Part shown: positions 1-64,000 of the stretch, piece by piece
Layout: every line of letters begins with the position of its first letter
How positions within the stretch are numbered: position 1 is the first letter of the stretch
NCBI GenBank assembly: GCA_023212695.1
Contig: JALCCG010000060.1
Location: 1-64,000 of the forward strand
Direction of reading: 5' to 3'
Length of the DNA: 64,000 nucleotides
Source: Sporisorium sorghi
Lineage: Eukaryota > Basidiomycota > Ustilaginomycetes > Ustilaginales > Ustilaginaceae
Translations under genes and position numbers: made by a program
The notes under the pieces: model-generated
Seen by the model: only the letters and a program-made list of their open reading frames with translations
What the model was told of the DNA's origin: nothing
Database searches by the model: none

Positions 1-469
1 CTGGTGTTGCTTGCTTCACTGGCACTGCCAACCACCGCTTGAGCCGCCTCTCTCTTTCATTTCAATTTCAGCACTTGCCGTTGCTCAATCCTGTTCTTCC
101 TCTCCTCTTCTCTCTCCATCACAATCTCAGTGCTCGACACACAAGAGACTGCCCGCTTTGCTTGGCACGCGCTCATTTTCCATTCATTAACTTGAACCTA
201 AACCGACGCTCGACTTGTCGCACACCTCGCAACGCTGATTCCGTTCGACCCGCTTTCTCTCCCACTTTCATCTTTCCGTCGCTTCTACAGTACCTCGAGA
301 CAAGCGCCGATACGCGCTTTTGGTCGATCAGCCATCCTACCATCTTCCCACCTCTAACCTCCGTCCCATCTTCCACACTCGTCTCGATCATATGCTTATC
401 TCGACTCTCCTATAGAGCATCTTCCGCATCTTTGACGGGCGCAAACGCCTTGTCCGCTTGCTCGCCATC
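1..469. other. 5' flank of the glycosyltransferase gene
   Basis: No supported gene. The stretch is rich in C and T, as expected for promoter and 5' leader of the gene starting at 470. A reading frame runs through it on the + strand, but it opens on TTG and has low-complexity Ser/Pro/Leu composition, so it is not called. Confidence 0.5.
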
Positions 470-2047
470 ATGTTCTCCTTCCTCACCACCCCCGAGAAGG
501 GCAAACGTCGCGACGATCGCTTTCTGCCTCTCACCGACATCAAGATCGGGCCTTTCACCATCGGCAGCACCAGCAGCACTCCCAACAGCGAATGCACCTA
601 CTCGGCGCTCACCTCGTCCACAGAGACTGCCATCGACTTTACCCACGACGGCCGTCACTCGACCTCTTCGCTCGACCGCTACCGTGATGTACCCTCTCCT
701 CCTCCAGGCTACTACAAGACGCCCTCCTACTACTCGTCCTTTTTCGGCGCAACACATCGACGCGCCAAGAGCTCGTCGCGTAGATGCAAGCTCATCGCCC
801 TTGCGCTCATCGTGCTCCCCTGCCTCTACATCTTTTGCTACATCACTTTCCGCCCGCCAAGCTACATTGTTCTGCCTCCAGAACGATACGTCCAATCTCT
901 CAGAGATACATTGGCTCAGCACATTCCCAGCCAAGCGACACGGAAGGCGCTGAACGACCATCTCGCGCGCATCGAGCATCCCGATTTGAGCGCAAGCACC
1001 GCATCGCAGTCCAGCAACACACTCCAGCAGCAGCAACAGCCACCTCAACCACCATCGCTAGTTCCTCCTACCATCTGGTCCTCGGACGGCAAGCCCGCTC
1101 CAAGCGCATGGTTCACCAAGTGGTCCCAGATGGGCTTCGATCCCAAATTCCTCGACGATGCCGGTGCTGAAGATTGGATCAAATCTCACTTTGACACCAC
1201 TTCCATTCAGCGCATGTGGAACTCGATGCCACGCTTCATTCTCAAAGCTGACCTGCTGCGCTACCTCCTCATGCTCCAAGAGGGCGGCACCTGGAGCGAC
1301 ATGGACACTGTTCCACTCATGCACCGCACCAACTGGACCAAGGATGCCGTGCCACTCTCGTCGGTGCTCCCCGAAGACAGGGGCATCTTTGGCAGGTCCA
1401 GCCTCGCTTCCGCAGCTCGTGCCAGTGCATCATCTACCGAACCGGTACGCGCCGTCATCGGCATCGAGAACGATCCCAACGAGAACCACGATCCACGCAA
1501 CTTCTTCGAGAGGTTGCGTCTGCTCCCCTTGCGGCGTCATCGACCACTTCAATTCGTTCAGTGGACGCTCCACAGTGCGCCTAACCACCCCATCATGCTC
1601 GACGTGCTCCGGCGCGTGCTCCAAGCCTCCGAGGTGTACCGCGGCTACCAAGTCGAGCAGCAGCGCGAGGCGTTCAGCGACGGGTGGGGCTGGGGCGAGA
1701 ACAGCATCGAAGACAAGAAGGAGCAAGCGAGGATGCGTGAGGCGCATCAGGTGCACCCGTGGGATGGCACCTCGATGGCGTGGAAGTGGCAGGCGGGTCG
1801 CTGGCGATGGGGATGGGACGTGCTGTCCGTCGAAGAGTGGACCGGTCCCGCCGTCTTCACCGATTCCGTCGTCAGCTACCTCTACGCTACTGCCGGTGTG
1901 AGGCCAGAAGATCTGTCGCTGCTCAAGCAGCCCGTTCAGATCCGAGACGTCGTCATTGTGCCCTCGCTCGGCTTCAACCCTACTGGCGCAAGGCCAGAAG
2001 GTGTCAGCAGGCTCGTGCATTTGTTCCGTGGTTCTTGGAAGGGGTGA
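470..2047 (+). CDS. GT32 family (OCH1-like) glycosyltransferase, type II membrane protein
   Basis: Intronless, 525 aa. Residues 1-105 are a Ser/Thr/Pro-rich cytosolic tail. Residues about 106-128 are a single hydrophobic signal-anchor. A Gln/Pro-rich stem follows and then the catalytic region. The family hallmark is visible: a K-A-D-L-L-R-Y-L-L helix, then G-G-T-W, then the metal-binding D-M-D at residues 277-279. Enzymes of this family use a nucleotide sugar (GDP-mannose in yeast Och1; other sugars in relatives) to extend glycans in the Golgi lumen. The exact donor and acceptor cannot be read here. The first ATG in frame is at 470; the frame extends upstream only to a TTG. Family assignment is firm, substrate unknown. 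Confidence 0.85.
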   Translation: MFSFLTTPEKGKRRDDRFLPLTDIKIGPFTIGSTSSTPNSECTYSALTSSTETAIDFTHDGRHSTSSLDRYRDVPSPPPGYYKTPSYYSSFFGATHRRAKSSSRRCKLIALALIVLPCLYIFCYITFRPPSYIVLPPERYVQSLRDTLAQHIPSQATRKALNDHLARIEHPDLSASTASQSSNTLQQQQQPPQPPSLVPPTIWSSDGKPAPSAWFTKWSQMGFDPKFLDDAGAEDWIKSHFDTTSIQRMWNSMPRFILKADLLRYLLMLQEGGTWSDMDTVPLMHRTNWTKDAVPLSSVLPEDRGIFGRSSLASAARASASSTEPVRAVIGIENDPNENHDPRNFFERLRLLPLRRHRPLQFVQWTLHSAPNHPIMLDVLRRVLQASEVYRGYQVEQQREAFSDGWGWGENSIEDKKEQARMREAHQVHPWDGTSMAWKWQAGRWRWGWDVLSVEEWTGPAVFTDSVVSYLYATAGVRPEDLSLLKQPVQIRDVVIVPSLGFNPTGARPEGVSRLVHLFRGSWKG

Positions 2048-2430
2048 CACATTCTTTTTTTATTTTTTTTTTTGTTTATGGTAGATGGGCTCGATTGCAA
2101 TCTGTATATCTTCGCATTGTCAATTTTGCAGTTCGGTGATGTTCTGAGTAGACGTCGTGACGTTGCAGGGCGATATGCTTGTCAGTGCTGCGCGGATGCT
2201 GAGCTTTGATTCGCACGGTGTTCGCCCAGGGATCCTGCCGTGGGATTGCCCACTCTTCGAGCAGCCCGGCTGACTCTGGCAAGCCGCGCACGCTCGACCT
2301 CGGCGCTCGAACGCGGCTGCTGCTTGCGACGAGCGTCCGAACGTTTTCCCCCCACGTTTCTGCGAAAGCTCCCACGACTTCAGTCTCCTCTCGTTCGTTG
2401 CTTGGTAGAGACTGCCGCCATGATTCCGAA
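2048..2430. other. 3' flank of the glycosyltransferase gene, no clear gene
   Basis: A T-rich tract directly follows the stop codon and probably belongs to the 3' end signals. Beyond it both strands have broken frames. Some minus-strand stretches have protein-like composition, but there is no intact start, stop or recognisable domain, so this is treated as decayed DNA. Confidence 0.35.
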
Positions 2431-2439
2431 CAGCGCACG

Positions 2440-3290
2440 ACGGCGCCTGCGAGGTCAACGAGGAAGAAGCTTCGCAGAGGCTTTAGCAGTGCATGGAGGC
2501 GATAGGCGCACAAGGCTCGTCGCAGACAGCAAGCAAATCGGACTCAAGGCGCGGCTTTACCAAACTCAGCGCGCTGATCGGAAAGCGTCGATCCTTCAGC
2601 AAAATCTCCAATCTCTCCTAGACGAGCTAAAGACGCAACAAGCAGCTTGAGCTCGACGGTGCTTCAGCAACCTCGCGCAACGGGAGAGGCACACCCGAGC
2701 CTCTTCCAAGCACGCGTTCTTCTCAGGGATACCGGTGGTGCCAAGACAGCCGAATGGACTCAGCAATGCCCTATCTGCGGCTTTTCACCTTTTGGAAGGC
2801 CAGTCGAAACGCTGGGATCACATTGCGACTTGCGAAGTCGTGCCTGTTGGAACGCCTTCCTCTGGCCATCGCCAAGGCCTTGAACCCATCCGACGGTGGC
2901 TTTTTCTGTCCCTTTGCTGGCTGTCGTTCAAAGCTGGAGCTAGCAGCGACAGTCAAAGCAGAAGTTGATGCCAAGAAATGGGTGGAGCACATGAAGGCAC
3001 ACCAACGCTGCAGTCCAACGAAGAGACTCACGTGCCCAATCAAACCGGACCATGGCTCCGCCTGCACGTTCAAGGTTGTCGACAACGACGGCGCTGCTGT
3101 TTACAACAGCAATGCCTCTGATAAAGAAATCAGCGACAAGCAGGTCCACCTCGCCGAGAAGCACAGAGTCGTCGTCCATAGCAGTGACGACAACCTGGTA
3201 CGCGGGCCTGCTCGTCTCAGAGATAGCAAAGGCAATCGCAGCAAGGCAATCGCAACGCTGGCGACGTATCGCTCATCGATTTGGATCGGG
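2440..3290 (+). pseudogene. Decayed C2H2-type zinc-finger gene remnant
   Basis: No intact frame, but fragments in successive frames read like one protein. They run: CPICGFSPF near 2774; a W-DHIATC segment shifted in frame near 2810; then from about 2880 a long stretch with CPFAGC, EHMKAHQRC, CPIKPDHGSACTF and HLAEKH. These spacings fit C2H2/C2HC fingers of the type found at the C-terminus of fungal recombinase-related proteins. At least two frameshifts separate the pieces. A 48-base block (3151-3198) matches the minus-strand relic at 12894-12941 with four mismatches, and a second block near 2548-2580 matches 12144-12175. The two regions are therefore old paralogues, but with the blocks in different order. 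Function of the parent family is uncertain. Confidence 0.45.
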
Positions 3291-3379
3291 GGACAGACTA
3301 CAGATGATGCAATTTTCCCATGTTTGTTAGATCGACCATGGTCTCCAGTCTCGCTTCGCAGCTTTTACCACAGACTGAC

Positions 3380-4085
3380 TCATCGCAACCCATCACCATG
3401 TTGATAGGCATGCTGTTTATCGGTCAGATGCGACAAGTCCGCTTGTTCATAAGCTCTCGTGCATGTCTCCTTCATATCGCGACTTCTGCCCCATTTGGCC
3501 CATCTGCGACGGAACGCCTCCGCTGTCGTCGCATCAACACATGATTCCGCTTTCAAACGGGTTGTCATGTCGTGAGGGAAGTCGGTCTCCCACTCAAGCA
3601 TACTCACGGACGAACTGCTCCTCGACGAGACTCTGACACGCACACAACACCTTGGGGAAGCTCGAAACTTAGTTTTTGTGCACTCTTTTGAGACAAAGTC
3701 TTGGCTTCAGAGCGTGAGATCAGTGTCCATCTGCGTCCTCAGCCTCCCGAATCTGTGCCGAAAGCTTAATACGACCCTCCTCGCCGCTCTCGTTCGGAAG
3801 GGAAGTACTCACGAGGTCGACTTCAGCTTTTGGCTTTTCCTGACGCATGTTCCGCTTCAGGACGGCTTAGCGTGCCAGCCGAGCAGTCTGGCCTTGCAGC
3901 ATTCGACCCGTCCTTTCCTTCGAGAAGCGGACCCACATGATGACGAGGGCGATTGATGAGGCTGTGATCGATGGTTCGCTCCTCGCACTTTCCCAGAGGT
4001 GTCGACCACGCATGCGCATGCGCAACACTGCTGCGCGCAGACAGCTCAGCACCAATACCTCGTCCGACGACCCTCCTTTCCGCAC
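3380..4085 (-). pseudogene. Possible decayed gene of unknown identity
   Basis: On the minus strand, one frame from about 4085 downward has protein-like composition. It includes a hydrophobic segment (ITASSIALVIMWVRF) followed by a basic stretch. It is broken by a single TAA at 3867-3869, continues (MRQEKPKAEVDLVSTSLPN) to a TGA, and is followed by another protein-like frame to 3380. A single membrane helix followed by a charged tail is all that can be seen. No family recognised. It could also be chance coding-like sequence; composition alone supports it. Confidence 0.25.
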
Positions 4086-4120
4086 TTGCCTTGGCTTAGC
4101 CTCCGCTCACGTCGCTCTGT

Positions 4121-4130
4121 CTATATACAT
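4121..4130 (+). promoter_or_regulatory. TATA-like box upstream of the broken gene at 4211
   Basis: CTATATACAT lies about 80-90 bases before the ATG at 4211, a usual distance for a short fungal leader. It supports the idea that the decayed gene once had its own promoter. Confidence 0.35.
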
Positions 4131-4210
4131 CGTCACCTCAGCTTAGAGACGACGGCCCTAACTGTTATCGGCCTCGTGCTTTCGTCTCCGCACACAGCTT
4201 CCCCGCAACG

Positions 4211-5289
4211 ATGGCCGATCGACTTTACCTGCTCAGCACGGCTGGTAATCGGCGCCTGCGGCTCTTGGGAGCCGAAGATTCTTTCGTGCTGACCGAAGAA
4301 GAGCGTGGGTAGATGCACACCGGTGACCATTTGTCGATCCTGACTCTGACCTCGTCTTGATTCCCTCGTGCACAGTCGCCAATCTCGCCCAGTCCACCAA
4401 CGCCCCTGCCGATGCGGGATCTACCAGCGCTCAATCGACTTCGGCCAGGCGATCGACTTCGCGAAACGCGACTCGGACTGGACAGACCCGTCAGAGATCG
4501 CCCTCGCCCGACGTGAGGCAAGCATGCCAACGAACCTCTCGCAGCGGTCAGGATGGCCCGTCATCACCTGCGAAAAGACCGGGGCAGCCTCTCGCAGGCA
4601 TCAGACGCAAGATCAAAGGACGACACTGGCCCGAAGGGGGGCCGGAACCGAGTGTATCCCGCCTGACGACCAGAGCAAACAGGAGAAGTGTGTCTATCAC
4701 ACCGAAAAAGAGCTCCAAGTGCGATCTCAGCTTCTGGCTGAATCGTCAGGTGAGACAGGGCATATCGGGTGCACGGCGACGAAGAGCTCGCAGACTTCGC
4801 GGCTTTTTACAATGCGAACGGTCCCCACCTGCTCGGCGGCCCTCTCGATCGCTGCAAGACCTACGATTGGGGTCGACTCGCTCTCGTCAGCCCTCATCAG
4901 CCTGTGCCGTCTATCCCGACTATTGCATCGACCAGGATTGCGGATCGCCAACAAGAACCCGGCCCCTCGTAGTCCACCTCCACGACCGGCACTCGACGAG
5001 CACTTAGACGTGACACCGTTAGCGACGCGCAGAAGGTTGCGTTCTACGACGACCTGCACCAAGACTTGCGCGAGTACCGCCAAACAGTCCGCTCGCTCGA
5101 TGCACACGCAAGCGTCGAAGAGCGCTACGCTCAAGCATGGCCGATCCTGCAGGGCATCTGGGAGCGAATAATGGGTTTCTCCGGCTTCGTAAGTACAGAC
5201 TTGACGCTATCGCTCTGTGAAGTTGAAACTGACTCTGCTGCTCGCCTCTTGTGCTCGCACCACAGCACCAGCCCGAGCCCGAGGCCTGA
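4211..5289 (+). pseudogene. Broken multi-exon gene of unknown function
   Basis: ATG at 4211 opens a 31-codon exon (MADRLYLLSTAGNRRL...) ending at a GTGGGT donor. The intron 4305-4375 has a TGAC branch and CACAG acceptor. Exon 2 then reads a Ser/Arg-rich, disordered stretch with basic clusters, ending DLSFWLNRQ near 4749. There the frame shifts (a 19-base insertion, 4750-4768, would explain it) and continues as DEELADFAAFYNANG. It meets one in-frame TAG at 4970-4972, then runs on as a helical segment (AFYDDLHQDLREYRQ, YAQAWPILQGIWERI). It ends at a GTAAGT donor (5189) with a 77-base intron to 5265. The last exon encodes seven residues (HQPEPEA) and a stop. Two lesions in an otherwise well-formed gene suggest recent inactivation, or an unrecognised splice pattern. 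No homologue recognised. Confidence 0.45.
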
Positions 5290-5556
5290 AGACGAGCTTC
5301 CGTACGACGATGACGAGACTTTAGCATCACCTGAATCCCCCGCTCCCGCTGTGACTACATCTCATTGTATCGATAAAGCGCATTCAAATCCAATTCCAAC
5401 TCAGCCGTCTCGCGTGTTACCCTTGATACGGACCAGGCAAGCTCAAACCGAAGGACGCGCAGGTGGATCACAGACTCTTCGAGCGAGTGCACTGTCCTTT
5501 CTGTTGTCCATGAGACTCATATTACACGCCAAAAGCAAAGCGCGTTGAGCATGCGT
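5290..5556. other. Intergenic 3' region between relic gene and monooxygenase gene
   Basis: Convergent 3' flanks. Nothing recognised on either strand. Confidence 0.4.
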
Positions 5557-8022
5557 CTACGCTTCGATCGAGAGGAGGTCAAAGTTGAAGTGAGTGAAAG
5601 GCGAAGACTTGTCCTGCCTTTGGCGATCTTTGCGAAGAGGTTTTGTCGAAGGAGCATCAGCTGTTTCGCTGCTGGTCTTCTCGTCCAGCTGAAAGGTGGC
5701 GCGAGGCTCCGAGCGAGGCACCACTGTCTCGGGCAGCGAAACGACACCGGGAACCACGCCTTCCGGGAGCGACAGAAGTTCGAGCAAACGATTGGCAATG
5801 CGGTCGGCTGAGTCTCTCATACCTCCCAGGTTGCCGGCTGCTGGACCGATCTGTAGGCCGGCGTAGGCGCCAGTGACGAAAAGGGGCACGTCGCGTCGGT
5901 ACTCGAGATCGGCGGTGATGACTGGCATCCCTCCCACCAAGCGAACAGGATGAGTCTTTTGCAGGTGCTGCAGGAAGGGAAGCCCGCCGAAGTCGATCTT
6001 GGCGCCAGTAGCCACACACAGGTAGTCGGCACGGACGGTGTCGAGATTGCCGCCGTCGGTGCTGGTGCGCAGCTGGAGGCTCCACTGTCTGTCGCCGTCG
6101 TCGTCCGGCTTGTCCTTGTCTGGATGATCGACAGAGTCGTCCACGTGCTCGTTCCCATCTTCATCTTTACTTTGAGCTTGGCGATCGAGACAGGCCGGCG
6201 ACGCGTATACAGCAGACGCAATCGTAGTATGCGTCCGAACTTCCAGCTTGCCCAGCGCTTGAAGCCTCGCGAGCACTTTCGCATACGTCGGCGTGACGCT
6301 ACCACCGTTCCTCGCAGCGCGAAGCGTACCAAGTCGTTCCTGTACATCTTCATTCTGCCAGAACTGCATCTTGAGGTAGTTGCTGTAGCGGCCGACCCAG
6401 CCGAGATCGACGTCGAACGGTTTGCTCTTGAGATGGCCGCGTGTGAGAAGGATGACCTTGTCGTAGCCTTCTTCCAACGCGCGCACCACGATTTGGGCTG
6501 ACGTGAGGCCTCCGCCGACAACGACCATCTTGCGCTCGCGCGCAGGTGCGGTGGGAGGAAGAGCGGGCGGGAGCGGGAAGGGCAGTGAGGCGAGGCAGCT
6601 GGAGTGCATCCAGCCTGGACCACATGCGGGCGGTGGAGGTGCAGGAGCGGCGCTGGGCTGGCTGCTTGTTCGTGTGGGCGAGAGGTAAGGCGGAATCATT
6701 GGCACACCGCCAAATCCAACAGCGCTGACCACGGCTTTGGCTGAGATGACTACACCATCTCTGTTGGCCTTGCCTTCGACGCCGTCAGCAATGTCAAGCA
6801 AGAAGCCTGGGCTGTGGTTGCCAAAGTCGTCCTGGACTGTCTGCTTGGAGCCATCGAGCCAGACCAGGTCCTTGACGATGCCCTTCAACGTAGTCACTGG
6901 ACTGTCTTCCAACCCGGCACCTTGCTGCGTGTCCAAGTCTGCCGTACTTGCTGCGCCAGAAAGCTCCTCCTCGTCGCTGCCAAAGAGCTGCGAAGCGCTC
7001 GGCCAGGTGCCGGAATAAGCACCATCGCTGGCTTGCACGCGATACTTCTGCTCCAACTGACGTGTAAACGAGTCGAACAGAGCCGAGCTGGGTGTGAAGT
7101 AGTCGCGACGATCCCTCTCGTTGACGTGCACTTTGGTCGAAGTGGCAGCGACCGCGCTCGAGTGATGCTCTTTGGCCTGTTGCAGCTGCTGTTTGCGTTT
7201 GTGCTTCGACTTCTCCTTACCAACGACGCCGAGGATTTCAATGAGGTCTGGAAGTCTTGAAGTCCTGCTGCAAGGCTCAGTGTCAGGGGATGGCGAGCGC
7301 TTGCCTTTTGATCGTCGTCGGCAGCCCCTTCCTCGTGGTGCGACTGGAGTCTTGCCTGCTGCGATCCTTTGTTCGATCAAGTCAATGACTTGATCCGGTG
7401 TACCCTCGCCCGCTTGTCCCTGCTGGTTGGCGTAGGCAATGAGAGCGTCAAAGTCGCTGGCGTCTGGATGGAAGAACATGGGCGAGCGTAGATGGCTGAT
7501 GCCAAGCGCACGGAAGTTCCTCCTCCACAAGCCCAAGAAGCCTTCGCCGAGCTTGTCGATGACGAGAATCTTGATCCTGCCATCACACTGACAAGCGTTG
7601 TCGCCGTCCACATTCCACAGCGCTTGCCCCTTCTTCTTGCTCCCCCGGCGAGTCTGTTCCTGCAGCTCCCTGGAGATGCTTGCTTTCGATGTTTTGGACG
7701 CTTTGGCCACTTTGGATGGTATCAGAGCCGGTGTGCGTTGTCGATGTGTGAAGTGTAGATGTCGGTGCTCGTCTTCGGTGTAGAGCGCAGCTGGGCGTGA
7801 CTCGAGGATTCGGGAGATGACGGCCAGAGCAGCAGGCCCAGCACCGATGATGACCAGATCGTAGTGAGCTGCTGCGTCGACGCCTGGCTGTGTCAGCCTG
7901 CTCGTCGCTGGTGTAGTCCGCTCGCAGGATGCGCTACAGGGCTGACCGGCAGCTTGCTCTGCGGTGTCAAGCTCTTCTGGCATGATGAGGTTCTCTGGCG
8001 TCTTCCGATGTGGTGGCAGCAT
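5557..8022 (-). CDS. FAD/NAD(P)-dependent monooxygenase-like protein (SidA/IucD-related fold)
   Basis: Intronless, 821 aa. The FAD Rossmann motif G-A-G-P-A-A sits at residues 60-65. A second dinucleotide motif (VVVGGGLTSA, near residue 500) is followed by a segment typical of NADPH-binding halves of N-hydroxylating monooxygenases. A segment LGISHLRSPMFFHPDASDFD resembles the substrate region of lysine/ornithine N-monooxygenase relatives. The protein is much longer than those enzymes (about 450-500 aa) because of charged, low-complexity insertions. The likely chemistry is flavin-dependent oxidation with NADPH, but the substrate is unknown, and no siderophore-type partner gene is adjacent. The start is the ATG at 8022; the frame extends upstream only to a GTG. 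A TATA-like box lies about 60 bases upstream. Confidence 0.7.
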   Translation of the reverse strand: MLPPHRKTPENLIMPEELDTAEQAAGQPCSASCERTTPATSRLTQPGVDAAAHYDLVIIGAGPAALAVISRILESRPAALYTEDEHRHLHFTHRQRTPALIPSKVAKASKTSKASISRELQEQTRRGSKKKGQALWNVDGDNACQCDGRIKILVIDKLGEGFLGLWRRNFRALGISHLRSPMFFHPDASDFDALIAYANQQGQAGEGTPDQVIDLIEQRIAAGKTPVAPRGRGCRRRSKGKRSPSPDTEPCSRTSRLPDLIEILGVVGKEKSKHKRKQQLQQAKEHHSSAVAATSTKVHVNERDRRDYFTPSSALFDSFTRQLEQKYRVQASDGAYSGTWPSASQLFGSDEEELSGAASTADLDTQQGAGLEDSPVTTLKGIVKDLVWLDGSKQTVQDDFGNHSPGFLLDIADGVEGKANRDGVVISAKAVVSAVGFGGVPMIPPYLSPTRTSSQPSAAPAPPPPACGPGWMHSSCLASLPFPLPPALPPTAPARERKMVVVGGGLTSAQIVVRALEEGYDKVILLTRGHLKSKPFDVDLGWVGRYSNYLKMQFWQNEDVQERLGTLRAARNGGSVTPTYAKVLARLQALGKLEVRTHTTIASAVYASPACLDRQAQSKDEDGNEHVDDSVDHPDKDKPDDDGDRQWSLQLRTSTDGGNLDTVRADYLCVATGAKIDFGGLPFLQHLQKTHPVRLVGGMPVITADLEYRRDVPLFVTGAYAGLQIGPAAGNLGGMRDSADRIANRLLELLSLPEGVVPGVVSLPETVVPRSEPRATFQLDEKTSSETADAPSTKPLRKDRQRQDKSSPFTHFNFDLLSIEA

Positions 8023-8078
8023 CTTCAGTAGTGATTCGAATAGCTCTCTCAAGCGGACCAGCGCACACCTCACACTCT

Positions 8079-8095
8079 GTTACTATATACTCAGG
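8079..8095 (-). promoter_or_regulatory. TATA-like box of the monooxygenase gene
   Basis: On the minus strand the sequence GAGTATATAGTAAC lies about 60-70 bases upstream of the ATG at 8022, suitable for a core promoter. Confidence 0.4.
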
Positions 8096-8183
8096 TGGCC
8101 ATCTCTCTGCAACGCTCGCAGCTGGACGAGGTCGTGGTACCTTTCAGGTCAGCGAGCCTTCAGTGACAAGCTGGGGCATCAGC

Positions 8184-8223
8184 CAGGGTCCGCCAGGGTC
8201 CGCCAGGGTCCGCCAGGCTCCAC
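8184..8223. repeat. 10-bp tandem repeat, four units
   Basis: Three perfect copies of CAGGGTCCGC followed by a fourth with two substitutions. It sits about 160 bases upstream of the monooxygenase start codon. Confidence 0.85.
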
Positions 8224-8634
8224 ATCGGCTACGCTTTGACTGACAGCAACAGCGCGGCTGCTGACTATCAAGTGTCGCTGGAGAGACTCAGAGCAAGACC
8301 GTTTTGCCTTGTCACATAACGCAGAGGGCCATGACAGATCTTATCAGGAAGCCACGAATGACTGGCAAGGTCCTCGCTCGCACCTTGGCGGTCATGGTTG
8401 GATCTGGGGACCCGATATTTTCAGATCGGGAGAGCGTAGATCTCGATATTGAGGCAGAGATTCACAGATCTAGATCTAGATCAGACGAGAAAGGATTTGC
8501 ATGGTCTTGATGAAATCTGCTTTGTTCAAGATGTCGGGGTATTCAACTAGGATGGCGTCAGAGCGAGGCTACCGACGTGATTCGTTAGCGCGGATGCCGT
8601 GATTTGATCGCGCCTTGACACCAGTCGAGATTTC

Positions 8635-8701
8635 ATTTTATTTTATTTTATTGTATTGTATTGTATTGTATTGTATTTTATTTTATTTTATTTTTTTTAT
8701 T
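8635..8701. repeat. AT-rich pentanucleotide array
   Basis: ATTTT units switch to about five ATTGT units and back to ATTTT, ending in a T run. A simple-sequence array in intergenic DNA. Confidence 0.9.
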
Positions 8702-9462
8702 TCTTTCAGTGTTGGACAGCTGTCGTTACTGGCGACAACACTCCGCTGCAGCTTGGCTGCAGTGCCAACCCCAGATCCATTCAACGTTGATGGAATGCTT
8801 CGGCTGCAGCTGGATCACGCTCTCGCACACCATCTCCAGAATGGTGTCAGAAGAGCCAACAGCATCAATCACGTCAAGCCCCCATATCGATTGCCGTCGC
8901 GCGACTGCATGGCTTTCCTGTCGAAGTTTTCTGCATCCTGTCAACGTGCCTTGATTGTCAATTACCCTTGTTGCAGGTCAATGCCCATCTCAGCGTAGAA
9001 TCCGTTCCGTCCGGAGACTGGCTGCATTGTAGAAGCGCGCTTCGGATCGCTCGCCATAGACGTACGGAGTTGCATGGTGGACTCGCCTTATCTTGACCGA
9101 TGTCGTGAAAGTCTGACCTTCCGCACCGTCCCGTCCCGTCTCGGTTTCATGGGCCATTGCGACATCCGCATCTCCTTGACATGTCCTGGTACTAGCGCGC
9201 TGCTAAAGTGCTCCAGTGACCTCATCCTTCGTGAACTAGGATCCGTTGAAGGCGCTTTCCGTGTGATCTTGAAGCCGAACAAGATCTCGTTAAGGTACAG
9301 ACAATGCAGATACCGCGCCAGGCAAGAAAGCATTGCATGAAAGATGTTCTCATGTCGAACAAGCCCACATTGACAGTCCCTGGGGTCTTGGGCTCTTCTG
9401 CGCATGTACGAGATGTTAGCAAGATTTTCAAGAAAAGTGGGGTGGGTCGATTCTGATAGGAT

Positions 9463-9473
9463 GACTATAAATC
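9463..9473 (+). promoter_or_regulatory. TATA box of the symporter gene, with an adjacent GATA site
   Basis: GACTATAAATC lies about 85 bases before the ATG at 9553. A TGATAG motif lies about 10 bases upstream (9454-9459). GATA-type sites are the usual targets of nitrogen regulators that control urea permeases in fungi. That link is inference, since single GATA motifs are common by chance. Confidence 0.4.
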
Positions 9474-9552
9474 ACCTTCGTAGACACTTTCTGCCACTTT
9501 TCCCCCTGTTCAATCGTCTCCCTCGTCCTCTCTCCGACTTCTCAGCTTCAAG

Positions 9553-11700
9553 ATGGTTGCCCCCCCTCTCTCTCAGGGCGTTGGCTACGGCGTAGTCATC
9601 GGCCTCGGTGCTCTATTCGCCATTGTCGTAGTCGGTGTTTCCCGCTCACTCGTCCGCTACGCCGGTATCTCAAAAGATGCTGAAGAGTTCAGTGTTGCTC
9701 GACGATCGCTCGGTAGTGGTCTCACTGCCGCTGCTGTGATTAGCTCATGGACTTGGTCGGTCACTCTACTCTCCTCCGTCTCTACCGCCTACAACTACGG
9801 TGTGGCGGGAGCTATGCTCTATGCCTCGGGCAACTGCACTCAGATCGTACTCTTTTCGACACTCGCTATCCAACTCAAGCGCCGTGCTCCCTCGGTCCAC
9901 ACCTATCTCGAGCTCGTCCGCATTCGATTCGGCACTCTCCCTCACTTGACCTACATCTTCTTCGCCCTCGCCAACAACATTCTCGTCTGCAGTTCCGTGC
10001 TGCTCGGCGCCTCGGCAGCGATCAACTCGATCACTGGCATGAACGTGTACGCCGCGCTCTTCCTCCTCCCTGCCAGCGTCGTGGCCTACACACTTCGAGG
10101 TGGTCTTCGAAGCACCATCCTGGCAGACTACCTGCACACCGTCATCATCTTCGTCATTCTATTCACCTTGTGGCTGCGAGCCTACACCACCTTCCCCGAG
10201 ATCGGCAGTCCCGCAGCCATGTACGATCTGCTCGTCAGGATCTCGGAGAAGATCGACATCTCGGGCAACTACAAGGGCAGTCCGCTCACTCTCAAGACCT
10301 CGGGCGGACAGGAATTCGCATGGCTGAGTACGTTAGAATACACTGGTGTCGTCTTTCTCGATGCCTCATTCCACCAGAAAGGTGTCGCAGCTACCCCAGA
10401 AGCCGCCTTCCCCGGATACCTCATTGGAGGACTGGGGTGGTTCGCGATACCCTGGTGTCTTGCGACCACCGCCGGTCTTGCAGCTCTCGCGCTCGAGACC
10501 ACCTACCCTGGATTCCCGACCTACCCGAACCGCATTCCCAAGGAAGATGTCTCTGCTGGCTTGGTCTTGCCATACGCCGCGCAAGCTTTGCTCGGCAAGG
10601 GAGGCTCTGCTGCTGTCCTCCTCCTCATGTTCATGAGCTGCACGTCCGCCATTTCGGCTCAGATGATCGGTGTGTCCACCGTGGTGTCGTACGACATCTT
10701 GAAGACCTACTTCAAGCCGACCATCTCACCGACCGGCCTGCTTGAAGCGAACCAGTACGTCGTCGTCGGTTTCGGCCTGTTTTCTGCCGCTTTCGCCAGC
10801 TTGCTCCATGGCGTCGGTATAGATCTCGGACTGATCTACAACATGATCGGTATCTTCACCGGTGCTGGTCTTGCTCCGCTCATCTTCACCTTCTTTGACA
10901 CCCGGCTTCATCCTGTGGTCATCTTCCCGGGCATCTGGTTCAACTTTGCGGCCGGTGTGGCAGTTTGGCTGTCGGTGGCGTACCACCGCTCCGGGGTGGT
11001 CAACCTTGCCAGTGTTGGTGAAGTTGTCCCTTGTCTGGCGGGCTGTGGTACCGGTATTGGAGTCGGCTTGGTGCTGTCGACCTTGTCGGTGCTGTTCTTC
11101 CCTCGCGAGTTCGCCTGGAGCAGGATCCCGGAGATCCTCGAGCAGCAGTACAAGGAGCAGATCGACCGAGCTGCCAAGCTTCCGCACCTGCACCACCACG
11201 AGCACCAGCGCGACAGCTCTCCCAACGAGAAGCCCTCGAGCCTCAACTCGTCGGCCGACCCACGCCACCAGCTCGAGATCATCGAGAACGACCCGGCCTA
11301 CAACCGCGCGCGCCTCGACCGCTACTTCCGCATCGCACTCGTCTCGGCGCTCACCATCTTTGTCGTCATCACCATCATCTGGCCCTTCTCGCTGTACCGC
11401 GACTACATCTTTACGCGCAGCTTCTTTGAGGGCTGGGTGATCGTGTCGTTCATCTGGGCGGTGTTCGCATTCATCGGCGTGGGGATCTTCCCACTCGTCC
11501 AAGGTCTGCCTGTGGCCAAGGTCATCCTTGCCAACATTCGAAACAAGGTAAAGGGCGACTCTGCTGCTCCTGCGACCACCACTGAAACGAAGCCTGTTTC
11601 TGACGGCACCCTGACGGCGAGGAGCAACTCGAGCGGTGCGATTTCGCCTTCCCAGGCCAAGGCTGAGCAGACACACTCGGATTCGGTCTTCGTCGCGTAA
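9553..11700 (+). CDS. Sodium:solute symporter family permease, probably urea transporter (DUR3-like)
   Basis: Intronless, 715 aa, with well over ten hydrophobic segments spread along its length. It has the long substituted N-terminal repeat typical of the SSS family: after the first helix comes EEFSVARRSLGSGLTAAAV, then SSWTWSVTLL with a small-residue-rich helix, matching the DUR3/urea-permease branch. The large extracellular loop around residues 235-275, the helix A-Q-M-I-G-V-S-T-V-V-S-Y-D-I, and a charged cytosolic loop with His/Asp/Glu before the last two helices also fit. It would import urea (or a related polyamine-type solute) at the plasma membrane, driven by an ion gradient. The tail is Ser/Thr-rich and likely regulatory. 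Substrate inferred from family resemblance only. Confidence 0.8.
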   Translation: MVAPPLSQGVGYGVVIGLGALFAIVVVGVSRSLVRYAGISKDAEEFSVARRSLGSGLTAAAVISSWTWSVTLLSSVSTAYNYGVAGAMLYASGNCTQIVLFSTLAIQLKRRAPSVHTYLELVRIRFGTLPHLTYIFFALANNILVCSSVLLGASAAINSITGMNVYAALFLLPASVVAYTLRGGLRSTILADYLHTVIIFVILFTLWLRAYTTFPEIGSPAAMYDLLVRISEKIDISGNYKGSPLTLKTSGGQEFAWLSTLEYTGVVFLDASFHQKGVAATPEAAFPGYLIGGLGWFAIPWCLATTAGLAALALETTYPGFPTYPNRIPKEDVSAGLVLPYAAQALLGKGGSAAVLLLMFMSCTSAISAQMIGVSTVVSYDILKTYFKPTISPTGLLEANQYVVVGFGLFSAAFASLLHGVGIDLGLIYNMIGIFTGAGLAPLIFTFFDTRLHPVVIFPGIWFNFAAGVAVWLSVAYHRSGVVNLASVGEVVPCLAGCGTGIGVGLVLSTLSVLFFPREFAWSRIPEILEQQYKEQIDRAAKLPHLHHHEHQRDSSPNEKPSSLNSSADPRHQLEIIENDPAYNRARLDRYFRIALVSALTIFVVITIIWPFSLYRDYIFTRSFFEGWVIVSFIWAVFAFIGVGIFPLVQGLPVAKVILANIRNKVKGDSAAPATTTETKPVSDGTLTARSNSSGAISPSQAKAEQTHSDSVFVA

Positions 11701-11899
11701 CTGGACGCAAAAAAAGTGAAGTGTCAGTTTCTTGGCACATGCACACCGCCAATCAGGAGCGGTGTTCTCTATCCTGTACCAGATCCAGATTCCTCCTCCT
11801 GCCCTCGAATACCAAACTCAGTGCTCAATACCGTCTCTGCGTGCGACCGATTCGCAGCGACACGTCGTGAGAACGTCGCTGTTACTTGTGTGTCCGAAT
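11701..11899. other. 3' flank of the symporter gene
   Basis: A short A-run follows the stop codon. No gene seen. Confidence 0.4.
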
Positions 11900-13400
11900 G
11901 AGGCTTGAAGTTTGCAACCGAGCGATCTTCGGGACTCGAAGCATGCGATCTTGGTTCGACGACTCATCTGCTTCGGGTGCCAGCAGCTTCCACTCAGAGA
12001 TCGCTTCCGGTCAGATGTACTTGTCCCTGCGGCGTCGTTTGAGCTTGCTTGAAAGCCTCGTCGGGCTTCAGCTGCGTGGGTACCCGTCTCACTTTGCATG
12101 AAGCCCGCCCCTGGAGTCTGCTGCTGTTGGAGCGAACACTGTTCGATAAGCGCGCTGAGTTTGGCAAGCCGCGCCTTCCATCTCTTTCGTCTGCACTGCG
12201 CAACGTGACAAACTGGATTGGCATAGTACGAGAAGGTGAACACACTTGAAACTGACTTTGAGCAGCCACACGGCCGCGGGTGACTTTGCTTGACCCTTGA
12301 TCGTCATCCGGCGCTTCTCTCGTCACTTTCGCTTTGTTGCTCGACCTGTTGGAAGGCTCGCCGTCCTCCGAGCGAGCGTCATCGGACACTACGTCTCCTA
12401 GCTTCTTCGCTTTCCAGCGCTACGAGATCCGCGACGTTTCGGAGGGTCGAGAGGCTGGGCTGAGGTTCCTTCTGCTAGGAATGCCACGTAGCTGTTCAGC
12501 AGAGCTTTGTGCTTGACACCTGTCTTTTGAGCTTCGTGGCATCGCCTCCCGTCTTCTTTGGTCGAGGATTCTGATCCAAGCCCGCAAGCTTGAGCTGGTG
12601 CTCTTCAATCAGATGGTCGGGGAAATCGCGGGCCGGAACCGTCACCTCGCACACGGGACAGCTTGGCGCAGCCTCTCGGTTCATCAAGATGTGGTTATGG
12701 ACGATGTGTCGTCCGAGATTCGACCACTCTGGATGCTAACGACTCCTCGCAGAGCCCCTCAGCTTGGTATCGACAAAGCAGGGAGGGCAGTGGTGCCCCT
12801 CGACAAACTTGTGTTCGTTTGTATGTTCGTCGAAATGATCCTCGATCATTGCCAAGCCGACCAAACAATCGTCGAGTTCATCGCAGTAGCTTGCCAGGTT
12901 GTCGTCACTGCTATGAATGACGACCCCGTGCTTCTCGGCGAAGAGGTTGTTTTATCGGAAAACTCACAGGTCGGGTACCGCTCGAAAAGCTCCTCCATCA
13001 GCTGAGTACGCTCGCCGAAGAGTCTCGCCCACTCGTCGTCAGCTTCCGGAGCCGCAACTTCTTCAGCCTCTGTCAGGGTGGCTTCCTCGTTCTCCTTCTC
13101 GAGACGTTGAATCAAGGGGATCGTCTTGTCCTGCGTTCCGCGAACGACGAGGCCCTGAATATCGACAGCCGACTATGGCTGGAGAAAGTGGCGAAAGTAT
13201 ACGTCGCTGACGCTGAAGTGGCCCATGGCTCGCCGTCGGTCGTTGCCGGTCACCTCAGGGCGATTGAGGGACATCAAGGCGGCTCTCCTACATGCACGCA
13301 GAGGGAAGCTACGGAAAGGCGACAAGGCGACAGAGCGTCGCATGCAGTTCTCCGCCGCCTTTTCCTTGAGTCCGGTGACGGAGTCCACCGGAGTACGTCC
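11900..13400 (-). pseudogene. Decayed DUF3435-type tyrosine recombinase with C-terminal zinc fingers
   Basis: Read on the minus strand from 13388 down, one frame gives the C-terminal part of a phage-integrase-like fold: PLRACRRAALMSL (the R-x-x-R-R helix), then RRRAMGHFSVSDVYFRHFL (the G-H box followed by the tyrosine region). An in-frame TAG (13173-13175) interrupts it. The same frame goes on with AVDIQGLVVRGTQDKTIPLI and an acidic coil. A one-base deletion near 12950 shifts the frame, after which come paired Cys/His motifs (DHFDEH, HHCPPC, GRHIVHNH, SCPVC, DHLIEEH), again with one TAG between them. A likely 48-base intron (GTGTCA...TAGCAG with GCTGAAC branch) and a second one of about 50 bases follow toward 12100. 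Intron retention plus several stops show a dead genomic copy rather than a processed one. DUF3435 proteins mobilise Crypton-like and Starship elements; the family call is by motif pattern only. Confidence 0.5.
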
Positions 13401-14990
13401 CGTCCTGCACAGGGAGGGTAGGGCGCTCGCGCTCCCGTCTCTGAAGGCTTGGCTCGGTGCGACATTGTGTATCGACAGGGTTCAGAATGCAGGCAAGCTG
13501 ATGAAACGCGCGACACCTGGGCATTGTCGGAAGCTGCTCGACGCGCTCGGAAGCGTCGATGGAAGGAAGAGTTCACGGCTCAGCTTCCCGCTTTGCTCCT
13601 TCACAGAGACCGCAATGCCGAGCGAACACGCAGGTGGACACGCAGACAAGGTCGGACGATGTGCAGCAGCCGTTGCCGCCATCAAGGTCAGCAGTGCAGC
13701 CAGTCGGACTCTCTGGCCAAAGGTTGATACGAGGTGCGAAGCGAGCAAGGGTGGTCACTGTCAATCTAACACATTTTCCTAAAAGGATCTTAAGTCGATC
13801 AACCCCGATCCAGACCGATCAGCCATTCGTCGCGAGTCTTGCGATTGCCTTGCTGCTTTTGCCTTGCTGCCACTGCTTCTGCTCACTCCGAGTCAAGCAG
13901 GAGGCCGCGCTTCACAGTTGGTCGCACTATCGGACCTTGCGTAGGATGACGGCGAGCTCGTGACCTCAAAGGGATCGTTAGTCCAAATCGTGACGAGAAA
14001 GAGCTTGCAGAAGGAGTTCAGTCAGGGTCTTTGGACGCGTGCAGAATCGCTTACGTGAGAGACGTGCATGCGATGCACGTCGCTTCTTGTTCCTTTGGGC
14101 CCCTTGTCTCCGCTTTGATGCGACCATGAGCTTTCCACACAGTGGGTCTCGCTTACGGGTTTGTCCACTCGGCACTGCGACTATTGAGGTGAATGTCTCT
14201 GACACCAGCATGCACTGTGCATCGATTGGTTTTGGTGGTCGTGCCACGTCTGCAGTCCATCGGTTTCAGCCTGTCATGCTTCCCCGCTGTTTCGACCACT
14301 CAGCGTGTGGATCGCTGGTCAGCAGTCACAGGAAATCCCGCGGTGCATGGTCGATCTCGCATCGCAACGCGGGATCCAAGCTGCTTGTCTGTGTTCGCTA
14401 CTCGAGCACGCCGTCAATCGGCCAACTGGTCGTCGATGTGAACGCTTCTCGAAACGGAGCTCCCTCTTTCGTGACGAGTGAGCTACTCAGACCAGTGCGA
14501 CTTGAACCAGACTGATTGCGCTTTTCTTTCTGCGACAGAGGGCGGGCTGGTGCCAATGACGATCCTGTTTACCGGATTTGAAGGCGGTTAGGACCGAACA
14601 GAAGCCCGACTCCGCTCGTGTGTGTACAGCGTGAGGTGGATGACATGACTGACTGACTTCCAACTCCGCCCGAGAAACTCTCCGCTGGTTGGAGCATGCT
14701 TTAATGCAGCAACAAGCTCTTTGACTGTGGTAGGGGCGAGGAGAAAAAGAAGCAGCCAGCAGCCCTACAACAAGTCGTATATCCGAACAAGAAGGTAAAG
14801 CGAAGCTCTAAAACTTCGAACCTTGGTCATCCCTGCATGCATGCATGTAGAGGTAGGTGAGAGCCCGAGTGTGGCTCGCGATGCTGCAGAGCATCCCACA
14901 CTCTGACCTCAGGTCTGGAATCGATACGGATTGCTGGTTGGATAGCCGAAGTTCGATGGGATTGACGTTGCCTCACACCTTCTCGATCTG
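13401..14990. other. Accessory region upstream of the recombinase relic
   Basis: Only short broken frames. The minus strand between 13400 and 14250 contains a basic protein-like fragment (about 13978-14247) that could be the N-terminal part of the recombinase relic, but this cannot be shown. A CATGCATGCATG iteration occurs near 14835-14848. Confidence 0.3.
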
Positions 14991-14999
14991 TATGGCTTT

Positions 15000-15400
15000 T
15001 GAGCTAGACAAGTGCTCGGGATCTCATCGAACGAAGACCGTCAAGCCACTTTGGCATGCAAGCCTCTCGGATAGCTCTCCACGAGGTGGTAGAAGCGCTA
15101 TCGAGAAAGAGCAGATGCGCCATCGCTTTTGCTCCAGATTCGGCTCGTCTCTCTCACTCGACACACTCGATCCTTTGCTCCTGTTCGAAATCTGCTTTGT
15201 TGCCCTTATAGCCGCTGACCTTCTCGACCATACTAGCAAAGAACTTCGGCGGATTGTTTGCATGGGAATGTCTGACGGTCACGTTTGTGACGACCGAGAG
15301 TCTAGCTTTTGAACAATTCTTTTTGAGGCGTGATGATGGACAGCAGCTGTTTCGCGTCATCCCACACGGATCGAGCCAAGCAAAGGGCTCAAGGGCTCAC
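15000..15400 (-). pseudogene. Fragmented coding-like stretch, identity unknown
   Basis: On the minus strand a frame reads HSHANNPPKFFASMVEKVSG and EQEQRIECVE, hits one TGA, and continues in the same frame with AHLLFLDSASTTSWRAIREA before stopping near 15010. Just upstream, in another frame, is DDAKQLLSIITPQKELFK. Composition is protein-like and the pieces are ordered on one strand, which suggests a relic. No domain recognised and no start codon found. Confidence 0.25.
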
Positions 15401-16162
15401 GGGCTTACGTCAGGGTTCGCTCCCACCCGAGCAAAGAGCGAGCGACCAATGACGCTGCTGATCTCGAGAAAGTTCACTGGATGGATGAGATTCCATCATG
15501 TCGCTCAACAGCGATCACGAGGCAGAGACCTGTCCCTCGCTTCTTACATTCCTATCCGGACAAAGAACTCCTTTCCACTTTTGAGTTGTTACCGAGTCGT
15601 CATCCAGGCTCTAGCTCGATCAGGAGGTCCGCCTTGGACCCTTGTTCTACTCGACTCGTCTCTGGCTCGCCTCGCTGCTTCTCTGCGTCGATTGAGAATG
15701 ACGTTATCCCTTCGTCCACCCGTCCCGCGGTGCGCTTCTGCCGCCCGACCAGCCTGACTCGCTACCGCCGCTCCCTTGATGACGCCGTCGGTCTCTGAGA
15801 AATTTCCGCTTGCCCAGCTGATACATTGCCTGTCCGTCAGCAGCAGAATCTGTTGGAGCCCACCTTTGAGCTTTTCCGCCGATTAACACTCGATTTCTTG
15901 GACTTCACCCGGTCATGCTTCTAGATGTGGTGCCAAAGATCCTGTCATCCGACTGGGCCAGACAGATGCGCCGCACACCCAATCCGGCCCCATCCGCCGG
16001 AAAGGACGGACCTGTTGATTACGTCGTGATGTAATGCCAGAATCAAAGCCGTTGGTTGAGCATCAGCAGCAACACGCTCCTTCCCTACACTGTTCGCTAC
16101 AGCGTTCTTTGAGCTTGGAACTCGCCGGTGGACCCAGCAGCTCAAGCGTGTTTGCTTCCCTG
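15401..16162. other. Upstream region of the rhodopsin gene
   Basis: No convincing gene. Becomes C/T-rich toward 16200, consistent with a promoter and leader. Confidence 0.4.
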
Positions 16163-16173
16163 AGATATAAGAT
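16163..16173 (+). promoter_or_regulatory. TATA-like box of the rhodopsin gene
   Basis: AGATATAAGAT lies about 165-170 bases before the ATG, followed by a CT-rich leader (CCTTCCTTCCCTCC) typical of transcription start regions in such fungi. Confidence 0.35.
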
Positions 16174-16335
16174 AGCCTCCCTTCCTTCCCTCCCTCCTCC
16201 TCCCATCATCACCTCACCTCCTTCGTCCACCAGCAGCGTGTCCTTTGGATCCACTCGACCAGGCCCTACACTATCAGGCAGCCTTCTTCCTAGCCTTCTC
16301 CTCCATCAACCTTCGATCCGTCGAGCTTTTCCAAC

Positions 16336-17039
16336 ATGAACGCCGCCGCACAGATGCTCAAGCGAGCGGGCAACGAGGCCCTCTCGGTCAACCCCACCGT
16401 CGCTGACATCGACATCACCACCCACGGTTCTGACTGGCTCTGGGCCGTCTTCTCGGTCATGGCCTTGTGCGGTCTGATCACGATGGCCTGGTCGCTGAAG
16501 CAGTCGCGCGGTGAGCGAGCCTTCCACTACCTCTCGGCTGCCATCCTGGCCACCGCTTCCGTCGCCTACTTCTCCATGGCTTCCGACCTGGGTGCCACCC
16601 CCATCCAAGTCGAGTTCACCCACTACGGCCCCAACCAGGTTAACGGTCAGCGCCCCACCCGTTCGATCTGGTACGCTCGTTACATCGACTGGACCATCAC
16701 CACCCCTCTGCTGCTCCTCGAGATCCTGCTCGTCTCTGGCCTTCCCCTTTCGACCATCTTCATCACCATCTTCTTCGACCTGGTCATGATCATCACCGGT
16801 CTCATTGGTGCGCTGATCGAGTCGACTTACAAGTGGGGATACTACACCATGGGCTGCGTTGCCATGTTCTACGTCTTCTGGACCATCTACGGACCCGGCC
16901 TCAAGTCGGCTTCGCACCTCGGCGATGATTTCAAGAAGTCCTACTTGTCCTCCTCCTTGCTTTTGACCTTCTTGTGGTCTCTGTACCCTGTAAGTACCTC
17001 CCGTGCGACGCACATGTGCATTTCGAGCCAAACACCACG

Positions 17040-17074
<35 letters not shown>

Positions 17075-17513
17075 TGACACCAATTTTTTCTTCTTCTTCC
17101 GATTTCTTCCGCGATGTTATCGATGTCCTCGCCATCGTGATCACGTCCACACAATCGCTTCTCTTTCGTGGCCGCAGGTTGCCTGGGCGATCTGCGACGC
17201 AGGAAATGTGATTAGTCCTGACGGTGAGATGGTGTTCTACGGTGTTCTTGACCTGCTCGCCAAGCCCGTGTTCGCGCTGTTCCACCTGTGGTCGCTGCGC
17301 CGATGCAACTACTCTTCGCTTCACCTCAAGAGCGGCAAGTTCTCTGACTACGAGGACATCTCTGCCAACCACTTCGGCACCATGGAGAACGGCAAGGCCG
17401 CTGAGGTTGGCGTTTCCGCCGCCGGCACCACCACTGGATCCAACACGACTGGTGCCAACGTTCTGCACCCTGCTCCCGCTACCACCATGCACCAGCAGGA
17501 GCACACTCAGTAA
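16336..17513 (+). CDS. Fungal microbial rhodopsin (light-driven ion pump or sensor)
   Basis: Two exons, 16336-16989 and 17178-17513, 329 aa. The intron has a GTAAGT donor and CGCAG acceptor, and joins LWSLYP to VAWAICDAG within helix F. Seven hydrophobic helices are visible. Helix C carries R115, counterion D118, T122, and a glutamate (E129) where bacteriorhodopsin has its donor Asp96. Helix G carries D243 and the retinal-binding lysine K247 (LDLLAKPVF). The protein therefore should bind retinal through a Schiff base in a plasma-membrane-type location. D/T/x pumps with carboxylate donors move protons outward; a Glu donor leaves open whether cycling is fast enough to pump. The C-terminal tail is Thr/His/Gln-rich. 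The intron contains a 32-base A run. Family call is very firm; pump versus sensor is not settled. Confidence 0.93.
17040..17071. repeat. A32 homopolymer inside the rhodopsin intron
   Basis: An uninterrupted run of 32 A between donor and acceptor of the only intron of this gene, followed by a pyrimidine-rich tract. Length is likely to vary between strains. Confidence 0.9.
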
Positions 17514-18331
17514 ATCGTTCTCTCACTAGAGAGATTGGCACATGCCTGCTCGCTTTCGAAGCGCTCTATGCTTTGTACAAGGTCGGCTTTGCCTTGACCG
17601 CATCGATCGCATCAAGCGAGTCTCTTGTCACTCCAGCCGCTTGTCTTTCCTCTACGAATCGTGATCTACGTCTCTGAACCAGGCCGAGACAGCACGGTTT
17701 GACGTTACACTTTGAACCAACATACCCAGTCTTGTTTCGTGCCTACTACTTTGATGTACGACCTACCGCCTCTAATCTCATCCTCCTCCTCCATACTTTT
17801 TTCGAATTCGTGAGCTGCCTGATGAGGTCGCGAAAGAGTCAATGAGGAACGATCTGATCCCTTCTGGAGCTGTAATGGAGCTGTACGAGGAACCTGCGTC
17901 CATTCAATTGCGTGCGCACCGTGGTCCTGGTCGGAAGTACACGATGAGCCAGGAGCCGTCTGCTGTGACTTGACGTGCCAGCTTGGTGTTTGAAAGGGTT
18001 GACAGCAATCGCCGCCAGAAGACTTCAAACCGCCTCTCTAGATGCTGCTTTATGATTCCAACAAAGAATGCGACTCCAAAACCATACACACAAAGCCTTG
18101 CAAGTTGATCTTGGACTGTGATATGGAGCGGCAGCTTACCATGACGGGGTCGATGAAAAAACCGAAATTGTTAGAGCGACATTTGGGCGACTGATAAAAC
18201 AAAGATTAGAGATCATTTGTCAGCCTGTTCTCTCCGCCGCAAAAAAATGGACGTGCAGCAAGTGAATTTTTTCTTCTTCTCGCGAACTGTCCGCCGACAC
18301 CCTTTTTTTTTGGAAGAAGTGGTGCAAAACG

Positions 18332-18369
<38 letters not shown>

Positions 18370-18613
18370 GTTTGAACAGCGAAGAAAAATTTCAGCAAAC
18401 GACACTTTTCTGGCTGAGCCACCGCATCGTCACCATCATCCTCCCTACAACATCATCTTTTCCTCGATTCTCCAGAACGAGCAGCGGAAGAGCTCGAAAG
18501 CGCTGCATCCTCACCCAACCACTCCGAGGCCGCTTTGCTACGTGCGCAGCCAGGTGGGACATTCAGCGTCTGAGGTGCTTCCAGGGGGCCGACCCTTGGC
18601 AACCTAGCTCACA
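17514..18613. other. Intergenic region between rhodopsin and RNA polymerase I subunit genes
   Basis: About 1.1 kb holding the rhodopsin 3' end and the promoter of the downstream gene. The main feature is a 36-base T run; shorter T runs lie at 18303-18311 and 18267-18272. No coding frame supported. Confidence 0.5.
18333..18368. repeat. T36 homopolymer in the RNA polymerase I subunit promoter
   Basis: Uninterrupted T run about 250 bases upstream of the ATG at 18614. Long poly(dA:dT) tracts exclude nucleosomes in fungal promoters, so a role in keeping this housekeeping promoter open is plausible (inference). Confidence 0.9.
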
Positions 18614-21600
18614 ATGGACATTAAGAAACCCATCACTTCCACCATCTCCTCGGCTTCCTTCTCCTTTCTCTCCGCCGAGGATATTCGCAGAATCTCGGTC
18701 AAGCAGATCATCAACCCCGTTCTGCTCGACACCACCAACCACCCAAATGCAGGAGGTCTCTACGACATGGCCCTCGGGCCTATGCGATCCAGCGACATCT
18801 GCACCACGTGTCGCCTCAACTCGTATCAGTGCCCCGGTCACTTTGGTCACATCGAGCTTCCCTCGCCCGTCTTCCACCCGCTCTTCATGGGCAACATGTT
18901 CAACCTGCTCAGAGGCACCTGCTTCTACTGCCACCGTTTCCGTGCCTCGCTCGTCGTCCTCGCCAAGGTCATTGGTCGCTTGAGACTGCTCGAGTACGGT
19001 CTTGTGGACGATGCCGAGAACATCGAGGCCGAGGAGCCCCGCTCTCACGCCAAGTTGTCCGGCCTCGACAACGAAGATTTCGATAGCGCAAACGAAGACG
19101 CCGACGAGGACCAGGCCGCGAGCAAAAAGTCGAAAGCCGGCAGCTCCAAACCCAAGGGCTTCACCGGCGAGACTCCCGCTGAGTTTGCCGATCGCATCAA
19201 CAAGCAGGTTCGCGAGCTCATCAAGGCAGCCAAGGCGAGCGGCAAGGCTCAGCTCGAGCCAGAAGCAGGCAGTCTCGCCTACACGGCTCGCAAGAAGTGC
19301 ATCAACGACTTTATGAAGGACATCCACAAGAAGCGATGCGGTCAGTGTGCTGCCATCAGCCCCAACGTGCGTCGCGACGGCTTCCTCAAGATCATGGAGA
19401 AGGCTCCCTCGACCGCCGAAATTGCTTCGAATGAACACAACGGATACCTCCGCATCTCGCCTGTCAAGCGCGTTGCTGCCATCGAGCGCCGCCTCGCCGC
19501 TTCAGCTGCATCTACGTCTGCTTCAGCCGACGGCGACGACGAGACTGGCATCGCATCCCAGGCCATCTCGGCAGACAACGCTCCCAAAGAGGCAGGTTAC
19601 CGTGTCATGCCTGCCGTCGAGTGTCAAGCGCACCTTCGCCTGCTCTTCCACAACGAAGGTCCGCTCTGCTCGCTCCTTTTTGGTCGCAACGGTCCTTTCC
19701 GACTTGGCAACTCGGAAGGCAAGGTCAAGCCCAAGGTCGGCGACTCGATCTGGGCCACTCCCAACGGTGCCACTGCCGACAACTTTTTCATCAGCGTGCT
19801 TGCCGTGCCACCAACGCGCTTCCGTCCCGCCAGTATCATGGGCGACATGACGTTCGAAAACTCTCAGAACGAGCTGCTCACCAACGTGCTCAAGACCAAT
19901 TTCGCCATCCGAGATCAGATCACCGAGCTGGCTCGACTCGCCTCCAAGAAAGATTTCCCGGAGCTCGGTCCCGACGCTCCCGAGTCGGAATACAGAGCAG
20001 CCGAGGCGCAACTCATCAAGGCTCGCGAGGACACGCGACGCAAGGTTCTCAACTCGATGATGCAGCTCCAGGTCGACGTCAACTCATTCATCGATGCTAG
20101 CAAGAACCCCATGCCCCTGCGTCAGGGCCAGCTGCCCCCGCCAGGTGTTAAGCAAGGCCTCGAGAAGAAGGAAGGTCTCTTCCGAAAGCACATGATGGGC
20201 AAGCGTGTCAACTTTGCCGCTCGTTCCGTCATCTCGCCCGACGTCAACATCGAGACCAACGAGATCGGCGTGCCGCCCGTCTTTGCGCGCAAGCTCACGT
20301 ACCCCGAGCCCGTCACCGTACACAACGTCCAGCTCATGCGCCAGCTCGTCATCAACGGCCCCAACAAGTATCCGGGTGCCGTCGCCATTCGCACCGAGGA
20401 CGGAACCGAGACGCAGCTCGACAAGCTCACCGTCGAGGAGAGGACGGCTCTCGCCAACCAGCTCCTCACCCCGCAAGAGCACTCCTCCAAGCAGGCTCGC
20501 GGTACCTTTGCCGGCCTCGGCAGCTCGACCCGCACGCCCATCGCCAACAAGCAGGTGCTGCGTCACCTTCGCGACGGTGACATCTTGCTGCTCAACCGAC
20601 AGCCCACCTTGCATCGACCGTCCATGATGGCTCACAAGGCGCGCGTGCTCGTCGGTGAAAAGACCATCCGCATGCACTACGCCAACTGCAACTCGTACAA
20701 CGCCGATTTCGACGGTGACGAGATGAACATGCACTTCCCGCAGTCGCAGGCCGCCCGTGCCGAGTGTTACTACGTCGCCAACACCGACAACCAGTACCTC
20801 ACCCCTACCAGCGGTAACCCGCTTCGCGGTCTCATCCAGGACCACGTCGTCGCCGGCGTGTGGATGACGTCCAAGAACACGCTCTACACGCGCGCCGAGT
20901 ACCAGCAGATGCTGTACGGTGCTCTGCGACCCGAAGGCAAGTACACGGGTGGTGGCCGCGTCCTCACCGTGGCGCCGGCTCTTCTCAAACCAGAGCCCCT
21001 CTGGACGGGCAAGCAGATCATCTCCACCGTGCTCCTCAACGTCAAGCCTGCCAAGGCAGATGGTCTCAACCTCACCTCGAAAGCCAAAGTGGCTGGCCGC
21101 ATGTGGGGCAAGGACCACGCAAGCGAGGAGAAGGTCATCATCGAAGACGGCGAGCTGCTGCAAGGTGTGCTCGACAAGGCCGCCTTTGGTGCCTCGTCCT
21201 TTGGTCTCGTCCATGCCATCTTTGAGATCTACGGTTCCGAGACTGCGGGTAAACTGCTCAGCATCCTCTCGCGTCTCTTCACCAAGTTCCTCCAGACCAA
21301 TGCCTTCTCCTGTCGAATGGACGATCTGCTGCTCAGCAAGGAGGGCGACGAGGTGCGACGCACCACGCTCGATGCCGCCAAGAACCAGGGCAAGGGCGTC
21401 GCCATGAAGACCGTCGGTCTCGAGGGCGAGGACGAGAAGAACCCGGACACGGACAGGAATTTGCGCATCCGCCTGGAGGAAGTGCTCCGCGACGACGACA
21501 AGCTCGCTGTTCTCGACGGCGAGATGATGAACTCGTCCAACGCTCTCACCTCCAAGATCATCGAGTCGTGCTTGCCTTCCGGCCTGTACAAGAAGTTCCC

Positions 21601-24019
21601 GGAGAACAACATGCAAATGATGACCGGATCTGGAGCCAAGGGTTCCGCCGTCAACGTGTCGCAGATCTCGTGCTTGCTCGGCCAGCAAGCCCTCGAGGGT
21701 CGACGTGTTCCTCTCATGGTCAGCGGAAAGTCGCTGCCCTCGTTCCGTCCCTTCGAGACTTCCGCCCGCGCTGGTGGTTTCGTCAGTGGCCGTTTCTTGA
21801 CGGGTATCCGTCCTCAGGAGTACTTCTTCCACTGCATGGCGGGTCGTGAAGGTCTCATCGACACGGCCGTCAAGACCTCGCGTTCCGGTTACTTGCAGCG
21901 ATGTCTCATCAAGCATCTCGAAGGTGTCCACATCCAGTACGACAACACGGTTCGCAACGCCGACGGCTCCATCCTGCAGTTCAACTACGGTGAGGATGCT
22001 CTCGACACGACCAAGAGCAAGTACATCGGTCAGTTCGACTTCACCGCTGCCAACTTTGAGAACTACAACAAGCGCTACGATCCCAAGCAGCTGGGCGAGG
22101 TGGTGGAGGCCGAGCTTGCCGCCGAGCACATGAAGAAGGCGCTCAAGAAGCCGCACAAGTACGACCCCGTTCTCAGCGTCTACACGCCTTCGACGCACTT
22201 TGGCTCCATGTCCGAGAAGTACGCCAAGGAGATCGAGGCCTACATCGAGAAGAACCCAAGCAAGCTTCTGGCCGACAAGAAGAAGAAGAGCAAGAAGCGC
22301 AAGTCCGAGGTGGATGCAGGCGCTCCAACCGATGCAAGCACCGTCGAGAAGCTCCGCTTCGCCAAGGAGAAGCTCGGTGTCGAGGCGTTCCGCGCCATGT
22401 GCAAGGTCCTCTACCACCGCGGTCTCGTGGACCCTGGTGAAGCGGTTGGTCTGCTGGCCGCCCAGGGTGTCGGTGAGCCCTCAACGCAGATGACGCTCAA
22501 CACGTTCCACTTTGCCGGTCACGGTGCCGCCAACGTGACGCTCGGTATCCCGCGTCTGCGTGAGATTGTCATGACTGCTTCGCAGAAGATCAAGACGCCC
22601 ATCATGCGTCTGCCCATCCTCGACGGGATCACCAACGACCAGATCAAGACGTTCTGCAAGGACGGCAGTCGACTCGTTCTCAGCCAGGTCATCGATCAGG
22701 CCATTGTCACAGAGAAGATCTCGCCCAAGTCCGAGCAGACCGGCTTCCACCGCCAAAAGACGTACACGGTGCGCCTCAACTTCTACCCTGCCGACGAGTG
22801 CAAGGAAGAGTACAACTGCACTACGTCGCACATCCTGCGTGGGTTGCACGAGACCTTTGCGCCCACGCTGGAGAACAGCATCAACCTCGAGATGCGCAAG
22901 CAGAAGCGCGAGCATGCTCTGCAGGCGGCTGCCATCGGCAAGGGCCAGACGTTCTCGGACAACGCTCCTGCCGGCGACAATGCCGACGACGACGCGGAGC
23001 GGGCCAGCGGTGCCAACGGCAGCCAGGCGGCGGCGCGCTCGCGAGGCAACGATGCCGACTCGGACGACGAAGAGGATGCATCGTCCGATGTGGGTGACGG
23101 CGACGCCGACGATGCCAGGAGGAAGCAAAAGTCGGCGGCGCACGCATCGTACGAAGAAGGCGACGACGAGGACATGGGTGGCGTTCCTTCCACGGCCGAA
23201 GACATCGAGGCCGCGTTCAGCAACGGAAACAAGAAGTCGGCCGACGTCATGGAGGTGGACAGCGACGAGAGCGACAGCAGCGACTCGGAGTCCGAGGACG
23301 GCTCGATCAACGAGGAGTGGGCCGAGCAGACCTCGGCGCTGGACCGGGCGCTACAGGAGAACTCCAAGTACATCACCGCCTTCCGCTTCGACGACGTCAA
23401 GGCACGATGGGCCGAGTTCGACCTTACGCTGGCCACGCAGTCTCAGAAGCTGCTGCTGATCAACATTGTGGAGCGCGTCTGCCGCAACAGTGTGATCCAC
23501 GAGATCCCCAACATTGCTCGTGTGATGAAGCCGCCGCCCAAGGCGGGCGAGGAGGGTGTTTCGCTCACGGCCGAAGGTATCAACTTCCGCGATCTGTGGG
23601 ACTTTGGTTTCGGCGTGGTCGATCTCGACAACCTTTACACGAACGACATCGGTGCCGTGCTGCACACGTACGGTGTGGAAGCGGCACGTGCCGCCATCGT
23701 GTCCGAGATGCGAGGCATTTTCGATACGTACGGTATCGCTGTGTCGCCGCGACACTTGTTCCTCATCGCCGACTACCAGACGGCGGCGGGTGGTTTCCGT
23801 CCTTTCAACCGTTCCGGTATCGCCGAGTCGTCGTCGACGCTGCTCAAGGCGTCGTTCGAGATGACCATGGCTTTCATCGGTGGCTCGGCTCTGCATGGAG
23901 ATGTCGACATGCTCAAGACGCCGTCGAGCAAGCTCGTTGTGGGTCGACCGGTTTCTTCGGGTACCGGTACGCCCGAGATTCGTCTCGCTCTGCCTGCGCC
24001 CATCGGTGCTGCGGCTTGA
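18614..24019 (+). CDS. RPA190: DNA-directed RNA polymerase I, largest subunit (A190)
   Basis: Intronless, 1801 aa (yeast A190 is 1664). This is the catalytic subunit that transcribes 35S rRNA in the nucleolus. The N-terminal clamp zinc site reads CTTCRLNSYQCPGHFGH, with further Cys pairs at CFYCH and CGQC. The absolutely conserved active-site loop NADFDGDEMNMHFPQ, whose three aspartates hold the catalytic magnesium, lies near residue 695. The bridge helix/trigger loop region (GEPSTQMTLNTFHFAGHG) is near residue 1288. Two acidic/low-complexity insertions, around residues 145-180 and 1450-1560, are typical of Pol I rather than Pol II or III subunits and account for the extra length. Start at 18614 gives the expected MDIKKPITS... 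beginning of the family. Confidence 0.97.
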   Translation: MDIKKPITSTISSASFSFLSAEDIRRISVKQIINPVLLDTTNHPNAGGLYDMALGPMRSSDICTTCRLNSYQCPGHFGHIELPSPVFHPLFMGNMFNLLRGTCFYCHRFRASLVVLAKVIGRLRLLEYGLVDDAENIEAEEPRSHAKLSGLDNEDFDSANEDADEDQAASKKSKAGSSKPKGFTGETPAEFADRINKQVRELIKAAKASGKAQLEPEAGSLAYTARKKCINDFMKDIHKKRCGQCAAISPNVRRDGFLKIMEKAPSTAEIASNEHNGYLRISPVKRVAAIERRLAASAASTSASADGDDETGIASQAISADNAPKEAGYRVMPAVECQAHLRLLFHNEGPLCSLLFGRNGPFRLGNSEGKVKPKVGDSIWATPNGATADNFFISVLAVPPTRFRPASIMGDMTFENSQNELLTNVLKTNFAIRDQITELARLASKKDFPELGPDAPESEYRAAEAQLIKAREDTRRKVLNSMMQLQVDVNSFIDASKNPMPLRQGQLPPPGVKQGLEKKEGLFRKHMMGKRVNFAARSVISPDVNIETNEIGVPPVFARKLTYPEPVTVHNVQLMRQLVINGPNKYPGAVAIRTEDGTETQLDKLTVEERTALANQLLTPQEHSSKQARGTFAGLGSSTRTPIANKQVLRHLRDGDILLLNRQPTLHRPSMMAHKARVLVGEKTIRMHYANCNSYNADFDGDEMNMHFPQSQAARAECYYVANTDNQYLTPTSGNPLRGLIQDHVVAGVWMTSKNTLYTRAEYQQMLYGALRPEGKYTGGGRVLTVAPALLKPEPLWTGKQIISTVLLNVKPAKADGLNLTSKAKVAGRMWGKDHASEEKVIIEDGELLQGVLDKAAFGASSFGLVHAIFEIYGSETAGKLLSILSRLFTKFLQTNAFSCRMDDLLLSKEGDEVRRTTLDAAKNQGKGVAMKTVGLEGEDEKNPDTDRNLRIRLEEVLRDDDKLAVLDGEMMNSSNALTSKIIESCLPSGLYKKFPENNMQMMTGSGAKGSAVNVSQISCLLGQQALEGRRVPLMVSGKSLPSFRPFETSARAGGFVSGRFLTGIRPQEYFFHCMAGREGLIDTAVKTSRSGYLQRCLIKHLEGVHIQYDNTVRNADGSILQFNYGEDALDTTKSKYIGQFDFTAANFENYNKRYDPKQLGEVVEAELAAEHMKKALKKPHKYDPVLSVYTPSTHFGSMSEKYAKEIEAYIEKNPSKLLADKKKKSKKRKSEVDAGAPTDASTVEKLRFAKEKLGVEAFRAMCKVLYHRGLVDPGEAVGLLAAQGVGEPSTQMTLNTFHFAGHGAANVTLGIPRLREIVMTASQKIKTPIMRLPILDGITNDQIKTFCKDGSRLVLSQVIDQAIVTEKISPKSEQTGFHRQKTYTVRLNFYPADECKEEYNCTTSHILRGLHETFAPTLENSINLEMRKQKREHALQAAAIGKGQTFSDNAPAGDNADDDAERASGANGSQAAARSRGNDADSDDEEDASSDVGDGDADDARRKQKSAAHASYEEGDDEDMGGVPSTAEDIEAAFSNGNKKSADVMEVDSDESDSSDSESEDGSINEEWAEQTSALDRALQENSKYITAFRFDDVKARWAEFDLTLATQSQKLLLINIVERVCRNSVIHEIPNIARVMKPPPKAGEEGVSLTAEGINFRDLWDFGFGVVDLDNLYTNDIGAVLHTYGVEAARAAIVSEMRGIFDTYGIAVSPRHLFLIADYQTAAGGFRPFNRSGIAESSSTLLKASFEMTMAFIGGSALHGDVDMLKTPSSKLVVGRPVSSGTGTPEIRLALPAPIGAAA

Positions 24020-24293
24020 AGGACGGCTCGGATCGCATCGCTTGTATCATCATCATGTCAAATAGGTTACAGTATCTTTGAAAATGTCATGTTCCACACA
24101 ACAACAACACGCAAGTGGGCGGCGAATGCGCTGAGCTGAGTGTGCTTGCCATCGCGAGGGTAAGCCTGACGCCTAAAGTGCTCGCCGCCCACAAGAGCTT
24201 ATCCGAACGCGCTGCAGGAAGGCATCAAAGTCGAGCCCAGGGTCCAAATTTTTCTCGGGCCAAGATCGCAAGAGTGACAAGAGTCGAACGTCG

Positions 24294-26720
24294 ATGAACC
24301 CTGTTGCCTTGCTCCAGCAAACACTTCAGTTGCAGCCCAACACAGACGCCACACTTTCCTCCTGGTCGGAACCACATGGAGCAAGAGATGTTGCGAGCGT
24401 AGCAGAGGTGCTCTATAGACACTCTGAGTCGCTCAGTCCCAGCTTAGAAAGCTGCTGTTCAGAGACGATGCCGCGCCTTCGCCACGGTGCACCTCCTCAG
24501 CATGGTCAACGGCATCGGCAGGTCCATCCCGCTGTCGAGCCAGCACAGAAGAAACGCCGATTGGTCCAGATTGGTTCTTCGCCGCCGCCATTCACCACAG
24601 CCTCTCATCTGATCGCAACAAGGGATCCACGGTACCGACATGACCAACCAGAGCCGGCTCGCGCTGCATCTCCATCACCCAAAGCTAAGCGGCAGAGGCG
24701 GATTGTGCTTGTTCAGCGGAACAATGCTCTGGATCTAAGATCGTCGTGGCGAGCTTCACCATCGCACTTTCAAGAGACGGCTGCCAGATCGGCTGCACCT
24801 GTTGCAACAGCATCGCGGGGAGAGGCGGCGAGCAACGTCGACAGTGCTCACCGAAGTCCAAGGCGGGAGCTCCTGCAGCGAAACCCACAACTGGATTGGA
24901 GCACGACGAGCTCGCCAATCGGCACGTTTGGGGGTAATGTGATCGGTCGGTCTGGCCGTCGTCTGTGCTCATCGCACACTGGAGCACCCGATCAAGCGTC
25001 GAGAGCCACAAGAGCAAGAACAGTCGGCTTGCCATCTCTCCATCGTTCCTCTCACCTTCAAGCGGGACCGAGAGGCAGGCAAAGCACCGCTTCGACCCCG
25101 GAGACAACCAACACGCACAACGAGAACGCAGTCGCACCACCGCTGCAGCAAGCACATCGAGGAGAAAAGTCGACCAAGCGTCCAACAGACGAGCTGCTCG
25201 TTAGACCCAGGCGACGGCGTGCCAAGATCCAGCGGGTTCAGCTGGGAGGTGGTCTGCCGTCATCGTCGGCGGATCAGCCGCTGAGCGATGCGGATCATCA
25301 CGTCAACTCGCAACCGGATGCTGCTGATGGTTTGGATGGAGCGGACGAGTCCGAGATCAGCTACTTTCCCACGCTACGGCCTGCGCGACCTTCTGATGAC
25401 GCGACGCGCATCGACAGCGATGGGTCGGATGACCATGCGATCTCTGCATTGCAGCACGACGCGGTGGAACATCCGTTTTTGTCGATTGGTCCGACGGTTT
25501 CGATCGCAATCGCTGAAGCGAAGACAAAGGCGGCGGACCCGCAAGATGGTACTGTAGAGCGCGCGGACGATCAGCCAGAAGACGGCGATTCGAGTGCGGG
25601 ATTGCTCGAAGTGCTTTCGCAGAGCGCGATGCGCAAGTTGAGCGAGGCGCAAGCAGCTCCAGCTGTTTCTGCACTGCACACCCAGCAAGGATTGAACCAT
25701 GCTGATGTTGCAGCTGAGGACGCACCGTCTCCCGCAGAGGCACAGCATCGAGTGCAGGTCGACTTCGACGCCACTTGCTTCACGGACAGCCAAGCAGAGC
25801 GCATCGCAAGCTGGATAGTCACTAGCAAGACCGGATCGAAACGGTGGTCATCGGTCCATCCAGACTCGGCTGCGATCCGGAACGGACCGTCCAAAATACA
25901 CTCGTCGAGCTCGCAGAGGGTGCTGCGAGCTGCTTTCCAACCGCCTTCGACTGGCGCCGTCTGTCGCGACCTCGGCTTGTCTGTCAGCCAGGTGCAGAAG
26001 AGACCAATGGCAGATGTGCCGGACTTTGTTCATCACCGCCCCTGCGGCTTCGACGATGGATTGCAAAGTGACGATGAAGAGTCACTCGAGCCGTTCGAGC
26101 ACGGTCTTCGCTTTGCAGGATACCGACAAGCCCGTACCCAGAGCGAGTTGACAGCGTTTCCTTTGTTGCAGCCCTTCAAGGAACTGGCTTTTCAACAACG
26201 AAGGCAAGCGCGACGCAAGGAAGTAGTCAAGATCATCGTACCCTTTTCCGAGCCATCGCTGTCCGCACACGCTACACGTGCTCGCTTTGTCACGCCGTGT
26301 CCTGCATCGATCCGTCCTGAACATCGTCCACGCACACGCTCTGACGACGACACAGTCACGCTCGTCTGGATGCAGTCCACCGCGCACTCGTTCTTCCGTG
26401 CTCTCGAGACCTTGCTGCAAGCAGGATTCGCGCCTTCAGCCCAGCACAGCAGCACGTCTCATCGTGTGGACTCAGTCGAGTCGGATCTATACCCCAGTCC
26501 GATCTTGCACTACGCCGCGCACGCCGCGCACGACAAACAGACGAAAGCGCCGTCTCACGTGGCTCTGTTTGTCCACCTCGACCGGCTCGAAGAGGCGCGC
26601 CGCACGCTCGCGAGGTTTGAACTCGGCGAGGGTGCGGAAGGCAGCTACCGACCCTTCAGTGATCTGGGCGTGCATCTGCTCGTGACCAGTCTCCGGGGTG
26701 AACCCCTTTGCTTGATCTGA
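24294..26720 (+). CDS. Uncharacterised, largely disordered, probably nuclear protein
   Basis: Intronless, 808 aa, starting 274 bases after the RNA polymerase I gene on the same strand. Not recognised. Most of the protein is Ser/Ala/Gln/Asp-rich and predicted to be disordered. Three similar basic clusters followed by hydrophobic residues occur near residues 85 (KKRRLVQIG), 135 (KRQRRIVLVQ) and 305 (RRRRAKIQRVQLGG), and could be nuclear localisation or nucleic-acid-contacting motifs. The last 120 residues look folded: VTLVWMQSTAHSFFRALE, then HVALFVHLDRLEEARRTLARF. That region is probably the conserved core. Codon use matches the neighbouring housekeeping genes, so it is likely a real gene, but no function is claimed. 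Confidence 0.7.
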   Translation: MNPVALLQQTLQLQPNTDATLSSWSEPHGARDVASVAEVLYRHSESLSPSLESCCSETMPRLRHGAPPQHGQRHRQVHPAVEPAQKKRRLVQIGSSPPPFTTASHLIATRDPRYRHDQPEPARAASPSPKAKRQRRIVLVQRNNALDLRSSWRASPSHFQETAARSAAPVATASRGEAASNVDSAHRSPRRELLQRNPQLDWSTTSSPIGTFGGNVIGRSGRRLCSSHTGAPDQASRATRARTVGLPSLHRSSHLQAGPRGRQSTASTPETTNTHNENAVAPPLQQAHRGEKSTKRPTDELLVRPRRRRAKIQRVQLGGGLPSSSADQPLSDADHHVNSQPDAADGLDGADESEISYFPTLRPARPSDDATRIDSDGSDDHAISALQHDAVEHPFLSIGPTVSIAIAEAKTKAADPQDGTVERADDQPEDGDSSAGLLEVLSQSAMRKLSEAQAAPAVSALHTQQGLNHADVAAEDAPSPAEAQHRVQVDFDATCFTDSQAERIASWIVTSKTGSKRWSSVHPDSAAIRNGPSKIHSSSSQRVLRAAFQPPSTGAVCRDLGLSVSQVQKRPMADVPDFVHHRPCGFDDGLQSDDEESLEPFEHGLRFAGYRQARTQSELTAFPLLQPFKELAFQQRRQARRKEVVKIIVPFSEPSLSAHATRARFVTPCPASIRPEHRPRTRSDDDTVTLVWMQSTAHSFFRALETLLQAGFAPSAQHSSTSHRVDSVESDLYPSPILHYAAHAAHDKQTKAPSHVALFVHLDRLEEARRTLARFELGEGAEGSYRPFSDLGVHLLVTSLRGEPLCLI

Positions 26721-28289
26721 TCTAAAGTCATGTGCTCGTTTCATCCCGCCACCTTTGTAGTAGTACTGTTGTTCGACTATACCCGCCTCTGCAATGCTTT
26801 ATGTGCAAACAGCGAAACGCAGTCTGGCTAACGGGAGTGCAGATGCTGCTCTTCTCATGTCGCTCGCGTTCGGTAGTTGCCGAAGCTCTCAACAGTGCGA
26901 GAGCCTGAGTTCGGCGTTGACAGCGACCCGCAACACATGTCACTGGATCGCTCACCTTTGCTCGCGTTTCGGCGCGGCGCTTTGTGCTGAACGCTGTGAG
27001 TCGGACTTTCCCTCGTCTGTTTCATCACCTGTGTTTAGGATCCCGGTGGACACGTCAAGCTCCCGAGGGCTCAGAGGCAGGGCTGAGGTTTGTTTTACAA
27101 GCAGTCGTCCAGAAGCGCCTCGTGCGGACCATCTGCTCCTCGGCTCGGGTGGTTGGCCGAGTGACAAGCGCAAACTGTCTCCTCGAACTGTTCTCTCGGC
27201 TCGTCAAGATACAGCGAGGCTTGGGACGAGATGTGTCGTCTCAGGATTGAGACCACTCTTGGGCAGTGCGGGTCGACCTGTCCCTGCTTGTCAAGGAGCA
27301 TGCCTACGGCGAGCACTCCCCCCATGGACCCATGCCAGAGGCTGCAGTTCACTACACTGCACGTCTTGATGACCATGACAACCGTCAAAGGAAGAATGGG
27401 CCGCTCGTCTGGATCTCCTCCTCCTCTGTCGGAACTCCTCCCGCCTGCGCCTCTGTCTGAGCAAGGGCACCAGCTTTTGAGTTAGCTGGTCTACTAGAAC
27501 GGGATGGAGAGGACTGGCTCCTCCAAAAACAGTCGAGGAGTGTCTGGCTCCAGATAGCAAGCTCGGAATCGATCGACCCTTCTGGATCATGATGGCAAAG
27601 GCATGTTGAATTCGATTGACAGACTGAGAGGATCAAAGAAACCTGCCACTCCGTCGCAATTGCAGCTTGTCTCAAAGTACATCTCAACGGCTGCTTGTCA
27701 GTCTCGACGCCGCCCTCTGTGAGCGACCATACGCGGCTGACTTGCCAATCGAGTGTTTCGGCCGGTCGCCGCACTGTACTCTGAATAGCATCGACGGCGC
27801 CCTTTGTAGACCCGTCGCACTCAGATGGATCGCTGCATCTGGACCTCCGTCGCATGTGTCGCTGAGTCAGCCAAACATCAATCTAGTCACATGGTGTGAC
27901 CTTTGCGACTACGGTCACGCAGCGCCCGGTCTTGTCCGACCTCTCCGTCCCCGACCAACCGCAGCTCGTCGTAGCCGCTTCGCGAATTCACTACTCAATA
28001 CATTGTACAGCCTGTACGAAGACTTGACACACAAAGAAAGTGAGCAAGACAACAACCACTCATTATCTGAGAGACCACAAGCGCCGCCAAGACCATTGCG
28101 ACCATGTTTCCTGCCGCTTGCTGGCTTAGGACGGATCAGCTCGAAGTTGCAATAGCGTTGCCAGGCGAAAGCTCTTGATGGCCATGACAACTGCTTGACC
28201 TGGCGACATCACCATTTCTGAAGAACACGGCGACCGATCTCACTGCTCACACGAGAAGATGTCACCACGAAGGCGAAGCTCCCCAATGC
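26721..28289. other. Relic-rich intergenic region
   Basis: No intact gene recognised. Two stretches have protein-like composition. On the minus strand a 156-codon ATG frame lies at 27385-27855, and a second frame lies at about 27095-27388. On the plus strand at 27110-27460 a frame is interrupted by one TGA (27248-27250). The two strands compete in part of this interval, so neither is called as a gene. Confidence 0.3.
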
Positions 28290-28794
28290 GGGTGCTTCCG
28301 CGAATGGTCTCCGCCTCCTTTGTCGCTTGACAGTGCGATCTTGTGACAAAGCAAAGCGCACGACTTGTGAGCACTCCCCTTGTTCGAGATACTGAGCTCC
28401 TCGAGCAGCGTCTTTTCTTCAGTCATGATGCTTTCAACAGCCGGCAAGTCCTGCTGTTTTGCGATCCATCGGCAGGCTGCATTCTCGTTCCGTCGATGGA
28501 TCTTTCACGCTGTCGCTGGAGGACGATGCAATTGAAGAGCGGGTATCATCATGCTGTGAAAGCTTTCATTTCGGGCTTGATGGTGCTCGAGCGGGCCCAA
28601 CGACGCTCCCACAAGCGACACCACACCCTTGTTCGCAGGATGCTGATCCAGCGGTGGAGTATTAGAAAACAGAGCTAAGACGTCGACTTGTGTGCAAGAG
28701 GCTGTTGTGAAGTGAGAAGCCACTGAGGGTAAACTCTGGGGCGACACTTCAATCAATGCAATTCGCCGGTATGAAGTGTACCGTTGAAGAGATT
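28290..28794 (-). pseudogene. Possible gene remnant abutting the TIR element
   Basis: On the minus strand, from the edge of the inverted-repeat element, one frame reads QRYTSYRRIALIEVSPQSLP and on through GVVSLVGASLGPLEHHQARN. It has a single TGA near 28490 and resumes in the same frame with ENAACRWIAKQQDLPAVE and EEKTLLEELS. Protein-like composition and one stop suggest a decayed gene. No family recognised. Confidence 0.25.
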
Positions 28795-29454
28795 GAATAT
28801 ATGGTCGCCCAAGACTTTGCGGGCTCGCTATGTATCAGCGATGCACATGCAGCCTCTCATGCCTTGCTAAGCAGTTAGCGAGTGCGATAGGCCAAGGTTC
28901 CATGGGTTGTGCCTCATCACATTTCCTGGTGAGTGTTTACGTTGTTCACCACACCATCATGTTGTTTACTGCATCATCTACATGATATGATGTGGTACAA
29001 CCATTCATGGATATATACCTCAGTACCACACACTTGTATACCCTTCCATTCTCTCAATCAAATCATTCCCAACTTTCTGTACCTTCAAGTCTGCCTTACT
29101 CTTTTGATCCTCTCCAAGACTGCTAGTGCTGTACCAACCCTGGTAGTATCACTTTGGTCCACTGCTGCCTAATGCAACTGTCCCTTGTGGTTTAATGAGC
29201 CATATCTGGACTAACATCATATTAGATCCAGCTCTACAAGCCAGCTTGCCACTCGCAGAGACCTTAGCAAACTAGCTACTTGCTTTCCGTCTCATTGACT
29301 CATGTCAAGGAACTTTTACACTTCACAACTGATCACCTCGGTCTCTCCAAAGGCATCCCTCAGTTTCCAACACATGTGCATCGCTGATGCACGTACCCGA
29401 TCCGGTTGTGCGATCGGTTAGCGAGCCCGCGAAGTCTTGGGCGACTATATATTC
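28795..29454. mobile_element. 660-bp AT-rich element with terminal inverted repeats (MITE-like)
   Basis: The two ends are inverted copies: 36 bases at 28795-28830 (GAATATATGGTCGCCCAAGA...) match the reverse complement of 29419-29454 with two mismatches. Further inside, a 16-base block (ATCAGCGATGCACATG) is again present on both arms, at different distances from the ends. The interior is clearly more AT-rich than surrounding DNA and has no coding frame. A TATA duplication at both borders (TA target type) is possible but blurred because the repeat itself begins with TATA. It fits a non-autonomous DNA transposon; the source transposase is not in this window. Confidence 0.65.
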
Positions 29455-29710
29455 CAACAAGAGTCGACTTGCTCTTCCTCGAGGCCTTCGAGGCCAGTGT
29501 CGCCGTCGGGAAGGGCGGCAGGCTCGTCGTCAGACGAGTCGAAGATGATGTGGCGGCCTGACTTGGTGCGATCGTCGCTCAAAGCTTCATGCCTTCTTCC
29601 AGTCCGTAGCATCCGGTTCGGCCTGCTGTTCCTTCTCATCGACGATGCTTGTGGGCTGTCAGCACGGCTTCAACTCCCGCTTGAACAGCCAGATTCTCGC
29701 GAGCTCACGT
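29455..29710 (-). pseudogene. Acidic protein fragment on the other side of the TIR element
   Basis: On the minus strand a fragment reads DDRTKSGRHIIFDSSDDEPA and then LEGLEEEQVDS, ending exactly where the inverted repeat begins. Upstream in another frame are ERELARIWLFKRELKP and DEKEQQAEPDATDWKK. The acidic, Ser/Asp-rich style resembles nuclear or nucleolar proteins. It may be the 5' part of the gene whose 3' part lies at 28290-28794, split by the element (inference). Confidence 0.25.
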
Positions 29711-29819
29711 TCAGCAGCTGATCGTCGTTAGGATTGATTTTTACACACGCCGCTCCTCCATCTCGACGATTGCCGAACATCGTGGTTGCCGCTTACGCAT
29801 CCCCATCTATCCGGCTCGT

Positions 29820-29916
29820 CACGCATGTCTTGCCTGTCTCGCTGATCCTGCCCGTCTCGCCCGTCTCGGCTATCCTTCATGTCCTGCTCGTCCTGCCTGC
29901 CTCGCATGCCTCGCCC
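29820..29916. repeat. Degenerate minisatellite of CTGTCTCGC-like units
   Basis: Units such as CCTGTCTCGC, CCCGTCTCGC, CCTGCCTCGC and CATGCCTCGC recur about every 9-15 bases. Lies in the 3' region beyond the Nudix gene. Confidence 0.55.
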
Positions 29917-30102
29917 GTTCCAGATTCCGCAACTCCCTTGCACAGTCGAATCCGATCGCATGTATCCACATCACGCACACACGCTTCCCACTCAATCGAG
30001 TCCAACATGTATCCAACTCACGCACATACGCAGTCGCAGAATCGAAAGAACCTTGACATTCCACGTCCCACGTCGTCCGTCGCACCTGCACCTCTACCTC
30101 TA

Positions 30103-31700
30103 TCAAGGACCAGGCAACCGCAAATCCACATGCAGCTGAGCAACGATCTGCCTGTACCCCGGCTCCTTGTCCGCCGTCACATACCCGTGCCGCACCAAGA
30201 AGTCCAACATCACCAGCACGCAGTTCGCCTTAAACCTGCCCGCTCTCATCTTCGCATAAACCTCGTCCAACGTCATCAGCTCGAACCGCTCCACCTCACC
30301 GTCCTTGGGCTCCAGCACCACCTCTTTCGGCAGGGGCAGGTCATATACGTACTCGACTTCGGGCTGGATCCACCCCTGCCCCTTAGTCTTGTAGCAGTAG
30401 CTCAGTACCCCCGTCTGCTTCACGTACCTCTGCACCAGCTCCGGGGGCAGATTGGCCTCCTCCTCGCACTCGCGCACCATGCTTTCCATCGGCAGGTCGC
30501 CCGCCACGATGCCGCCGGCGACCGAGTTGTCCAGGTAGCCCGGCCAGGTGGACTTGGTGCTGCTGCGCTGGGGTACCCACACCTTGAGCTCGCCCGTGTC
30601 TGGCGCCGTCGTGTACGCCGTCAAGTGCACGCCGAAGGTTGCAAAGCCGAACAGCGCACAGGCGGCGCGCTCGAGCTTGAAGGCGATCGGGTTGCGCGAG
30701 CCCGGGCGCGGGTTCAGGCCGTAGATCGCATACAGCTCGTCGCGCCAGCCGTCGAGAGGGTCCGGGAAGATGCGTGCCTGGCGCCAGCGCTGTGCGACCG
30801 CGTTCAAGCCAGCTGTGCGTGCTTCTGGTGTGGCAAAGTGCGACGTGAAGGTGATCGCTTCGCAGACGCGCGAGGATGCTGTCGGCGGCACAATCTCGCG
30901 GTGGTGCATTGCGAATCGCACTCTTCGCAGCACAGGCTGAGCACCAGCTCGCACCTGCTCCGCAGCGTCGTCGAGACACGCCTTGACAACCCGCGCAGGG
31001 AGGAATCCAATCTGCACTCCATCCAGAACGAAAGGCGTGAGGCTGGTGTCCAGCCAAGGCTCGTGGTTGTGGCACTGATGAACGAGGTCCAACAGCGACG
31101 GCTCTTGTGCCTTTACAGCAACAGGTTCAAGACGGCGTTCAGGGTCCGCAACCTCGTCGACCAGTTCCAGCTCGTCGTCTTGCTCTAGCACGCCCGAGGA
31201 TGTAGCCGAGAAGATGACTTGTTTGCCTATTGAGGGCGACTTGGCATCGGATCCGAGTACGAGGTTGGCTATTGATTCCGACATGGCTTGGGCGATGCTC
31301 CGGTCGCGGAGACGTTTCGATTCCGAGGGGATGGCCGAGGTGTGCAGATCTTGGGTCGCAGCTGGAGCTGCCTTCTTGGATCTTGAATCAGACCTGATCG
31401 AGCGAAGTGTGGCAGTACTGCCTTGCGGTGAAAGCAGACGCGACGATTGCAAGACTGAGTCGGGCAGGTGTGTGCTAAGACGTGCTGCCGCAAAGTAGTC
31501 GGAGGGCGTATGCAGGCCGCGAGGGTTTGGACTGAGCGTGGGCGCAAAGAGCTGACTAGCCGTGGCGAGGAGCGACGAGCTCAAGTTCGAGCCTATGAGC
31601 GCAAAAGGATGACAGCGACAACGTCCGTTAGCACAATTTCGACGATACGAGACCCTTTCTTCTTTCTTCCCGCCGCTCGGACCACGCGAGCAAGACACAT
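30103..31700 (-). CDS. Nudix hydrolase of the DUF4743 family (thiamine-diphosphate-analogue type)
   Basis: Proposed as two exons, 31700-31649 and 31592-30103, 513 aa. The 56-base intron has a CTAAC branch site and ATAG acceptor; its GTATCG donor is weak. The N-terminal DUF4743 domain starts near LLDLVHQCHNHEPW (FVLDGVQIGFLP follows). The Nudix box is at about residues 373-396: G-x5-D-x7-R-E-C-E-E-E, with Asp for the first Glu as in relatives. Family members in yeast and plants hydrolyse damaged thiamine diphosphate forms such as oxo- and oxythiamine diphosphates. About 140 residues before the domain are Arg/Ser/Leu-rich and could be an organellar targeting extension. No ATG exists in the main exon before codon AQAM, hence the exon 1 model. 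The start is uncertain; initiation at that internal ATG would give a shorter cytosolic protein. Confidence 0.75.
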
Positions 31701-31722
31701 CGACACTCTAACATGTTTGAGA

Positions 31723-34458
31723 TTAACGGCGACTATACTTACTCGAGATGCTCCTGCTATCTTCTTCTGCCCTCGACGACGACGGGACACGTTCGGAGTC
31801 AAGCTCCAGCAGAGCTCGCGTAGCATCCTGCAGGGTGTGAGACGAGACAGCTAATGCCTTTAGTCTGTCAATCACATGCTCGTTCTGTGGAGAATTGGGA
31901 TCGAGCAGCGTCCGACAGATGAGCTGCAGATTGCTTGCTTCGAGACGAACAGCTGCGACGGTCTCTACTTCGACGAGCTTTGACAGAGTGGCCTGCAGCC
32001 CTTCCAGGCCTGAGCCGAGTCGCTCGGACGACTCTTGAGACCCGAAAAGGCCGACGACGAGCGATATGGTCCGAGCTGTCATGCCAAGGACTGCCTCCCG
32101 GGCGGCCACTGCAGACGGCTGACCCCCAGGCAATGTCGAGAGGACGCTGCAGAGACCGCGTGAGCCCAGCAGCTCTGTGTCGACCCACTTGACTAATGCT
32201 TCTGCAGTTGCACTTGCTACTTGCAGTTCACCGACCCGGAGATCGACGAGGAGTAGGCAGCACAGATAGAGGCCGTTCTGAGACTCGGACGGACGCTCCA
32301 AGTCAGCAGTCACCCTGGTCATGAGTCGCTGCAGCAGCTGAATCCGACCAGCGACCGGTAGCGAGCTGATGCCGATTAAGGTCTGTGTCGACCAAGCGTC
32401 TCGACTGGCAGACGAGATGCGTGCGAAGCTGCCAAACAGGTCGAGCGCGATTGCACTGGCCAGAGCCTCTTCGAGAGCTGCCGTCGCTTCCTCCGACGAT
32501 GTTGGCGCGCCAAGTTCGGCCTGTACAGCGAACAGAGCCACTTCGACAAGACGTCTTGGTAGAGCGAGCAATGCATCGTCCGGTTGGTTGCGAGCCTTGG
32601 TACTCGCAGAGATCGCTTCGTCGACAGCGCTTTGAAGTTGCGAGCGCAACAGTGCAGTGAGACCAGAGTCAACCCGATGCAGCAGCGCCAGTGCACGCTT
32701 GCGTATGGACGCATCGGGATCGGCGAGCAGCGCCATGAGCTGTGCCATCTCGGCTTCGGTGATGTCCAGCGGCGAGGACGACGGAACTGGATGTTCTTCC
32801 TCCGCCGTGGACTGGGCAGCGTTTGGCTCTGCCTTGGCTTGCGCCCACCCAAGTGGGAGGAGTGCGTCCAGGAGGACGATTGCAGCAGTCTTGCGATTCG
32901 GGTTGGTGCTGTGCAGCTGAGATTTGACGTGCGCCGAGAGCGAGGCCCACAACGCTGCAAGTTCTCCGTCACGGTTGCCAGCTGATTGGGATGTTGTAGA
33001 TGATGCTGGCGTTCCTGTTGTCGATGTGGTAGTGAGATAGAGGGCCCCGATGCACCGAGCGGCCGAGACACAAAGAGCCAATGCTGCCGCCTTGCCCTGA
33101 GACGCCACGTGATAGATCCGAAGCACCGCTTTCAGCATCTCCCTCTTGACCCCAATATCAAAAGGAGACGACGATTCGACCGCACACGCAACCGACTTTG
33201 TCAGAGACGAAAGGCACGCATCCATGAGCCAGGGCGCGTACGCACCGTGATAGTCATGCTCCGGCTGCAAAGCCGACCTCTGTCGTGCTGCCGTACGCGC
33301 ACGAAGGCCCTCTGTGCGTCCCACGACGGCTGCTGCCAGACGCTGCTGCTGCAGTGCCTGCACCTCCATGTGCATGGGAGCCCACCTGGTTGCCTGCAGC
33401 ACTTCAATCGCATGGCAAGCTGCCTCGTGGCTGGTGATGACGCCCACAGCCCGTGCATGATCTACGATCCTGATGCACGCACGAAGACCACTAGGGCTCG
33501 AGTCGACACGCCTCTCCATCTCGGCTAGGATCATCCCGTGATTCTCGTCCGGGTTGGAACCAGGGGAGAAGGCGTACGTCGAGGCTAGAGTGAGGCGCAC
33601 GATTGTGAGAGCTGCATCCAGCATCTCTGCTTGTCCATCGCTGTCCGTCGATTCGCTTGCGTCGATCGATGCACACGAGAGCATAGCATTGAGCGTCATG
33701 GAGCGGATCGAAGAGTCCGGATGCCGCGTGAGCTCCACCAGCGTAGAGGCAAGAGAGGGCAGCACGGCTGGTCCGCGAGGTGTACCGGTTACAAGAGACT
33801 TGAGCGAAGCCAAAGCTCGAAAGCTAGTCCAGCTTGAGGAGTCGGATGGAGGGAATGCGTGTTTGGAAGGCGAAGAACGCGAGGAAGATCGAGAGCGTGA
33901 CGGAGATCGAGAACGCTTTTCCGTGTCACTAATGGACACATGGTGCTGAGCATCTTCCGAAGCAGTCGAGAGATTCGATCGAAAGGTGTTGAGAAGGAGC
34001 AATGAGGATGAATCGTCGTTTGCGGGATACGAGGTTCTAGATGAGCTGACAGTGGAAGTGGGATCCGTCTCCCGCTTGTCGCTTTGTGGAAGGAGATACG
34101 GGAGCAACTGGTATGCAATGAGCAGATCCTTCCAGCTCGTTGCTAAGCTGAGCAGTTGCAAGGTTGGCAAAAGTGCAAAGCTGACATCAATGGTAGTGGG
34201 TCGATCGGCTAGTGATGCGTTCGAGGCAGGATAGTGCTGAAGGCAGTGAAGCAGCGTGACAAGCGCTGAAGTGAGCTTAGACACATCCGCCGAAAAGGAG
34301 CGAGAAGCAAGCTGCTTCCGAAGTTGAGCCACTGTGTCGAGGATGATGGCGTCCTGCTGTTGAGGGGTATCCGCTTCCTCGAGCTCTTTGGCCAGCTTGA
34401 AGTGGATTCGAGAGGCGCCGCTCTCGAGCAAGGTGAACGAGTCGCTTGAGCGCGACAT
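31723..34458 (-). CDS. Adaptin-like large subunit of an AP complex (AP-4 epsilon-like)
   Basis: Intronless, 911 aa. It is a HEAT/ARM-repeat trunk protein. The segments that identify the adaptin family are an N-terminal amphipathic helix region (KELEEADTPQQQDAIILDTV), GAYAPWLMDACLSSL (compare APWLQIQLLRLL in AP subunits), TNPNRKTAAIVLLDALLP and DPDASIRKRALALLHRV. Such subunits build the core of coat complexes that select cargo at Golgi or endosome membranes. Poly-Ser insertions interrupt the trunk and the C-terminal ear domain seems absent, so assignment to AP-4 rather than AP-1 or AP-2 is tentative. The stop lies 22 bases before the Nudix ATG on the same strand, and a perfect GTAAGT donor straddles the last codons. 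Confidence 0.65.
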   Translation of the reverse strand: MSRSSDSFTLLESGASRIHFKLAKELEEADTPQQQDAIILDTVAQLRKQLASRSFSADVSKLTSALVTLLHCLQHYPASNASLADRPTTIDVSFALLPTLQLLSLATSWKDLLIAYQLLPYLLPQSDKRETDPTSTVSSSRTSYPANDDSSSLLLLNTFRSNLSTASEDAQHHVSISDTEKRSRSPSRSRSSSRSSPSKHAFPPSDSSSWTSFRALASLKSLVTGTPRGPAVLPSLASTLVELTRHPDSSIRSMTLNAMLSCASIDASESTDSDGQAEMLDAALTIVRLTLASTYAFSPGSNPDENHGMILAEMERRVDSSPSGLRACIRIVDHARAVGVITSHEAACHAIEVLQATRWAPMHMEVQALQQQRLAAAVVGRTEGLRARTAARQRSALQPEHDYHGAYAPWLMDACLSSLTKSVACAVESSSPFDIGVKREMLKAVLRIYHVASQGKAAALALCVSAARCIGALYLTTTSTTGTPASSTTSQSAGNRDGELAALWASLSAHVKSQLHSTNPNRKTAAIVLLDALLPLGWAQAKAEPNAAQSTAEEEHPVPSSSPLDITEAEMAQLMALLADPDASIRKRALALLHRVDSGLTALLRSQLQSAVDEAISASTKARNQPDDALLALPRRLVEVALFAVQAELGAPTSSEEATAALEEALASAIALDLFGSFARISSASRDAWSTQTLIGISSLPVAGRIQLLQRLMTRVTADLERPSESQNGLYLCCLLLVDLRVGELQVASATAEALVKWVDTELLGSRGLCSVLSTLPGGQPSAVAAREAVLGMTARTISLVVGLFGSQESSERLGSGLEGLQATLSKLVEVETVAAVRLEASNLQLICRTLLDPNSPQNEHVIDRLKALAVSSHTLQDATRALLELDSERVPSSSRAEEDSRSISSKYSRR

Positions 34459-34838
34459 GACGGCGACGAGGTAACGATGGCGTTGACAGCTGGTTTACTT
34501 AAAAGCTGCGAGCAATGCACTTGCCGTGCCTTTGTTTGCCTGTCGGCGATGTTGGATGGCATGATGTTTGCTGCACGCACAACAACAGCAGCGATTCAGG
34601 GTCCAACAGGCCAAATGCAGCCTTACGACCGGCTAGATCAACGGAATGCTTTGACAGCCGTAATTACATAATCAGTTGTCAGCAGAATGGCCTCACTTTC
34701 GCTTTTCCGCTTCCAACGGCGTCGAAAGAAGCTTTTTGTCTCTTGCACGACCAACTCTCCTTCCGCACCTTGACATCCTCTCTCAGCCGATCGACATCAT
34801 CCCTGGATTCAGTCGCCCAAACGAGGCAGCTGAAAGGC
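34459..34838. other. Divergent promoter between adaptin-like and MCMBP-PLPBP genes
   Basis: About 380-530 bases, depending on which start is used on the right, serve both genes. The right-hand reading frame stays open back to 34515. That part has no conserved match to MCMBP and is taken as leader. Confidence 0.5.
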
Positions 34839-34985
34839 ATGCGCATTAGGCTCAACCTCTTTGTCGCCGCTATCTTTTGTACAACCTGTTCAACATCCAC
34901 CCTCCGGAACTTTGCCTTATCAGCTGCAAGTCGCTCGCGCCTCGCCCATCGATTCAGCACATCTTCTTCCAGAAACTCTCGCAAA

Positions 34986-37835
34986 ATGGTACCCGACACC
35001 GACTTCTCCGCAGCGCTCACCAAGCCGCTCGACGTCGTCCAGCAGATCTACAGCGATGCGCAGGACAAGTCGCCAGCCAACATCACCAAGCTGGTAGAAA
35101 CGCACTTTCGTCAGGTGTTTGCTTCTCCGGACGCCAGCGCAAAGATCCCGTCCCTTTCTGCGGGTAACATCGGCGAGCTACTGCCTAGCTCAAATGCGAA
35201 TGCGGCAAGCACACATCGTTTGGTCCGCTTTCGTGCGATGATCCAGGACACGGGTCTGGGGACCGAGGTGTTCCTTGCCAAGCACCAGCATGAAGGGCAC
35301 ACGTTTACCGGTCTGTACGGCGGCGAGGCAAGCGTTCCAAGCTCACACGATTCGTCGGATGCAAGTGGGCATGACGAGCTTGATCATCAGAATCTTGCGG
35401 AGAGGACGGTGATGTACGCCGTGTCGGTGCCCGGTCAGACTGCCTGGGCAGCCAAAGCGAATCGCGAATCCGCTGGTGCACCAACTGCCGACGCTTCAGT
35501 CGACCAGCTCTCCAGCGCCACCTCATCCATCTCCATCACCGACCCCCAATCGCCGCAGAAAATCCAAGAGGTGCGCGAGCGTATCCGCAAAGCCGTCGCA
35601 AAGGGCAAGCAGCTCGGCTCGGCAGGCAAAGAGCCGCGTCTGGTGGCCATCTCGAAACTGCACCCACCCTCTGCCATCCTCGCTGCGCACAAGCAAGTCG
35701 GACAGCTGCACTTTGGCGAGAACTACGTGCAGGAGATGGTGGACAAGGCCAAGGTGCTTCCGCGCGAGATCCGGTGGCACTTTGTCGGCGGGCTGCAGAG
35801 CAACAAGGGCAAGCTGCTGGCGTCGATTCCGAATCTGTATCTGCTCGAGACGCTCGACTCGATCAAGGCGGCCAATGTGCTGCAGAAGGCGCTTGCGTCG
35901 CCGGATGCTGCGAAGCGCGACGAGCCGCTGCGTGTGTACTTGCAGGTCAACACGAGTGGTGAGGATGCCAAGAGCGGTCTGCCGCCCGTTCTGTCAGAGG
36001 ACGCGGAGCAGGCCAAGGACAGCGAGCTGCTCCAGCTGGCTGTTCATGTCATCACAAAGTGCCCGAACCTGCGCCTGCGCGGCGTGATGACCATTGGCGC
36101 AGCCTCCAACAGCTCAAGCGCCGACGCGGATGCAGCCAAGAGCGTCGACGAGATCGTCTCTGCCAACCCGGACTTTGAAAAGCTCATCCGCACACGCACC
36201 AACCTCGTCAAACTCCTCCGCGCGAGCGATGAAATCCGCAAGACAGACCAGCCGCACATCAAGGACGCATACGCAGACCTGCTCGAGGGCACCGACGCAA
36301 ACGGCGGTCTGGAGCTCAGCATGGGCATGTCGGCCGACATGGACGTTGCCACCATGGCTGGCAGCGACAATGTCCGTGTCGGCACCGGCTGCTTCGGCCG
36401 CCGCCCTGGCACGCGAGAGGAGGCCATGAACGGCATGAAACGCGAACTTGAAGTGGGGCCCGAGGCGGCGGCTGCCGAGTTGCGAGGCCAGCGCGAGTCG
36501 CAGAACAGCACGACTACCTCGAGCTTGCCGCGTGCTTACCTTGCCAAATCTCCTCTGCCAGAGACTCCGCACGTTGGTGGTTTGCTGAAGTTGTACGATC
36601 TGGACGCAGCGGAAAAGTTCAAGACGACCGAGCTGATCGAAGTGGTCGGAATCCTGGATACGGCTGGGCTGCCTCAGGCCGAGTGGCAGGACACGGGCTC
36701 TGCTGCTGCTGGGTCCTCCGCCGAGTCTGCGCAGGTGCCGTGCGTTCACGCGATCTACGCTGCTCCCGCCGAACTGGATTCGCTTGGAGCAGAGAGCTCC
36801 ACCGACGCATCTTCCAGTTCAAACCTCCTCTCGCGCTCGGCGGATCGACAAGCGCTGATTGACTTCCTCGCCGGTGCACTGGGCGGCGACAAGCTAGCCG
36901 CCGAACTCGTGCTCCTAGCCACGATCGCGCGCATCCACGTGCGTCGCGCCAACCTCTGCCTGGGTGCTCTCACGCTCAACATCTCCAACTTTGCCGCCCC
37001 CTCTTCGCCAGCAGCGCAGACACAGCTCTCGCGCCGACTGGAGCAGCTCCTCCCCGCCGTGGTGGATGTATCCATGGACCTGGCTACACTCAACGACCAC
37101 CGCAAGACTCTGTACCCGAAAAGCGCTGGCGAGGGCACGGGTCTCGAAGCGGGCCGACTGCAGCTCGTCAACGGCACCACGATCGTCGTCAACGAAGGCG
37201 CAATGGGCGAGGGCCAGCTCAAAGATACGGGCATCCGCAACATCAAGGCGCTCTCGTCGGTGCTCGAGGCGCACAAGCTGCCGTACGCGTTCCCCTACTC
37301 GGAGTTTGAGTTCGATACGGATCTCAATGCTGTGATACTCAGTCAGGGCAAGAGCTTTTTGCCGTTCGATATTCAGTGTCCGCTGCAGCCTGAGGGCGCT
37401 GCGGATCTGTATGCGGGTGCGGTTGCTGAGGTGGAGGAGGCGCAGTTGGAGGCGTGGAGGAGGGCACTGCTGCACGCGCGCAGTTTGGGGACCGCCAAGG
37501 CGTTCGAGATCCCCGAGAGCGTCAGCGAGCATATCCAGCAAGAGTTTGTGCGGGAGCGGAGAATGGAGCAGGAGGAGGCCAAGGACGCGCACGGCGGCAC
37601 AGCCGCTAAGACGGAAGGCGGTCTTGGGCAGGAGGATCTGCTAAGGAGGATGGCCATCGTCCGCCTGCTGGCGCTGTCGCATGGTGAGAGCAGTCTGTCG
37701 ATCGACATGTGGAACAAGGCGGTCGAGCTGGATCGGGTGCTGGCCCAGCGTGTAGCTGCGACGACACAGCAAAGCCAGCCTCGCTCGCAGCCAGGTGCTG
37801 GACATGCGTCGAGCACGGCGGGCGTCTCTCGCTGA
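34986..37835 (+). CDS. MCM-binding protein (MCMBP/ETG1) with an embedded PLP-homeostasis (YggS/PLPBP) domain
   Basis: One uninterrupted frame, 949 aa from this ATG. Residues 1-165 match the MCMBP N-terminus: LTKPLDVVQQIYSD, RLVRFRAMIQDTG and AERTVMYAVSVPGQTAW. Residues about 192-475 are a complete PLPBP barrel: LVAISK with PLP lysine K224, HFGENYVQE, WHFVGGLQSNK, VYLQVNTSGE, GVMTIGA, LSMGMSADM, and NVRVGTGCFGRR. From about 513 the MCMBP C-terminal part resumes: GGLLKLYDLD, RRANLCLGALTLNISNF, LVNGTTIVVNEGAMGEGQL, and LNAVILSQGKSFLPFDI. MCMBP binds MCM2-7 helicase subunits in the nucleus; PLPBP buffers pyridoxal phosphate and binds it without known catalysis. The 34986 start gives the expected MCMBP beginning. 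The frame also has an ATG at 34839, adding 49 residues like a mitochondrial presequence. Domain identities are firm, the start is not. Confidence 0.88.
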   Translation: MVPDTDFSAALTKPLDVVQQIYSDAQDKSPANITKLVETHFRQVFASPDASAKIPSLSAGNIGELLPSSNANAASTHRLVRFRAMIQDTGLGTEVFLAKHQHEGHTFTGLYGGEASVPSSHDSSDASGHDELDHQNLAERTVMYAVSVPGQTAWAAKANRESAGAPTADASVDQLSSATSSISITDPQSPQKIQEVRERIRKAVAKGKQLGSAGKEPRLVAISKLHPPSAILAAHKQVGQLHFGENYVQEMVDKAKVLPREIRWHFVGGLQSNKGKLLASIPNLYLLETLDSIKAANVLQKALASPDAAKRDEPLRVYLQVNTSGEDAKSGLPPVLSEDAEQAKDSELLQLAVHVITKCPNLRLRGVMTIGAASNSSSADADAAKSVDEIVSANPDFEKLIRTRTNLVKLLRASDEIRKTDQPHIKDAYADLLEGTDANGGLELSMGMSADMDVATMAGSDNVRVGTGCFGRRPGTREEAMNGMKRELEVGPEAAAAELRGQRESQNSTTTSSLPRAYLAKSPLPETPHVGGLLKLYDLDAAEKFKTTELIEVVGILDTAGLPQAEWQDTGSAAAGSSAESAQVPCVHAIYAAPAELDSLGAESSTDASSSSNLLSRSADRQALIDFLAGALGGDKLAAELVLLATIARIHVRRANLCLGALTLNISNFAAPSSPAAQTQLSRRLEQLLPAVVDVSMDLATLNDHRKTLYPKSAGEGTGLEAGRLQLVNGTTIVVNEGAMGEGQLKDTGIRNIKALSSVLEAHKLPYAFPYSEFEFDTDLNAVILSQGKSFLPFDIQCPLQPEGAADLYAGAVAEVEEAQLEAWRRALLHARSLGTAKAFEIPESVSEHIQQEFVRERRMEQEEAKDAHGGTAAKTEGGLGQEDLLRRMAIVRLLALSHGESSLSIDMWNKAVELDRVLAQRVAATTQQSQPRSQPGAGHASSTAGVSR

Positions 37836-37885
37836 AAGACGCTCGTTGTGGTTTGTACGTTACTGGATTGCGATTCAATGCATTG

Positions 37886-38539
37886 TTACGAGGACGAATT
37901 GAACTTGGCGTTGGAAAAGTCAATGTTGGGGTTAGCCGCGGCGAGTTTCGCGAGCATCTCCTGCTGTTGGATCTGATCGGAGGTGGGTTTGTTCATGGCC
38001 TTTTGGCGGTTGTCGAACATCATCTTTTCCACCATCGCCCTGCGTTAGATGTAAAGAGAGTTAGCAAGATTCGTAAGATATCGCATGTGTCATCGAGCGA
38101 AAACTCACCTTGTCTCGGGATCCAGATCGCTGAGCTTCGAATTCTCAGGCACAATCTTGGTCGTATCAATCTTCGGATGGTGCGTAACGACGTTAGGCCA
38201 CCACTCGTTCTTGTTCATCTTCTCGAGCTGGATCTCGACCGTGTTGGCATCCTCGATCGTCCACGTGCTGTCTTCCTCCTTGATGTCCTTCGCGAGCTCT
38301 CCCTCGAGGATCGCATCTTTGCCCTTGAGCGCTACCTTGATCTTGCGCTTCTTGAGCTCGACGGTGAGGTCGCGTGCCTTGGTGCCCTGGGGGACGGGGA
38401 CGGTGATTTCGACGATATCGAGCTGCTGCTTCCAGGTGTAGGGGAGGCTGGCTTGCTCGGCTGCTTCGCGAGCGCGTTCCGCCTGATCATGCTGCTTTTG
38501 CTGCTCGGGGGTGAGCGCTTCGTATTCTTCGGGTGACAT
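37886..38539 (-). CDS. nudC: Nuclear movement protein NudC (CS/p23 domain)
   Basis: Two exons, 38539-38109 and 38039-37886, 194 aa. The 69-base intron has a GTGAGT donor, a GCTAAC branch and an ACGCAG acceptor; splicing joins DPETR to AMVEKMMFDNRQ. The CS domain (about residues 33-125) starts at YTWKQQLDIVEITVPVP and includes the conserved WTIED and WWPNV segments. The C-terminal helix has the family's MVEKMMFDNRQKA motif. NudC stabilises dynein/LIS1 pathway proteins with Hsp90 and is needed for nuclear migration in hyphae. The long N-terminal coiled coil of animal NudC is absent, as in other fungi. The gene is convergent with the MCMBP-PLPBP gene; stop codons are about 50 bases apart. The leader has a GGA/GAG-rich repeat. 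Confidence 0.92.
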
Positions 38540-39200
38540 GTTGGAGGTTTGCTGGTGTTGTGTGTTGGTGAGGAGGAGGAGGAGGAGGAGGAGGGGGAAG
38601 AAGTTTCTCGAGTTCGTTCTTCGTTGCGTTTCTCCACCTTTTGTTTTCTTTCCCGTGATCCGAACTTTTGATTTTTCGACAATGTTACATCGAATGTTGC
38701 TTAGTGTGAAGGCTTTTTTTCGGCCAAATCCGCAAAAGCAGGACAAATTCGGAAATCCCGCCCTCAAATGCCCGATAAACGCACGGACAGCAGCGGCAGA
38801 AGCGGAAGCGGCACGGGAGCGCTCTTCTTTGCTTTCAACCGGCCATTCTTGCCAAAACTGCTGCTGAGCTGAGTCGTCCCCGCATTGCTTGGATCAACTC
38901 GACTGATGCAGCTCGCTCAAAGTCCGGACCGATCTCGCCCTTCGACCCTTTCCCACCCACCCACCTTGACTGGCAACTCGATTCTAAGGTCGTTTGTAGG
39001 GTCTTCGTCCCTCCTTCCCTTCTTCTTCTCTCCCGAACACATTCGATCGTGAGTCGACCGGCCTTCCCTTGAAGTAGATCACGATCGAACGGTATCTAGA
39101 AGCACGCAAAGAGTTCCACCTCGATAGAGCACACAAGACACAACGCTCAATCTGCTCTCTAGACCCTTTCTTTCGGTTCATCTTGGGCTGACGCATCACC
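38540..39200. other. Divergent promoter between NudC and PFK-2/FBPase-2 genes
   Basis: About 660 bases. A purine-rich GAG/GGA array at 38570-38593 lies in the NudC leader. No TATA box is evident and no additional gene is seen. Confidence 0.5.
38570..38593. repeat. GAG trinucleotide repeat in the NudC 5' leader
   Basis: Eight near-perfect AGG/GAG units, pyrimidine-rich on the sense (minus) strand. Confidence 0.85.
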
Positions 39201-41507
39201 ATGTCGCAAAAGCCCGTCGATGTCCCCGCGGCAGCTAGTCGCGCAGGCGGCGCAGACGACTCCGCCCAAGCCGCCGACCAATGCGCCATCGAAAGCGGCG
39301 GATCCTCGCCCGTCATGCCGCACGCCTTTGTACACCACCGTCACCTCAGCGGCGGTCCAGGTGTAGGGCCCGGCACCGCCTCCCCTGGCAGGTACAGCGC
39401 CACCCAAGCGCAGCAGCTCGCTCAAAAGATGGCGCAGCAGGAACAAGCGCAGCGCGATGCTTCCCACCACCACCATCAGCAGCAACAGCAATCGGCGGTG
39501 CGGGACATCTCGCGCTCCTCGTCCGTGCGCGGTGGCTCGCGACAGCTCTCCGGGGGCAGTGCAGCATCGCCTCGGCACTTTTCGCAGTCGCGACCCGCGC
39601 CGTTCCCGCAGGCGTCGCAGAGGGAGGCGTTCGATGTGGCCGTAGCATCGTCCGGGTTGGCCTCGTCGTCGGATGGGTTGCAGGCTTTGCTGCGCGACCA
39701 TCCGGAGTTGGTCTCGAGCAGCTTGGCGGCTGCAGCGGGTCCTAATTTGGCTATGACGGGTGCGTTCAGTACGCGGTCTGCCAGTCATGCGGGCAGCAAC
39801 TCGAACAGTGTGCCCGGCACGCCGTTTGAGCGTGCTGCTGATCCGCTCGGCCAGCAGGGTCCTGTGCTGGCCATGGGTGGGTCGCTGTCCAACTCGTTCC
39901 ACCAATCGCAGAGCCATGCGCAACAGCAACAGCACAGTGTCACTTCGCCCACGCACGACAGCGGACGCGGGCGCATCCTCAAAGACGCCCCCGAGGTCGG
40001 CGAGGGGGGGCCTTCGGGTGGGCAGAGCGGTCTCGGTGCCGCGCTCGGTCTGGGTCCAGGTATCCGCACGGGGATCACCACGCCCAACTTGGGCGCGGCG
40101 GGTGCAAGGCCAGACTATTCGGGCGCCAAGATCGTCGTGTGCATGGTCGGTCTGCCTGCGCGCGGCAAGAGCTACGTCGCCAACCGCGTGCTCAAGTACC
40201 TCCGCTGGCTCGAGTACGACGTCAAGGTGTTCAACGTCGGCCAGCTGCGTCGTGCGCTCGCTCGCGCCAAGTACAACTCTTCCGGTGTCAAAGAAGACCA
40301 CACGGCGTCGTTCTTCGATCCATCCAACCCGTCGGCGTACAAACTGCGGTCGCAGATGGCTGAAGAGTGTCTCGAGCAGCTCATTGGCTGGCTCAAGCGT
40401 GGTGGCAATGTCGGCATCCACGATGCGACCAACTCGACGCAGGCGCGTAGAAAGGAGATTGCAGACCGCATCGCCAAGGAGCCCGACCTCAAGCTCGTCT
40501 TCCTCGAGTCCATCTGCACCGACCCTAAAGTGATCGACGCCAACATCGCGGTCAAGGTCAGCAGCGGCGATCCGGACTATGCGGGCATGACGCCCGAAGC
40601 GGCCAAAGCCGACTTCCTCGCGCGCATCAAGCACTACGAAGACACGTACGAGCCCGTCAACCACGACGGATCCGAGGCGCACTACAGCTACGTCAAGGTC
40701 ACCGACGTCGGCAAGAGCGTCACCATCAATCGCATCCAGGGCTACCTCGAGTCGCGCATTGCGTTCTACCTGATGAACTTGCACCTGACGCCGCGCAACA
40801 TTTTCTTTTCGCGTCATGGCGAGTCGCAGTACAATGTCGAGGGCAAGATTGGCGGGGATTCGGATCTGTCGCCACGCGGCTGGATGTATGCGAAAGCGCT
40901 GCCGCAGCTGATCAAGGATAACATTGGGGATGCGCCGCTGACGGTGTGGCATAGTACGTTGCGGCGGACGGGGCAGACGGCGAGCGAGCTGCCGTACCCG
41001 AAACTGGCGTGGAAGAGCTTGGACGAGCTGGATGCGGGTGTTTGCGATTCCATGACGTACGAGGAGATTGAAAAGTACTACCCGGAGGACTACGCGAATC
41101 GCGATGACGACAAGTTCAACTACCGATACCGCGGCGGCGAGTCGTACCGCGACGTCGTTGTCCGCCTCGAGCCCATCATCATGGAGCTCGAACGCCAGGA
41201 GAACATCCTCATCATCGGCCACCAGGCCATCATCCGCTGTCTGTACGCCTACTTCCACGCGCTCTCCCAAGAGGACCTGCCGTACATCAAGATCCCCCTG
41301 CACACCGTCATCCAGCTCACGCCCAAGGCATACGGGTGCGACGAGAAGCGCTTCCAGCTGCCCATCGAGGCGGTGGATACGCACAGGCCCAAACCGCTTC
41401 GGTCCGAGATGGACGACCACCCGCCGACGCCGCCGCTGGACCCGCTCGAGGAGGCCGCGACGAGTGCGCCGCCCAGCCAGACCAAGCCTGGTGTTGAGGT
41501 GGCGTAG
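39201..41507 (+). CDS. Bifunctional 6-phosphofructo-2-kinase / fructose-2,6-bisphosphatase
   Basis: Intronless, 768 aa. It makes and breaks fructose 2,6-bisphosphate, the signal that switches between glycolysis and gluconeogenesis in the cytosol. Residues 1-300 are a Ser/Gln/Gly-rich disordered extension, likely a target of kinases. The kinase half has the Walker A motif GLPARGKS at about residues 316-323. The phosphatase half has the histidine-phosphatase motif F-S-R-H-G-E-S with the catalytic H539, and later EEIEKYYPEDYANRDDDKF and GHQAIIRC with the second His. Because the catalytic His is kept, unlike in yeast Pfk26 where it is replaced, both activities are expected. The C-terminus is short and Pro-rich. 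Confidence 0.93.
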   Translation: MSQKPVDVPAAASRAGGADDSAQAADQCAIESGGSSPVMPHAFVHHRHLSGGPGVGPGTASPGRYSATQAQQLAQKMAQQEQAQRDASHHHHQQQQQSAVRDISRSSSVRGGSRQLSGGSAASPRHFSQSRPAPFPQASQREAFDVAVASSGLASSSDGLQALLRDHPELVSSSLAAAAGPNLAMTGAFSTRSASHAGSNSNSVPGTPFERAADPLGQQGPVLAMGGSLSNSFHQSQSHAQQQQHSVTSPTHDSGRGRILKDAPEVGEGGPSGGQSGLGAALGLGPGIRTGITTPNLGAAGARPDYSGAKIVVCMVGLPARGKSYVANRVLKYLRWLEYDVKVFNVGQLRRALARAKYNSSGVKEDHTASFFDPSNPSAYKLRSQMAEECLEQLIGWLKRGGNVGIHDATNSTQARRKEIADRIAKEPDLKLVFLESICTDPKVIDANIAVKVSSGDPDYAGMTPEAAKADFLARIKHYEDTYEPVNHDGSEAHYSYVKVTDVGKSVTINRIQGYLESRIAFYLMNLHLTPRNIFFSRHGESQYNVEGKIGGDSDLSPRGWMYAKALPQLIKDNIGDAPLTVWHSTLRRTGQTASELPYPKLAWKSLDELDAGVCDSMTYEEIEKYYPEDYANRDDDKFNYRYRGGESYRDVVVRLEPIIMELERQENILIIGHQAIIRCLYAYFHALSQEDLPYIKIPLHTVIQLTPKAYGCDEKRFQLPIEAVDTHRPKPLRSEMDDHPPTPPLDPLEEAATSAPPSQTKPGVEVA

Positions 41508-41735
41508 ATGGGGGAGAGTGTAGAAGGATAGTTTGTCGTCATGGTTCAATCACCACACCTCTTTTTTCCAGCGTTCATCCGTTGTTCGCGGTTGTCGTGT
41601 GAGTTCTGTGAGGTGACGTTCTAGTGAGACATTTCCGTTGGAGTATCCGATCATGAGCCGAGAGGTCTTCCGTGTACATCACAAAACTGGAGCTTGCTGC
41701 TGATATAAAGAAGCTCTGAACCGCGGCGAGGGCCT
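41508..41735. other. Convergent 3' ends of PFK-2/FBPase-2 and IBTK-like genes
   Basis: Short 3' flanking DNA; nothing else seen. Confidence 0.5.
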
Positions 41736-44700
41736 CTACGACTGACGCGGGGTGAACGTCGGCGCGGCTGCCGAGAGATTGGCGGCGGCTGTGCTTGCGG
41801 TCGCTGCTGGCTTGGCTGGCAAGCCGTGCTGCAAAGCAGAGGCGCTATCGCTCCCTCGGCTTTGGCCCTTGTCGCTGCTCTTTGGTGGGAGTTTGTTCCG
41901 GCTTTCGGCGCCATTGGTGGTATCGGGCTGCTGCTTTCCGGCACTCTTATTTGGCGTGCCGTCGGCATTGCCTTGCTTGCCACTCGGCTTGTTTGCTCCT
42001 CCCTTCTTGCCTCCCTCTAGCGCTTTAGTGGTCTTTCCCTTGGCTGCGCTGCCATTAGCAGCACTCGACTGCGCCGGATCCTGACCCGCCTTTGACGAAG
42101 ACGAAGACTTTTCCTTCGACGCGGAAGACTGCTGCGGCGGCTGAGGCTGCTTGCCTTGCTTCTTCTGACCTCCTTTACCCTTGCCGCCACTAGGAGCACC
42201 AGAAACACCGCCCTTGCTGCCCTTCCTCTCCTTCTGCAGCCGTTTCGACTCCTCGGCGAACCACTTTTCAAACTCTTCCGCCTGCTTCTGCTCCTCCTTG
42301 CGACGCTCTTCGGCTTGACGCTCCTCCTCTTGGATGTCGAGGAAGCTTCTTCGCGCTGCAGCCGCCTGGCGGATCGTCTCTTGCTCTGCCTCGATCGCCA
42401 TTCTCTGCTGCTCTTGGATTTGTGCAAATGTCAGCTGTGCAGGAGAGGCTGGGGTTGTTGCACGATCGGCGCGAGAGACTTCCGAAGAAGACCGCGAAGC
42501 GGTCGGAGTTTCTGCGTTCAGCAGAGAGCGCAACAAGTTCGAAGATGGCCCGCGTTGGACTTCCGGTCGGCCGGGACGTGCTGCAGCCAAAGGTGCAGCC
42601 ATCGAGGGCGACGTGCCAAACGTACCCAGAGGTGGTGCCACAGCAGGGGTCGACCACGCCGATTCATTGGTGTTCATGCGCTTCGGCACAGTCTTGGACC
42701 CCATTCGCATCGGCGTATACGTCGGGCCCATGCTGCCGGCAGGGGAAGCGCTTGCGTCCGAAAACGAAGGACGAGAGCTCTGTCCATTAACGTTAGGCTG
42801 CAAAGGTGCAGCTGAAGGACGTCGACTGTTAGGCGTGGATGCCAAGGGCGGCGTGCCCTCGTGCGAGGTGCCGAGCGCCATCGCAGTGGCCGCGGCGGCC
42901 TTGATACTCCATGGTGAAGACGCAGCGGCCTTGTCCGGTGGAGACGAGCCAGGGGCAGCCGCCGTCTTCCAGGGCGACGAAACGCTGCCACTGCGTCCGG
43001 GGACTGGCTGGGTCGCAGCCGCCGCAGCAGCAGCAGCGGCAAGACCAGCCTCTTGCTGCTGACGCTTTCGCTCCTTCTGAGAGAGACGCGCGCCACCACC
43101 AATGCTGATAGGCGAAAGCTCAAAGCCTGGCGTGGCCGACTTGTGAACAGGCGTCGATGTGCCCGAGCCACTGGGCGTTGTCGCGTTCGAAAGGTGAGGC
43201 GGCGCCGCAGTGGTCTGCTGCTGGCGTTGCTGTTGGCTGGCCATAATGCTGCGAAGGTCGTTGGGTGTGTCGACCGGCCGAAGCGCAGGCGAGGCAGATG
43301 CACTCGAAACTGCTTGCTTCCTTTCGGCTTCGACCGTGCGAGACTTCCACGGTCGCGACGGCGAGCCCTTGTCCATTGAGTCGTCGAGACTGAGATGGGC
43401 TACCTGCGGCAACGAGGCCCATGGCGAGCCCTGCGCACGAGCGCTCGAATCCTTTCTCGGCGTTGCGACGTACTCGTCTTCGTCCATGGAAAACACTTCG
43501 GACGCGTCGTCGGTCATCGACCGCTGCGAGATACCCGCACTGACGGGTCGCAGTGCATCCGGACTGGCGGGCGACGAGACGCGGAGACGCGCGCTAGACT
43601 GGCGTCGATTCGAGTCCTGAGCCATCAAAGGCGGGGATTTGATGCCGGCTACTCCCGAACCCTTCTTGGGACGAACTTTGTTGACTACGAGGTGCAAGCT
43701 GGGCGGCGGAATGTCGAGATCATCGTAAAACTCTCGGTGCTTCTCGACCAAAGCAGCAAGCCGGTCCTGTGCAAAGCTACGATGCAGCTTCTCGTCCTGC
43801 TTTTGTCGGACGTAAACAGTCAAGGCTCGAATCATGCCGTTGTCGAGCTCATTGAGACGCCCGCCCTCGAGCAACGCTTCCATGCTCTTGGTGCAGTAGT
43901 CCATCGTGATATCCTTGAGCTGATCCGCCTTGTAGAAGTCAGCCTCGGTCATGACGGCGCCGACGGTATGCGCCAGAATGCGCTTGCGCAGCAACGAGCT
44001 GACCACCAGCTTGAGCTTGTCGAGCAGCAACTCGTTGGCGGCCGCCATCACCTCGACCAGAAAGTCCATGTATTGCTCCAATGAGCGGTCAGCGTCACAT
44101 CCGGTGAAGAGCGTCTCGCCATTGTCGGTGTAGAGATGCATGAGCACGATGCGAGCCACCTCCCAGCGCAAATGCTTCATGTCGAGAGCGATGACGTTGT
44201 TGGCATCCCAACGTGCTGCGGTCCAGTGCGGCTGGAACAAGGCGGCAAAGAAGGGCGACCTGCGTAGAATGACCGAGTGAGCAGGCACAATGCGGTCTTG
44301 GAAACGGAGCACGACGTCGTTGAAGCTCTCGGTTTCGCGCTCAGAGACGTCAATGTCCACAAAGAGGCTGAAGAGATCGGACATGTTGCCACGAAGCGTC
44401 GGCTCTGGTGGCCGAGGCATGCTAGCTTTGACGCTGGCGGCCAATGCCGTGAGACCGAGACGCTCTGAGAGGTTCCGCAATTCATCCTGGATGCGTTGAC
44501 GGTCTACCTTGGCTGCCCTGAGTTCCTTGTCAATGACGAGCCCGACACTAGGCACCCATATCGGCGGCAGGTCGTCCGAGTAGATGTAGTGCAGCAGGAA
44601 CAGCGCAGAGACGAGGCTGCAGTTCGACAGCGTCAGAATCGAAATGCGCTTGCTGGTGCCGGTGGCGGTGATCTTGATGCCTGCTGGCAGATCGTCCTTG

Positions 44701-47078
44701 GTGCTAGGGTCCAGCAACGCCTTTTGCAGCGAGGGAATGCGTGCACCAAGAACAAGTTTGTGAACAGGCAGATAGTGTCCGTCCGCAATCAAGAAGGCGT
44801 CGCAGCCAAACGGAGGCGAGAGGTTGTGAGGACCGTAGAACGCCTGGCGTCTTGCTGTGCTGGATGCTGGCTGTGGTTGCGAGGAGGTGGCATCTGTGCT
44901 CGAGTCGGTCTCGGCTTCGTCGGTAGCCACGCCTGATACGATGCGACCAGCGACCCAACGTTTTGCAGCCTCGAGGATCAGCAATGCCATCTTGGCGTAC
45001 TTTCCCGTGTCCGTCCTTGTATGCGACCCCTCCGCATGCTCGTCGTCCGATTCGCCATCCGACACAAGACGGTCGCGGATCTCGGAGATCTCGACGACTT
45101 GGGAAGTGATGCCCTTTTCCTTTTCACCATCTTGGCCCATCGTCTGCACTTTGAGATGAGGTAGCAAGTCGCGGAGCGCCTCCTCGACCGACCTGCCCTT
45201 GACGCGTACGTCGGGCAAGCTGGGGTCGGCCTTGATGGCAGCGAGCGCACCGCTCTCGCTTGTGGCGACCTTGACCACGCGTTGGAGGTAAGGGATCTGC
45301 TGAAACTTGAAGTTCTTGCCTCCGCCGCCCTTGCCTCCTGCATCGCTCCTGCGTGGACGAACAAAGCAGTGACCGCTCTCTGTGCACAGAATGACAGAGC
45401 CATCAGCGCCGATGGCCACATCGCGTACAGCCGTGAACTTCTTGCGGACCGACCAGAGAAGCTGTGGCTTTGGCGCCAACTGCGCTGCCGAGGACTTGGC
45501 GTTGGAGGTGGCTGATGCCGCAGCTCTGCCTGACGTTCCGGCGTTGCCGTACTCGGAAGGGTGTTCGAGATTGAAGGTAAAGAGGTCGCCCATGTCGCTG
45601 AGGGCGGAGAACGTGTTCCCGCTGCTGGACAACTTGGAAATGAGCGTCTTGGGTTGCACCTGCCTGGGCCTAAAGACCGAAATGCTGCTGGAGAAGCGGG
45701 CGAGGGGAAAGTTGATGCGGAAATGCGTGTCATTGTGCCAAACAAAGACATCGCCGCCTTCCATCAGGCAAGCCGTGCCAAAGTCGGATGCTGCGACTTG
45801 CTGGATGCCCGCGCCGGCGGCGAGCGCCGTGACCTTACGTGGCTGTACCTGGACTGCTGTTCCGCTCCGGTCGTAGCCGAGCTGGCCTGTGTTGGTTCCC
45901 CACGTGTAGAGGCCCTCTGATGTGAAGACTGCCGAGTGGAGTTTGCTACATGCCGCACCAAGAACGACCTCCTTCTTGAGTGGGCCGACGATTCGTCTAG
46001 GAGAGATCTGAATGTCAAGCTCGGCGTTCTGAGTAGATGCAGCTGGTTGGCCAAACGTGACTCGAGCCCCGCCTCCTAGCTTGCCCGAGGTTGAGCCAAC
46101 AGTGCCCAAGCCGTGCTCTACAGTGTATCCAAGCTGTGAGAATCGATTGAGGCCAAACGAGTAGACTGCACCGGACGCTGTAATGATGAGGGTGTGATCT
46201 TGAGCAACTGCGACGGAACGCGCAGTCTCGTTGAAATCCTTGAGCGGCTCGAACGAGGTTTGTGTCTGTGGTGATCGACCCAGCCGGCCATTGCTGCCGA
46301 GACCGCACACCCAAACATTGGCAACTTTCTCGTCAGTCAAGATGACGGTGTGAAGACGGCTCATGGCAACGTCTTTGATACCGATGCGGTCAAACTTTTT
46401 GCCTGCAGGCAAGGAAACTCTGAACGCATCCTGCACCGAATGTGGACGAAGCGTGATCTTGTCGGGTAGCTGGCGGTCGTCGCCATCGCCAAGACCGAGG
46501 TTGTAGTTGCGGTTGGATCCCCAGGTGAAGAGCTGCGTCAATGTGCGGGAGTGTTGGTTGCGAGTCGGTTCGAAAGACAAAGCATCCGCGGGAGGATTTG
46601 TGCCGGCAACGGTCGAGTTGTAGAGGTCAAAAGCGGTGAGACCCTCAAAGTCCTTGACGCGCAGGTCGAGGTCGTTCCTACGCAGCAAGATGATGGCCGT
46701 CTGCAAATTGGCAGCATATAGCGCCCTGTGTAGAGGCGTATATCCGCTCTCTCCATCTTGCAAGTTGATGTTGACGCTTGGATGCGACAAAAGGGCGTTG
46801 AGGTAGCTGGCAGTCGATGGCTCCGTGCTGGAAGCGATGTGGTGCAAGACTGAGCGGCCGAGATGGTCACGACGATTGACTTCGGCGGGTGGACATGGCC
46901 CCGAGTGCTCCTTGTAGCTGTGTGGTGACTTGGAGAAGGCGGCAGAACCGGCACCGTAGGATCCATTTGCGGTCACCTGGGTGGCGTTGGACTTGTCGGG
47001 CGGGCTGCCTTTGAGTAGGGCGCGAAATCTTTGTAGATCGCGCACATGCCAGCAATCTAGGAGGGTAGGAGCGACCAT
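41736..47078 (-). CDS. Ankyrin-RCC1-BTB protein, homologue of inhibitor of Bruton tyrosine kinase (IBTK)
   Basis: Intronless, 1780 aa. The order of domains matches IBTK: ankyrin repeats at about residues 60-165 (GRSVLHHIAS, SGYTPLHRALYAANLQTA); RCC1-type repeats from about 183 to 580 (LFTWGSNRNYNLGLGDGDD, VYSFGLNRFSQLGY, LYTWGTNTGQLGY); and two BTB domains at about 755-860 (FLIADGHYLPVHKLVLGAR) and 915-1030 (DVVLRFQDRIVPAHSVILRR). A long disordered Ser/Pro tail ends in a charged helix (FAQIQEQQRMAIEAEQE, then Glu/Lys-rich) and a Lys/Gln/Gly-rich end. Animal IBTK is a substrate adaptor of CUL3 ubiquitin ligases; a similar role is inferred here. The start at 47078 gives the short N-terminus expected before the ankyrins. 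Confidence 0.85.
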   Translation of the reverse strand: MVAPTLLDCWHVRDLQRFRALLKGSPPDKSNATQVTANGSYGAGSAAFSKSPHSYKEHSGPCPPAEVNRRDHLGRSVLHHIASSTEPSTASYLNALLSHPSVNINLQDGESGYTPLHRALYAANLQTAIILLRRNDLDLRVKDFEGLTAFDLYNSTVAGTNPPADALSFEPTRNQHSRTLTQLFTWGSNRNYNLGLGDGDDRQLPDKITLRPHSVQDAFRVSLPAGKKFDRIGIKDVAMSRLHTVILTDEKVANVWVCGLGSNGRLGRSPQTQTSFEPLKDFNETARSVAVAQDHTLIITASGAVYSFGLNRFSQLGYTVEHGLGTVGSTSGKLGGGARVTFGQPAASTQNAELDIQISPRRIVGPLKKEVVLGAACSKLHSAVFTSEGLYTWGTNTGQLGYDRSGTAVQVQPRKVTALAAGAGIQQVAASDFGTACLMEGGDVFVWHNDTHFRINFPLARFSSSISVFRPRQVQPKTLISKLSSSGNTFSALSDMGDLFTFNLEHPSEYGNAGTSGRAAASATSNAKSSAAQLAPKPQLLWSVRKKFTAVRDVAIGADGSVILCTESGHCFVRPRRSDAGGKGGGGKNFKFQQIPYLQRVVKVATSESGALAAIKADPSLPDVRVKGRSVEEALRDLLPHLKVQTMGQDGEKEKGITSQVVEISEIRDRLVSDGESDDEHAEGSHTRTDTGKYAKMALLILEAAKRWVAGRIVSGVATDEAETDSSTDATSSQPQPASSTARRQAFYGPHNLSPPFGCDAFLIADGHYLPVHKLVLGARIPSLQKALLDPSTKDDLPAGIKITATGTSKRISILTLSNCSLVSALFLLHYIYSDDLPPIWVPSVGLVIDKELRAAKVDRQRIQDELRNLSERLGLTALAASVKASMPRPPEPTLRGNMSDLFSLFVDIDVSERETESFNDVVLRFQDRIVPAHSVILRRSPFFAALFQPHWTAARWDANNVIALDMKHLRWEVARIVLMHLYTDNGETLFTGCDADRSLEQYMDFLVEVMAAANELLLDKLKLVVSSLLRKRILAHTVGAVMTEADFYKADQLKDITMDYCTKSMEALLEGGRLNELDNGMIRALTVYVRQKQDEKLHRSFAQDRLAALVEKHREFYDDLDIPPPSLHLVVNKVRPKKGSGVAGIKSPPLMAQDSNRRQSSARLRVSSPASPDALRPVSAGISQRSMTDDASEVFSMDEDEYVATPRKDSSARAQGSPWASLPQVAHLSLDDSMDKGSPSRPWKSRTVEAERKQAVSSASASPALRPVDTPNDLRSIMASQQQRQQQTTAAPPHLSNATTPSGSGTSTPVHKSATPGFELSPISIGGGARLSQKERKRQQQEAGLAAAAAAAAATQPVPGRSGSVSSPWKTAAAPGSSPPDKAAASSPWSIKAAAATAMALGTSHEGTPPLASTPNSRRPSAAPLQPNVNGQSSRPSFSDASASPAGSMGPTYTPMRMGSKTVPKRMNTNESAWSTPAVAPPLGTFGTSPSMAAPLAAARPGRPEVQRGPSSNLLRSLLNAETPTASRSSSEVSRADRATTPASPAQLTFAQIQEQQRMAIEAEQETIRQAAAARRSFLDIQEEERQAEERRKEEQKQAEEFEKWFAEESKRLQKERKGSKGGVSGAPSGGKGKGGQKKQGKQPQPPQQSSASKEKSSSSSKAGQDPAQSSAANGSAAKGKTTKALEGGKKGGANKPSGKQGNADGTPNKSAGKQQPDTTNGAESRNKLPPKSSDKGQSRGSDSASALQHGLPAKPAATASTAAANLSAAAPTFTPRQS

Positions 47079-48445
47079 GCAAGGAAGGTGGCGATACCCT
47101 AGATCAGGGTATCACCCGCCTGAAAGTCCGAAGAGGTGCTCGTCGAATGCACGAGACCTGATCGGCTTCCAAGATTTGACTCTACGATCGACTGAAGAGT
47201 GACCGTCGAGAGTCGAAGTAGAGGGAATGCGAGCCGGAAAGCTGCGGAAAGCGACGACAGAGGATGGGCGATCTTCCGACTTGTCCACGATGGGAAAGCA
47301 GTGGCAGTTCGTGAATGCGAGAATGTGCGAAGTGCTTTTCAGACGGTCAATCCGACGAAATGGTGGCGGATTGACGGCTTGACTTGAAGGTGAAAGTCGG
47401 AATGACCGAAGCGGACTGACACTTCTTAAGATGTCGGATAGCGGACAGGTTTGAAAGGCAGAATAGTCGGCACAAGTTGTTGGCAGCTGCGATAAAGAGA
47501 CAGTCGGTCGCTCGGCAGGTGGTGCTTCCGTCGAGTCGCGGAAGGCTGTGAGAAAACGGTGGAAGGCGATCCTTTTCCGCGGTTTCTGTGTTCGGAGACA
47601 CCGAATGAGGTGTAGCAAGCGATCAATCCTAGACTAGAGTGAGGCTGTCCTGAGCGAGAGAAAGCAAGAGATCGTGGATGTCGTCGACACAGATGTCTAG
47701 TCAAGCTGCAGCTGCGGTCATGTACAAAAAGTGGAGTCGGAAGCTCCTTTCGCTGACGGCTTTTCCGCAGCGAAGCGGAACGGGCAATTCGCGTCGAGCG
47801 GTTGGCTGAGCCCACGGCCTTCTCTCCCCTCGTGCTCCGTGGCGAATTTTTACCTCACGTCGGATTGGCCGAGCACGTTGCGAGCTGGACCCTTGCTTGC
47901 TTGCTCTCTCTCTCTCTCTCTCTCTCCCTGATACAGCCACTGATGACACGACTCCGTGACTGTGTCGACCTGAATCGATCATCAAGAGCGAAAGCGTGAG
48001 ACTTTCTTCGGATGCTGTCGGCGAGAGATGGACTGCAGTCTGTGCTCTTATGAAGGACTGGCCGTGAGTGAGGTCGCGTTCGCGTAAAGCGGCCGATCTA
48101 CGCCAAGGTGGGCGCTTCTTGAATCGGGCTGTGATACTCACAGCACTAATCCTCTGCCTGCAATCACACCAAGACCGCCTCTCTCTTCCCTTTCGCTCGA
48201 CCTGAGAAGCGTCGGATGCTAAGCTTCGAGAGCTGCACTGCTTCAGTCGCTACAGTAGCGAAGGCGCACGTCTGTGCTTCCGGTGTCCATTTTCTCCTGC
48301 AGCAGCTACTCAGACATCCGTCGGACCCTGGATTTTGGTCTTGCAAAGACGCCTTGATCGCAGTCAACCCTTCCACCGACAACAACACCATCTTCACCCT
48401 CCATCCCTCATCTCACTTTCGGCCAGTTGACCAGCAGTCACAACC
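47079..48445. other. Divergent promoter region between IBTK-like and conserved-unknown genes
   Basis: About 1.4 kb. Two minus-strand frames (near 47112-47618 and 47701-48141) open only on TTG or GTG and show no conserved pattern. A CT microsatellite lies at 47904-47926. A GTGAGT donor-like site occurs on the minus strand near 48141, compatible with a leader intron, but this is not supported further. Confidence 0.4.
47904..47926. repeat. CT dinucleotide microsatellite
   Basis: About eleven CT units in a pyrimidine-rich stretch of the intergenic region. Confidence 0.9.
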
Positions 48446-50083
48446 ATGGCCGCCTCCATCGCCCACACCGAGAGCACCGTCTCACCACCACCAGCCGCAG
48501 CCTCCACCTCATCGTTCGCACCCTCATCCACGCTCCACTCGATCGCCAGCTCCTCCTCAACCACCACCCACCCAACTTCAACATTCTCCCTAAGCGGCAC
48601 AGATCATCTGCGCGATGTATTCCACAAGCGCATCCGGAGCCTCTCCTACCTCAAGCACGCGCTCTCCGGGCAGAGTACGTGGTTCCAAACGGTCCAGCTC
48701 AACCCGTCCGATCTATCCGCCGTATTCGACAACGAGCGCATGCACAAGCGCACGCTGCGCTACTCGCTGCTCGGGCTCAGCCTGTCGAGCGTGCTCGAGA
48801 TCGCGAACCCGAGCGACCTCGCGCGCGCCCTCGTCTCGCTCGTCAACGAACTCGAAGGCTACACCGACGATAACATCGCCGCACTCACGAGCGGCACCGG
48901 TGCGGGGGCGTTCGGCGGCACACAGCGCCCCAGGATGCGCAGCTTTTTCAAGAGCGGCAAACAGTCGCTCAAGCGGTCGACGGCCGCACAGGCGATTAGC
49001 GAGTTCGGCATGCTCGACTCGAACATGGGCCCCGCGTCGACGTTGACGGCGAGCAGCGAGCAGACGTCGTACTTGATGGCGCCGAATGTGCCTTTTCAGC
49101 TGGATTTCTTCCAGACTTTTTTCTCGCTCTGCGATATGCTGACGGAGGTGTACTACAAGATGCTGTCTTTCTTACCCAAAGATGGCACGACACACGGTGC
49201 AGCAGATGGAGCGGCGCAGGGACATGGCACGCTGCCCAGGGCATCGTCGCCCCCGACTTCAGCGTCTGGCCATACGAGCCAAGACGCGGGCAGCATCAGC
49301 CAAGCCTTCTCAACGGCGGCAGGTGGCGATAGCTACGCAGCAGACACTTCCGCCGACAAAGCAGCTTTCTCCGGTGCTGCCTCAACACCCGTGATCAGCG
49401 GCATGACGCAGGAACTGCTGCTCAAAGCAGACGCTAAGATCAAAAAGGTGATTGGCGCGCAAGTCAAGGACATTGACAATTTTGCGCGGCAGGCGATCAA
49501 GGACGAGCTGGCATCGTTGGATCCGTTGATGAAGGAGCTGGGTTTGGATGGGGCTGGCGGTGGGAGTGGTGCGGGCTCGCAGCTGGGGTCGAAGGCGTCC
49601 TCGTCCCTACCCGGCACCATGGCGACCAGCAGCGGAGGCAGCGGCAGTGGGGGCAACAGCGGCCTCCCCACATCCTCAACATCGTCCCTCCCATTCGGAT
49701 TCACCGCCCAACCCTCCTCAACCACACCCGCCACCACCACCACCACCACCACCGGCCCCTCGAAACTCTCCAACCTCGTCCCCGTCTCCAGCCTCCCCTC
49801 GCACTTCCGCCGCACCAAACCAGCCGACGCGGCGCACACCTCGCACGACTCCTCCTCGGCGGCGGCGGCGTACCACGGCCACCACCAGTTCAACCTCTCC
49901 TCCCTCCCCAATGCGGGTGAGGAATCAGCGGAGGCAGGTGGCGGGATAGGCTCGTTGATCCGCTCGCGCTCGGGGAGGTTGAGGCGCATCGTGAGTTCGG
50001 ATAGCAGGGATGCAGCGGTGCAGGATGGCACCGTGTCCGTGTATCCGGGGAGTGCCGGGACGAGCCCGGTCAAGGAGGGGTGA
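48446..50083 (+). CDS. Conserved-looking protein of unknown function
   Basis: Intronless, 545 aa. Not assigned to a named family. The N-terminal 50 residues are Ser/Thr/Pro-rich. Residues about 55-140 look folded and helical (DVFHKRIRSLSYLKHALSG, NERMHKRTLRYSLLGLSLSS, ARALVSLVNELEGY). A second helical block carries PFQLDFFQTFFSLCDMLTEV, and a third LLLKADAKIKKVIGAQVKDI. The rest is Gly/Ser/Thr-rich with a run of Thr. The pattern of short helical blocks separated by linkers suits a scaffold or trafficking adaptor, but this is only an impression. Codon use equals the housekeeping neighbours. It is convergent with TAF2, with about 105 bases between stop codons. Confidence 0.75.
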   Translation: MAASIAHTESTVSPPPAAASTSSFAPSSTLHSIASSSSTTTHPTSTFSLSGTDHLRDVFHKRIRSLSYLKHALSGQSTWFQTVQLNPSDLSAVFDNERMHKRTLRYSLLGLSLSSVLEIANPSDLARALVSLVNELEGYTDDNIAALTSGTGAGAFGGTQRPRMRSFFKSGKQSLKRSTAAQAISEFGMLDSNMGPASTLTASSEQTSYLMAPNVPFQLDFFQTFFSLCDMLTEVYYKMLSFLPKDGTTHGAADGAAQGHGTLPRASSPPTSASGHTSQDAGSISQAFSTAAGGDSYAADTSADKAAFSGAASTPVISGMTQELLLKADAKIKKVIGAQVKDIDNFARQAIKDELASLDPLMKELGLDGAGGGSGAGSQLGSKASSSLPGTMATSSGGSGSGGNSGLPTSSTSSLPFGFTAQPSSTTPATTTTTTTGPSKLSNLVPVSSLPSHFRRTKPADAAHTSHDSSSAAAAYHGHHQFNLSSLPNAGEESAEAGGGIGSLIRSRSGRLRRIVSSDSRDAAVQDGTVSVYPGSAGTSPVKEG

Positions 50084-50190
50084 CAGACGTTTCTCTCACC
50101 GCAAGGCGGTCTCACTTCCACTTTCACTTCCACTCACGCACTCACTGAGCACACCGCGAATAAAGATTCCATTGACGTGCAATCACCAGC

Positions 50191-53100
50191 TCATCCACTC
50201 TTAACCTTCTTACTGCTTCCACCACCATTCGCCAGCGTCAACTTCCTCTTCGACCCACCACCCGGCGTCCCCGCTCCCGCATTTCCCCCACCTCCACTAA
50301 CCCCAGCCTGTTGCTTCGCATGCCCAAACTCGCGCTTGTAGTACGTCTCGAACCCTTTCGCGATCTCCACAATCGCCGGGTCGGGCGCATTGAACGTATA
50401 ACAGTTGCGCAGCATGAGCTTGACGTCGGCGTCGAATGCACCGAAGCTGTCGTACTTGTCGCCTTTGAGCTTGGACTCGATGAGGCTCAGATCGCGCGCG
50501 TCCTTTTTCGGGATGATGTCAAAGTACGTCGGGATGCCCAGCGCTACCGGATCGACCGGATCGCGGAACAGCAGCGACGATGGGTGCGTCTTGAGCCGGT
50601 TGATCAGCCCCACCAGCGCGCGCTTCTCGTTCGCCTCCAGTTTGGGGGTGACCGTCTTGGCCCACTCTTTGCGCCACAGCTTCTCGAGCTCGTCGGCGTG
50701 CTGGCATGGCTCGGTTCCAGGCGGGTTGAACTGGCGACAGTTGGCAAAGATGAGCTCGATGTCCGACGCAAACTCGCCCATGGTCGAGTAGGCCGCCTGG
50801 TTGACCTTTTTCTCCATCGTGCTCAGATCCATTGGCTGCTTGATCTCCTCTAGATACGTCGGCAGACCGTCGCGGATCGGATCAACGGGGAAGCGGAAGA
50901 AGATCGAGAATGGCGACTTCTTCAACACTTGCAGCAGCACTTTACACTTTTTGCCGCTCATGGGCATACCAGCCGTCGCACCCACGGGATCCGCCTCAGC
51001 CCATTTGGCGATATCCTGGGATGGAGATCCTCCCGCAGCCGCCGAGGACGAGGGCGCCGCTGCTCCATTCGAGACCGACGGTCCACCTGGTGCAGGTGAG
51101 TTGGCGACCTTGCTCTTCTTGTTGCTGGGCGATGCTGCTGGCGCAGGTGCAGGGGAGGGCGACGCAGTGACCTTGCTCGGTTTCGAAGACAGATTGAATG
51201 TCTTGGGCTTGCTTGCCTTCGGTACACTCTCTCCCAAAGCTTCCAGAATATCATCGTCGACGCTCTGCGGCGGTGCATCTGCCGCTGCCGCTGCCCTGGG
51301 CGTCGGTGGCGCAGGGGACGGTGTCGCTGGTGCGGCAGCAGCAGCCTCACTGTCATTGCCCTTCTTGAGCTTGATCAGCGGCTTCTTCAGCTTGAGCGTC
51401 GTCGACGGAGTCGAAGCAGGCGCGGGCGAGCTCTCGGCCGCAGGCGCCCTCAACTTCGGCGTAGGAGTGCTGACCGCCGCCGGCGATTCCTCTCCCGCAG
51501 GCTTGCTCTTGAGCTTGAACTTGAGCGACAGCTTGGGAGCTGCAGAGCTCGGCGTCGAAGCTTCCCTGGTCGCGCCATTGGCGGCCGAAGACGCCGACGC
51601 CGACGCAACAGCAGGCGACGCATCAGGCTTAGAAGGCGAAGCGACATCCGGCGTCTCTGATGCGGCCCCACCCTGCTCGTGCGCAAGCGCAGCGTCATGA
51701 GCCGCCTTCTGACGTGCCGCCGACTGCTCGAGCGTCTTCTCCATCCTAGTCCACAGCGGACCAAACACCTTTTCGAGACCCACGGCCTGCTTGTGCGCCC
51801 ACGCCTTCGGATCCGGTGTGTACGTCTTGGCGTTGCGGATCATCAGCTCAAAATCGGCACGCAGCCCATGTCGGTCCTTGTACTGCCCGCTGTCGAGCTT
51901 GTTGAGGATCGAACCGAGATCCATCGGCTCCTTGATGACGTCGAAATAATTTGTAGCCTGATCGCGAACCGGGTCGACCGGGTTCAAAAAGATTGATGCA
52001 AACTTGTTCTGCATGAGCTTCTTGAGCGTGTTTCTGCACGCCGTGAGGTCGGCAAACGACATGCCCGACGCCTGTCCAGGAGCCAGAGGCTTGACCTTCT
52101 TGGGCTTGATCTTCTTCTTCTCGACAGCCGTAGGCTTCTCGGGAGTCTCGAAAGCGACCCGAGGTCCGTTGGTCGCGGCGGAAGGAGTCCTGGGCACCGC
52201 CTCGTCGCCAGCGAGTGCGGCAGAGGGACGGACCAGCTTGATCTTCGAGATGGACGGCGATTCGAGCGCGCCCGTATCGATTGGATTCTGCGCGCTCGGC
52301 ATCCTGACGCGAAGCTGCACCTTGTGCTGCAGTGGCAGCTCCTTCTCCTCTGCAGGCCGGAAGAGCAGCTCGGCAAGCTTGAGCAGCGCCCAGCGTGCTT
52401 CCACATCGACACTCGGCGCAAGCAAAGCCGACAGGAAACCTTCACGCACGCCCGCCGACCGTCCGATCTCCTTTTTCAGTGTCTTGAGCATCGCCTCGAG
52501 CTGCGCATCTCGCGCCTTTTCGGCTGCATTGACGTGCCCGCTGTCCTCTTCGATGAGCAGCGCTTCCGGACCACGCAAGCCTCCGCCGCCAAAGACGCCA
52601 GTGCTCATGGCCACGGCAAGACCCTCGCAGAGTGCGCGCGCTAAAGATCGCTTGACTGTGCGGTTCTCGTCGAGTCGCAGCAGCGCGAAGCAGTAGCGTG
52701 CGATGATGCGATGGTCCAAGTTGCCTACAAGCAACAGACAGTTGAGCGCTGCGATGCGGACAGGGGTAAAGTTGCCCTGGCGTGTATAGACAAAGAAGAG
52801 CTGCAGATCTCTGGGCTTGAGATTGGCCAGCATCATGGCAACCTGGAAATCCAGCGAAGCCAGCGTGATGACGTTGTGGTACGACGGCACGAGTCGATCC
52901 AGCTCTTGCAGACGCTCCACCTCGGCAATCGCATGACCGAGCAGGAAGTTTTCTTCGGTGACGGCGTCGGCGTCCAGGTTGCTCGCGGCCGCCGACTCGA
53001 CCGGGATAAAGGCGCTGGCAAGCGCATTGATCGCGCCAGCCAGGTAAAAGTCGTCGACAAAGTGGTTCGTCGAGTTGTCGTTGTACCGCAGCAAGTTGAT

Positions 53101-55743
53101 CAGGAACCGTTTCACCTGCGGCGGAGTGCGGCCATCCGGGTTGCGCACGCGACTGATGGCATGGATGAGCGCACGCTGCAAAAAGTAGTCGGCGGCATCG
53201 CTAAAGTCGTTGGCTCTTGGAATGCAAGGCACATCGAGCGGGTTCTCGATCGAACCTTCGTCCGGCGAATCGTGACAGAACTGCGTGCGGAAGAGCTTAA
53301 GCAGGTGAAATAGTCCCAGATTCTCGAGCTGCGGGATGGCGCAGTGCACCAGTGCATGCACAGCTTCAGTTCGAACGCGGTAAAAGTACTTGTCGACGAG
53401 CACAGTGCGCGTGAGCATGCTGCAAGTGATCAAGCTGGGCATTTGAGCCAGAGCGTGGACCGCAGAGACCTGCGCAACCACGTCACGATCGCGCTGCAGC
53501 TGCGAGACCCACATGTAGTCCGGCTGCTCGAAGTGGATGCTGGCGAGCCACTCGAAGTCGGCATCCATGCGGATCCACTCGTATGGGGCGGACGACATCT
53601 TCTCTTCGTCCTCTTCGGTCCAATCGGCGACCTTCCACTCTTCTCGCGCCTTTTCATCTTCCCACATGCCGAGACCGAAGCCAAGATCGATGAGTCCGAT
53701 GGCCTCCTGCGCTTCCTGGTCGCCCTGCGCTGCTGCGGCGGCGGCGGCTTGACGAGCCTGGAAGCGCTTGGTATTCCTTCGCACTCGCTTGTACTTGGTG
53801 TTGAAGGGCACTTCGTACCTCTTGGCGGGGCCTTTGATCTCGAGAACGTGCTCGTACGGCGTGCCGTCCGCCTCGTGGATTCGCACCGTCATCTGACCCT
53901 CAAAGAGCGGCACGGCGTTGGCAGCCAATGCGTCGCCGGGCCTTGCCGCTGCAAACTGGGCAGCAGGTACTTCCTGCCGGATGTGCATCTCGATGAGAAG
54001 CTTCTTGCGGTTGAAATTGGCGCTGCAGATGAAGCGCGGACATCCACTGCCACGGATCCAGTGCTCGGTAAACAGACGCAGGTCGGCACCACTGACTTTG
54101 CGGCAGGTTCGGAGGAATTGCTGGGTGCTGAGCATGTTGTTGGTCATCTCTCCGGTCATTGCTTGCAAAAAGACCTTGGGGATGACACGACCAAGGCCAA
54201 CGGAGGCACCCATCTTCCGCAGCCTTCGATCGAGAATGTGCAGCACCAACGGCGCTTTGAGGTTGACAAAGGGCAGCGTGGTCGGGTCGGGAGGCTCAAA
54301 CGCGCCGGCTTCGTACAGCGGCGGCATGCCAATGTCCCAAGCGCAGAGCCGGTCGAGGTCCTTTTTGAGCCGGAATCGGTACTCATTGTTGCCCATCAAG
54401 CGTCGCAGGAAGAGACCGTTGATGTAGAGGCTAAGACCATTGACGAGCCAGGTATCGGCCCACGTCGCTTGTATGATGTTGATGCCGACCCACTGGAAAG
54501 CGATGGCATGGCTGAGGATCTGGCGATTCTCGATGGCCTGGTCGATGACCGAGGTCGGATGCAGCAAATCGCTGGAGCAGATGGCTATCGTCGATTGAGT
54601 CGTGCAATCTTGTGGAGGCTCTTCGACAAAGACCATGCGGAAGGCACCGAACGGGTACGAGCCGTACTGCTGGGAGAAAAAGTCGAGCGCTTGGCGGGTG
54701 AAGCTGATGGAGCTGCGCAGCTCGTCCTCACGACCTGGCAAGCAAAAGGCGAGGATCTCGGGCTGTCCTGAATCGTCAACGACGGCCGGCGCACCTGCAG
54801 TGACGTCAGTGACGATGCCGCTCGAGACTTGACCAGCATGACGATTGGCCGCTTCGATGCGCATGATGTAGAATGGGCCGGCCGCAAAGGCGATGTGATG
54901 GACAGACGTGGGCACGGCTTGCGTGTAGCAAAAGATGGTTTTGGAAGGGTTGTTGGGGTGAGTGACCTGCTCCATCAAGTCACCGGTACAGACGACGACG
55001 ACCTGCGAGTCGGCATCTGAAGGGTCGATGCTCGGCGCGGCAGTCTGCTCGAGCGCCGAAGCGCCTGCCTCTTCGTCTTCGTCGGCGGTAGTGAGCGATT
55101 TGGGCACGACGAGTTCGAACTCCCACGTGCACCGCTCCCACAAGCTGTCGACGCATGGCACCCAGCACCTTGCTGCATCAGGGGAAGAAGCGATAGTGAA
55201 AAGGTGCGGGACTCGGTAGGGCGCGTCTGCGGTCGGACGCATAAACTGAAGACCGTCGGTGGGGTCTTTGAGGTAGTAGTCGATGCGGACGGTGATGGGA
55301 GCTAGCTCTGTGGAAGCAGCCGAGCCACCAGGCGTGGGCGCATCATCCGGGGCGATGCTGGGCGCTCTGCTGCCGGCGCGCTGTGTCTGCACAGGTACAT
55401 CTGGAGGGATGAGGATGCTGAGCTCTCCATGAAGACCGTCAGATGCTGCGGCATATACTCTGCGCTTGAGCTCGGGATATCGATGAACATCGCGTGTGTC
55501 TGAGATGGACGCGCCTGTGAGGTGGTCGGCATATGAGAACTCGGCGGGGTGACTATTGACGGCTACGGACTGCACGGAAGCTTGTCGGCAATTGAGGTGG
55601 ATGGTGCAGAGGCTGCGATGTGTTGGTATGATGGTCAGCTCTGTGAAGCCGACGACGGTGCCACTGAAGCTGAGGTCGAGAACGACACGCTGATGGCTGA
55701 CCGTAAAACCACGGTAGGCAGCGGTTCCTCGTGGCTTGGACAT
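50191..55743 (-). CDS. TAF2: TFIID subunit TAF2 with three C-terminal bromodomains
   Basis: Intronless, 1850 aa. Residues 1 to about 1200 are TAF2: an M1-aminopeptidase-like fold beginning RGFTVSHQRVVLDLSFSG, with the zinc-site helix degenerate (HAIAFQW instead of HExxH), so non-catalytic, followed by a HEAT-like part. After a Lys-rich linker come three bromodomains. The first is at about 1228-1335 (YFDVIKEPMDLGSI; Thr replaces the acetyl-lysine Asn in NAKTYT). The second is at about 1598-1690 (YLEEIKQPMDLSTM; NCRQFN keeps Asn). The third is at about 1709-1810 (NCYTFN keeps Asn, PMDL motif lost). An Ala/Ser/Pro/Lys-rich linker separates one and two. TAF2 recognises promoter initiator DNA; the bromodomains would let TFIID read acetylated histones directly. 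Yeast and animal TAF2 lack them. Confidence 0.92.
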   Translation of the reverse strand: MSKPRGTAAYRGFTVSHQRVVLDLSFSGTVVGFTELTIIPTHRSLCTIHLNCRQASVQSVAVNSHPAEFSYADHLTGASISDTRDVHRYPELKRRVYAAASDGLHGELSILIPPDVPVQTQRAGSRAPSIAPDDAPTPGGSAASTELAPITVRIDYYLKDPTDGLQFMRPTADAPYRVPHLFTIASSPDAARCWVPCVDSLWERCTWEFELVVPKSLTTADEDEEAGASALEQTAAPSIDPSDADSQVVVVCTGDLMEQVTHPNNPSKTIFCYTQAVPTSVHHIAFAAGPFYIMRIEAANRHAGQVSSGIVTDVTAGAPAVVDDSGQPEILAFCLPGREDELRSSISFTRQALDFFSQQYGSYPFGAFRMVFVEEPPQDCTTQSTIAICSSDLLHPTSVIDQAIENRQILSHAIAFQWVGINIIQATWADTWLVNGLSLYINGLFLRRLMGNNEYRFRLKKDLDRLCAWDIGMPPLYEAGAFEPPDPTTLPFVNLKAPLVLHILDRRLRKMGASVGLGRVIPKVFLQAMTGEMTNNMLSTQQFLRTCRKVSGADLRLFTEHWIRGSGCPRFICSANFNRKKLLIEMHIRQEVPAAQFAAARPGDALAANAVPLFEGQMTVRIHEADGTPYEHVLEIKGPAKRYEVPFNTKYKRVRRNTKRFQARQAAAAAAAQGDQEAQEAIGLIDLGFGLGMWEDEKAREEWKVADWTEEDEEKMSSAPYEWIRMDADFEWLASIHFEQPDYMWVSQLQRDRDVVAQVSAVHALAQMPSLITCSMLTRTVLVDKYFYRVRTEAVHALVHCAIPQLENLGLFHLLKLFRTQFCHDSPDEGSIENPLDVPCIPRANDFSDAADYFLQRALIHAISRVRNPDGRTPPQVKRFLINLLRYNDNSTNHFVDDFYLAGAINALASAFIPVESAAASNLDADAVTEENFLLGHAIAEVERLQELDRLVPSYHNVITLASLDFQVAMMLANLKPRDLQLFFVYTRQGNFTPVRIAALNCLLLVGNLDHRIIARYCFALLRLDENRTVKRSLARALCEGLAVAMSTGVFGGGGLRGPEALLIEEDSGHVNAAEKARDAQLEAMLKTLKKEIGRSAGVREGFLSALLAPSVDVEARWALLKLAELLFRPAEEKELPLQHKVQLRVRMPSAQNPIDTGALESPSISKIKLVRPSAALAGDEAVPRTPSAATNGPRVAFETPEKPTAVEKKKIKPKKVKPLAPGQASGMSFADLTACRNTLKKLMQNKFASIFLNPVDPVRDQATNYFDVIKEPMDLGSILNKLDSGQYKDRHGLRADFELMIRNAKTYTPDPKAWAHKQAVGLEKVFGPLWTRMEKTLEQSAARQKAAHDAALAHEQGGAASETPDVASPSKPDASPAVASASASSAANGATREASTPSSAAPKLSLKFKLKSKPAGEESPAAVSTPTPKLRAPAAESSPAPASTPSTTLKLKKPLIKLKKGNDSEAAAAAPATPSPAPPTPRAAAAADAPPQSVDDDILEALGESVPKASKPKTFNLSSKPSKVTASPSPAPAPAASPSNKKSKVANSPAPGGPSVSNGAAAPSSSAAAGGSPSQDIAKWAEADPVGATAGMPMSGKKCKVLLQVLKKSPFSIFFRFPVDPIRDGLPTYLEEIKQPMDLSTMEKKVNQAAYSTMGEFASDIELIFANCRQFNPPGTEPCQHADELEKLWRKEWAKTVTPKLEANEKRALVGLINRLKTHPSSLLFRDPVDPVALGIPTYFDIIPKKDARDLSLIESKLKGDKYDSFGAFDADVKLMLRNCYTFNAPDPAIVEIAKGFETYYKREFGHAKQQAGVSGGGGNAGAGTPGGGSKRKLTLANGGGSSKKVKSG

Positions 55744-56544
55744 CGTGTCAAGTCGTTGAAGCTAAGTTCGCTAGTCAACGGACTGAGCAGACTGCTGAGG
55801 AAGATCGAGGAGAAGAGTCAAGAGCTGTTCCGCAGCATGTATGCGTTCGATTTCACCATGCGTGCGTGCGTGAATGCGTGAATGAATGAGAAAGATGGTG
55901 GTAGCGTTTGGGTTTCGTTCGAAAAGTGTGCGAGGTCTGGTGGATGCCGGGTCGTGGTGGATGTCGAGTCGAAAGATGGGATCCAATGCGAATGCTTCCT
56001 TGAAACAAAAAGGCGAGGGAGGTCAAAGCGTAAAAGATAGGCGATGCAGAAAAGCTACGTTGCGAGCGAATTGCGGTCGAAGCAGAAAGTCGAGCTTCGT
56101 GCTGTGTCAGAGAAGGGGCGGATTGAGACGAATCATGAGGACGGTATGAGCACTACCAGCAGCGAGTCAGAAACTGAGCTGAGCCATTGCCAGGGTGGGC
56201 GTGTGAGTGTGAGAGTGTGTGATGGAAAGAGAGAGAGAGAGAGAGAGAGAGAAAGGTGCGACTTGTGACGAAAGGTTCCTCCGAAAGTGCGCTTTGGCAG
56301 AGGAACGCGTCCAAAGCGGAAATCGGACTCTTTCTCTTTCCCTTCAAAGCGTCGTCTGACTGATGCAGTCAGTGCTTTGAATCGGGTGAGGATAGTGTCG
56401 ATCGGGTAGAAGGCGATCGCATATCCAAGATTGAAATTTCAAGATTCAACGATTCATCATCATCCTTCTTTCCCTCTTGACCTTCACCTTCTCTAGATCC
56501 TCGAATCACGAGCTCGGTGATCGGCGCATACGACAGCATCAACA
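55744..56544. other. Divergent promoter between TAF2 and SNW/Prp45 genes
   Basis: About 800 bases with a GA microsatellite; no gene supported. Short frames occur but lack conserved character. Confidence 0.5.
56229..56252. repeat. GA dinucleotide microsatellite
   Basis: Twelve GA units in the divergent promoter. Confidence 0.9.
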
Positions 56545-58440
56545 ATGTCTGCGACACTGCAGAGCGTTCTGCCCGCTCCAAAGTACAGCGCCGTCTCGCA
56601 CTCCCACGACGACGAGGACGACAATGACAACGACTACGACCACGCCCAAGCTGGACCCTCCTCCTCCTCTTCCTCATCCTCAACCTCCTCCAGCATCCCT
56701 CCCTACGGCCAGCGCGCAGCATGGCGGCCACGAACCCAAGCCGATTTCGGCGACGGCGGCGCCTATCCCGAATGCCACATTGCGCAGTACCCACTCGACA
56801 TGGGCCGAAACCGATCCGCGGGGCCGAGCAACAAGCTCGCCATGCGCGTCGATGGCGAGGGCAACAAGCGGTACGATGCGATCGTGAAACAGACGTTGCG
56901 TCCCGGGCAGACGGTGCAGACCCAGTACAAGGACCTGGTGCCGTTGTCGCAGCGTATGGATGTTAAGGACAAGGATCGGGTGTCGGGTTTTGAGCGGCCG
57001 TCGCAGGAGCAGGTGATGAGCAATACCGAGCGCACGCGGTTGGCGTTGGAAGCCATTACCAAGGGGAGGAGCAAGCCGGCTGTGGCGAAAACTGCCGGGC
57101 AGCCGGGGCATCAGCAAGCGGCGCAATTCATCCGCTATACCCCGGGCCAGCAAGGCGCGGGCAACGGCACACAGCGCATCATCAAGATGACCGAAGCGGC
57201 GCGCGATCCGCTCGAACCGCCGCGTCATCGATTCCGCAAAACCGCTTCAGGTCCACCCTCTCCACCACCACCCGTCCTGCGCTCCCCACCACGCAAAGTG
57301 ACAGCACAAGAGCAGAAAGACTGGATGATCCCACCCGCCATCTCGAACTGGAAGAACAACAAGGGCTACACCATCCCGCTCGACAAACGTCTCGCCGCCG
57401 ACGGCAGCACCATCAAGGATGTCGTCATCAACGACAACTTTGCTCAGTTCGCCGAGGCGCTCAACCTCGCCGACAGGCATGCGCGCGAAGAGGTGCGCCA
57501 GCGCAGCATCATGCGGCAAAAGCTGGCGGCTAAAGAAAAAGCGGCCAAGGAGGAGCACTTGCGCAATCTGGCGCAGCGGGCGCGCGCGGAGCGTGCCGGG
57601 CTGTCGTCGGCTACTCCGTCCGTTGCTGGTCGCAATGACGACGATGACGATGCGGCTTCGAGGGTGGACGAGTGGGATGCGCCTGCACGGGCCAAGCCTG
57701 CTGCGCCGGCGGGTGGTGGTGGTGGTGGGGGGATGTCGGCGATGCTCGCCGGCTATGGCTCCGACTCCGGCTCCGGCTCAGACCGATCCGGAGGCAGCGA
57801 AGACGACGACGACGACGAAGGTGCACGCGAACGCGACCGCATCCGCGAAGAACGCCGACGCGAACGCGAACGCGAACTGCGCATGTCCAACATGGGCACC
57901 GAGCAGCGCGCCAAGCAGCTGCTGCGCGAGCAGAACCGCGACATCTCCGAAAAAGTGGCGCTGGGCCTGGCCAAGCCGACCGCCTCGAAGGAGTCGATGA
58001 CCGACAGCCGGCTGTTCAACCAGGAGAGCCTATCGGCGGGGTACGGCGATGAGGACTCGTATAATTTGTATGACAAGCCGCTGTTCTCGGGCAGTTCGGC
58101 GGCGGCGGCCATCTATCGTCGGCCGGCTGGGCGTGGTGGGGCGGATGACATCTATGGCGGTGGTGCTGACGATGGCGCGCTGGAGGAGGAGCTCAAGAAC
58201 AACGACCGGTTCGGGTTGGGTCAGAGCAAGTTTAAGGGCGCCGAGGTCGAGGAGGGCGCTGCTTCGGCCAGCGGTGCGACTCGATCCGGCCCTGTGCAGT
58301 TTGAGAAGGATACTTCTGATCCATTCGCCATCAACCAGTTCTTGGACGATGCCAAGCGCGGCATCAAGCGCTCGTCCCGCGCTGAAGAGGAGGATTCTCG
58401 CAAAAAGCTCTTCAGAGGCGAGAGCGAACCTTCACCCTAA
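56545..58440 (+). CDS. PRP45: SNW-domain splicing factor (Prp45/SKIP)
   Basis: Intronless, 631 aa. The N-terminal half carries the SNW core: YPLDMGR, SNKLAMRVDGEG, the motif P-P-A-I-S-N-W-K-N-N near residue 267, and GYTIPLDKRLAADG. Then comes a helical Arg/Glu-rich stretch (REEVRQRSIMRQKLAAKEK), a Gly/Asp/Ser-rich region, and a C-terminal block ending near FEKDTSDPFAINQFLDDAKR, which is conserved among SKIP proteins. The protein is part of the Prp19-associated complex in the activated spliceosome and, in many organisms, also a transcription cofactor. The inserted Ser-rich run after residue 35 and the Gly run near 395 are low-complexity additions. Confidence 0.95.
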   Translation: MSATLQSVLPAPKYSAVSHSHDDEDDNDNDYDHAQAGPSSSSSSSSTSSSIPPYGQRAAWRPRTQADFGDGGAYPECHIAQYPLDMGRNRSAGPSNKLAMRVDGEGNKRYDAIVKQTLRPGQTVQTQYKDLVPLSQRMDVKDKDRVSGFERPSQEQVMSNTERTRLALEAITKGRSKPAVAKTAGQPGHQQAAQFIRYTPGQQGAGNGTQRIIKMTEAARDPLEPPRHRFRKTASGPPSPPPPVLRSPPRKVTAQEQKDWMIPPAISNWKNNKGYTIPLDKRLAADGSTIKDVVINDNFAQFAEALNLADRHAREEVRQRSIMRQKLAAKEKAAKEEHLRNLAQRARAERAGLSSATPSVAGRNDDDDDAASRVDEWDAPARAKPAAPAGGGGGGGMSAMLAGYGSDSGSGSDRSGGSEDDDDDEGARERDRIREERRRERERELRMSNMGTEQRAKQLLREQNRDISEKVALGLAKPTASKESMTDSRLFNQESLSAGYGDEDSYNLYDKPLFSGSSAAAAIYRRPAGRGGADDIYGGGADDGALEEELKNNDRFGLGQSKFKGAEVEEGAASASGATRSGPVQFEKDTSDPFAINQFLDDAKRGIKRSSRAEEEDSRKKLFRGESEPSP

Positions 58441-58606
58441 GCTCGAATGTTTCTTGCTACTAAGCGGAATAGATCTTTATACCTTTTGACAGCCATCCTC
58501 ACCCTCTCTCGTCTCCACTCGGTCTGACAATATGAATTTACACTTGGATTACGATGCACTGACACGAGTCACACGACTTCTTTCCATCTCGACATGGCCC
58601 CTCAAT
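58441..58606. other. Convergent 3' ends of the SNW and Vps1 genes
   Basis: Only 166 bases between stop codons; 3' ends may overlap. Confidence 0.5.
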
Positions 58607-60676
58607 CTATACAGTCGCGATGATCTCGCTGGCCGTCTCGAGCGCCGAGATCATTTGCACGCACTCCTTCCTCCTTGCCACGACGTGATCCGACTCCTTC
58701 ATCAGCTCCTCGAGCACGTCTGGCCTGTAGATCTCCTGCAGCAACTCCTTCTGCATCTGCTCCTTGACGTGCGTCACCAACTTGAGCATGATGCACTTGG
58801 GCACCATCGAGATGGTCTCGACCTTGACCACGTTAAAGTAACTCTGGATGAGCAGCTTAACCACCTCGGTCTCGAGCTGCTCGCGCTGGCTGAACTGGCC
58901 TGAAGCTCGGAGCGACGGCGGTGGTGCCTCCATGAGCGCCTTTTTCGCCTGGGACGCCTTGTTGGTCTGCTGGTTCTTCTGGAAGAAGCTGCCAAAGAAG
59001 CCCGACTCGTTCTTGAGCGAGACGTCGAGGTCCTTGTCGTTGTTGATCGCGTGCGGGTTGGGCTTCTTGGGGTCGTGCGTAGGCTGGGGTGGGTTGAGAC
59101 GCTCGTTGACCATCTCCATGGCCTTGTGACCGCTAATAAAGTCTGGGTGGCCCGTATTGAGGTAGACAGCCTGGGCAGCGACAAAGTCCGAGACGAGCTT
59201 GGTGGTGGGAGCCATGGACTTCTTGAAAAAGTGGATCACCACCGTGTTGAAGCGTTCGCGCAGCGCGGGGAAGCGGCGGAAGCTCTGGTTCTTGGTGAGG
59301 AGCTGAGCCAAAATGCGGACCAGCTCGTCGTACACGAGCGAGCAACAGCGAATCGATGGATCCTCGAGACGCTTGATCTGCTGCTTGACAATCACCTCGA
59401 AGGCGGTGGTGCCAACGAAAAGGGCGGGCGAGGAACCGGAAGAGTTGTAGAGGATGGTGCGGATGTCGGCGTCCTTGACCGTGTCAAAGGGGTCGATAGC
59501 CTTGACGCCGTTGCTGTAGAGCTCGTGGAAGACAAAGCTGATGCGCGCACCACCGGCGAGCTCGTTGATGGTGAGGTCGTTCGAGTTGCCGTCGATGACG
59601 GTGCGGAACTCGTTGGCGAACTCGGTGATGATCTGCAGAACAACGCCGGCCGAGTTGTTTTCGCCCAGTGCGCCACCCAAGGAAGCGAGCTCGGCCTGGA
59701 ACTTTGCGAGCTGGGAGCCGATCTTGTTCTTGATGTCGGGGAGCGTGTTGCGGATGTGGTGCATAAGGATGGTGTTGAGCTTGCGGGCGAGGAAGGGAGT
59801 GCCACAGTACTGGGCCTTGCTGCGGTAGCTGGGGTGGGTTTCGAAGAACTCCTTTTCTGCGGTGAGGGCGGCGCTGACGAGCTTCTTCTGGTCAATGTCG
59901 CGCTGGCCACGGTTGACGACGGGGACGTAGCCGAGACGGAGCGGGATGACGCGGCCTGCGAGAATGTCGACGACGTCGGTGCCTGCATCCATAAGATCGA
60001 CTTTGGTCAGCACACCAACGGTGCGGGTGCCCTCGGGGTCGACTTCGCGGGCGAGCTTGAGACCGTCCGAGTTGGCCAAATCAGTGTTGGCGGCGGTGAC
60101 GGCGAGGATGACGGCGTTGGGTTTGGAGATGAACTTGAGCACCATGTCGCGGATCTGACGCTCAATGTCTCTGGGCTGATCGCCGACGGGCACCTTTGTG
60201 AGACCGGGGAGATCGACGAGGGTGAGGGTGAGGACGTTGGGGCTGTAGATGCGGAGGTTGATGGGCTGGGGTGAGATGCCGGCGTTCTTGCCGGTCTTGA
60301 GCTCGGTGTCGCGGACGATCTCTTCGCGGATCTTGTCAAAGTCGAAGAACTTTTCGCCGGGGAGATGGAGGAACTCGCCCCACTCGTCCTGGTTGTTGGC
60401 GCCTTTGCCGACGCCGGCAGGAGGAGCATCACCGTTGGGCTTGGAGGTAGCGGGACGGTTGATGAGCTGGAGGACGAGAGGACGACGGGTGACGATACCG
60501 GTACCACGCGGGAGAAAGTCGCGGCCGACGATATTTTCGAGAACACTGGATTTGCCCGAGGATTGGGAGCCGAGGACGGTGATCTGGGGCAAGTCGATGG
60601 GGTTCTGGATGCCGACGTTGGTGAAGGCATCCTGAAGCTTGTTGACAAGCTTGATGAGCGACTGGTCCATAGCCAT
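58607..60676 (-). CDS. VPS1: Dynamin-like GTPase Vps1
   Basis: Intronless, 689 aa (yeast Vps1 is 704). The GTPase domain has G1 GSQSSGKSS near residue 37, switch-1 threonines in [13 protein letters not shown]3 DLPGL and G4 TKVD. The middle domain contains [14 protein letters not shown] and [17 protein letters not shown] Lys/Pro/Gln-rich insert stands where classical dynamins have a PH domain. The C-terminal GTPase effector domain has the block [20 protein letters not shown]. Vps1 drives scission at endosomes and Golgi and divides peroxisomes in fungi. The start [18 protein letters not shown] is the family's usual one. It shares its upstream region with the calnexin gene. Confidence 0.96.
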
Positions 60677-62260
60677 TGTGTAGGAAGCTCAGCCAAAGCT
60701 GTTGGTTGTGCGCGGTGAGGTTTGCGGGGGGGAGGAGGAGGCTGGGTCGAGTGCGAGGCGACGGATGAGCGCAGCACTGCTTAAGGGGGTAAATGGAAAT
60801 CGTTCCGTCGTTATCGTGTTTCGTGAGAGGAGCTGCGGGTGAAGATGGATGAGAAGCGGTCAGCTCTTTGTTGTTGATGCGGATGCGGAGGTGCGGATGG
60901 TGGTGGAGCAGAGTGAAGCTGCGGATTATTTTGCGAGGTTGCAAAATGCAAGCGAGAGCGAGAGAGCAACACGGCTGGTTTGTGCGTATTCCAAACAGAA
61001 ATGCTGCTGCGATAAAGTAGCGTATATACTTACTCCTTGATCGCGGATGGTGGTGATGACGCTGGGTGCTACACCGTCAAAAGCTGCGAAGCTGCGCAAT
61101 GCAAAAAAAAAAGGGGGATGGATGTGATGGCTGTGAGGGAGGGTAAGAGAGTGAGAGTGAGAGTCAGGTGTGAGAGTGTGAATTGTGCGTGTGAGCTGTG
61201 TGTGCTTGTTCGTCGTCCAAGTGCTAACCGCCCAAGAGCCGTCGTCGTCGCTGCATCTCGTCTCGAGTGTTGGAGTGGAGAAAGCTTGGACATTTTTCCA
61301 AGCCAACGCTCGCCGACACAGCCTCTCTTCTGCCGTTGCTCAGCCTAGAGATGCGATAGAGGAAAATTCGCAATATTGTTGGCAATTGCAATCCAACAAT
61401 TCAACATATTCGGTTCTGTCTCTCACGGCCGATAAGAAGAAACAAAGTCTAAAATCGCAAAAGGTTCCACGTCAAGACTCGCTCCCAACGAACTTTCGAG
61501 CACAAAAAAAATGCGGGCGCGCCTCTTCAGGGTCTTGCTTGTCTCGCGCCTTGTGCTCTGCGAATGGGCCCATGCGTAGTCGTGTCGAAGGCGCTTTCTG
61601 ACGTGCTTCATTTGCCAGCAACAAGAGCAGCAAGCAGTCAATCTGTTTCACGATGATTGGCGTGACGAGGAAAGGCGTTTGAGATGCTGTTGAGAAGTGT
61701 GTGTAGTCCCTTGCTACTTGATGGGTGTCTCTCGAGCGACAACGTGCTGCCGAGCCGCCTTGCCGAACGGCTTTCTGTTCTCTTCTCTGTTGGCCGGTGT
61801 CTAGATTGTACAGCGCTGGACAAGACTCACAACAGCCATCCTCACTGCTTGCGAAGACTCGAACGTCGTGCAAACTGAGCATGCCGCGTCGTTGAGTGTG
61901 GACGAGGAGAGGAGAGTGTGTGGGTGTATCTGTCTCGGCGCGTGTGAGCATGTCCAGCATTGCAATTTGGGCGAGAGAAGCTTCCACCTCAGCAAACGTC
62001 GGAGTTGCCTGTTCGAGCGAGCTCGCTCACAAGCCCAAAATTCCACGACAGCACGGTCCGCCTTCATAATACAAATTTCCAGCTCACTTGCTCCTTCCTC
62101 TTCTTTCCTCGTCATCATCCCCCCGGTCATCCTCGTCTCGTCTCTTCAACGCTTCGCTCCACGTCATAGCAACAGCACACTCGGACCGAATCCTACCCGC
62201 AAGATCGTATCACACGCACACACGTTTGTCGCCAAGCTTCCCCCCTCCTCGCCACACACC
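60677..62260. other. Divergent promoter region between Vps1 and calnexin genes
   Basis: About 1.6 kb without a supported gene. The longest minus-strand frame (61472-61987) opens on GTG and has no recognisable features. A short A-run with following G-run lies near 61102-61117. A CT-rich stretch before the calnexin ATG looks like leader sequence. Confidence 0.45.
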
Positions 62261-63958
62261 ATGAAGCCCGCCGTCGCTGCTGCATTGGCTGCCTTTGTGC
62301 TCGCAGAGGTCGTCTCCGCCGACGCTGCCCGTCCCCAGTTCACACCCACCTCGATCCAGGCGCCCTTCATCGAGCAGTTCACCCCAGACTGGTCCGAACG
62401 ATGGTCCACATCCCAAGCCTCCAAGTTCCAGAAGGAGGACGACACCGAGGCGTTCAAGTACGACGGTGTCTGGTCCGTCGAGGAGCCCGAGGTGTTCCCT
62501 GGTCTGGAGGGCGATGCTGGTCTGGTGCTCAAGTCCAAGGCCAAGCAGCATGCTATCTCGCACCTCTTTGACCAGCCTATTGACCCCAAGGGCAAGCCTC
62601 TGGTCGTCCAGTACGAGGTTAAGCTGCAAAAGGGTCTCGGATGCGGTGGCGCCTACATCAAGCTGCTTTCGGCTACCGAGGCCGGTGTGACCCCGGAAGA
62701 GTTTTCGGACAAGACGCCATACACCATCATGTTCGGCCCGGACAAGTGTGGTCAGACCAACAAGGTGCACTTTATCTTCCGCCACAAGAACCCCAAGACG
62801 GGCGAGTTTGAAGAGAAGCACGTCAAGTACCCCGCTTACCCCAAGCTCGCCAAGACGTCGACGCTCTACACGCTCGTCGTCCAGCCCGACCAGACTTTCG
62901 AGATCTTCATCAACAACGAGTCCAAGAAGAAGGGTTCGCTGCTCGAGGACTTTGAGCCCGCCGTCAACCCTCCCGCCGAGATCGACGACCCAGAGGACAA
63001 GAAGCCCGCCGACTGGGTCGAGCAGGCCAAGATCCCCGATCCCAAGGCGACCAAGCCTGCCGACTGGGACGAGGACGCACCGCTTGAGATTCCTGACGAG
63101 GACGCCGTCAAGCCCGACGGCTGGCTCGAGGACGAGCCGCTCACCATCCCTGACCCAGACGCACAGAAGCCCGAGGAGTGGGACGACGAAGAGGACGGCG
63201 AGTGGTTCGCGCCCAGCATCCCCAACCCCAAGTGCGAGGCCGCCGCGGGCTGCGGCGAGTGGGTGCGCCCCGTGATCCGCAACCCGGCCTACAAGGGCAA
63301 GTGGTCCGCGCCGCTCATCGACAACCCGGACTACAAGGGTGTCTGGGCACCGCGCAAGATCGCCAACCCCAACTACTTTGAGGACAAGTCCCCCGCAGAC
63401 TTCAACCCCATCGGCGGCGTCGGCTTCGAGCTCTGGACCATGGACGAGGACATCCTCTTCGACAACATCTACATCGGCCACGATCCTGCCCAGGCCAAGG
63501 CGTTCTCCGCAGAGACATTTGAGCAGAAGATCAAGATCGAGCAGAGCCAGGAGGACAAGGAGAAGGAGACCGCCGCCAAGGCTGCCGACGCCGCTGCTGC
63601 CGCAGGCGCCGGGTTTGTGGCGCAGGTGCAGACGCACGTCAATGCGTTTATCGCGCGCGCGCGCCAAGACCCCGTCGAGGCAATCAAGGAGATGCCCCAG
63701 GTCGCTGGTGGGCTCGGCGCCGCGTTCGCCGGCCTGCTCGGTCTCGTTGGACTGGTGGGTGGCGTTCTTGGCGGTGGAAGCAAGGTCAAGGTCACCACCA
63801 AGGACGGCAAGAAGGTCGACGCACCCACCGCCGCCAAGGGTAAGGCTAAGGAGGTGGCCGACAAGGCGACGGCTACGGGCGTCCAGGCGAAAGATGCCGT
63901 CAAGAAGCGCGCCAACGCTGTCGCTGCCAAGGTGGACGACGCTGCTGATGATGAGTAG
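62261..63958 (+). CDS. Calnexin, ER lectin chaperone
   Basis: Intronless, 565 aa. The signal peptide is at residues 1 to about 21 ([15 protein letters not shown]). The lectin domain has the conserved [10 protein letters not shown] and IMFGPDKCG segments; their two cysteines form the lectin-domain disulfide. The P-domain shows repeats of the first type ([52 protein letters not shown]) and of the second type ([35 protein letters not shown]). A Gly/Leu-rich hydrophobic stretch at about 478-505 ([17 protein letters not shown]) is the likely membrane anchor, with a short basic/acidic cytosolic tail. It holds monoglucosylated N-glycoproteins for folding in the ER. The ATG at 62261 is preceded by a CACACC context and gives a proper signal peptide. 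The frame also extends upstream to 61868, but that part is leader. Confidence 0.95.
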
Positions 63959-64000
63959 GCGGAGCTGTTCGCCGTCTGGACGAAGCCGTTAGCGAAACAA

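Follow-up and report, generated by a model that had tools for sequence, protein, structure and literature searches.

The question raised by this locus is why a single reading frame of Sporisorium sorghi begins and ends as the MCM-binding protein MCMBP and carries PLPBP in its middle. The window, a stretch of 64,000 nucleotides from contig JALCCG010000060.1, contains a stop-free frame on the forward strand (34515–37835) whose translation stays open through both junctions. The PLPBP is probably a captured passenger within a single MCMBP chain of ~949 aa. MCMBP is also known as ETG1 and Mcb1. The parts of the gene are as follows.

34839–34985, + strand: possible N-terminal extension from an in-frame ATG (49 aa; presequence-like, putative)
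34986–37835, + strand: fused MCMBP/PLPBP reading frame (949 aa, P0001), start motif M-[VI]-P-[DE]-T-[DE]-F
34992–35483, + strand: N-terminal MCMBP part, matching residues 5–182 of the unfused Tilletiaria anomala MCMBP
35112–35495, + strand: Pfam basis of the N-terminal MCMBP part (PF09739 positions 3–121)
35484–35531, + strand (approximate bounds): variable linker A before the insert, of low identity (residues 156–192)
35532–36455, + strand: complete PLPBP/YggS domain including its C-terminal helix
35655–35657, + strand: PLP lysine K224 (AAA codon), invariant in 18/18 rows of alignment A1
36456–36539, + strand (approximate bounds): variable linker B after the insert, of low identity (residues 491–520)
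36540–37763, + strand: C-terminal MCMBP part, matching Tilletiaria MCMBP residues 191–579 at 46% and PF09739 positions 167–576

The original prediction of MCMBP ends around a PLPBP centre in one frame is borne out by the open frame and by matches to Pfam, NCBIfam and Tilletiaria proteins. MCM_bind (PF09739) matches in two stretches with a total of 305 bits against a Pfam-A cut-off of 25.6, the two halves scoring 50.6 and 258.3 bits. Between them lies a Pfam Ala_racemase_N match (34.9 bits, cut-off 24.1). The NCBIfam model of the YggS family, TIGR00044, scores 153.7 bits, above its cut-off of 106.25, and yeast YBL036C and E. coli YggS are the nearest solved structures by sequence. The PLP-binding lysine is presumably that of the segment L-V-A-[VI]-S-K, and its position in this family motif together with its invariance identifies K224 as the probable PLP lysine. 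Both results agree with the prediction of a complete YggS/PLPBP domain with this lysine.

T. anomala belongs to the same subphylum and encodes a separate MCMBP (P0151, 585 aa) and a free PLPBP (P0031, 328 aa). The former aligns in two pieces, to residues 1–158 and 521–925 of P0001. The latter aligns to the S. sorghi DNA at 35553–36452 with 64% identity. As residues 21–327 of its 328 align to the fused frame without a stop, the near-entire PLPBP coding sequence is present, C-terminal helix included. The insert had been placed at residues 192–475; its nested position stands, but its extent must be widened to about residues 184–490, since it also takes in a C-terminal helix; this segment qualifies as a fold type III barrel. 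Its predicted location at the variable linker of MCMBP also holds. Both halves agree with the MCMBP family model and can be aligned to Tilletiaria's unfused protein, and the difference lies in the linker, where the spacing between common flanking motifs is 40 residues in Tilletiaria versus 383 in the fused protein, PLPBP included.

The claim that both folds are intact fared unevenly. The PLPBP segment has the fold type III barrel, but in the AF2 model of the whole protein (mean pLDDT 64.5, with 369 of 949 residues below 50) the MCMBP parts are poorly resolved. In Foldseek one MCM chain reached an E-value of 2.7e-4, but at an rmsd of 18.3. The case for intact MCMBP folding therefore comes from conservation. 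Two simple nuclear localisation signal (NLS) patterns had no match in P0001 and matched one basic cluster at residue 259 in the relative P0018. For human cells, a passage in PMC9018068 describes the NLS of MCMBP as dispensable for hexamer assembly and growth, so a fused MCMBP lacking a clear NLS could still work.

The architecture is conserved well beyond S. sorghi. Scoring of 7996 candidates in a search with the fused protein gave 28 proteins, comprising 18 with the MCMBP/PLPBP architecture, nine that combine ADF-H with PLPBP, and one with MTHFR and PLPBP. The fused proteins come from Sporisorium, Ustilago, Kalmanozyma, Pseudozyma, Melanopsichium, Testicularia, Thecaphora and Violaceomyces, among others; Ustilago maydis is not among the organisms named in the 28 matches. 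MCM_bind and Ala_racemase_N, the pair of families that the original prediction proposed to look for in orthologues, occur together in the 18 related proteins, and the start motif is conserved in all 18. The same part order is found in records of eleven named species. Taxonomy look-up places Thecaphora and Violaceomyces in orders other than that of Sporisorium, the Ustilaginales, which makes at least three orders of Ustilaginomycetes in which the fusion occurs. The C-terminal MCMBP end is reached in 16/18 relatives, with P0019 and P0020 stopping early. A rhodopsin domain stands in front of P0017, which is probably a merged gene model. A separate search with the C-terminal MCMBP stretch (105 candidates) returned 17 proteins, 16 fused and one, from Tilletiaria, unfused. 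Several MCMBP orthologues have been labelled PLP homeostasis proteins by name transfer.

Alignment A1 holds 18 rows, the window protein and 17 relatives, with P0019 absent; mean pairwise identities were taken over 17 rows, with P0020 excluded as well. Identity is 0.71 in the N-terminal MCMBP part, 0.85 in PLPBP (residues 193–490) and 0.77 in the C-terminal MCMBP part, and it reaches 0.94 in the PLPBP core. It falls to 0.52 and 0.56 in the linkers (residues 156–192 and 491–520) and to 0.54 in the tail. The modules are thus conserved while the linkers and tail drift.

Fusions of this kind can also be created by assembly artefacts or the merging of genes. The same assembly does contain two bacterial-looking contigs, C156 and C352, and P0017 looks like a merged model. 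Yet the order of the parts is identical in 18 related proteins, eleven named species included. The relatives are known as predicted proteins, with frame continuity at the DNA level read in S. sorghi alone. The recurrence of the architecture in 18 related proteins, several from named species, makes chance or assembly error extremely unlikely.

No second MCMBP and no second PLPBP of fungal appearance was found in the S. sorghi assembly (23.17 Mb, 469 contigs) by six-frame searches in which introns were ignored. MCM_bind matches were confined to the two halves of this gene. PLPBP-type matches occur in this gene and in one on C156, and Ala_racemase_N additionally matches on C352. The C156 gene sits in a tight same-strand cluster with frames that we take to be laccase-domain-like and SepF-like, and the C352 gene adjoins a regulator-like frame. 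Based on these gene neighbourhoods, both contigs look bacterial and probably represent contamination. The search for a free-standing YggS or second MCMBP gene, named as a check in the original prediction, thus yielded none that looks fungal. There was also no PLPBP match on the S. sorghi contigs that bear its own twinfilin, ARMT1 and MTHFR matches.

It had been suggested that the locus might instead be a device for making two proteins from one gene, with alternative introns that drop PLPBP to leave MCMBP or join an upstream exon to PLPBP. Beyond that suggestion nothing was found in its favour, and the splice signals argue against it. A scan of 34839–37835 for consensus sites found no GTRAGT donor. 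GTRNGT is present only at 35932, 36740 and 36939, so that neither linker contains one. The lone GTRAG in 34839–36560 lies inside PLPBP at 35959, and CTRAY branch-like sites occur only at 36633 and 36855, both in the C-terminal MCMBP half. None of these consensus-type sites brackets the PLPBP insert, and splicing of this kind is very improbable. Between the end of the N-terminal MCMBP part and the PLPBP core there is no Met in 13/18 rows, the window protein included, and a single Met in 5/18. The 2A-like motif NPGP is absent from P0001 and P0018. As the insert lacks flanking consensus splice sites and a Met precedes it in only a minority of rows, a single polypeptide appears to be the simplest reading. 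The linker Met in 5/18 rows would allow internal initiation, which speaks against the passenger reading in its single-chain form.

The PLPBP of this gene is not confined to MCMBP. A search with the PLPBP segment for proteins of ~164–521 aa scored 7997 candidates and gave 6700 proteins, of which the best 120 were examined. The free PLPBPs of the subphylum named among these 120 are from Tilletiaria, Exobasidium and Ceraceosorus, with partial ones from Microstroma and Jaminaea; no free PLPBP named Ustilago or Sporisorium is among the best 120 of the 6700. In P0048 and P0049 (Malassezia equina) PLPBP is nested inside ARMT1 (PF01937), with TIGR00044 scores of 172.2 and 174.5 bits. ARMT1 flanks the PLPBP of P0049 on both sides, residues 230–265 of the unfused ARMT1-like frame of the S. 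sorghi genome, the partner in this comparison, matching before it and residues 278–322 and 455–530 after it. The Malassezia proteins resemble the MCMBP fusion in carrying the same PLPBP clade and in having it nested between two stretches of the host. They differ in that the host is a damage-control phosphatase and the insertion site lies inside the ARMT1 domain.

Nine proteins (P0021–P0025 and P0027–P0030) have twinfilin as host, and the two that bear species names are both Microstromatales. The same PLPBP clade again lies inside the host frame, but here between the second ADF-H-like region and a short basic tail. Against the unfused twinfilin frame of S. sorghi, the first ADF-H domain of P0029 and the stretch following it show 63% identity over 168 columns, and this BLASTP comparison did not align the second ADF-H region. 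The best matches of the P0029 ADF-H among solved structures are twinfilins. A second ADF-H-like region may lie upstream of PLPBP, judging by AF2 secondary structure and motifs picked out by eye. For the twinfilin-host model, PLPBP-like and other fold-type-III proteins took up the structure matches. The tail, G-F-x-K-P-[KR]-R-P-G, follows PLPBP in all nine proteins. By eye, a similar tail can be seen downstream of the unfused S. sorghi twinfilin in another frame, and was taken as a later exon. The fourth host is MTHFR in Tilletia horrida (P0026), where the same PLPBP clade is fused to the host enzyme. It differs from the MCMBP case as an end-to-end fusion after the MTHFR C-terminus, known from a single record with a long branch in the PLPBP tree.

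This tree contains 57 of 65 rows; P0035, P0036, P0050, P0051, P0052, P0060, P0099 and P0105, in which the motifs used to set the domain boundaries could not be located, were dropped. A branch with 100/99 support separates 46 rows, which include all named Ustilaginomycotina, from 11 others. Membership of the subphylum was looked up for eight species and is assumed for the remaining ones. A branch supported at 89/78 and present in 91% of 200 bootstrap trees sets the 19 MCMBP-hosted rows apart from all others, which gives moderate support to a single origin of the MCMBP fusion. The two ARMT1 rows group together (100/99). The twinfilin group requires three changes, with the partial rows P0034 (Microstroma) and P0046 (Jaminaea), read as fragments, among or beside it. 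Ten free rows without a species name could be placed, none of them with the MCMBP rows; the free rows P0035, P0036, P0050 and P0051 are unplaced. From these groupings, the PLPBP domain looks vertically inherited, with its four hosts acquired separately.

These data can be brought together in a model in which an ancestor of the Ustilaginomycetes acquired a free PLPBP gene in frame within the MCMBP linker, after which the free-standing copy disappeared. The product would be one chain of two self-contained modules side by side, with the MCMBP module still chaperoning MCM subunits and the PLPBP barrel still binding and handing over PLP. Two features would make the insert tolerable, its placement in what is otherwise a variable linker and the nature of PLPBP as a monomeric barrel able to fold alone. 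A passage in PMC9605639 describes PLPBP as mainly monomeric and single-domain, properties which make it suited as an insert. With four unrelated hosts in the subphylum, PLPBP would be a passenger whose partner was not selected for function.

The original prediction had raised another possibility, that the nesting lets vitamin B6 status act on replication licensing. Under such selected coupling, MCMBP, and through it MCM assembly, would be regulated by the loading of PLP into the nested barrel. In its favour, the invariant residues include the PLP lysine and a large share of the barrel core, and three ustilaginomycete orders, with genera such as Violaceomyces, Thecaphora and Sporisorium, have kept the nesting. 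Such retention could mean selected coupling and is a point against the passenger reading. However, the same PLPBP clade is found within ARMT1, twinfilin or MTHFR in sister groups, and the variable flanking linkers argue against a rigid allosteric link. We know of no replication role for ARMT1, twinfilin or MTHFR. The coupling proposal is thereby weakened and is unlikely. The passenger model, in which PLPBP does its own work in whichever host carries it, is favoured over it because a B6 signal that required the MCMBP partner would not lead one to expect the domain, in sister groups, in a protein that binds actin, a phosphatase of metabolite repair and an enzyme of folate metabolism.

Neither this recurrent capture of PLPBP nor an upstream extension of the frame was mentioned in the original prediction. 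The extension could give the protein two addresses, with the start at 34986 yielding a cytosolic or nuclear form and that at 34839 adding a mitochondrial presequence, so that PLPBP would also reach mitochondria. From the ATG at 34839 it comprises 49 aa with no D/E and nine R/K, and the 108 codons directly upstream in the same frame contain eight D/E. Acid-free extensions with 5–9 R/K each were found in 5/5 cases (the window protein, P0012, P0017, P0018 and P0019), that of P0017 being measured from a chosen upstream Met inside its longer merged gene model. Shuffling of the upstream DNA gave 24978 open pieces of 49 aa; 2134 of them (8.5%) were acid-free and 271 (1.1%) also had at least nine R/K. 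When the extension alone was shuffled, 143 of the 7516 open shuffles (from 20000) were acid-free with at least nine R/K. Comparable extensions, though each containing one acidic residue, precede 2/9 twinfilin-hosted rows (P0022, from a chosen Met, and P0030). Mammalian PLPHP is described in a passage of PMC10463200 as both cytosolic and mitochondrial, and one in PMC7214817 describes an N-terminally extended peroxisomal enzyme isoform in U. maydis, made from the 5′ UTR by upstream initiation.

Other observations point away from a presequence. Codon use in the extension, at −0.41, is unlike the +0.19 to +0.67 of the body parts, on a table trained on those same parts and with the other frames of the extension at −0.59 and −0.31. 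The hydrophobic moment is not distinctive, with extensions at 0.29–0.64 versus 0.34–0.75 for ten ordinary N-termini. No extension is recorded for 14/18 related fused proteins, for the unfused Tilletiaria protein, or for 7/9 twinfilin-hosted rows. The evidence is mixed and gives hints of a mitochondrial isoform, so that two addresses can be proposed tentatively, as plausible but on balance doubtful. This proposal is compatible with the passenger model. A broader version is conceivable though rather unlikely. In it, a vertically inherited but itinerant PLPBP gene would have entered the frames of unrelated housekeeping genes on at least four separate occasions (MCMBP, ARMT1, twinfilin and MTHFR), in three of them with the host continuing on either flank, and alternative upstream starts gained later by the hosts would take the chimeric chain to mitochondria as well as the cytosol.

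PLPBP/YggS/PROSC (COG0325, TIGR00044; YBL036C, YggS) is treated in a passage of PMC9605639 as a single-domain family, in contrast to its nesting in another protein here. As the fused protein contains two Pfam families in one frame, it falls outside a single-domain definition, and only its segment 184–490 is classed as PLPBP. Databases already hold both Pfam labels on the fused proteins, and domain insertion is a known kind of event. A description of the fusion was not found in the open-licence PMC literature searched. As far as that literature shows, the capture of one conserved fold by several hosts, unrelated to each other but found within one subphylum, is an unreported variant.

For annotation, the finding is a warning that name transfer labels several MCMBP orthologues as PLP homeostasis proteins. 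It also marks the MCMBP linker as a site that tolerates ~340 extra residues. The PLPBP family is reviewed, in a passage of PMC9605639, as being without known enzymatic activity. A subphylum with four unrelated PLPBP hosts, which have in common that they carry PLPBP, offers a natural experiment on this family. The fusions can reveal what PLPBP needs in terms of expression level, compartment and the lack of free ends, and they suggest that it needs no fixed partner in order to work. They further suggest that conserved eukaryotic proteins can take up a whole barrel repeatedly with neither part being lost.

The reading frame of the fused MCMBP/PLPBP gene remains open for a further 108 codons upstream of the ATG at 34839 (window 34515-34838), eight of which encode acidic residues. 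In other reading frames, this region also contains several short upstream ATGs. The fused gene has the following neighbours:

31723-34458, minus strand, upstream neighbour, no match in a Pfam search at E 0.01
38108-38767, minus strand, downstream neighbour with a CS domain, presumably NudC-like

In Testicularia cyperi, the annotated fused protein P0017 begins with a bacteriorhodopsin-like domain, followed by MCMBP/PLPBP. This model probably represents two adjacent genes fused by annotation.

The S. sorghi genome also contains the following gene:

C5:19577-21253 (loci L014 and L015), ARMT1-like gene

In it, positions 226 and 227 of the profile are separated by ~167 additional residues, a segment that appears Ser/Arg-rich by eye and whose site differs from that of the PLPBP insert in Malassezia ARMT1.

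Two contigs of the fungal assembly, C156 and C352 (loci L001 and L002), are bacterial in appearance, with tightly packed clusters of same-strand genes. On C156 a YggS gene adjoins a frame which we take to be SepF-like. Both contigs are probably contamination of the Sporisorium sorghi assembly.
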